Of a DNA stretch of 38,063 nt, positions 1-38,063 are shown in pieces; the stretch's first letter is position 1; each line of letters opens with the position of its first letter. The stretch is from Acidobacteriaceae bacterium. GTDB lineage: Bacteria; Acidobacteriota; Terriglobia; Terriglobales; Acidobacteriaceae. The DNA lies in contig JANXUC010000160.1 of assembly GCA_025352065.1 (NCBI GenBank), positions 1 through 38,063 of the forward strand, in the 5' to 3' direction. The notes under the pieces are model-generated. The model worked only from the letters and a program-made list of their open reading frames with translations. It searched no databases and was not told the DNA's origin. Both the position numbers and the translations under genes were made by a program.

Positions 1-65
1 CGGAACAAATTCGGCTTCTTCACCGCCCCCGTTCGGAGTCGGTCAACGATGTCGTCTGGACCCAT
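1..65 (-). CDS. Start of an unidentified gene, cut by the window edge
   Basis: An ATG at 65-63 on the minus strand opens a frame of about 21 codons (beginning MGPDDIVDRL) that stays open to the window edge. It is preceded by a good ribosome binding site, AGGAGGGG, about ten bases upstream. The visible peptide is too short to assign to a family. The gene starts exactly where the recognisable part of the neighbouring acetyltransferase ends, so it could also be the tail of a rearranged gene. The frame and the binding site are seen; that it is a real gene is inference. Confidence 0.3.
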   Translation of the reverse strand, partial: MGPDDIVDRLRTGAVKKPNLF

Positions 66-411
66 GACGATGTGCCCCTCCTAGATGAGCCGTGACCCCA
101 CTGATCGCGGCGCAGATGGTAGCCAATCTCGAGTTCCCCCACTCCATCCGCCAGTTGCACGGTTGCCCACAATCCCCGATAAGCTCTCCGGTTGATTTCA
201 GCAGCATCGCCCACAGCCCGTGACCATTCTGAGCGTAACGACGCCGATTGCGCGCAATCCATTCCTCCACGCCCGCGCGGTCATACGCAGACGGGTAGTG
301 GCGCATGGTCTCGGCATCGGAAATCACCAGCGCCAGGGCACCCGCATCTTCGGGAACAAATTCACGCAGGTACAGGCGAGGCGTCTCGAGAATGATTTTG
401 CCGGATATCAT
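43..411 (-). pseudogene. Broken GNAT (RimJ/RimL-type) N-acetyltransferase
   Basis: From the ATG at 411 the minus strand encodes the start of a GNAT acetyltransferase: a beta-strand beginning LETPRLYLREF, then DAETMRHYP, then GHGLWAMLLKSTGELIGDCG. Such enzymes transfer acetyl from acetyl-CoA to amines or protein N-termini. At about position 165 the homology leaves this frame and continues one frame over (TVQLADGVGELEIGYHL, then RRDQWGHG), which fits a one-base loss. After WGHG, where the acetyl-CoA loop and C-terminal helix should follow (usually LATEA...), homology stops near position 95. The gene therefore has one frameshift and a lost C-terminal third. The upstream in-frame extension to 489 shows no GNAT character. 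Confidence 0.55.
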
Positions 412-421
412 GCCTAAATTT

Positions 422-448
422 GTCCTTCCGAGCCTAGCGAGGAATCCC
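422..448. repeat. Dispersed palindromic repeat, GTC(A/C)TYC-type copy 1
   Basis: The element starts GTCCTTCCGAGC and ends GAGGAATCCC. Outer arms TTCC (426-429) and GGAA (441-444) pair. Inside them GA (430-431) faces GA (439-440), then GC pairs with GC around a three-base loop CTA. The same design recurs at 35522-35547 and, with a longer core, at 21357-21388. It lies between the broken acetyltransferase and ligA. Confidence 0.5.
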
Positions 449-498
449 TGTCCCGGCAAGAGGCTCGGCGGCAGCGCGCCTGTCACCACGCAAGCTTC

Positions 499-3892
<3,394 letters not shown>

Positions 3893-3991
3893 CGCCCCGA
3901 CCAACCAAGAACGAACCAGACTCGGCGCTGGACAAAGCGGAAGGGCCCGCGTAGAAATTATCAGAGCGTGCTTCATAAATGCTTTTGGGTA

Positions 3992-4050
3992 GCGCACGAC
4001 TTCAGTCGTGCCGCTAGACCCGCCTGGAACATGGGCTTTAGCCCCTGAGG
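3992..4050. repeat. Two intergenic REP-like palindromes
   Basis: The 264-base gap between the glycoamylase-like gene and the PQQ lipoprotein holds two palindromes. GCACGAC (3994-4000) pairs with GTCGTGC (4005-4011) around TTCA and is flanked by GTAGC and CGCTA. GGGCT (4033-4037) pairs with AGCCC (4040-4044) around TT and continues into CTGAGG. Neither has a T-run, so they are not typical intrinsic terminators. Related sequences occur at 11252-11302, 21357-21388 and 37532-37551. Confidence 0.55.
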
Positions 4051-4156
4051 TAAGAGTAGAACTGTGGGGGAAGTATTTATAAAACGCGCTCTAGGAAAGA
4101 ACAACTTAGAACATCGACCACGGAAGTCGCAAGCCCCCTGCAAGGAGTGTCCCGAT

Positions 4157-6097
4157 ATGCGCAATCTTCAAGCCTTGAAATTCGTTGTGTGTGGGTTGGC
4201 GACGGTATTCCTTGCAGATTGCGGCGGTGGCAGTTCCGGTGGCGCGTTCACCCTGACCATTAGCCCGAAGAATGCAGCCGTAGTCGTCACCACCCAGACA
4301 CAGCAATTCACGGCCATCGTCGCGGGCGGGCCGAGCAGTCTCGCGTGGAGTGTGGACGGAGTCATTGGCGGCAACGCAGCTACCGGCACGATTAGTACGG
4401 GTGGTCTATACACGCCACCAGCCGTCGCCGGAACGCATACCGTGACCGCCACCAGCACCGCGAGTTCCGGAGGCGCGAATCCTCCACAAAAAGCTGCCTC
4501 CGCAGCGGTCGCCGTCACCGACCTTCCCGGAGTCTTCACTCACCACAACAACGTCGCGCGCGATGGCACGAACACCCAAGAGTTTGCACTGACCCCGACG
4601 GTCGTAAACCAAAACTCGTTCGGAAAGTTATTCTCCTGCCCCGTGGATGGCGCAGTGTACACGCAACCGCTTTGGGTTCCAGCTCTGACCATCGGAGGCA
4701 CGCTCCACAACGTCATTTTTGTAGCGACGCAGCACGATAGCGCCTACGCCTTCGACGCCGACGCCAAGCCCTGTAGTCAATTGTGGAAGAGGAGTTTTAT
4801 TCCAGTTACGGAAATGCCAGTCCCCACCGCCGACGTAGGCGCAGGCTATGGAGACATCCAGCCCGAGATCGGCGTCACAGGTACTCCTGTAATTGATCCG
4901 GCATCGAACACAATGTACTTGATTGCCAAATCCGAGGGACCCATCGGGACGTTCCAGCAACGCCTGCATGCTCTGGACCTAGCGACAGGCAATGAAAAAC
5001 CGGGCGGCCCCGTCGTTGTTTCAGCTTCTGTCCCTGGAACGGGCGACGGTTCCGTCGGCGGCATCGTGTCTTTCAATCCCCAGCAGGAACACGAGAGGTC
5101 TGGACTGGCCCTGTCTAATGGAGTGCTCTACACCACCTGGGCTTCCCATGAAGACAGCGACCCTTACCACGGCTGGATCATCGGATATGACGCAACCACG
5201 CTGGCGCAAGTCAGCGTCTACAACTCGACGGCCAATGGTTCTCGCGGTGGCATCTGGATGGCAGGCGCTCCGCCAGCCTTCGATAGCGCCGGTTATTTGT
5301 ACGCCTCTACTGGGAACGGTACTTTCGATGCCAATCAAGTCGCGCCCAACGACCTCGGCGACACCATCCTCAAGCTTGACCCATCCGCTGGTCTGACTTT
5401 GAACTCCTGGTTTACGCCCTTCGACCAAAGTCTTCTGGAAGGGTCAGATTTGGATCTCGGCTCCGGCGCCATCGTCGTGATGCCTGACCAAACGACCGGT
5501 CCGCATGCACATTTGCTGGTGATGTGCGGGAAGGAAGGACAAACCTACTTGCTCAACCGCGACACCCTGGGTAGATACTGCCCTGCCATCGGCATCGGCT
5601 GTTCTTTCGACACCAACGCTGTCCAGAGCTTTACAGCGTTCCAGTCCCAGGGCTCATTCTGGGGAACGCCGGCATTCTGGCAGAATCGCCTGTATTTGGG
5701 CGGCACCCAGGAGCCTCCCAACCCAGGAGATAAGCTGAAAGCCTTCGACTTCAATCCTGCGACAGGCCAGTTCAACCCGGTCGCCTCGTCTCAGTCCGCC
5801 ACAGTTTACGGATACCCCGGCTCGACCCCCTCGGTCTCCTCACAAGGTGCCACTGGTGGCGTTGTATGGGACGCTGACATCAGCCAGTACGGTCCACCAG
5901 CCCCAAGCCCCGGCCCAGCCGTCCTGCACGCCTACGACGCCACCAACCTCGCCACAGAGCTCTGGAATAGCTCTCAGGCAGCCGCCAACCGGGATGTGGC
6001 AGGGAATGCCGTCAAATTCAGCGTCCCCACTGTGGCCAACGGGAAGGTCTATCTAGGCACGCGGTCCGAGGTGGACGTGTACGGCTTACTGCCCTAG
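4157..6097 (+). CDS. Lipoprotein with Ig-like domain and PQQ-type beta-propeller
   Basis: This is a predicted cell-envelope lipoprotein of 646 residues. Residues 1-22 form a signal peptide ending FLADC (C22; the Asp at -1 is unusual for a lipobox), followed by a Gly/Ser linker. A bacterial Ig-like domain (about 30-120, TLTISPKNAAVVVTTQTQQF onward) precedes a long region with propeller-blade repeats such as VIFVATQHDSAYAFDAD, GVLYTTWASHED, YLYASTGNGTFD and VYLGTRSEVDVYGL, like PQQ-dependent dehydrogenase propellers. I see no convincing catalytic set, so binding or scaffold roles are as likely as an enzyme. The frame is open from 4064, but AAGGAG at 4142-4147 and the signal peptide fix the ATG at 4157. 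Confidence 0.8.
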   Translation: MRNLQALKFVVCGLATVFLADCGGGSSGGAFTLTISPKNAAVVVTTQTQQFTAIVAGGPSSLAWSVDGVIGGNAATGTISTGGLYTPPAVAGTHTVTATSTASSGGANPPQKAASAAVAVTDLPGVFTHHNNVARDGTNTQEFALTPTVVNQNSFGKLFSCPVDGAVYTQPLWVPALTIGGTLHNVIFVATQHDSAYAFDADAKPCSQLWKRSFIPVTEMPVPTADVGAGYGDIQPEIGVTGTPVIDPASNTMYLIAKSEGPIGTFQQRLHALDLATGNEKPGGPVVVSASVPGTGDGSVGGIVSFNPQQEHERSGLALSNGVLYTTWASHEDSDPYHGWIIGYDATTLAQVSVYNSTANGSRGGIWMAGAPPAFDSAGYLYASTGNGTFDANQVAPNDLGDTILKLDPSAGLTLNSWFTPFDQSLLEGSDLDLGSGAIVVMPDQTTGPHAHLLVMCGKEGQTYLLNRDTLGRYCPAIGIGCSFDTNAVQSFTAFQSQGSFWGTPAFWQNRLYLGGTQEPPNPGDKLKAFDFNPATGQFNPVASSQSATVYGYPGSTPSVSSQGATGGVVWDADISQYGPPAPSPGPAVLHAYDATNLATELWNSSQAAANRDVAGNAVKFSVPTVANGKVYLGTRSEVDVYGLLP

Positions 6098-6102
6098 CGG
6101 AA

Positions 6103-6621
6103 CTACGAGTTGCCTGAAAACGCCGCCTTCATGCGCTCCCAAGTCGTATCCAGCGTCTCCGGCAGCACACGGGTCTCGCCCACCACGGTCATAAAGTTTG
6201 TATCCCCCGCCCAGCGTGGCAGTACGTGCATGTGGATGTGTCCAGCCACCCCTGCCCCCGCTGCTTTGCCGATATTCAGGCCTAAATTGATGCCGTCCGG
6301 GTTGTAAAGTTTGCGCAGCGCGGTCTCGACTCTCTGCGCTAAGTCCATCATTTCATGGGCCGCTGAGGTCGAAAGCTTCTGCAACTCATCCAAATGGGCG
6401 TAGGGGATCACCATCACGTGTCCCGCGTTGTAAGGAAAGGAGTTGAGGATGACGAAGCACTCCCGGCCTCGGTGCACGATGAAGTGTTTACGGTCGGCAG
6501 TCGCTTGCACCTCAGCGTCGGACGAGGTACTTTCCTGCAGGATCGCGCAAAACACGCAACCGGGTGTGGAATCAGCGCTTTTGACGTAGGCGTAGCGCCA
6601 AGGAGTCCAAAGGTAGTCCAT
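6103..6621 (-). CDS. HIT-family nucleotide hydrolase/phosphorylase
   Basis: Histidine triad proteins act on dinucleoside polyphosphates or other nucleotide conjugates through a nucleotidyl-histidine intermediate. The 172-residue product contains HIHMH with histidines at 128, 130 and 132, the upstream strand FVILNSFPYNAGHVMVIP, and CVFC at 22-25, a pair often used for zinc in this subgroup. The N-terminus MDYLWTPWRYAYV is typical of HIT proteins related to the mycobacterial AP4A phosphorylase. The frame opens 28 codons earlier, but that extension is not HIT-like, so the ATG at 6621 is preferred. The gene converges on the PQQ lipoprotein with five bases between stop codons. The substrate is not determined by sequence. 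Confidence 0.88.
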   Translation of the reverse strand: MDYLWTPWRYAYVKSADSTPGCVFCAILQESTSSDAEVQATADRKHFIVHRGRECFVILNSFPYNAGHVMVIPYAHLDELQKLSTSAAHEMMDLAQRVETALRKLYNPDGINLGLNIGKAAGAGVAGHIHMHVLPRWAGDTNFMTVVGETRVLPETLDTTWERMKAAFSGNS

Positions 6622-6748
6622 AAAAAGCGAGATTAGCACAGCGTGCGTCCCGACCAGCGTGTCTGAACCTGACGCACGGCTGTGGAAACTGGGGACAACG
6701 TTCAAAAAATTGCAGGAATGTTAATATTTCTCCAATCGCAGCAAGGGT

Positions 6749-6778
6749 TTGACACTACTTGGAAGCGGTTGCTATAGT
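6749..6778 (+). promoter_or_regulatory. Sigma70-type promoter of rpsA
   Basis: TTGACA at 6749-6754 and TATAGT at 6773-6778 are separated by 18 bases. The expected start of transcription is about 6785, leaving a leader of about 140 bases before the rpsA ATG. It lies in the 304-base gap between hit and rpsA; the divergent hit promoter was not recognised. Confidence 0.75.
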
Positions 6779-6785
6779 CAGAACA

Positions 6786-6909
6786 GTTCCCTTAGGAACG
6801 CGGACTTGCCCCGACGGTCCAGCCGCAGTTTTGTCCTGATCAAATCTCAAGGCTTTACGGCAGCAATCCGTCCCGAGTAATCCGTCCCTTTCCGCGCAGC
6901 ATTGCGCGG
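6786..6909 (+). promoter_or_regulatory. Structured 5' leader of rpsA
   Basis: The leader contains two perfect hairpins. GTTCC/GGAAC with loop CTTA (6786-6799) sits at the predicted 5' end. CCGCGCA/TGCGCGG with loop GCAT (6892-6909) sits about 17 bases before the start codon, next to the weak binding site GAGAG (6918-6922). Ribosomal protein S1 represses its own translation in enterobacteria through leader structure. That this leader does the same is inference. Confidence 0.45.
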
Positions 6910-6925
6910 TACCGCCGAGAGTCCC

Positions 6926-8887
6926 ATGACCTTGTTCGACAACGACAGCCATAGCAACGAAACCACCGCCACCCTCACCGCACCCGAGGGCTCCCCCTTA
7001 ACCGAAACCACCAGCCCCGTAGCTGAAACTCCACATGTGGAGCACGTAGCGGAAGCTGCTGCCGAAGTACCCGAGCCCGCGCAGACTGCTGCGCCGGTCG
7101 AGTCGAAGCCTGCGGAGCCGACAAAACCGGCTCAGGCTCGCCCTGCTGCCGTTACGCCGCACCACGTCGAGCTTCCCGCGCATGAAGAAGCTGCCGCCGA
7201 AGACTTTGCCACGGCTCTCGAGAACTACGAGAACCAGACGGCGGAGCCGGAAGCCGATGCTGACGCCGACCGCGTCATCAAGGGCACGGTGGTCAAGATC
7301 ACGGCGACGCACGTGGTGGTGGATTTCGGAGCCAAGTCGGAAGGCGTTGTGCCGTTGGCTGACGCGCAGGATTTAACGGGGACCGTAACCTTCAAGCCTG
7401 GCGACGAAATCGCCGTGATGATCGACCGCAGCGCCAGCGCTGACGGCTCCATTGGCCTCTCGCACCAAAAAGCCAAACGGCTGGGCGCGTGGGACGACAT
7501 CGAAAAAGCCTACAACGAGAAGAAGCCGATCGCGGCGACGGTCGTTGACCGCATCAAGGGCGGCGTAACGGTTGACATTTCCGGCGCTCGCGCTTTCCTG
7601 CCCGGTTCGCAAGTGGACGTGCGTCCTATTCACAACCTGGACGCGCTCAAGGGACAGACGTTCGACGTAGCCATCATCAAGCTGAACAAAAAGCGCGGCA
7701 ACATCGTGGTTTCGCGCAAGCAGTTGCTGGAAGAAGAAATCAACGTTAAGCGCACGGAAACACTGGGACACCTGGAAGAGGGTTCGATCCTTACCGGCAC
7801 CGTGAAAAACCTTACTGAATACGGTGCGTTCGTCGATCTCGGCGGGCTAGACGGCCTGCTGCACATTACCGATATGTCCTGGGGACGCCTGACGCATCCG
7901 AAAGATTTGGTTCACGTCGGCGATCACATTCAGGTGAAGGTTCTGAAGTTCGACAAAGAAAAGCAGCGCGTTTCGCTGGGCTTCAAGCAGCTTACGCCGG
8001 ACCCGTGGCTGGATGCGGAACATCGCTACCCGGTGGGAGCGCACGTAAGCGGCCGCGTCATCAGCGTCACCGACTACGGCTCTTTTGTGGAATTGGAACA
8101 AGGCATTGAAGGCCTGGTCCACGTCAGCGAAATGACCTGGTCGAAGCGGATGAAGCATCCCTCGAAGCTGGTCAACGTCGGCGACACGGTGGAATGCATT
8201 GTCCTCAGCGTGCATCCAACGGAACGGCGCATCTCTCTTGGCATGAGGCAACTGCAGGCGAATCCCTGGGAATCGCTGCATGACAAGTACCCCGTCGGCG
8301 CAACGGTGGAAGGCCGCGTCCGCAACATGACGGACTTCGGCGTCTTCATCGAAATCGAAGAAGGCATCGATGGCCTGGTTCACGTCAGTAACCTGAGCTG
8401 GACCAAGCGCGTGAAACACCCTTCCGAGATCGTGAAGAAGGGCGACCGAGTGAAAGCCATTATTTTGGCAATTGAGCCGGACAAGCGCCGCCTGTCATTG
8501 GGCGTGAAGCAGTTACAGCCTGACGCCTGGGAAGTCTTCTTCCGCGACCACAAAATTGGTGATGTGCTGCACGGCAAAGTTGTGCGCGTAGCGACGTTCG
8601 GAGCGTTCGTCGACATCTCCGAAGGCATTGAAGGCCTGTGCCACAACTCGGAAGCGGCGGGTCCCGACGGAAAGCCGCTTACGCTGGAAGCCGGACAGGA
8701 ATTCGACTTCAAGATTGTGAAGATGAATCAGGAAGAAAAGAAAGTCGGCCTAAGCATCCGCGCAGTCGGCGAAGAAGCCTCGCGCGCGGAAGTCGAAGCC
8801 TACAAGCAACCCGTAGCCAGCGCTGGTTCTGGTTCGACCATTGGGGATCTCATTTCTTGGAAGCGGGCTGGGAACGATCAGAGCTAG
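6926..8887 (+). CDS. rpsA: 30S ribosomal protein S1
   Basis: S1 recruits mRNA to the 30S subunit and unfolds it. The 653-residue product has six S1/OB repeats beginning near residues 115, 200, 285, 370, 457 and 545. The last four show the RNA-binding pattern (for example GTVKNLTEYGAFVDLGGLDG). Before them is a low-complexity arm of about 110 residues rich in Ala, Glu, Pro and Thr, absent from E. coli S1 and probably disordered. The frame can open at TTG 6902, but that codon lies inside the leader hairpin; the ATG at 6926 is preferred. The gene appears monocistronic and has its own promoter. Confidence 0.95.
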   Translation: MTLFDNDSHSNETTATLTAPEGSPLTETTSPVAETPHVEHVAEAAAEVPEPAQTAAPVESKPAEPTKPAQARPAAVTPHHVELPAHEEAAAEDFATALENYENQTAEPEADADADRVIKGTVVKITATHVVVDFGAKSEGVVPLADAQDLTGTVTFKPGDEIAVMIDRSASADGSIGLSHQKAKRLGAWDDIEKAYNEKKPIAATVVDRIKGGVTVDISGARAFLPGSQVDVRPIHNLDALKGQTFDVAIIKLNKKRGNIVVSRKQLLEEEINVKRTETLGHLEEGSILTGTVKNLTEYGAFVDLGGLDGLLHITDMSWGRLTHPKDLVHVGDHIQVKVLKFDKEKQRVSLGFKQLTPDPWLDAEHRYPVGAHVSGRVISVTDYGSFVELEQGIEGLVHVSEMTWSKRMKHPSKLVNVGDTVECIVLSVHPTERRISLGMRQLQANPWESLHDKYPVGATVEGRVRNMTDFGVFIEIEEGIDGLVHVSNLSWTKRVKHPSEIVKKGDRVKAIILAIEPDKRRLSLGVKQLQPDAWEVFFRDHKIGDVLHGKVVRVATFGAFVDISEGIEGLCHNSEAAGPDGKPLTLEAGQEFDFKIVKMNQEEKKVGLSIRAVGEEASRAEVEAYKQPVASAGSGSTIGDLISWKRAGNDQS

Positions 8888-8907
8888 ATTGAGGTTTGTG
8901 ACTGTCT

Positions 8908-9765
8908 CTATTTTTCCGACGTACCGAGTGCAAGAACTGTACCGCGAAAGACCGATCTCATTGTCCGACGTTCATCGCCGGTGAGGTCTCTTTGAAGTAG
9001 AGTTCGGCACGTCCCGAGGAGCCGTCTGTCATATTCCATGGGGATGCCGGATGAAGTTTCCAGTGCGGCCTTCAGACGAGGAATATCCTCGGAGGCTGAG
9101 GGGGACAAGGTCTTCTGAACGGCCTCTTCCATTATCTGATCTATAGTTTTCTCCGATTTTGAAACGCTCGCTTTCGGCTGGGCTGTTACGGGCTTAACAA
9201 AGTCGACCGCAATTTTGGGTGGCCCAGAAGGTAAGACCCTTAGGAATTTGGATACATCTGCTTTTGCAATCTCGTGCACCGTATCGGCTTCTTGCCGGAG
9301 AGACGACGATTGCGAGACGCGGCTAGGCTCAAGACCGACCAAGTGAACGCGGACTCCGAAGGTCTGCGCAATTTGCACCGCTACACGTACATCGGAATCA
9401 GCCGTTACCACCGTAGCATCGCAAATGGACTGATTTCGGGCCAAGTCAATAAGGTCCGTTACGAGTAGAGAATCTACTTCCTTTTGCTCCCCGACGCTGT
9501 TGATTGAACCAAGCCTCAGTTTGACATCTTGCATGTTTGCAAGCGCAAGGTGATCGATGGTCGGGCCATTCCGCGCGCCATCGTACCAATAAATGCGCAG
9601 TAGAGGAACATCAGTGCTCTGACCTAGCGCCAGAGACTTTAGCTGCAAAATGATCTCAGCTTCGTCAAGCTTCAGTTGTGTCCGTGGAGTTTTGAGTCCG
9701 AGAAGGGATACTGAACCCTGGGCAAACACATACCCAGCGTCCACAAAAATTGCGTGGCGTTTCAA
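8908..9765 (-). CDS. NYN-domain (PIN-like) putative RNase
   Basis: The N-terminal half is a NYN domain, the PIN-like metal-dependent nuclease fold (formerly DUF88). It starts KRHAIFVDAGYVF with the first acidic residue D9, continues with KEVDSLLVTDLIDLA (D98, D104), and has VVTADSDVRVAV (D123, D125). These match the expected active-site aspartates, so cleavage of RNA is the likely activity. Residues after about 190 form a polar linker and a helical C-terminal region that I do not recognise. The start is TTG at 9765 with AGGA about nine bases upstream; it directly precedes the conserved first strand. It is transcribed away from fic across a shared intergenic region. Confidence 0.82.
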   Translation of the reverse strand: MKRHAIFVDAGYVFAQGSVSLLGLKTPRTQLKLDEAEIILQLKSLALGQSTDVPLLRIYWYDGARNGPTIDHLALANMQDVKLRLGSINSVGEQKEVDSLLVTDLIDLARNQSICDATVVTADSDVRVAVQIAQTFGVRVHLVGLEPSRVSQSSSLRQEADTVHEIAKADVSKFLRVLPSGPPKIAVDFVKPVTAQPKASVSKSEKTIDQIMEEAVQKTLSPSASEDIPRLKAALETSSGIPMEYDRRLLGTCRTLLQRDLTGDERRTMRSVFRGTVLALGTSEK

Positions 9766-9785
9766 TATGGCCGTCCTAAGTAAAT

Positions 9786-9805
9786 GGGGCTCCCGCAGGA
9801 GCCCC
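9786..9805. other. Hairpin in front of the NYN gene
   Basis: GGGGCTCC (9786-9793) pairs perfectly with GGAGCCCC (9798-9805) around CGCA, about 20 bases upstream of the NYN start codon. It would be in the 5' leader of that gene. There is no T-run on either strand, so I do not call it a terminator. Confidence 0.45.
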
Positions 9806-9867
9806 TAAATAGTCCGGCGCGCACGGATATAAAACATAGGTGCTCACCGGAATCACTAGTGTATCGC

Positions 9868-9884
9868 ACATACTTTCCGTATGT
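9868..9884. promoter_or_regulatory. Operator-like palindrome upstream of the NYN gene
   Basis: ACATAC (9868-9873) and GTATGT (9879-9884) form a perfect inverted repeat with a five-base spacer, about 100 bases upstream of the NYN start. It differs from the fic operator sites. Its use as a protein binding site is inference. Confidence 0.3.
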
Positions 9885-9958
9885 CCAGCAAATCATTCCT
9901 CAATGCCCCCCACCCTCTCGTAACCGCTGAAAGTACGTTCATGACAACAAGACGACCG

Positions 9959-10059
9959 TTATCACTCATAGATACGGCCCGCTAAATGAGCGATAACACC
10001 TGCATTTATCACTCACAATATGCCATAATATGAGCGATAATAGGCCAGCTATCGCTCAT
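9959..10059. promoter_or_regulatory. Five alternating operator sites before fic
   Basis: The 11-base sequence ATGAGCGATAA or its complement TTATCRCTCAY occurs five times: 9959-9969 (reverse), 9986-9996 (forward), 10006-10016 (reverse), 10030-10040 (forward) and 10049-10059 (reverse, one mismatch). Orientation alternates strictly and centres are 27, 20, 24 and 19 bases apart. The last site includes the fic start codon, so bound protein would block translation start or early transcription. A -10-like CATAAT lies at 10024-10029 between sites. Fic itself ends in a winged-helix-like region, so autoregulation is plausible but unproven. Confidence 0.7.
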
Positions 10060-11215
10060 GACTTGGAATTGGCAGCAACCCGATTGGCCAAAGTTCACCT
10101 GGGATGGTGCGCGTCTGGCGCTGGCGGAAGAGCAGTTTCTTATCGGCGGCGGGGTCTTCGTGGGCGCGGTCAAACACCTACGGGACGCGGACCGCAATCA
10201 ACTCACGATTGAGGCGATGAGCGCAGAGGCTCTGACCACGTCGGAGATTGAGGGCGAGATTCTGAATCGCGCGAGCGTCCAGTCCTCCATCCAAAAGCAG
10301 ATGGGATTGGCAGTGGACCATCGACGTGTTGCGCCAGCGGAACAAGGTGTTTCGGAGATGATAGTCAGTCTGTATAAAACATTCTCCGCGCCGCTTTCCG
10401 AGATGATGCTATTTGAATGGCACGGAATGTTGATGAAGGGCAGGCGCGACCTCATAGAAGTGGGGACTTATCGCACGAGTGCGGAGCCAATGCAGGTCGT
10501 CTCGGGCGCGATTGACGCTCCGAAAATTCATTTTGAAGCGCCACCTTCCAACGAAGTGCCTTTCGAGATGGACGGGTTTATCGATTGGTTCAACCGAACG
10601 GCTCCGGGGGGCAGGGAACCGTTGCCGGCGATCACGAGAGCTGGTACCGCACATTTGTATTTTGAGTCGATTCATCCGTTTGAGGATGGCAACGGTCGCG
10701 TGGGGCGCGCGATTGCGGAAAAATCATTGGCGCAGAATCTTGGCCAGCCGACGCTGATTGCGCTGGCTGCGACGATTCTTGCCCGCCGCGCGAGTTATTA
10801 CGCTGCGCTGGAGGCGGCCAACAAGCGCAATGAAATCTCGAAGTGGTTGGCATGGTTTGCGGGAGCAACGATTGAGGCGCAACGCCGAACCATGGCGCTG
10901 ATTGAGTTCTTGATCGCCAAGACGAAACTATTCGACCGTCTGAGCGGCCAACTCAACGAGAGGCAGAAGAAAGCGTTGCTTCGTATGTTCGAAGAAGGGC
11001 CGGAGGGTTTCGAGGGCGGACTGAGTGCAGGCAAGTACAGCACGATTACCGGAGCCTCGCCTGCAACGGCAACGCGCGACCTGGCTGATCTGACGGAAAA
11101 ATGTGCGCTGGTTCGGGAGGGCGAAAAAAAGGGTACGCGCTACGCCCTATGCGTTCCGTTAAAGCTGGTGCCACGCATTTCAGTAAGTGAGCACGGAGAA
11201 TTGGTCGAGAGCTAG
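10058..11215 (+). CDS. Fic-family protein with DUF4172 N-terminal domain
   Basis: Fic proteins usually transfer AMP from ATP to a hydroxyl of a target protein. The 385-residue product starts with the DUF4172 pattern (MTWNWQQPDWPKFTWD), has the inhibitory motif TSEIEG (T61, E65, G66) typical of self-inhibited class II Fic enzymes, and carries the complete active-site motif HPFEDGNGRVGR at 206-217 (H206 catalytic). Residues about 320-370 (GKYSTITGASPATATRDLADL) look like a winged helix-turn-helix, so DNA binding is possible. The ATG at 10058 fits the conserved N-terminus but lacks a strong ribosome binding site and lies inside the fifth operator site. Whether it forms a toxin system with a neighbour is unknown. 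Confidence 0.93.
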   Translation: MTWNWQQPDWPKFTWDGARLALAEEQFLIGGGVFVGAVKHLRDADRNQLTIEAMSAEALTTSEIEGEILNRASVQSSIQKQMGLAVDHRRVAPAEQGVSEMIVSLYKTFSAPLSEMMLFEWHGMLMKGRRDLIEVGTYRTSAEPMQVVSGAIDAPKIHFEAPPSNEVPFEMDGFIDWFNRTAPGGREPLPAITRAGTAHLYFESIHPFEDGNGRVGRAIAEKSLAQNLGQPTLIALAATILARRASYYAALEAANKRNEISKWLAWFAGATIEAQRRTMALIEFLIAKTKLFDRLSGQLNERQKKALLRMFEEGPEGFEGGLSAGKYSTITGASPATATRDLADLTEKCALVREGEKKGTRYALCVPLKLVPRISVSEHGELVES

Positions 11216-11251
11216 GCAAGCTCTGAATAAGTCCCGCACCCTATTACCTCG

Positions 11252-11302
11252 GCGGCTAAAGCCGCGGGATCTGGCGTCGTTTTTGCGGCGCTAAAGCGCC
11301 GC
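11252..11302. repeat. Two GGCTAAAGCC-type palindromes between fic and the S9 peptidase
   Basis: GCGGCT/AGCCGC around AA (11252-11265) and GCGGCGCT/AGCGCCGC around AA (11285-11302) stand side by side in the gap between two convergent genes. They share the core CTAAAG. The second is preceded by a short T-run (11280-11284), which could help termination of the leftward peptidase transcript only weakly, as it lies on the plus strand as T. Confidence 0.6.
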
Positions 11303-11362
11303 ACTACCCAAAACTGAGCTTGTGCGAAGTTGCCCCAAGAAAGAGGTTTAGCAACCCGCCCC

Positions 11363-13357
11363 CTATCTCGCTTTCGCAAACCATTCCTCGAACCACTCCA
11401 GCGTGCGCAGGGTGTAGTCGCGGGCGTCGGCGGGTTTTATGAAGAGGTGGCCTTCGTTCGGATAGACGACCAGTTTTGTCGGGATGTTCTGATTCGATAA
11501 CGCGTGCCACCACTCGACGGATTGTTCCATCGGCACTTCGCCGTCGCGGTCGCCTACCAGAATCAAGGTTGGAGTCTTCACGGCTTTCACCAAGTGCATA
11601 GGATCGCTCTTTTCGTAAACGGCGGGATCGTCATAGACGGACTTGCCGAAGAAGGGGATCATCCATTCGTCAATGTCGTTGAGGCCATAGTAACTTTGCC
11701 AGTTGGAGATGCCAGCGCCCGCTACGGCGGCTGCGAAGCGATGGGTTTGCGTGGTCGCCCACATGGCCATGTAGCCTCCATAGCTGTGGCCGCGAATGCC
11801 GATTCGTTTCGGGTCGATGGGATACTGTTTCGAAATCGCATCTATTCCCGTCATGATGTCGAGATAGTCGCCGCCGCCGAAATCTTTTACGTTGCCTTGC
11901 GTGAAGGCCTCTCCCTGACCGTAGCTGCCGCGCGGGTTGGGACAGAGAACGAAATATCCCATGGCGGATTCGGGGCCCATGACTTCTTCATCCCAGTGTG
12001 AGGTGCAGGCCCAGGAAGGACCTCCGTGTACGGTGACGACGAGGGGATAAGTCTTGCTGGGAACGTAGTCTTTCGGGAACATGAGCCAGCCTTGCACGCG
12101 TGTGGTGCCGTTGTTCCAATTCACGTTGCGAATTTCGCCCCACGCGGGCTTCAGGCTGGAGTTCAGATTCGTAAGTTGCTTCCAACTGCCAACGGGGCCA
12201 GCCCAGACTTCCGGCGCAGCGCTGGCGGACTGACGCACCATGGCCGTGACTGATCCATTGCTGGAAAACGCTGCGGCGGGAACCCAGGCATCGCTGACTG
12301 TGCCGGTCAGTTCTTCTCCGGACCAGAGTTTATGCGCGGCGCTTGCCTTGGAGTTCGGATCAGCACTCACTTCGGCGAAGCTGGAATTTCCACCTTCATT
12401 TTGGGCGAAAGCGATGCGGTCGGAGGAAGCCCACGCCAGCGCCGAGGGAGACGTTGTGCTATTGGGCGTGAGGTTTCGGGCGACGCCGCCGGCGGTCGAG
12501 ATCACCTGGATTTCGCCGCCGGTTAGGCCAGCATCGCTCATCAATCCCTCAATGACGGCGACGTTCTTGCCATCGGGAGAGATGCGCGGATTGGCGAGCT
12601 GCCACTTTGGCCTATAAATTTCACGTATCTTACCATTCGCCGCGTTCACCATGTAGAGACGCGCGATCCACCAGTTGGCGTCGCCGTTGCCGTGCGCCAG
12701 GATTGCAGCCCAGGATTTTCCGTCCGGGGTCCAATCGTATTCGTAAACGTAAACATCAGGAGCCGTGACCTGCGTTAGATGGTCGTTGGCTAAATCAATG
12801 GTCGCAATGCGTTGCTCGAAAATCTTCTCGTCGATTTCTCCAGCGAGGGGTGTCATCGGCTGCAACGGACCTGCAACGCGCGGCATTCCTTCCATAAAAA
12901 GTACCGCAAGTTTCGAGCCGTCCGGGGCGAAGCGCGGATCTTGCGCGTAGCCTTTGAGTTCGGCATGTTTGGCTAGGGAACTTCCGTCGGCGTTTGCGAT
13001 CCATACCTGGGCGGCGGGCACGTCGCCAGGAAGATCGGCGAGGAAGGCTATACGCTTCCCATCCGGAGACCAAGCCGCCTCCCGGAGCGGGAGACGGCCT
13101 TCGACGGCGATGGAGTGGGAAGAACCGCCATTCGCGGCGATGACCGCGAGCTCTCCATTGACGATGTATGCAACTTGCGTTCCATCGGGAGAAAGCGCTA
13201 CGCGATCAATTTTCTTTGCATGCGGCATGGAGTCGACTGCCGCTGCGGCACGAGATGCTGTTCCATTTTGCGCAACAACTGAAGCGGTCAGGAAGACGAA
13301 CGCGAGTGCGCAAGGGATCTTTGAGCGCCGGAAAGGTGAATTCTTGGGTGCAATCAT
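11363..13357 (-). CDS. Exported S9-family serine peptidase (prolyl oligopeptidase type)
   Basis: The product (664 residues) has a signal peptide (hydrophobic ALAFVFLTASVVAQ after basic residues), then an N-terminal WD40/PD40-like propeller with repeats such as VALSPDGTQVAYIV, AAWSPDGKRIAFLA and PRFAPDGSKLAVLF, and a C-terminal alpha/beta-hydrolase domain. The catalytic triad is visible: GHSYGG (Ser about 525), GDRDGEVP (Asp about 605) and NEGHLF (His 637). Such enzymes cut short peptides, with the propeller limiting access; acylaminoacyl-peptidase or dipeptidyl-peptidase activity is possible. It would act in the periplasm. I see no binding site before the ATG at 13357. The neighbours give no clear functional link. 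Confidence 0.92.
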   Translation of the reverse strand: MIAPKNSPFRRSKIPCALAFVFLTASVVAQNGTASRAAAAVDSMPHAKKIDRVALSPDGTQVAYIVNGELAVIAANGGSSHSIAVEGRLPLREAAWSPDGKRIAFLADLPGDVPAAQVWIANADGSSLAKHAELKGYAQDPRFAPDGSKLAVLFMEGMPRVAGPLQPMTPLAGEIDEKIFEQRIATIDLANDHLTQVTAPDVYVYEYDWTPDGKSWAAILAHGNGDANWWIARLYMVNAANGKIREIYRPKWQLANPRISPDGKNVAVIEGLMSDAGLTGGEIQVISTAGGVARNLTPNSTTSPSALAWASSDRIAFAQNEGGNSSFAEVSADPNSKASAAHKLWSGEELTGTVSDAWVPAAAFSSNGSVTAMVRQSASAAPEVWAGPVGSWKQLTNLNSSLKPAWGEIRNVNWNNGTTRVQGWLMFPKDYVPSKTYPLVVTVHGGPSWACTSHWDEEVMGPESAMGYFVLCPNPRGSYGQGEAFTQGNVKDFGGGDYLDIMTGIDAISKQYPIDPKRIGIRGHSYGGYMAMWATTQTHRFAAAVAGAGISNWQSYYGLNDIDEWMIPFFGKSVYDDPAVYEKSDPMHLVKAVKTPTLILVGDRDGEVPMEQSVEWWHALSNQNIPTKLVVYPNEGHLFIKPADARDYTLRTLEWFEEWFAKAR

Positions 13358-13446
13358 ATCGGGAGCAGTATAGCTTAGTAGGCCCTGCCTTCAGGGGCGA
13401 GATCAAGCAAAGCTGAGCCGGAAGGCCCAACAATTCCGTCAGAGGA

Positions 13447-14934
13447 CTAAACGGTCGCCATCAAAGTCATGCACGAAGTGTCTTGAGGATGCTGTTGCAG
13501 CGCGCCCAAGAGCTTAGCGACTACATCGGCTGCACTGTAAGAATGCTGGCCCTCGGGAAGGAACTGCGGGATCGTTTTCAAGTCATCACCCGACGTGATC
13601 AAACCGACTTCGACGTGCTTGCCGACGCGGACCTGGGAGTGGCCAATATTGGCCAGTAGCGCGTTGCACAGGCATTTCCGGCCTGCTGTGTTTTCCGGTT
13701 TCCCGCCTTTGGAAACGTACACTGAGACGGGCTCTCCCGGACAACGGTAGTCAACTTCGCCGTCTTCGGTACGATAAGCCTCGCGCAAAAATCCCAAATC
13801 GCAGATGCGAGGCCTCGCAGCACAAATTTCGGGGTCGGACAACGTCCCTTCCAACTGCGCAACTTTGAACGGAAAGCCTGTCGGCGAGGCGAGCGGATCC
13901 GTAAATACTGCGGCTTTTCCTTTGATTGCATGTTCCAATAATGCATGTTTGTAGTCTTGCCGCAAACCGGATTCCTCGCAAAACGCGAATGCCGTCCCTA
14001 CCTGCACTCCGGTCGCGCCAGCGGCCAGAGCGGCTATTACCTTCTCCGGATGTCCGTACTCTCCCGCCAACCAGAACGGCAGACCAAGCTCGCGAATCTT
14101 TTCGAGATCAACCTCGTCGCGCTCGCCATACAGAGGCTCGCCCGCCGCATTCAGCGCCAATTTCCCGCGTGGAGGCGCATTGTGACCGCCCGCTCGCGGA
14201 CCTTCAATCACAAAGCCATCCACTTTGCCGTTGGCCTTCTTCACCATAGTTGTCGCCAAAGTATTGGAAGCGATAATCGCCAGAAACTTAGGCCTCATTA
14301 GAGGCGGCGATTCGGCGTTACGGTCGTCCTCACCCATGAACTCTCGCGGGGCAAATGTGATGGTGTTATCGTCGCCCGGCTGCGCGCCCGTCACATAGAG
14401 TTCGTAGCTGGCAGCCTCATGCCGCGCCAGCTTATCCAGCACGCCGGGAATCTTCAGCGGGATGCCCGCACCCATCAGCACATAGCTCACACCAGCCAAC
14501 ATAGCTCCATAAAGACTGGGCAGATGCGGTATTTGCACTTTTTCCAGATAGTTGATGCCGACCGCGTTCTCGTGACCTTCTCGCGCCAGAAAAACTTCCA
14601 CGAAATTGGCGACGATGCACAGTTCTTTCAACTCGCGCGGACTGTCTTTGGAGTGCATCGGAAGAGTTTTGTAGGAATCGGTCGCTTGTTTCCCGTTTGG
14701 AATGAAGTATTCCCGCAGCACCCGTTCCGCCATCGCGCGCGCAGGAAAATGTTCGAGCGCATGCCGCATGTGCCCGCCTGGATCTCCGTCTTGGAGACGT
14801 CTAGCCAGAATCTGATCCAGCGCGGTGCCAGACACAACTCCAAGATGGCCCAGTTGAGACACTGCGCGCGCCAGCCGCCAGTCGGAGACGCCAGCACCCA
14901 TGCCACCTTGAATCAGAATTGGAAAACCGCTCAT
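13447..14934 (-). CDS. Nitronate monooxygenase-like FMN flavoprotein
   Basis: The 495-residue product has the NMO/2-nitropropane dioxygenase-type TIM barrel: it starts MSGFPILIQGGMGAGVSDWRLA, and has GFVIEGPRAGGHNAPP and AAGATGVQVGTAF, which form the FMN-binding site in this family. Typical nitronate monooxygenases have 320-370 residues; this one carries an extra C-terminal section with several cysteines (ICAARPRIC, RCPGEP, RKCLCNALLANIGH). It belongs to a longer subgroup whose substrate I cannot name. The frame is open to 15090, but the ATG at 14934 begins the barrel; another ATG lies at 14964. A CRP-type palindrome is centred about 65 bases upstream. Confidence 0.8.
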   Translation of the reverse strand: MSGFPILIQGGMGAGVSDWRLARAVSQLGHLGVVSGTALDQILARRLQDGDPGGHMRHALEHFPARAMAERVLREYFIPNGKQATDSYKTLPMHSKDSPRELKELCIVANFVEVFLAREGHENAVGINYLEKVQIPHLPSLYGAMLAGVSYVLMGAGIPLKIPGVLDKLARHEAASYELYVTGAQPGDDNTITFAPREFMGEDDRNAESPPLMRPKFLAIIASNTLATTMVKKANGKVDGFVIEGPRAGGHNAPPRGKLALNAAGEPLYGERDEVDLEKIRELGLPFWLAGEYGHPEKVIAALAAGATGVQVGTAFAFCEESGLRQDYKHALLEHAIKGKAAVFTDPLASPTGFPFKVAQLEGTLSDPEICAARPRICDLGFLREAYRTEDGEVDYRCPGEPVSVYVSKGGKPENTAGRKCLCNALLANIGHSQVRVGKHVEVGLITSGDDLKTIPQFLPEGQHSYSAADVVAKLLGALQQHPQDTSCMTLMATV

Positions 14935-14991
14935 GATTTGAGTGTGGCAGCTTTCCTGCGGCATGTTTGTGAGAGTTTTGTAATTAAAAAA

Positions 14992-15007
14992 TGTGACGGG
15001 GATCACA
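14992..15007. promoter_or_regulatory. Perfect CRP/FNR-family type site TGTGA-N6-TCACA
   Basis: TGTGA at 14992-14996 and TCACA at 15003-15007 flank CGGGGA, giving the exact CRP consensus. The site lies in the gap between the arsA remnant and the nitronate monooxygenase-like gene, about 60-75 bases before the latter's start. No regulator gene is in the window. Function as an activator site is inference. Confidence 0.5.
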
Positions 15008-15098
15008 AAGATGCCTAAGTCCCGCCTTTGCAGCAGCTCAGAATTCGACACTCGTTGGAAAAACTCCTGCCCGGATAACTCAGCCACCATTCAGCTCA

Positions 15099-16124
15099 TT
15101 AGCGGACGGCGAGTTCGCCCAAGAGCCTCTCGAGCCCTTCCGCTCCGACGGGCGGCTCGGCCTGCCACGGGATTAGGACTAGTTTCTGCGCCAGCTTGTC
15201 CCGAACTTCCGCAATGTAGCGCCACTCCAGCGCGCCGCGTTCGGCCAGCACGGGATCCTGCGTTCCGGTGGCACAAAAGCTCTGGTTGATGACCCACGCG
15301 TAAGGCGTGATCCCTGCACGCTGCAGGTCCTCCCGCAGGCGCGCTGCCTCGTGCACGGGCGTGGCTTCCGGCAAGGTCACCAGAATGATGCGCGTGAAGT
15401 TGGCGTCTCGCAACTGCGGCAACAACCGGCGCACGCTGTCGGGAATGTAGCTTAGGTTGCGCGCCACGTCCCGGTGATAAGCTTCGGCCGCATCCAGGAA
15501 CAACAGGGTGTGCCCGGTGGGAGCCGTATCAATTACCACAAAACCGTCGTTGCCTTCGTCCACGCAGCGGGCGAAAGCGCGAAAAATCGCAATCTCCTCG
15601 GTACACGGCGAGCGAAGATCCTCTTCCAGCAGCGCCCGGCCCGTCTCGTCCAAATCGCGACCGGACTCCGCCAATACCTTCTTTGCGTAGGCAAGGGTTT
15701 CCGCAATTGGATCAATGCGTGAAACGCGGAGGCCGGGAATATCTCCCCTCAAAGTGAACTGGAGGTGAGCCGCAGGGTCAGTGGTTGTCAGATGCACGCG
15801 ATGCCCGCTGCTTGCGAGTTCCAAAGCTAGCGCGGCGGCGACAGTCGTTTTTCCAACCCCGCCCTTACCCATCGTCATAAGCACGCCCTTGCCGCGGGAA
15901 AGCAATTCTGGAACAAGGGATGCGAGCGGCGCTGGGAAGTTCTGGAGATTCTCCGCATGCCGCGTTGACCGTTTTGTTGTTGCATTTACGGAATGGCTAC
16001 TCCCCAATTCACGCAGTGCAGCGATTCCGATGAGAGCCCGCGGAACCAATGGCACTTCGATTCTGGGAAGTACTTTCAGTCCCGGCGGCAGAGCTGCAAG
16101 CGCCTGCTGGCCTTTAGCTTCCAA
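15099..16124 (-). CDS. arsA: ArsA-family ATPase reduced to its second half
   Basis: Full ArsA ATPases, which drive arsenite efflux, have two homologous halves, A1 and A2. Here residues 1-45 match the very end of A1 (KVLPRIEVPLVPRALIGI), the linker follows, and residues about 78-341 are a complete A2: P-loop GKGGVGKTT (86-94), LTTTDPAAHL, SPCTEEIA (C174, equivalent to the A2 arsenite cysteine) and DTAPTGHT (199-206). The A1 P-loop and the two A1 cysteines are missing. In-frame A1 homology continues a few codons upstream to a TAG. The start is TTG 16124 with no binding site. It may be a pseudogene, or may work as a homodimer like single-domain Get3/ArsA proteins. Confidence 0.72.
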   Translation of the reverse strand: MEAKGQQALAALPPGLKVLPRIEVPLVPRALIGIAALRELGSSHSVNATTKRSTRHAENLQNFPAPLASLVPELLSRGKGVLMTMGKGGVGKTTVAAALALELASSGHRVHLTTTDPAAHLQFTLRGDIPGLRVSRIDPIAETLAYAKKVLAESGRDLDETGRALLEEDLRSPCTEEIAIFRAFARCVDEGNDGFVVIDTAPTGHTLLFLDAAEAYHRDVARNLSYIPDSVRRLLPQLRDANFTRIILVTLPEATPVHEAARLREDLQRAGITPYAWVINQSFCATGTQDPVLAERGALEWRYIAEVRDKLAQKLVLIPWQAEPPVGAEGLERLLGELAVR

Positions 16125-16156
16125 TGCATCTGCGATAGCGTCACCCCTGCACGCGG

Positions 16157-16245
16157 CTGACTACGCAACCGACTCGAGTGGAGAAGGTGAGCGGCTTGTG
16201 GGCCATGAATATCGATCCCGAGGAAGCGGCGCGCAAGGGACGAAG
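16157..16245 (+). pseudogene. Inverted fragment of an arsA A1 domain
   Basis: On the plus strand, opposite to the other ars pieces, about 30 codons read RLTTQPTRVEKVSG then LWAMNIDPEEAARKG. This matches the A1 segment following the DPASN region of ArsA (E. coli plasmid R773: VPGLSALEIDPQAAA). The frame has no start or P-loop. It lies between the arsD start and the A1 end, both on the minus strand, so an inversion accompanied the deletion. The match is from memory of the ArsA sequence, not from a search. Confidence 0.55.
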
Positions 16246-16261
16246 TGCCTGCCGCTGGTGC

Positions 16262-16333
16262 CGGGTCCACACTGGGACCGCACACGCCGGTGGAGCAGCA
16301 CATCGCGGGATCGAATACTTGAAGCTTTACCAT
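16262..16333 (-). pseudogene. arsD: N-terminal remnant of arsD
   Basis: ArsD is a chaperone that hands As(III) to ArsA. From ATG 16333 (AAGGGAA upstream as binding site) the frame reads MVKLQVFDPAMCCSTGVCG then PSVDP, with C12, C13 and C18 exactly where the ArsD metal-binding cysteines lie. Homology ends after about 24 codons. The frame runs on to 16076 with unrelated sequence overlapping the inverted arsA piece. A normal ArsD has about 110-120 residues, so this is a remnant. Confidence 0.7.
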
Positions 16334-16406
16334 CGCAGTTTTCCCTTCTGGCTGGGTTGGCGCAATTACACCTGTATTTGAGGATAGTTTTTTGCGAACA
16401 AAACGA

Positions 16407-16422
16407 TGTGACGGCGGTCACT
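16407..16422. promoter_or_regulatory. CRP/FNR-family type site between arsD remnant and MOSC gene
   Basis: TGTGA (16407-16411), CGGCGG, TCACT (16418-16422): one base off the CRP palindrome. It lies between divergent starts, about 75 bases before the arsD remnant and 45-80 bases before the MOSC gene. It resembles the site at 14992-15007 (both contain GTGACGG). Confidence 0.4.
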
Positions 16423-16502
16423 CGCTCTGCCACCTGCCTTTTCCACAATCCCTGCAAGACGGCTGCATGACTTATGAGATAGTCGAAGCAGAATCCTTGC
16501 CG

Positions 16503-17147
16503 ATGCACGTAGCTGAACTCTGGCGTTATCCCGTGAAATCGATGGGCGGCGAAAAGCTTGATCGCGCCGTGCTCAGTGCTCTTGGCATTGCGGGGGATCG
16601 CGTCGTCCACGTGGAGAATGCGGAAGGCCGCTTCATCACATCTCGCACCCATCCGCGCTTGCTGGGCCATCATGCAGCGCTGGATGCCGCCGGCGAGCCT
16701 AAGATCGACAATTTAGTGTGGACGGATCCTACGGTGCTCAAGCAGGTTGTGAGCATTGTCGGGCCGGGCGCGCGTCTGGTTCGCGACGATTCCGCCGAGC
16801 GCTTTGACATCCTCCCCCTGCTGGTGGCGACCGATGGGGCGATTGCAGCCTTCGGCCATGACAGCAGACGGCTGCGGCCTAACATCATAATTGGCGGAGT
16901 GGATGGCTTAGCGGAACGCTCATGGGAAGGCCAGCAGTTGAGAATTGGAGATGTGCTCATCGGAATCGATGATTTGCGTGGCCGCTGCGTGATGACCACG
17001 TTCGATCCCGATACGTTGGAGCAAAATCCGAAGGTGCTGCGAGAAATCGTGCAAAAATTCGGAGGCAAGCTCGCCTTGAACTGCTACGTGCTCGATGGCG
17101 GCGAGATTCGCGTCGGAGACAGCGCGGAGCTGGTTAAGAGCTCCTAG
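16503..17147 (+). CDS. MOSC-domain protein
   Basis: MOSC proteins are related to the C-terminus of molybdenum-cofactor sulfurase and to mARC, and bind sulfur or molybdenum cofactor through a conserved cysteine. The product (214 residues from ATG 16503) has the MOSC N-terminal barrel (HVAELWRYPVKSMGGE; VVHVENAEGRFITSR) and the MOSC domain (LRGRCVMTTFDPDT with C162, LREIVQKFGG, GEIRVGDSAEL). The ATG at 16503 begins the conserved sequence; an ATG at 16467 in the same frame is also possible, and neither has a strong binding site. Its exact substrate is unknown. It converges with the next gene. Confidence 0.82.
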   Translation: MHVAELWRYPVKSMGGEKLDRAVLSALGIAGDRVVHVENAEGRFITSRTHPRLLGHHAALDAAGEPKIDNLVWTDPTVLKQVVSIVGPGARLVRDDSAERFDILPLLVATDGAIAAFGHDSRRLRPNIIIGGVDGLAERSWEGQQLRIGDVLIGIDDLRGRCVMTTFDPDTLEQNPKVLREIVQKFGGKLALNCYVLDGGEIRVGDSAELVKSS

Positions 17148-17159
17148 CGCATTCCCAAA

Positions 17160-17525
17160 CTATTTCGTATCGATCTTCAAATTCACGTTGATCTGATTGC
17201 GCGAATCGAACTGGCCCACGCTCTTCACGTCGCTCTTGTGGCCCTGCGATTGAGCGTAAATCTCATAATCCGTATTGGAAGCGATGCCCGGGAAACGGTA
17301 GTCACCGTCCTTGCCAGCGATATACGTCTTCACAGCGCGGGTACGGGTGTTGGTGAGATACACCACGGCGCCAGCAACCGGATTGTCCTGTGGATCGAGT
17401 ACGCGGCCAGTCAACACTTTGGACTGCGGCTCGTCCTTAAAAGGCTCCGGGGACGGGACGGGCATGGCTACGGCCATCGCCGTCATAATCATCAGGATGG
17501 ATGCAAGCGCTAATGCTTTCTTCAC
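17160..17525 (-). CDS. Small exported protein with carboxypeptidase-regulatory-like domain
   Basis: The product (121 residues) has a signal peptide (VKKALALASILMIMTAMAVA) and one Ig-like carboxypeptidase regulatory-type domain: VLTGRVLDPQDNPVAGAVVYL, then DGDYRFPGIASNTDYEI, then a C-terminal strand. Such domains are common in exported acidobacterial proteins and probably mediate binding or folding. The TTG at 17537 is part of the strong binding site TTGGAGG, so the GTG at 17525 is the start. It lies downstream of a gene with a similar fold and may form an operon with it. Confidence 0.78.
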   Translation of the reverse strand: MKKALALASILMIMTAMAVAMPVPSPEPFKDEPQSKVLTGRVLDPQDNPVAGAVVYLTNTRTRAVKTYIAGKDGDYRFPGIASNTDYEIYAQSQGHKSDVKSVGQFDSRNQINVNLKIDTK

Positions 17526-17550
17526 GTTGGCCTCCAAGGCAAGCTTCTGT

Positions 17551-17991
17551 TTACTGTTTTGTTAGATGCAGTCCGGTGTCAATCCGCTCATCAAATTCAA
17601 TGTGAACTGCAACCGGCTCTTTCGGCGGTAAACCTATGATTTTATGGAACTTGCCAGACTTGAGGTCACCCGTAAGCTCATAATCGGCCTTCCCGGGAGG
17701 CACATGGAAGGAGAACTCTCCGTGGTGGTCCGAGAAGGCCTCCCAGCGGGCCTTCTTATCGCCAACGCGGTGCAGATGGACATGGACTCCAAATACGGGG
17801 TGGCTGTTAGCGTCCCAGGCCGTCCCAAAGACGATGGCATAGGGCTTGGAGGGGTTTGGCGTTTTTGCCGGATGGCTGGCAGTCTGTGCGGAAACCGCAC
17901 ATAAGCAGCCGAAGAGCACGAGCGCCGCATGGGATACCCTCCTCCGGCGTACGGCGAAGGGCTGGAGGCAAGCGCAGGCGACGTGCGCCAC
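17551..17991 (-). CDS. Exported protein with carboxypeptidase-regulatory-like domain, probably frameshifted start
   Basis: The mature part has a beta-sandwich pattern like its neighbour: AIVFGTAWDANSHPVFGVHVHL, then DHHGEFSFHVPPGKADYEL. It follows a signal peptide (LVLFGCLCAVSAQ). In this frame the only usable start is GTG 17991, giving an odd N-terminus (VAHVACACLQPFAVRRRR). A strong site, GGAGGAGGG, with ATG at 17930-17928, lies one frame off: adding one base after about codon 2 would give MRR followed directly by the signal peptide. A one-base loss (mutation or sequencing error) near 17922 is therefore likely. The domain is seen; the frameshift is inference. Confidence 0.6.
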   Translation of the reverse strand: MAHVACACLQPFAVRRRRVSHAALVLFGCLCAVSAQTASHPAKTPNPSKPYAIVFGTAWDANSHPVFGVHVHLHRVGDKKARWEAFSDHHGEFSFHVPPGKADYELTGDLKSGKFHKIIGLPPKEPVAVHIEFDERIDTGLHLTKQ

Positions 17992-18001
17992 GCTAGGGTG
18001 G

Positions 18002-18208
18002 CTAGTAGTCTCCGTCTTCGTCTTCCTCGTCCTTCTCGTCATCGTCGACATCGTCCTCGTAGCCCTCGCCCACCGCCTTCAGCTCCAGCGGACTGGCCTT
18101 AACCACCTCAAAGTCGGTGCCGCACTCGACGCAGGAAACAACTTCACCTTCGTCAATCTCATCTTCGTCAAAATCCAGCTTGCTCTCGCATTCAGGGCAA
18201 GAAACCAT
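18002..18208 (-). CDS. LysW-like zinc ribbon protein with acidic tail
   Basis: The 68-residue product starts MVSCPECESKLDFDEDEIDE, has a second pair CVECG, and continues FEVVKASPLELKAV. This is the pattern of LysW, the amino-group carrier protein of lysine/arginine biosynthesis in Thermus and archaea. True LysW ends in EDWGE, whose Glu carries the substrate; here the tail is a run of Asp/Glu ending in DGDY, so that role is doubtful. No lysX, lysZ or argC homologue is near. The start is ATG 18208 with GGAGGG four bases upstream; a frame extension to 18241 is unlikely. A good promoter precedes it. The two downstream exported proteins may be cotranscribed. Confidence 0.75.
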   Translation of the reverse strand: MVSCPECESKLDFDEDEIDEGEVVSCVECGTDFEVVKASPLELKAVGEGYEDDVDDDEKDEEDEDGDY

Positions 18209-18243
18209 AAATCCCTCCGTCGGTATGAAAAGGCTCCTCATAA

Positions 18244-18272
18244 TATTTAGAGTTTCCGCACGGCCTCGTCAA
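18244..18272 (-). promoter_or_regulatory. Promoter of the LysW-like gene
   Basis: On the minus strand TTGACG (18272-18267) and TAAATA (18249-18244) are exactly 17 bases apart. Transcription would start near 18237, giving a leader of about 30 bases that contains GGAGGG. It lies in the 136-base gap to the divergent M28 peptidase. Confidence 0.6.
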
Positions 18273-18344
18273 GGGTTGTCTTGCAAAATTTGCGCCATTC
18301 GATTGGCAGCGCCTATTCTGGGAGCATCCTTATCTGGGGTGCAA

Positions 18345-19709
18345 ATGCGGATATTTGGCTTTCGAGCGTTGGGTTACGGTGTTTTGTGTCTGATCTGGGC
18401 CGCCGAGCCTTGCCAGGCGCAGAATTCGGCTGGAGACGCTGCCATTCAGGGCGCTTTGCACGAAGTTTCCGCGGCGCGGATTCAGGCAACCATCGAAAAG
18501 CTGGTGAGCTTTCATACGCGGTCGACACTTTCGGTAGCTGATTCGACTTCGATGGATTCTGGCCAAGGTATTGGGGCCGCGCGGAACTGGATCAAAAGCG
18601 AATTTGAGCGCTATTCGCAGGCCTGCGGTGGCTGTCTGGAAGTCAAGACCGACGCTTTTGTGGAAGTGGCTGGAGAACGCATTCCCAAGCCAACGGAGAT
18701 CGTGAACGTCTACGCCGTGTTGCGCGGAACGGATCCCCTCGAAGCGAAGCGCATTGTTCTGGTCACGGGTCACTATGATTCACGCGATGGCGATACCTTC
18801 GACGCGACGGGCTTTGCTCCCGGAGCAAATGACGATGCCAGCGGAACCGCCGTCAGCCTGGAATGTGCGCGGGTACTGAGTCGCTATAAGTTTCCCGCGA
18901 CCATAATTTTCCTGACCGTCGCAGGCGAAGAGCAAGGTCTGAACGGAAGTACGCATTTCGCAAAAATCGCCAAAGAACAAGGTTGGCAGATTGAAGCGGT
19001 GCTGAATAACGATATCGTGGGAGGTGATCGCAGTGAAGGCCGGAAGCCGGAGACTGTGCGCGTCTTCTCCGAGAGCTTGCCCTTAGCCGCCAGCGACGAG
19101 GAATTGCACAGAATCCGCGGCTTGGGCGGCGAGAATGATTCTCCCTCGCGTCAAATCGCGCACTACGTTGCGGAAACGGCGAAGGAGTATTCAACTGGTT
19201 TGAATCCAACGCTTATTTTCAGGCTGGACCGATACCTGCGAGGAGGCGACCACAGCGCATTCAACGAGCAGGGGTTCGCCGCCGTGCGGTTTACCGAGTA
19301 CCGTGAGAATTACGATCACCAGCATCAAAACGTGCGCACGGAAAATGGTGCGGAATACGGAGATCTTCCCAAGTTTGTGGATTTCGACTACGTGGCGAAG
19401 GTCGCGCAATTGAATGCTGCGACGCTGGGATCGCTGGCGTCGGCGCCGGCTCCTCCTGGCAAGGTGAGGCTGATGGCCAAGGAATTGCAAAACGATTCGA
19501 CGTTAACTTGGGAAGCGGTTCCGCGAGCGGCAGGCTACGAAGTCGTCTGGCGCGATACCTCCGGTTCCGGGTGGGACCATTCGGAAAGCGTGGGGAATGT
19601 AACTCGTGCTACGCTGAAATTGTCGAAGGATAACGTGATTTTTGCAGTGCGCGCCGTGGACGCAGCAGGACATAAAAGCCTGCCTGTTGTTCCACAACCG
19701 GAGCAATGA
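18345..19709 (+). CDS. Exported M28-family zinc aminopeptidase
   Basis: The 454-residue product has a signal peptide (MRIFGFRALGYGVLCLIWAA, then EPCQAQ) and an M28 catalytic domain with the two-zinc ligand set: H143 (GHYDSRDGD), D163/D164 (GANDDASGTA), E195 as general base and E196 (AGEEQG), D223 (NNDIVGGD) and H303 (GGDHSAFNEQGF). It probably releases N-terminal amino acids outside the cytoplasm. A C-terminal fibronectin-III-like module follows (about 370-454, LTWEAVPRAAGYEVVWRD). The frame is open from 18117, but the ATG at 18345 begins the signal peptide and has GGGG upstream. It is followed 51 bases later by the rhomboid gene on the same strand. Confidence 0.9.
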   Translation: MRIFGFRALGYGVLCLIWAAEPCQAQNSAGDAAIQGALHEVSAARIQATIEKLVSFHTRSTLSVADSTSMDSGQGIGAARNWIKSEFERYSQACGGCLEVKTDAFVEVAGERIPKPTEIVNVYAVLRGTDPLEAKRIVLVTGHYDSRDGDTFDATGFAPGANDDASGTAVSLECARVLSRYKFPATIIFLTVAGEEQGLNGSTHFAKIAKEQGWQIEAVLNNDIVGGDRSEGRKPETVRVFSESLPLAASDEELHRIRGLGGENDSPSRQIAHYVAETAKEYSTGLNPTLIFRLDRYLRGGDHSAFNEQGFAAVRFTEYRENYDHQHQNVRTENGAEYGDLPKFVDFDYVAKVAQLNAATLGSLASAPAPPGKVRLMAKELQNDSTLTWEAVPRAAGYEVVWRDTSGSGWDHSESVGNVTRATLKLSKDNVIFAVRAVDAAGHKSLPVVPQPEQ

Positions 19710-19760
19710 ATAACGTGCGGCAACGAAGCTTGCTCCGCTGGCTCTTGATTTTTGAGGAAT

Positions 19761-20618
19761 ATGTCTCCTAGAACACCGATTCCGTTCGCCTTACCGCCAT
19801 TCTCCGGCTGGGTCCGCCGTCTGGTGCTGGCCTGCACCGGTGTGTTCATCGTGCAGTACATTCTCCTAGCCTTCGCTCACGATTTCTACAAAGCATATTT
19901 TGAGGCATACCTCGGACTGATCCCGTCGTTGGTTTTGCACGGCCGCATTTGGCAGGTCCTTACGTACTCCTTCCTGCACGAAGGCCTGATGCATCTGTTC
20001 GGCAACATGCTGGTGCTTTGGATGGTTGGATCTCTGATGGAAATGGAGTGGGGCTCTCGGCGATTTCTGGAGCTCTATTTATTTTCGGTACTGGGGGGAG
20101 CCCTAGTGACGATCGCCGCTGCTTACGCTCACTTGTTCGGAGCCAGGCCGGATATCGGGGTCATTGGTGCCTCGGGTGGCGCCTTAGGCCTTTTGATGGC
20201 ACTCGCAGTTGTCGATGGAGATCGCGAATTTACTCTTTTGCTCGCCTTCATCATTCCCATCACCATGCGCGTGAAATACCTTGTGGCGATTATTGTTTTG
20301 GGAGTTTTCGTCGCCACGCTGATACCCTCTGGGGACCATGTAGCTAACTTCGCTCACGTTGGTGGACTCCTCTTTGGCTTCCTCTATGCCAGATTCATAC
20401 CTCGACGAGGCTTGGGATTTGAAGCTTCCGAAAAATACTATGGCATCCGCAATGAATGGCAGCGGTGGAAGCGTCGTCAGGCAGCCAAGAAGTTCGAAGT
20501 CTATATGAGGAAGTTTGAACGCGACGTGCGTTTTGACGACAAGGGCAACTACATCCCTCCGGAAGATGACGGGCCGAGCAAACCGAACGGAAGCTCAGGG
20601 TCAAAGTGGGTGAATTGA
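19761..20618 (+). CDS. Rhomboid-family intramembrane serine protease
   Basis: Rhomboids cut membrane proteins within the bilayer. The 285-residue product has about six membrane segments and the catalytic dyad: S138 in GASGGALG and H199 in AHVGGLLFG. The characteristic RIWQVLTYSFLHEGLMHLFGN stretch is complete across residues about 67-87, with the conserved H and N for the oxyanion site. A soluble basic/acidic C-terminal tail of about 70 residues follows. ATG 19761 is preferred over the in-frame TTG 19752, since GAGGA lies between. It may be cotranscribed with the M28 peptidase. Its substrate is not known. Confidence 0.92.
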   Translation: MSPRTPIPFALPPFSGWVRRLVLACTGVFIVQYILLAFAHDFYKAYFEAYLGLIPSLVLHGRIWQVLTYSFLHEGLMHLFGNMLVLWMVGSLMEMEWGSRRFLELYLFSVLGGALVTIAAAYAHLFGARPDIGVIGASGGALGLLMALAVVDGDREFTLLLAFIIPITMRVKYLVAIIVLGVFVATLIPSGDHVANFAHVGGLLFGFLYARFIPRRGLGFEASEKYYGIRNEWQRWKRRQAAKKFEVYMRKFERDVRFDDKGNYIPPEDDGPSKPNGSSGSKWVN

Positions 20619-20653
20619 TCGCGCAGACCAGAGCGTCCTCGCCTCCATATACG

Positions 20654-21337
20654 TCAGGCTTCTCTGAAGAAAGCTTGGAACTCGTCTTTCACTCTTTCCG
20701 CCAAAGGTTGCGCTTTTGCAACTTGTCGTTTCGCCGTTGCCTTCAGGTCGTGCCCTGCGCCATCAATCTTGAGCAATTTTGTCGGGCCGGGAATCAATTT
20801 CAACGCTTCCAGTATCTCGTTCTCGGACCCAAAAGGGTCCCGCGTTCCGTGGACAAACAGAGCGGACGTGCGCAGATCTGGAAAGTGTTGAGTGCGAGGC
20901 TGGCCCGGTTTGCGCGGCGGGTGCAGCGGATAGGAAAGTAGCAGCAAACCGTCAATCAACTTCGGATTCGAAGCAGCCAGCATAGTTGCCTGACGGCCTC
21001 CGTAGGAACTGCCCCCCAGGAAGACACGCCCCGGCACAAGCTGTCGGACGGCGCTCACAGCGTTGCGAAGACCTTCGCGATCACGCTCTGCGCTTCCAAA
21101 AGGCGGAGGACCGTGCGACGATTTTTGTCGAAACGGCAAGTCACAGCGTAGAACAAGAAAACCCGCACTGGCAAAAGTTTCGGCCAATGCGATCAAGTGC
21201 GGAATTTCGCAATTCGAACCCGCCCCGTGAGTAAGAACCAGAGCGTCGCGCGGCGGGCTGGCCGGCCGATGGAGGAAGCCGACTACGGGCGGGTCGAGTT
21301 GCGAACCGAGAAAACGTTCTACCGAGCCTGCGTCCAC
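20654..21337 (-). CDS. Alpha/beta hydrolase (TEX30/KANL3-type)
   Basis: The 227-residue product has the alpha/beta-hydrolase core: LVLTHGAGSN (oxyanion hole region), GGSSYGGR with nucleophile S111, FVHGTRDPFG with D167, and GAGHDL with H196. The short form with LTHGAG and RCDLPFR is typical of the uncharacterised TEX30/KANL3-like hydrolases (dienelactone-hydrolase-like). Substrates are not known. The start is GTG at 21337 with GAGGA about six bases upstream. It is the last gene of a leftward series BrkB, pyk, ABM protein, hydrolase, with a dispersed palindrome just upstream. Confidence 0.82.
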   Translation of the reverse strand: MDAGSVERFLGSQLDPPVVGFLHRPASPPRDALVLTHGAGSNCEIPHLIALAETFASAGFLVLRCDLPFRQKSSHGPPPFGSAERDREGLRNAVSAVRQLVPGRVFLGGSSYGGRQATMLAASNPKLIDGLLLLSYPLHPPRKPGQPRTQHFPDLRTSALFVHGTRDPFGSENEILEALKLIPGPTKLLKIDGAGHDLKATAKRQVAKAQPLAERVKDEFQAFFREA

Positions 21338-21356
21338 GCAATCCTCAACGAAAGCA

Positions 21357-21388
21357 GATTCCTCAGGGCTAAAGCCCTTCGGAATGAC
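21357..21388. repeat. Composite palindromic repeat joining both repeat types
   Basis: On the minus strand the element begins GTCATTCCGA and ends GAGGAATC. ATTCC/GGAAT pair as outer arms (21358-21362 and 21381-21385), GA faces GA, then AGGGCT/AGCCCT pair around TT (21365-21378). All pairs are symmetric about 21371.5. The core is the GGCTAAAGCC palindrome; the outer part matches the elements at 422, 35522 and 36141. Confidence 0.65.
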
Positions 21389-21396
21389 AACAAGAA

Positions 21397-21687
21397 TCAG
21401 GCCACGTCTTCCAGCACTTCGTAAATGGTGATGATTCTGATTTCATGACCAAGGCGGGCCCAGAATTTCTGAATCTCCGGGTCTTCATGCGCCGAACGGC
21501 GAGCATCCTCGGAGAGCCAGGTGCGGAGCAAGAGGTAGTGCCGCGGCTCCTTGGCATTGCGCTGCAAGGTGTCGCTGCTATAGCGTTTGGCGGCCAAGGC
21601 AGCGATCAATTCACGCAACGTGACGAGGGCGGCGTCTTCCTGACCTTCCAGTGGTTCGAAGATGGCAACCGAAAGAATTTCCGCCAT
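21397..21687 (-). CDS. ABM-fold (antibiotic biosynthesis monooxygenase-like) protein
   Basis: The 96-residue product fits the dimeric ferredoxin-like ABM fold: ILSVAIFEPLEGQEDAALVTL, central YLLLRTWLSEDARRSAHEDP, and C-terminal strand EIRIITIYEVLED. Members include quinol monooxygenases such as YgiN and haem-degrading enzymes, but residues that define either are not evident, so the activity is open. ATG 21687 has GGAGG about nine bases upstream. It lies 33 bases after pyk on the same strand and is probably cotranscribed with it. Confidence 0.7.
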   Translation of the reverse strand: MAEILSVAIFEPLEGQEDAALVTLRELIAALAAKRYSSDTLQRNAKEPRHYLLLRTWLSEDARRSAHEDPEIQKFWARLGHEIRIITIYEVLEDVA

Positions 21688-21720
21688 GTTAGTCTGCCTC
21701 CGCTAGAGACTTTGTTCTAA

Positions 21721-23211
21721 CTAATGCCCGAATTCCTGTTTTGGTGGCGCTTGCACAACATGTAAGCGCATGAAGTCAGTAGAACCGGATGCCATTTGTG
21801 TGCCTGCAACGACGCCGATAATTTCCCCGATACGAACTTGGCTGCCATTCAAGAGAACGCTCTCGGCTTCCCGGACCATGCTCTCGGCAGAGTTTGAGGA
21901 GCCCGCCATAAGGGGATAGACTCCCCACAGAAGATTCATCCAATGGCACACGGGCGCTGATCGCGCGAAAGCGAAGATTGGGCATTTCGGGCGATATTTG
22001 GAGACAAGCTTTGCAGTGTGGCCCGACTCGGTGAAGACAGCGATTGCGGCCATGTCCAGGTCTTCGGCGGCCAGCGCAATGGATTCGCAAACAGTTTCAG
22101 AGATCGTACTCTTGGCGCTACTACCGCCACGACGGCGGCGCATTAAACGCTGCTGCGCCATGCTCGATTCGGCTTCCACGATGATGCGCGCCATCATCGC
22201 TACGGCTTCGCGAGGGTATTTTCCGCTGGCGGTCTCGCCGGAAAGCATGACTGCGTCGGTGCCATCAAAGACGGCATTCGCCACATCGCTGGCTTCGGCG
22301 CGTGTAGGACGCGGGCTTTCGATCATCGATTCCAGCATCTGGGTAGCGATGATGACGGGCTTGCGCCATTCGGCGGCGCGCTGAATGATGTGCTTCTGAA
22401 TCACGGGCACGCGTTCCGCAGGTAGTTCCACGCCTAGATCGCCGCGCGCCACCATAACGCCACTGGCAGCTTCGAGAATTTCTTCCAGATTCTCGATAGC
22501 CTGGGGCTTTTCCAGTTTCGCAATTACGGGAATGCTCTTCCCAGCCTTCTTGATCAAATCCTTCACCAGCCGTATATCGGCACCGGTGCGGACAAATGAC
22601 ACGGCAATCATGTCGACGTCATTTTCCAAGCCGAAGGCAAGATCTTCGTGGTCTTTTTCCGTCAACGCAGGCACGCTCAAAGCGGCACCAGGAATGTTGA
22701 TGCCCTGCGATTCCGCCAACATGCCGCCGTTAATGATGTCGCAAGTTACGTCCCGCCCGTCGACAGAAGCGACCCGCAGTTCGATGCGGCCGTCGGAAAA
22801 CAGAATGCGCGCGCCCGACTCAACATCCTGAGCCAGCGTCTGAAATGTAGTACCAACCAACTGGGGCGTTCCCAACACGTCGCGCGGGGTAATCGTGATC
22901 TGCTTTCCCGCTTCCAGCAAGATTGGCTTCTTGTGCGGCAGTTTTCCGGTACGAATCTTTGGACCCTGCAGATCCTGCAGGATGCAGATGGTACGGCCCT
23001 GCTCGGCGGCCACACGGCGCAGCATGGCGATTCTCTGAATATGATCTTCGTGGGTTCCGTGAGAGAAATTCAGGCGTGCGACATTCATGCCACTGCGCAA
23101 CAGGTCGCGCACCATTTCTTCGCTGCCCGATGCGGGACCGATGGTGCAAATGATCTTAGCGCGACGACGGTAACGATTTTCTTCCTGACTGAAACTTCCG
23201 GGGCTGGCCAA
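21721..23211 (-). CDS. pyk: Pyruvate kinase
   Basis: This glycolytic enzyme makes pyruvate and ATP from phosphoenolpyruvate and ADP. The 496-residue product has all main parts: AKIICTIGPASGS and GMNVARLNFSHG at the N-terminus, the B domain, IAKLEKPQAIENLEEI with the catalytic lysine, GVMVARGDLGVELP, MLSGETASGKYP, and the C-terminal regulatory domain. The start is TTG at 23211 with GGAGGA about eight bases upstream; no ATG lies near. The C-terminal domain carries a basic run (MRRRRGGSS) before its first helix. It lies 85 bases downstream of the BrkB-like gene. Confidence 0.96.
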   Translation of the reverse strand: MASPGSFSQEENRYRRRAKIICTIGPASGSEEMVRDLLRSGMNVARLNFSHGTHEDHIQRIAMLRRVAAEQGRTICILQDLQGPKIRTGKLPHKKPILLEAGKQITITPRDVLGTPQLVGTTFQTLAQDVESGARILFSDGRIELRVASVDGRDVTCDIINGGMLAESQGINIPGAALSVPALTEKDHEDLAFGLENDVDMIAVSFVRTGADIRLVKDLIKKAGKSIPVIAKLEKPQAIENLEEILEAASGVMVARGDLGVELPAERVPVIQKHIIQRAAEWRKPVIIATQMLESMIESPRPTRAEASDVANAVFDGTDAVMLSGETASGKYPREAVAMMARIIVEAESSMAQQRLMRRRRGGSSAKSTISETVCESIALAAEDLDMAAIAVFTESGHTAKLVSKYRPKCPIFAFARSAPVCHWMNLLWGVYPLMAGSSNSAESMVREAESVLLNGSQVRIGEIIGVVAGTQMASGSTDFMRLHVVQAPPKQEFGH

Positions 23212-23296
23212 ACGAATTCTTCCTCCATTACGGTGTTGCTATTACGAAACAGCGGTCGGTCACACTTAGATCCGGGTTCCAGCGCGGGCCAGACCG

Positions 23297-24241
23297 TCAT
23301 TGCTCGCGCAAACGCGGAAACAACATTGCGTTAAACTCCGCGCCCACCAGGATAATGAGTGAAATAATGTACATCCATACTAACAAGGCAATGCCTGCTC
23401 CGAGCGAACCGTAGATCAGACTGTAGTCAGCATACCTTTGGAGGTACCATCCGAAAGCGGCTGTTGACGCGAACCAGAGAACAGTGGCCAAAGTTGCACC
23501 GGGCAGCACGCTAGGCCACGGCTGCGTGCGTGGAACTGCGTTGTGATATATGAGTGCGATGACGGAGATGCTGGTCAAAATTGCGATCAGCCAGCGGATG
23601 GCGGTCCACAAGAGAAGGATGTAGGGGCCAAATTCGCGGTCCGTGTAGAAGAGGATGCGAGTTTCAATGCGGCTGCCGAAAGCGACGAGGACGGTTGCAA
23701 AAGTTAAGGGAATTCCTGCCAGAATCACCAGAGAGAATGCGATAAAGCGTTCTTTCGCCAAGCCCCAAATTTTAGGGAGATCGTAGGCTCTGCGAAACGC
23801 TTCCATCCATGAAACGATGATGCCGGAGGCGGTCCAAAGCGTGAGCAACGAAGTGCTAATGATTAAATTCATGGGGCGTTGCGTACTACCCTTAAGGTAC
23901 GCCAGCGCTGTAGCCGAGCCGGCTGGTAGAGCTTTGCCGACCGCATACGCAATTTCTCGTAAATAGACTTCCGTTCTGTGCGACGTTGCGAGAACAGACC
24001 CGACCACCATCAACGCCGGGAAGAAAGTGAGAATCAGAGAATATGCCGACGCCTTGGCCATGGAAAAAGCGTCGTGTTCGAAGGCCCGCCAGAGAGCCAC
24101 CCGCAACAGCCCTGCGAAGTGCGCGATGCCGTGGTGTAATCCGGGCTGTTCGGGGCGAACCTCGGGCTTCGGTTCGAGCTTCATCTTCGACTTAGTCTCG
24201 AACTTAGGCTTAAATTCCACTCGTGTGGTTTGTGGCGCCAT
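23297..24241 (-). CDS. YihY/BrkB-family inner membrane protein
   Basis: The 314-residue product shows the YihY/virulence factor BrkB pattern: a soluble charged N-terminus (KPKFETKSKMKLEPKPEVRP), then about six membrane helices, starting with SAYSLILTFFPALMVVGSVL and including LIISTSLLTLWTASGIIVSW and the conserved SLIYGSLGAGIALLVWMYI. Despite older names as ribonuclease BN, the family has no proven enzyme activity; transport is suspected. The ATG at 24241 follows directly after the rpoC terminator, so it has its own promoter or depends on read-through. Confidence 0.88.
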   Translation of the reverse strand: MAPQTTRVEFKPKFETKSKMKLEPKPEVRPEQPGLHHGIAHFAGLLRVALWRAFEHDAFSMAKASAYSLILTFFPALMVVGSVLATSHRTEVYLREIAYAVGKALPAGSATALAYLKGSTQRPMNLIISTSLLTLWTASGIIVSWMEAFRRAYDLPKIWGLAKERFIAFSLVILAGIPLTFATVLVAFGSRIETRILFYTDREFGPYILLLWTAIRWLIAILTSISVIALIYHNAVPRTQPWPSVLPGATLATVLWFASTAAFGWYLQRYADYSLIYGSLGAGIALLVWMYIISLIILVGAEFNAMLFPRLREQ

Positions 24242-24247
24242 TCGGCG

Positions 24248-24291
24248 TAAAAACTAAAAAGGGCAGAGGTTGAAACTGCACCTCTGCCCTT
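24248..24291 (-). terminator. Intrinsic terminator of the rpoBC operon
   Basis: On the minus strand AAGGGCAGAGGT (24291-24280) pairs perfectly with ACCTCTGCCCTT (24270-24259) around a nine-base loop, and the second arm runs into TTTTTAGTTTTT. It begins 12 bases after the rpoC stop codon. Confidence 0.92.
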
Positions 24292-24303
24292 GTGTTCCAT
24301 CTC

Positions 24304-28491
<4,188 letters not shown>

Positions 28492-28554
28492 GGTGCTCCT
28501 CCGCTTCCTGCGGCTGACCGCGGCCGCTCGCGGCTCTCAAAAACTTTGCCGGTT

Positions 28555-28575
28555 GCGGCTTCCAGCGGAAGCCGC
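28555..28575. other. Perfect hairpin between rpoB and rpoC
   Basis: GCGGCTTCC (28555-28563) and GGAAGCCGC (28567-28575) pair over nine bases around AGC. On the minus strand TTTTTG follows ten bases after the stem (28538-28544), giving a weak attenuator-like arrangement. An RNase processing or stability role is as likely. Confidence 0.5.
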
Positions 28576-28647
28576 TTCCAGCGTGTCTTTCGCCAACTAA
28601 GGTGAGAGCTTCCTCGGCGGCGATTAAGTCTTTCTAACCGTTTGCCG

Positions 28648-31600
28648 CTAATCCGCTGCGAGCGCCGCTGGCTTCCGCGGTCCCGCCTTAATCAGTTCGA
28701 CATCGAGACAGAGCGATTGCAGTTCTCGTACCAGAACGTTGAACGATTCCGGCACGCCAGGCTGCATGGCAGCTTCGCCCTTGACGATGGCTTCGTAGAT
28801 CTTGGTTCGGCCAAAAACGTCGTCGGATTTCGCCGTCAGCAACTCCTGGAGAATGTGCGCGGCGCCATACGCTTCCAGCGCCCACACTTCCATTTCTCCG
28901 AAACGCTGACCGCCGAACTGCGCTTTACCACCCAGCGGCTGCTGCGTGATAAGCGAATACGGCCCGATGGAGCGAGCATGAATCTTGTCGTCCACCAAGT
29001 GCGACAGCTTCAACATATAGATGTAGCCGACCGTAACGGGCTGTTCAAACTTGTCGCCCGTCATGCCGTCGTACAAATCGCACTTACCCGAAGAAGGCAG
29101 GCCTGCTTGCTTCAGCAGCGCCTTGATTTCACTTTCACGCGCGCCGTCGAAGACTGGCGAGCCGAAGTGGAATCCACCCTGGAAGCTTTTCGCCGCCGTA
29201 AATAGTTCCTCGCCGGTAAGGTCATCAAAGGATTCCGCTATCTGCGTGTCCTTAAACATGGCCTTCAATTCGCTTCGAAGCGCTTCTTCCTTGTTATATT
29301 TTGCCAGCAGTTCAGTCACCTGCTTGCCCAGTTCGTGTGCCGCCCAGCCCAAATGCGTTTCCAGCAACTGGCCGACGTTCATACGCGAAGGCACGCCCAA
29401 CGGATTGAGGACGATCTCAACCGGAGTGCCATCTGCCAAGTGCGGCAGATCTTCTTCCGGAAGGATGCGTGCGATCACACCCTTGTTGCCGTGACGACCC
29501 GCCATTTTGTCGCCCACACTGAGCTTGCGCTTCATGGCGACGTAAACTTTGACAAGCTTAATCACGCCCGGCGGCAGCTCATCGCCCTTCTGCAGTTTCT
29601 CTTTCTTCTCGTTCACAATCTTCTTCAGCACATCGATCTGGCGCGAGGTCATTTCCTCGATCTCGTCGATCTGCTCGTTCACGCGCGGATCCTTATCCGC
29701 ATACTTAATGCGTTTCAGGTTGCGCGTGGAAATGCGCTCAATCGCGTCGCGGTCGAGAATATTTCCCTTGCCCAGCAAGCGCTTATTGGTGCGCTCGTCG
29801 TGCAAGTCGGCTTGGACTTCCTTACTGCCTAGCAGCGCGTCAAGTCGCTTCAAACGCTCATCGGTCAAAATACGGATTTCGTCCGAGAGGTTTTTGTCGA
29901 GCTTGCCAATCTGCTGCCCTTCGATCATTTTGGCGCGTTCGTCCTTCTCTTGACCCTTGCGGGAGAAGATCTTGACGTCGACCACGATGCCTTCGATGCC
30001 CGGAGGGCACGTCAGCGAAGCGTCGCGCACATCGCCAGCTTTTTCGCCAAATATCGCGCGCAACAGTTTTTCTTCCGGCGTCAACTGCGTCTCGCCCTTC
30101 GGCGTGACCTTGCCCACCAGAATGTCGCCTGCCTTGATGGATGCGCCAATGCGAATTACGCCGCTTTCGTCCAGATCGCGCAACGCGGATTCCCCAACGT
30201 TCGGGATATCGCGCGTCACTTCTTCCGGCCCCAGCTTCGTGTCGCGAGCTTCAATCTCGAATTCTTCAATGTGGACGGAGGTGTAGTAATCCTCCTTGAC
30301 CAGCTTTTCAGAAACGAGAATAGCGTCTTCAAAGTTGTAGCCGCGCCACGGCATGAACGCCACGAGGACGTTCCGTCCCAGCGCCAATTCGCCACTGTCC
30401 GTGCAAGGGCCGTCGGCAATGACTTGACCCTTGACCACGCGCTGACCCTTCACCACGATCGGTTTCTGGTTGATACACGTGTTCTGGTTCGAGCGCTTAA
30501 ATTTAGTCAGCGTGTAAATGTCGCTGCCAACTTCGCGCGAAAGCTGCATCGGATGATGCTCGCCTTCCACGCGCACGATGATGCGTTCGGAGTCGACCGA
30601 ATCAATGATGCCGTTTCGGCGAGCGAGTACCACAGCGCCAGAGTCGCGCGCCGTGACACCTTCCATGCCGGTTCCAACGAACGGCGCAGCAGCTACCAGC
30701 AGCGGTACCGACTGGCGTTGCATGTTCGCACCCATCAGAGCACGGTTCGCGTCGTCATGCTCCAGGAAAGGAACAAGCGATGCGGCCACGGAAACCAGTT
30801 GCTTCGGGCTGACGTCCACGTACCCGACGTCGGTACGATTGATCAGCACAAAGTTGCCGGATTTGCGGGCGTTCACTAGGTCGCCCACAATGCGCCCCTT
30901 TTCGTCGAGTTCGACGTTGGCCTGCGCGATGACGTGCTTGTCCTCCTCCCACGCGGAGAGGTAGAACGAGAACGGCTCGTGCTCAATCTGTTTCTTCTTC
31001 TTGTCTTTTAAGTCTTTGTTGAGCTTCTCGAGCTCGTGCTCCTCAATGTGGTCTCCCACCTTAAGCGAGCTGTCTCCCGCATTCATGACAGTCACGTAAT
31101 CGAGAACCTGACCGTCTTTCACCTTGCGATACGGCGACTCGATAAAACCATAGTCGTTGATGCGCGCAAAGCAGCTGAGCGACGAAATCAGTCCGATGTT
31201 CGGACCTTCCGGCGTTTCAATCGGGCAGATGCGACCGTAGTGCGTCGGATGAACGTCGCGAACTTCAAACCCTGCACGTTCACGGGAAAGGCCGCCCGGC
31301 CCAAGCGCGGAAAGACGCCGCTTGTGCGTAATTTCCGACAACGGGTTCGTCTGATCCATGAACTGCGACAACTGCGACGATCCGAAAAATTCGCGGATCG
31401 CTGCCATCACAGGTTTCGCGTTGACCAGGTCGTGCGGCATCGCCGTCGACATTTCCTGGTACACGCTCATCTTTTCCTTGATGGCGCGTTCCATGCGGAC
31501 GAGGCCGATGCGGAACTGGTTCTCCATCAATTCGCCGACCGCGCGTACGCGGCGGTTGCCCAAGTGATCGATATCGTCAACTTGGCCAATGCCTTTGCGC

Positions 31601-33108
31601 AGCTTCAGCAGGTACCGAATGGTGGAATAGAAATCCGTCGGCTCCAGCGTGCGGCTTTCAAGGCTTGTAGCGTCCTGATTCTCGTACAGCTTGATGTTGA
31701 ACTTTAGCCGGCCCACGCGAGAGAAATCGTACTTGCGCGGATCGAAGAACATGCCATGGAACAGCGATGTCGCCGTATCCAGCGTCGGCGGATCGCCGGG
31801 ACGCAGCTTACGGTAGATTTCGATCAACGCTTCCTGCGGCGTCTTCACCGCATCGCGGCGCAGCGTCTGGCTGATGACCGTGCCTACGTCGTCGCGCTCT
31901 GGGAAGAACAAGTTCATTTCGACAACGCTGGAATCCATCACCTTCGCCAAAATCTCTGGCGTGATTTCGGAATTCGCTTCCAGCAAGATGTCTCCGGTAG
32001 TCGTGTCGACGATATCGCTCGCCGCCCACGCACCCTCGAGATCAACCCCATCAATCTCGATTTCGGTGATCTTCGCTTTCTGAATGTCCTTCAGAATCGC
32101 CGCACTCACCTTGCGCCCGGAGTGAACAATCTCATCCCCAGACTTGGTCGCTACGCGATGCGTCAGCTTCATACCCAACAAATTTGTGGGCTTATCGGTA
32201 GCCGCATCGACGTTCCAAAACAGCTTCTTGGCACGAACTGTCAGGCGATCCACGGTATAGAACGTCCGCAGAATGTCTTCGCTGGAGCGCAACCCTAAAG
32301 CGCGAAGGAAGATCGTGCCCAGGAATTTCCGCTTGCGATCAATGCGGACATACAGCAAGTTCTTCTGGTCGTATTCGAACTCGACCCAAGATCCACGGTA
32401 CGGAATGATCTTCCCCAGGAAGTATCCCGGAGGCGCTTTCTCAAAGAACACGCCCGGCGAACGGTGCAACTGGCTGACGATTACGCGCTCGGTACCGTTC
32501 ACAATGAACGTACCGTTCTGCGTCATCAGCGGCACATCGCCAAAGAACACTTCCTGTTCCTTAATGTCACGAATGCTCTTGTTGCCGGTCTCCGCATCCT
32601 TTTCAAAGATGGTGAGACGCAGCGTAACCTTCAGCGGCGCGGAGTAGGTCATCCCGCGCTCTTCGCATTCGGTCACGTCATATTTCAACTGCAAGCCAAC
32701 CGGGTCGCCGCATTTGTTACAGAAGTCCGGCGTATTCGCATTGAACGTACCGCACTTGTTGCACAGCACTTCGCCCGGATGGAACGGGTCGGTGGTAATG
32801 GTGAATCCGCAGCTCTTACAAGTCGACCGGAGGTGATGCAGGCCCTTCAAGTGGCCGCACTTGCACTCCCAGTTACCAATGGCAAAATCTACGAATTCCA
32901 ATTTGGAAACATCGCGGAAGTCGGTGACCGGAAACACGGACTGGAATACGGCCTGCAGGCCTTCCTGGTCCCGCTCACTCGGCAGCCGATCCATTTGCAA
33001 AAAGCGGTCGTACGAACGCTTCTGCACTTCAATCAGGTTTGGAATGGCGATCGTCGCCGGAATCTTAGAAAAGTCAAAACGCTTACGGTAGGTGGTCTTC
33101 TTCGGCAT
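28648..33108 (-). CDS. rpoB: DNA-directed RNA polymerase subunit beta
   Basis: Beta forms the catalytic centre with beta' and is the rifampicin target. The 1486-residue product carries the rifampicin region [19 protein letters not shown] (Asp 585 corresponds to E. coli D516), then RPxxxG-type sequence with the usual sensitive residues His and Ser present. A segment at residues 80-135 absent from E. coli beta contains eight cysteines in four pairs (C82, C84, C97, C100, C116, C119, C130, C133), which look like two zinc sites in the protrusion/lobe region. I believe this insertion is shared by related acidobacteria, from memory. GGGAG lies eight bases before the ATG at 33108. Confidence 0.98.
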
Positions 33109-33444
33109 TCAGAGGCTCCCAACTCGCAATGCGGCTGTCTGCCGCATGAGCGGTTCCGCTCAAAAAAAATCTCAACGCCCTCGGGACAACAATTCCCTAG
33201 GGCGCCGTTCGTGGCGCTCGTGCTTGATCGTATGTGTCGTTACGTACCAGTTGCTACAGGCCTGTCTCCGTCCCGCCTAGTTGCGGAACAGGTTGCCAAC
33301 AACCACTGCCGTATTCGGTCTCCGCCCGCTTCCCGCGGATTCGGACCGGCAGCTCTCTTCGGATGGGCGGAAGCGGTGTTATCTAGATGATAACACCGCT
33401 TCGCCGGATTCACCCGGAATATTTTTCGCCCACGCCGCCAGCCA
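33109..33444 (-). promoter_or_regulatory. Structured rplL-rpoB spacer with four hairpins
   Basis: This 336-base gap has no gene. It contains, from the rplL side: AAGCGGTGTTATC paired with its complement around five bases (33371-33401, 13 perfect pairs); an interrupted hairpin GCCCT-c-GGGA with TCCC-t-AGGGC (33177-33203); GAGCGG/CCGCTC around TT (33148-33161) with a T-run just upstream of it on the minus strand; and ATGCGGC/GCCGCAT (33129-33147) before the rpoB binding site. In E. coli this gap holds an attenuator and an RNase III site that set the ratio of L7/L12 to polymerase. A similar role here is inference. Confidence 0.55.
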
Positions 33445-33822
33445 CTACTTAACTTCGACGACAGCGCCAGCTTCCGTGAACTTCTTCTTGATGGTCTCGG
33501 CCTCGTCCTTGGAAACACCTTCCTTGATGTTCTTCGGCGCCCCATCGACCAGATCCTTGGCTTCCTTCAAGCCCAAAGCGGTCACTTCGCGTACGGCTTT
33601 GATTACATTGATCTTATTCGCGCCCACTTCCTTGAGCACAACGGTGAATTCCGTCTTCTCTTCCGCCGGAGCCGCTGCCGCTGCCCCGCCGCCCGCCATC
33701 ATGACCGGCGCTGCCGCTGCCGCAGACACGCCAAGCCGCTCTTCCAGCTTCTTCACCAACTGCGAGGCTTCCAGTAGCGACAAGCCTACGATCGATTCTT
33801 CCAACTGCGCCAAATCCGCCAT
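33445..33822 (-). CDS. rplL: 50S ribosomal protein L7/L12
   Basis: L7/L12 forms the flexible stalk that recruits translation GTPases. The 125-residue product has the N-terminal dimerisation helix pair ([22 protein letters not shown]), an Ala/Gly/Pro hinge (about 35-55), and the C-terminal domain with [22 protein letters not shown] and [13 protein letters not shown]. The length is normal. GGAG lies about nine bases before the ATG. It follows rplJ after a 247-base gap that holds an inverted repeat. Confidence 0.98.
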
Positions 33823-34003
33823 TGCTGTTCTCCGTTTTGATTTATCTAAATTTGGTTAAAACCGTTCATCTCATTACCGGTTCGCCTGGTTTCCAGTGCG
33901 CCCGTCCCGCCAACTCCACGCCAGACATCGTGCAATCGCGGACCGCGCAACCCCTGCTGCCGGTAACTCAATCTTTGCCGAATGTGAAATTTGGTAACTT
34001 TAT

Positions 34004-34071
34004 AATTTGTAATGTGAAACCCAAAGCCATTCGGCACAGAGTTAAATTACAAAATTACACATTACAAAATT
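34004..34071. repeat. AT-rich inverted repeat starting at the rplJ stop codon
   Basis: AATTTGTAATGTG (34004-34016) is the inverted copy of CACATTACAAAATT (34058-34071) with one bulged base. The right arm overlaps the rplJ stop codon (34070-34072). A 15-base direct repeat (34051-34065 and 34066-34080, 13 of 15 identical) covers the end of rplJ, so part of this is a duplication of the 3' end of the gene. Confidence 0.6.
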
Positions 34072-34603
34072 ACACATTCTGAAACTTGCCCTTCTCCACG
34101 CCCTGCCCAATCACCACGGCCACGTTGCGGCCAACAGCGTTGAGCACACGCGCCAACTGCGTACCCGGTGCATTCATCAACATCAGCAGCTTGGCATAAA
34201 TTTCTTCCTTCGACGGCAGCGCCGCAAGAGCATCGATTTCCTTCACGGAAATCGTTTTGCCATCCACCACGCCAGCCTTGAAAGCAAATTCCGGGTTGTC
34301 TTTTACGTACTTCGAAAGCGCCTTCGCCAGCGCAACCGGATCGCCTTTGGTGTACGCAATCGATGTCACGCCTGTCAGATTCGTCAGGCCCGCTTCGATC
34401 TTTGTACCCTTGGCCGCGCGTTCTGCCAACGTGTTCTTCACCACGCGATACTTCGCACCCGCTCCGCGAACCGCTTTGCGCAGTTCGAAATCCTGCGCCA
34501 CGGTTAACTTGTTGTAAGTGGCGACGATCGCGCTCGATACGCCCTTCAATTCTTCCGCCAGCTCGGCGGTCTGCTCAATCTTCTTTGCCTTGGTAACGGC
34601 CAT
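34070..34603 (-). CDS. rplJ: 50S ribosomal protein L10
   Basis: L10 anchors the L7/L12 dimers to the 50S stalk base and in many bacteria represses its own operon. The 177-residue product starts MAVTKAKKIEQTAELAEELK, has SSAIVATYNKLTVAQDFELRK and AGAKYRVVKNTLAERAAKG, and ends in the C-terminal helix that binds L12 (KLLMLMNAPGTQLARVLNAV). AAGGA lies about eight bases before the ATG. It follows rplA after 111 bases of AT-rich repeat sequence. Confidence 0.97.
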   Translation of the reverse strand: MAVTKAKKIEQTAELAEELKGVSSAIVATYNKLTVAQDFELRKAVRGAGAKYRVVKNTLAERAAKGTKIEAGLTNLTGVTSIAYTKGDPVALAKALSKYVKDNPEFAFKAGVVDGKTISVKEIDALAALPSKEEIYAKLLMLMNAPGTQLARVLNAVGRNVAVVIGQGVEKGKFQNV

Positions 34604-34638
34604 TTTTCGTCCTTTTCTACTTTCCAGATGTCGTCAAA

Positions 34639-34716
34639 AATTTGTGATTTGCGATTGGGTGATCTGAAAACCGAATCCCTCAAATCACAAATCGCTAAAT
34701 CGCCAAATCACAAATT
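34639..34716. repeat. AT-rich inverted repeat starting at the rplA stop codon
   Basis: AATTTGTGATTTGCGATT (34639-34656) is the inverted copy of 34698-34716 with one bulged base; the right arm overlaps the rplA stop codon (34715-34717). A second partial copy (AAATCACAAATCGC, 34682-34695) gives a direct repeat on the right side. The whole would form a long hairpin in the rplJ leader. Confidence 0.65.
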
Positions 34717-35428
34717 AACTTACAATTTTCGCCGCGGCTTCAATCGGCAACACGTCGATCCGAATCCCCGGACCCATGGTTGAACTCAGCGTTGCGCCCT
34801 TAATGTACTTGCCCTTCGCCGCCGCCGGCTTCGCTTTAATCACGCTGGAAATCAGCGTAGTAGCGTTGTCCACCAGCTTCTCCGGCGTAAACGAAATCTT
34901 TCCTACCGGCGAATGCACCAGCCCAGTCTTATCGGTGCGGAACTCAACTTTACCGGCCTTGATTTCTCGAATCGCATTGGCAACATCGAGAGTCACGGTT
35001 CCGGTCTTCGGATTCGGCATCAAGCCCTTCGGACCCAGCACTTTACCCAAACGGCCCACCGATTTCATCATGTCCGGCGTGGTGATAAGAGCGTCGAAGT
35101 CCGTCCAGTTCTCTTTCTGGATCTTCTCCACCATCTCCTCGCCGCCAAACAGATCGGCGCCAGCCGCCTCGGCCTCGCGCAGCTTTTCACCCGCCGCGAT
35201 CACCAGGACCTTCTTGGCCTTACCGAGCCCGTGTGGCAGCACAACCGTGCCACGCACCATTTGATCCGCGTGCTTCGGATCGACGCCAAGACGCAGCGTC
35301 ACTTCCACGGTCTCGTCAAACTTGCTGAATTTAACTTTTTGCAGAAGCGGTACAGCTTCCTGCAGGATGTACGGTCTCGCTTCCACTTGCTTGCGAGCCT
35401 TGGCTACATTCTTACTAACCTTCTTCAT
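34715..35428 (-). CDS. rplA: 50S ribosomal protein L1
   Basis: L1 forms the mobile stalk that moves deacylated tRNA out of the E site, and often represses translation of the rplK-rplA mRNA. The 237-residue product starts [20 protein letters not shown] and includes [48 protein letters not shown] and [19 protein letters not shown]. The frame extends nine codons further, but GAGGA about eight bases before ATG 35428 fixes the start. Confidence 0.98.
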
Positions 35429-35521
35429 CGCGCTTTTCCTCGTCTCCCACCGCACCGCCGTAAACCGGCGAACCGTGGTTGTATGGACTGAACTGACTAA
35501 TGGTTAACCACTTACAAAACT

Positions 35522-35547
35522 GTCATCCTGAGCGCAGCGAAGGACCC
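35522..35547. repeat. Dispersed palindromic repeat between rplK and rplA
   Basis: The element begins GTCATCCTGAGC and ends GAAGGACCC. TCCT (35526-35529) pairs with AGGA (35541-35544), GA faces GA, GC pairs with GC, and the loop is GCA. This is the same design as at 422-448. The rest of the 181-base rplK-rplA gap shows nothing else I recognise. Confidence 0.6.
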
Positions 35548-35609
35548 CTACATCCTCAACTTCGAAACGCCCTCTCAGGCTTTCTTGCCGCACAGCGGTT
35601 CTGACTTGC

Positions 35610-36041
35610 CTACCCCACAACCTCAAGACCCATGGACCGCGCCGTTCCGCGAATGCTCTTGATGGCTGCTTCCACCGATGCCGCATTCAGATCCGGCATC
35701 TTTTGTTTAGCGATCTCTTCAATCTGCTTCGCCGTAACCTTGCCAACCTTATCCTTATTCGGAACGCCAGAACCCTTCGCAATCCCCGCCGCGCGCTTCA
35801 ACAGAACCGCTGCCGGAGGCGTTTTAGTGATAAAGGTGAACGTGCGGTCACTGTAGACCGTGATCACAACTGGAACAATCAGCCCGTCGAGTTCTTTCTG
35901 GCTGGTTCGCGCGTTGAATTGTTTGCAGAACTCCATTATGTTAACCTGCGCCTGACCAAGCGCGGGGCCAACTGGAGGAGCCGGCGTTGCCTTACCTGCT
36001 GCGATTTGCAGCTTGACTGAACCTGTTACTTTCTTCGCCAT
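35610..36041 (-). CDS. rplK: 50S ribosomal protein L11
   Basis: L11 binds 23S rRNA at the GTPase centre and is needed for RelA activation and thiostrepton action. The 143-residue product has [20 protein letters not shown] (proline-rich N-terminal switch region), [31 protein letters not shown] and the C-terminal rRNA-binding part ending [14 protein letters not shown]. The length is normal. The ATG at 36041 has only a weak GGAA upstream. Confidence 0.98.
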
Positions 36042-36140
36042 TCTGTTCCGTTTTCAGTCCGCAAGGCCAGGTCTAGGATTTTCGGCCTGGACACCTGCAG
36101 ACGTCCCTTTCGTAAACTTCAGAACTCTTGTTTCAAACTT

Positions 36141-36237
36141 GTCATTCCGAACGGCTGAATCGCGAGGATTCTGCTTTCGGGCTTCAACTAGGAAACCGGG
36201 TGCCCCATCCTTGTCGCGCTCTTTGCGACAGGGCGGG
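36141..36237. repeat. Two repeat elements in the nusG-rplK spacer
   Basis: The 212-base gap holds an imperfect member of the dispersed family (36141-36171: GTCATTCCGA at one end, GAGGATTC at the other, short CG/CG inner stem) and, from about 36203 to 36237, a hairpin whose arms TTGTCGC (36211-36217) and GCGACAG (36225-36231) extend imperfectly to CCCC and GGGCGGG. I recall the second as a repeat seen in other acidobacterial genomes; this was not checked. Confidence 0.5.
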
Positions 36238-36253
36238 AGACGCGGACCCAAGC

Positions 36254-36904
36254 CTACGACAAAACTTTCTCGACCTGTCCAAACTCCAACTCCACCGGCG
36301 TCGACCGCCCAAAAATCGTAACCATAACCTTCAGCGTCTCGCGATCTTCGTTGACATCGTCCACCACGCCCGTAAACGTTGCGAACGCGCCTTCCGTGAT
36401 GCGCACGGTTTCGTTCTTCTCGTACTTAACCTTCAGCCGCGGCTTGTCTTTGCTGACCGCCACGCGGTTCACAATCTGATCGACTTCTTCCGCCGAAAGC
36501 GGCGTCGGCTGCTGCCCCGTTCCAACGAATCCAGTCACGCGCGGCGTCGCCTTCACCACGTGCCAAACATCGTCGTTCATGTCCATTTCCACCAGCACGT
36601 AGCCCGGATACAGCATGCGCTCGCTGGTGTATTTCTTGCCGTTGCGGACCTCGGTCACCGATTCAGTCGGGATCAGCACGCGGCCAATCTTGTTCTGCAA
36701 CGCGAACGCCTGCACTCGCGATTCCAGCGACTCTCTTACCTTGCGCTCAAACCCCGAATACGCGTGCAAAATGTACCACCGCATATGCGCATTGATCGGC
36801 GCTTCCGCAGGTACTTCAGTCGTCGGAGCCGTCGTCGCATCCGAAACAGACGCGGGCAAAGGCGCTGCTGGTGTCTCAGGTTCGTTGCTGATTTCTTCCG
36901 GCAT
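36254..36904 (-). CDS. nusG: Transcription termination/antitermination protein NusG
   Basis: NusG binds RNA polymerase and links it to Rho or to the ribosome. The NGN domain starts at about residue 40 ([20 protein letters not shown]) and contains [15 protein letters not shown] and [13 protein letters not shown]. The C-terminal KOW domain follows ([19 protein letters not shown] through [11 protein letters not shown]). In front is an Ala/Pro/Thr-rich arm of about 35-40 residues that E. coli NusG lacks. I chose ATG 36904 (216 residues); GTG 36934 would add ten residues. secE ends 45 bases upstream. Confidence 0.95.
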
Positions 36905-36948
36905 AGTTTCTCTCAAATCCTGCTTGGCCTTCACCTAACTTGGCTGCA

Positions 36949-37212
36949 CTAATGCTTCGCGAAGTAGCGGAACATCCGGTCCACTCCACTCCCCAGAATC
37001 AAATCTACCGCCCAAAAATACGCCGCAAACAAGAAGACGGTAATGATCACGACCGCCGTCGTAGCACGCACTTCCTTCAAGGAAGGCGTGGTCACCTTCT
37101 TCATTTCCGTGCGTACGTCATGGTAAAAATCCCGGATCTTGTCGGGCCACGACTTTACCTGCTCGACCAGAGCATTGTCGCTCCGCGTTGCGACGGCTTC
37201 CGTTTTTGCCAT
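36949..37212 (-). CDS. secE: Preprotein translocase subunit SecE
   Basis: SecE clamps SecY in the protein translocation channel. The 87-residue product has the amphipathic helix and hinge typical of short SecE (DFYHDVRTEMKKVTTPSLKEV) followed by one membrane helix (TAVVIITVFLFAAYFWAVDL). ATG 37212 has GAGGAG upstream; the extension to 37233 lies before that site. It lies between tRNA-Trp and nusG, a common order. Confidence 0.95.
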   Translation of the reverse strand: MAKTEAVATRSDNALVEQVKSWPDKIRDFYHDVRTEMKKVTTPSLKEVRATTAVVIITVFLFAAYFWAVDLILGSGVDRMFRYFAKH

Positions 37213-37264
37213 AACCTCACTCCTCAATTCCACGAACCCGGCTGACTGCCCGGCCGATCAAATC

Positions 37265-37340
37265 TGGCAGGGGCGGAGGGATTCGAACCCCCAAGTTCGG
37301 TTTTGGAGACCGACAGTTTAGCCGTTGAGCTTACGCCCCT
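37265..37340 (-). tRNA. tRNA-Trp (anticodon CCA)
   Basis: On the minus strand the acceptor arm AGGGGCG (37340-37334) pairs with CGCCCCT (37275-37269), followed by discriminator G and an encoded CCA end (37267-37265). The anticodon arm TCGGT/ACCGA holds the loop CTCCAAA with anticodon CCA. The T arm contains GGTTCGAATCC. It lies between rpmG and secE, as in many bacteria. Confidence 0.97.
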
Positions 37341-37351
37341 GTTTCAAAAAC

Positions 37352-37501
37352 CTACTTAACTTCCTTGTGCGGCGTGTGCTTCCGGCAGCGAGGGCAGAAC
37401 TTCTTGAACTCCAAACGTGCCGTCGTCGTCTTACGGTTCTTGGTCGTCGAGTAATTCCGCTCTTTGCAATCCGCGCACTGCAACTGACAAATCTCTCGCA
37501 T
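37352..37501 (-). CDS. rpmG: 50S ribosomal protein L33 (zinc-binding type)
   Basis: The 49-residue product reads [20 protein letters not shown] at the start and ends TPHKEVK. It has two CxxC pairs (C9/C12 and C36/C39), so this is the zinc-binding form. The central [16 protein letters not shown] is typical of L33. GGGAG lies about six bases before the ATG at 37501. It is 11 bases upstream of tRNA-Trp and follows tuf. Confidence 0.95.
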
Positions 37502-37531
37502 CGCTTACTCCCAATCCTTCAGCTCGTGTAG

Positions 37532-37551
37532 CGCGAGCATTCCTGCTCGCG
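37532..37551. repeat. REP-like palindrome between tuf and rpmG
   Basis: CGCGAGCA (37532-37539) pairs perfectly with TGCTCGCG (37544-37551) around TTCC. The flank GTAGCGC on the left resembles the palindrome at 3990-4014. It sits five bases after the tuf stop codon without a T-run. Confidence 0.55.
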
Positions 37552-37555
37552 GCCT

Positions 37556-38063
37556 TTACTTCACAATCTCGCTAATCGTTCCCGCACCCACCGTGTGACC
37601 GCCTTCGCGAATCGCGAAACGCAATCCCTTATCCATGGCCACCGGCGTGATCAGTTCAATCTCCAGAGCAACGTTGTCGCCAGGCATCACCATCTCCGTG
37701 CCCGCTGGCAACTCCGCTACTCCCGTCACGTCGGTCGTACGGAAGTAGAACTGTGGACGATACCCCTTAAAGAACGGTGTATGACGTCCGCCTTCTTCCT
37801 TCGTCAAAATGTAGACTTCCGCCTTGAACTTCGTGTGCGGCAGGATCGACCCCGGCTTCGCGATCACCATCCCGCGTTCCACGTCGTCCTTGCCAATACC
37901 ACGCAGCAACAGGCCAGCATTATCGCCCGCCAAACCTTCATCCAGCGACTTCTTGAACATTTCAATACCCGTGACCACCGTCTTGCGCGTGTCGCGGAAG
38001 CCCACGATTTCCACTTCCTCGCCGACTTTCGTCTTGCCACGCTCGATACGGCCCGTCACCACT
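37556..38063 (-). CDS. tuf: Elongation factor Tu, C-terminal part (cut by window edge)
   Basis: EF-Tu brings aminoacyl-tRNA to the ribosome. The visible 168-169 residues are domains 2 and 3: [41 protein letters not shown], then [15 protein letters not shown] and [10 protein letters not shown], ending with the family's usual C-terminus ([18 protein letters not shown]). The G domain lies beyond the window edge, and the frame is open at the last base. It heads the leftward cluster tuf-rpmG-tRNA-secE-nusG. Confidence 0.97.

Follow-up and report, generated by a model that had tools for sequence, protein, structure and literature searches.

What is an inverted repeat doing at the very end of a ribosomal protein gene, and is it a peculiarity of that gene or a member of a wider class? 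The question is raised by a stretch of 38,063 nucleotides (the window), which constitutes contig 13 of a draft Acidobacteriaceae genome of 4.25 Mb in 183 contigs. The ORF list gives the minus-strand gene order nusG, rplK, rplA, rplJ, rplL, rpoB, the names of which are our own reading of the proteins. The RplJ protein is present in 71 of 80 relatives. Across 30 loci the rplA–rplJ gap ranges from 23 to 169 nt, and it is 111 nt in the window. The features under study are the following.

34715..35428, minus strand: rplA (ribosomal protein L1), from the ORF list, its protein serving as tblastn query; stop codon at 34715-34717, gene end within the rplA hairpin
34639..34716, minus strand: rplA-end heptad-armed hairpin, words TTTGTGA / TCACAAA, between the rplA stop and the rplJ start
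34070..34603, minus strand: rplJ (ribosomal protein L10), from the ORF list; named from the protein and its setting
34070-34072, minus strand: rplJ stop codon, inside the rplJ-end hairpin
33975..34084, minus strand: rplJ-end heptad-armed hairpin, 7/8-nt words of GTAATTTT / AAATTAC type, from the word-blind scan and fold
34046..34075, minus strand: exact 15-nt tandem duplication (direct repeat), two units, in the stop-side arm of the rplJ hairpin
34055..34068, minus strand: stop-side arm of the best ungapped inverted repeat at rplJ
34006..34019, minus strand: distal arm of the same inverted repeat, 93% complementary to 34055-34068
33445..33822, minus strand: rplL (L7/L12), from the ORF list; next gene downstream of the rplJ hairpin

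Two hairpins of one class in a single operon

A preliminary description had placed the terminal codons of rplJ within a 15-base tandem duplication. The duplication is exact, with units at 34046-34060 and 34061-34075, and the second copy contains both the stop codon and the last codon. The inverted repeat reported at the same place also exists, but its best ungapped arms are 35 nt apart and not 41. The terminal codons, which had been taken as one arm, fall outside these ungapped arms; they pair further out, where the RNA fold joins 34073-34079 to 33980-33986 (GAAUGUG/CACAUUC; coordinates counted by hand). The rplJ inverted repeat exceeds chance expectation, because the fold of 33965-34090 (z = -3.55) was better than each of 200 shuffles. 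The fold of 34632-34722, which holds the rplA hairpin, gave z = -4.79, again with 0 of 200 shuffles as good.

The best-scoring period of both hairpins is 8, with 7 and 8 mixed; the rplA arms are TTTGTGA/TCACAAA heptads and the rplJ arms are made of TTTGTAA-type words. Both are members of a single class, in which words of 7 or 8 nt stand in tandem and the two arrays form an inverted pair. The remark that the two sequences differ is not quite right, since TTTGTAA and TTTGTGA are variants of one word family; a TTTGTGA/TTTGTAA switch also occurs at an orthologous joint of two related species, described below.

A scan of 33100-36300 for a stem followed by a T-run gave 0 terminator-like sites, where shuffles gave a mean of 4.2, and the combination that marks intrinsic terminators, a G+C-rich stem and then a T-run, is absent from this interval. 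TTTTT does follow the rplA stem, but this stem is A+T-rich and its loop lies beyond the limit of the scan. At gathering level, Rfam returned one tRNA and nothing else in the window; with E up to 1, the rplA hairpin matched the microRNA family mir-988 (E 0.076, 22.7 bits, cut-off 72), which we took as chance.

The neighbouring spacers hold features of their own. Behind the hairpin, the rplJ–rplL spacer (33823-34069) contains a conserved stretch, GGGTTGCGCGG, GTCTGGCG, GCACTGGAAAC, common to most relatives (L139-L168), and GTCTGG occurs in 29 of 30 such spacers (24 aligned). This stretch is perhaps an L10-binding leader between genes; it had no Rfam match up to E 1, and RNAalifold on a poor alignment of the spacers gave no structure. 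Between rplL and rpoB, 33366-33405 forms a 17-pair hairpin with one bulge (z -8.5) in which the scan saw no terminator-like site; the E. coli rplL–rpoB spacer carries an attenuator and an RNase III site. Between rplK and rplA, 35521-35544 contains, as minus-strand TCCTTCGCTGCGCTCAGGATGACA, one half of a further dispersed hairpin type, TGTCATTCTGAGCGAAGCGAAGAATC with an inverted partner, which occurs at L031:19468-19552 and L038:17743-17829.

Inverted copies of gene ends show no excess

The preliminary description had suggested that such hairpins are built by duplication of the gene end, and had held that a lack of excess over controls would refute it. We compared the last 20 nt of each gene with the next 100 in 41 stretches totalling 669,828 bases, for which home-made gene calls supplied 545 usable ends; the sample included, besides the window, seven stretches picked for a one-arm match. 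A score of at least 8 was reached at 16 of the 545 ends, against 15.4 in shuffles and 17 at intragenic positions; for a score of at least 9 the figures were 4 of 545, 3.8 and 0. With no excess of inverted gene-end copies, the proposal is refuted on its own terms. The first 20 bases 3' of the stop found a partner scoring at least 9 in 23 of 545 cases, against 4 for the last 20 bases, a figure that has no shuffled control and includes ordinary hairpins. The earlier observation is real, but its frame was wrong.

A word-blind scan identifies hairpins with period-7 arms

Hairpins were next sought by gapped self-complementarity, regardless of their words, and their arms were tested for periods 4-12. 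The sample comprised 111 stretches (1,147,571 bases) from the genome of the window, a genome of the same family (G003), a third genome (G006) and 30 rplJ loci; 20 of the G003 and G006 stretches had been picked by a one-arm match, and L139 and L163, copies of the window and of L107, were removed before periods were counted. The 1.15 Mb yielded 126 hairpins. Periodic arms were seen in 40 of them, the period being 7 in 29, 8 in nine, 9 in one and 12 in one. The other 86 showed no period-7 peak (period 7 in 7), and a dinucleotide-shuffled copy yielded 19 hairpins, none of them periodic. Overlap with called genes was below 35% for 38 of the 40 periodic hairpins vs 59 of the 86 others.

Within the genome of the window the word types are ATTTGTG, AGTTTCG, AGCTCTT, AGTTGCC, CGAGTAC and GGCTGTC. 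Several words occur in one genome; loops differ between copies, and arm length and word variants change from copy to copy. The rplJ hairpin is one of many small heptad-armed hairpins behind stop codons in its genome. At the rplJ–rplL joint itself, inspection of 49 genomes of the order showed tandem words in 7 (G000, L147, L148, L150, L255, L258, L263), with GTAATT words in three of the seven; the detector, which overlooks elements that are short or have decayed, picked up G000, L255 and L263 alone.

Two further patterns were noticed by inspection. Heptad or octad hairpins with different words appear to cluster: some stretches of at most 20 kb (L022, L121, L178, L180) hold 3 to 5 of them, and many stretches hold none. 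Octad or nonad hairpins of the CCACGGAGACACGGAG kind, recognised by eye at the positions below, show either arm order and come from three phyla.

L121:11257, L153:1372, L159:80, L178:4530, L182:16938: octad/nonad hairpins of CCACGGAGACACGGAG type

Periodic hairpins lie directly behind stop codons

Placement was analysed for 39 periodic hairpins, the GC-rich period-12 hairpin L132 being dropped, with home-made gene calls in which start codons are less certain than stops. Their neighbours are same-strand genes in 31 cases, convergent in 3 and divergent in 3; of the remaining two, one falls within a called gene and the other at an edge. The share of same-strand joints (31 of 37) is barely above background, and the strand arrangement is unremarkable because the background joints number 738 same-strand, 109 convergent and 117 divergent. 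The distance to the stop is another matter: in 26 of the 31 same-strand pairs the periodic hairpin starts at most 16 nt from the upstream stop (median gap 4 nt), vs 8 of 29 other hairpins in this set and 10 of 70 in the second set described below. To this extent the earlier supposition of a repeat family at stop codons is borne out, the class recurring genome-wide. The element contains the stop itself only sometimes (gap below 0 in 4 of 31), which matters for annotation: as rplJ illustrates, the final codons and the stop of a genuine gene can lie within such an element.

Could the position be a neutral by-product? Replication slippage and strand switching might make and lengthen imperfect hairpins, which would last only where they do no damage and which short spacers would then put beside stops. 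We regard this as rather unlikely. It gains from the small size of the leftover spacers, 16 of 31 being below 30 nt, and from arms that share a word and not its exact variants, as expected if units are duplicated within each arm. Against it, stop adjacency persists in longer spacers: where at least 30 nt is left over, 9 of 15 elements start within 10 nt of the stop vs 3.1 expected (P = 0.0006) if an element may lie anywhere in the spacer but for the 12 nt that precede the start, and non-periodic intergenic hairpins give 2 of 28 vs 3.9 expected. Nor does slippage alone predict a preferred unit of 7.

The second set covered eight genomes: G163, G366, an Acidimicrobiia MAG and Desulfonema magnum, together with Chloroflexi, Peregrinibacteria, Planctomycetes and another acidobacterial MAG. 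Here 28 of 37 elements lay within 16 nt of a stop, or at least 24 of 33 without the four G366 elements that are orthologues of G163 ones, the stretches of both these genomes having been taken around elements. In spacers of at least 30 nt the count was 10 of 20 vs 2.5 expected, and none of 20,000 random placings reached 10. The mixed Chloroflexi, acidobacterial, Peregrinibacteria and Planctomycetes part contributed only 3 stop-adjacent elements of 8, and non-periodic hairpins of the second set showed a slight excess too (7 of 67 vs 2.8, P 0.014).

The architecture recurs with other words in other phyla

The exact TTTGTGA hairpin pattern was found in 50 stretches; going by accession prefix, these belong to 33 genomes, spread over many phyla. 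The list includes, by eye, non-heptad hairpins (for example L053, L057 and L096, which are one shared element, L068, L074, L082) and non-independent entries (L052 and L093; L086, which is G003). A degenerate pattern matched 20 of 21 such genomes, whereas its reversed control matched none; one Acidimicrobiia MAG had 42 placements, overlapping ones included, and two other genomes had 6 apiece. Six further genomes, all picked for holding a TTTGTGA hairpin, were sampled in 40 stretches, five of which cover placements already known (L170, L173, L201, L207, L208); each genome had period-7 or period-8 hairpins, many with other words, such as GTTTCAA, GAATTGA and AGGTGTT in Desulfonema, AGGTCAA in Acidimicrobiia and TGGTGAT in Chloroflexi. 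The same architecture, often with other words, is thus seen in a few sampled genomes of other phyla, and it is not only an artefact of MAGs because the Desulfonema magnum sequence is the complete genome of a named strain. A strict class pattern matched just 2 of 299 genomes, so exact patterns are a poor guide to the frequency of the class; a loose one gave 20, 8, 3, 14 and 9 placements in five genomes, many without heptads by eye.

Shared words were considered as a sign of transfer and rejected. Between phyla, 94 of 908 pairs shared a word vs 22 expected, an excess that is uninformative because the genomes were chosen by TTTGTGA. Without TTTGTGA-like words, 5 of 252 pairs did so vs 3.7 expected, and 92 of 300 shuffles reached that figure; such chance-level sharing also speaks for slippage and strand switching.

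The words themselves invite the reading that a protein recognising heptads in tandem binds the arms, as omega/ParB does at the WATCACW sites of plasmid pSM19035, which occur as 7-10 consecutive heptads per site, at least 4 contiguous ones being needed for a stable complex (PMC9499535). AATCACA fits WATCACW letter for letter, and AAATCAC words lie at 34682-34711. We nevertheless hold this to be very improbable: many elements carry quite other words, and most lie behind same-strand genes, only 3 of 37 being between divergent ones. Omega_Repress (PF07764) had 0 matches in the genome of the window, a search in which the control was silent as well.

Arm order is fixed for one word, and arm matching is loose

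For the TTTGTGA word, the T/G arm came first in all 56 pairs, of which 17 (G000, G003, G006; by subtraction) were unselected, the exact-pattern loci having been preselected for order and at least one duplicate (L086, which is L102) being counted twice. The reverse order was matched in none of 26 genomes, a list in which one genome probably figures twice. Such constancy would suit a mobile, MITE-like or REP-like family whose transposase reads the terminal words and prefers stop regions, a reading that we consider quite unlikely; the loops, arm lengths and variants that differ per copy, and the different words within one genome, speak against it. Beyond this word, G exceeds C in the first arm in 58 vs 18 hairpins overall. 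Once TTTGTGA-like words are set aside the counts are 32 vs 18 (P 0.065), and a skew is present in non-periodic hairpins as well (146 vs 100, P 0.004). G+T exceeds A+C without TTTGTGA-like words in 33 vs 17 (P 0.03), or 25 vs 9 for period 7 only (P 0.009), non-periodic hairpins showing no skew (134 vs 115). Since these figures come from several measures tried at once, a general polarity rule is left aside.

We also ranked the match between an element's own arms against same-word arms of other elements. The mean percentile was 0.38 in G003 (n=7) and 0.39 in Acidimicrobiia (n=11), a weak 0.65 in G000 (n=7), and 0.79 in a mixed group from different genomes (n=28). The fine pairing of the arms is not clearly under selection, judging from sequence, because own arms match no better than others in G003 and Acidimicrobiia. 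The idea that the arms are templated copies of each other was dropped, within-genome arm matching giving it no support.

Between two species, joints are occupied or empty and arms outlast loops

G163 and G366 are species of one genus, with three flanking proteins 86, 88 and 90% identical. All three pattern-matching G163 elements have a counterpart at the corresponding joint of G366, and an element on G366 contig 53 has one in G163. In 20 larger stretches, the detector reported 15 hairpins for G163 and 21 for G366, among them GC-rich ones that resemble coding sequence; both flanks could be located in the other species for 4 and 7 hairpins, respectively. Seven joints were comparable: four retain the element, two are empty in G163, and one has, by eye, other tandem words. 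The L218/L237 comparison was uninformative because the downstream neighbour differs. The elements absent from the relative are an 87-nt heptad element and a 77-nt period-9 element, the latter starting ~2 bases behind the stop by eye. Empty and occupied orthologous sites are what a transposase-driven family would leave, but no target-site duplication was evident by eye in the two empty-site alignments, whose flanks have diverged. The class is intergenic and stop-adjacent, occurs in several sampled phyla and can be present or absent at an orthologous joint of related species.

In the four retained pairs, with arm borders set by eye, 204 of 250 aligned arm positions are identical as against 31 of 98 loop positions. 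Third codon positions of the next gene gave 0.74, 0.57, 0.75 and 0.79; in the 0.57 pair, codon positions one and two are also low (0.76, 0.77), so that this ungapped comparison has probably slipped. The alignments demonstrate that, as far as sequence tells, retained elements conserve their arms and exchange their loops, a disparity that counts against slippage and strand switching as the whole explanation. The loops probably change by replacement and not by point mutation, because they are ~30% identical where third codon positions are mostly near 75-79%. In pair 4, whose arms (21/28, 20/34) are no more alike than third codon positions, one species has TTTGTGA and the other TTTGTAA in both arms, with the stem preserved; pairs 1, 2 and 5 have no such paired word change.

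A proposed role for the hairpins in polycistronic messages

Taken together, these patterns let us infer a function and an origin for heptad hairpins. The class consists of small intergenic hairpins of about 45-150 nt; each arm repeats a word of 7 nt, or sometimes 8, in tandem, and the two arrays converge. We lean slightly towards REP-like mRNA hairpins of the heptamer-repeat kind, which would be inserted at operon joints and then kept as stems. The hairpin would survive where the ribosome-binding site of the next gene stays untouched. In the polycistronic mRNA, a stem directly behind the stop would block 3'-to-5' decay of the upstream message, as REP hairpins do, and may also slow terminating ribosomes. 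In the window, the hairpins would determine how much rplA, rplJ and rplL each yield relative to one another, without transcription termination. The absence of terminator-like sites from 33100-36300 speaks for the REP-like reading, which draws on only four retained pairs, in which an arm beside a start codon could be conserved as a leader and not as a stem.

A more speculative proposal, to which we would give a low probability, is that one sequence-blind process, active in many phyla, adds ~7-nt units to both sides of an inverted junction at stop-codon joints. Words would then be local while unit length and place are conserved, with loops replaced faster than synonymous change and arms kept. 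To account for the unit of 7, such a process would require an unknown enzyme that extends ends or processes hairpins.

Comparison with known repeat systems

The closest known elements are the convergent GGGAATC heptads of Xanthomonas, which have unit length, convergence and stop proximity in common with the present class. The Xanthomonas GGGAATC and Nostoc GGGGAYT heptads are degenerate, intergenic and 2-26 units long, lie mostly between same-strand genes with few between divergent ones, and stand close to the ORF on their 5' side, at 28 nt on average, with its stop codon overlapped in some cases; two genomes hold 70 and 75 convergent inverted pairs (PMC4692102). The periodic class likewise has tandem degenerate 7-nt units in convergent, intergenic, stop-proximal pairs. 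In those genera, as that source describes them, one G-rich word per species has been studied as a quadruplex former, whereas the words here mostly have no G-runs (TTTGTGA and TTTGTAA have none); several words occur per genome, the hairpin is the unit, and several phyla are involved.

In being short hairpins behind stop codons, the elements also resemble the REP elements of enterobacteria. REP copies within 15 nt of a stop, reported to affect translation, number 446 of 4,072, and 260 of 496 in an earlier cited study; REPs so placed stall ribosomes (Liang 2015, cited in PMC12306157; counts from PMC12306157). The placement of this functional subset is close to that found here (26 of 31 within 16 nt). 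REPs share consensus motifs, whereas here no conserved loop or palindromic core is visible by eye, the loops differ, several words occur per genome and the arms are periodic. The terminal inverted repeats and homologous interior of a MITE are not seen either, by eye, in view of the variable arms and differing loops. A RAYT transposase is a feature of many REPs.

Tandem heptads are known elsewhere. Cyanobacterial STRRs have seven-nucleotide tandem units, as the present class does; they are not known to have been described as forming convergent, stop-codon pairs of many different words. PMC4692102 names three such heptanucleotides, repeated in tandem, in Calothrix. The TAACTGA repeats of Beggiatoaceae are tandem intergenic heptads, some by ribosomal protein genes, that also occur in unrelated phyla without a known mechanism; they differ in being direct repeats mostly just upstream of start codons, with 169 direct sets and one inverted (PMC4679880).

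A literature search, mostly outside subscription journals, found no description of a unit of 7 combined with free word choice. REP hairpins close to stops would offer the nearest known function, but the preferred unit of 7 together with free word choice is explained neither by REPs nor by the Xanthomonas heptads. In the literature searched, heptamer repeats have been described word by word and in single groups; here, many words in several phyla, with occupied and empty sites between sister species, make it testable why the unit is 7, why it sits at the stop codon, and whether the hairpins tune operon output as REPs do.
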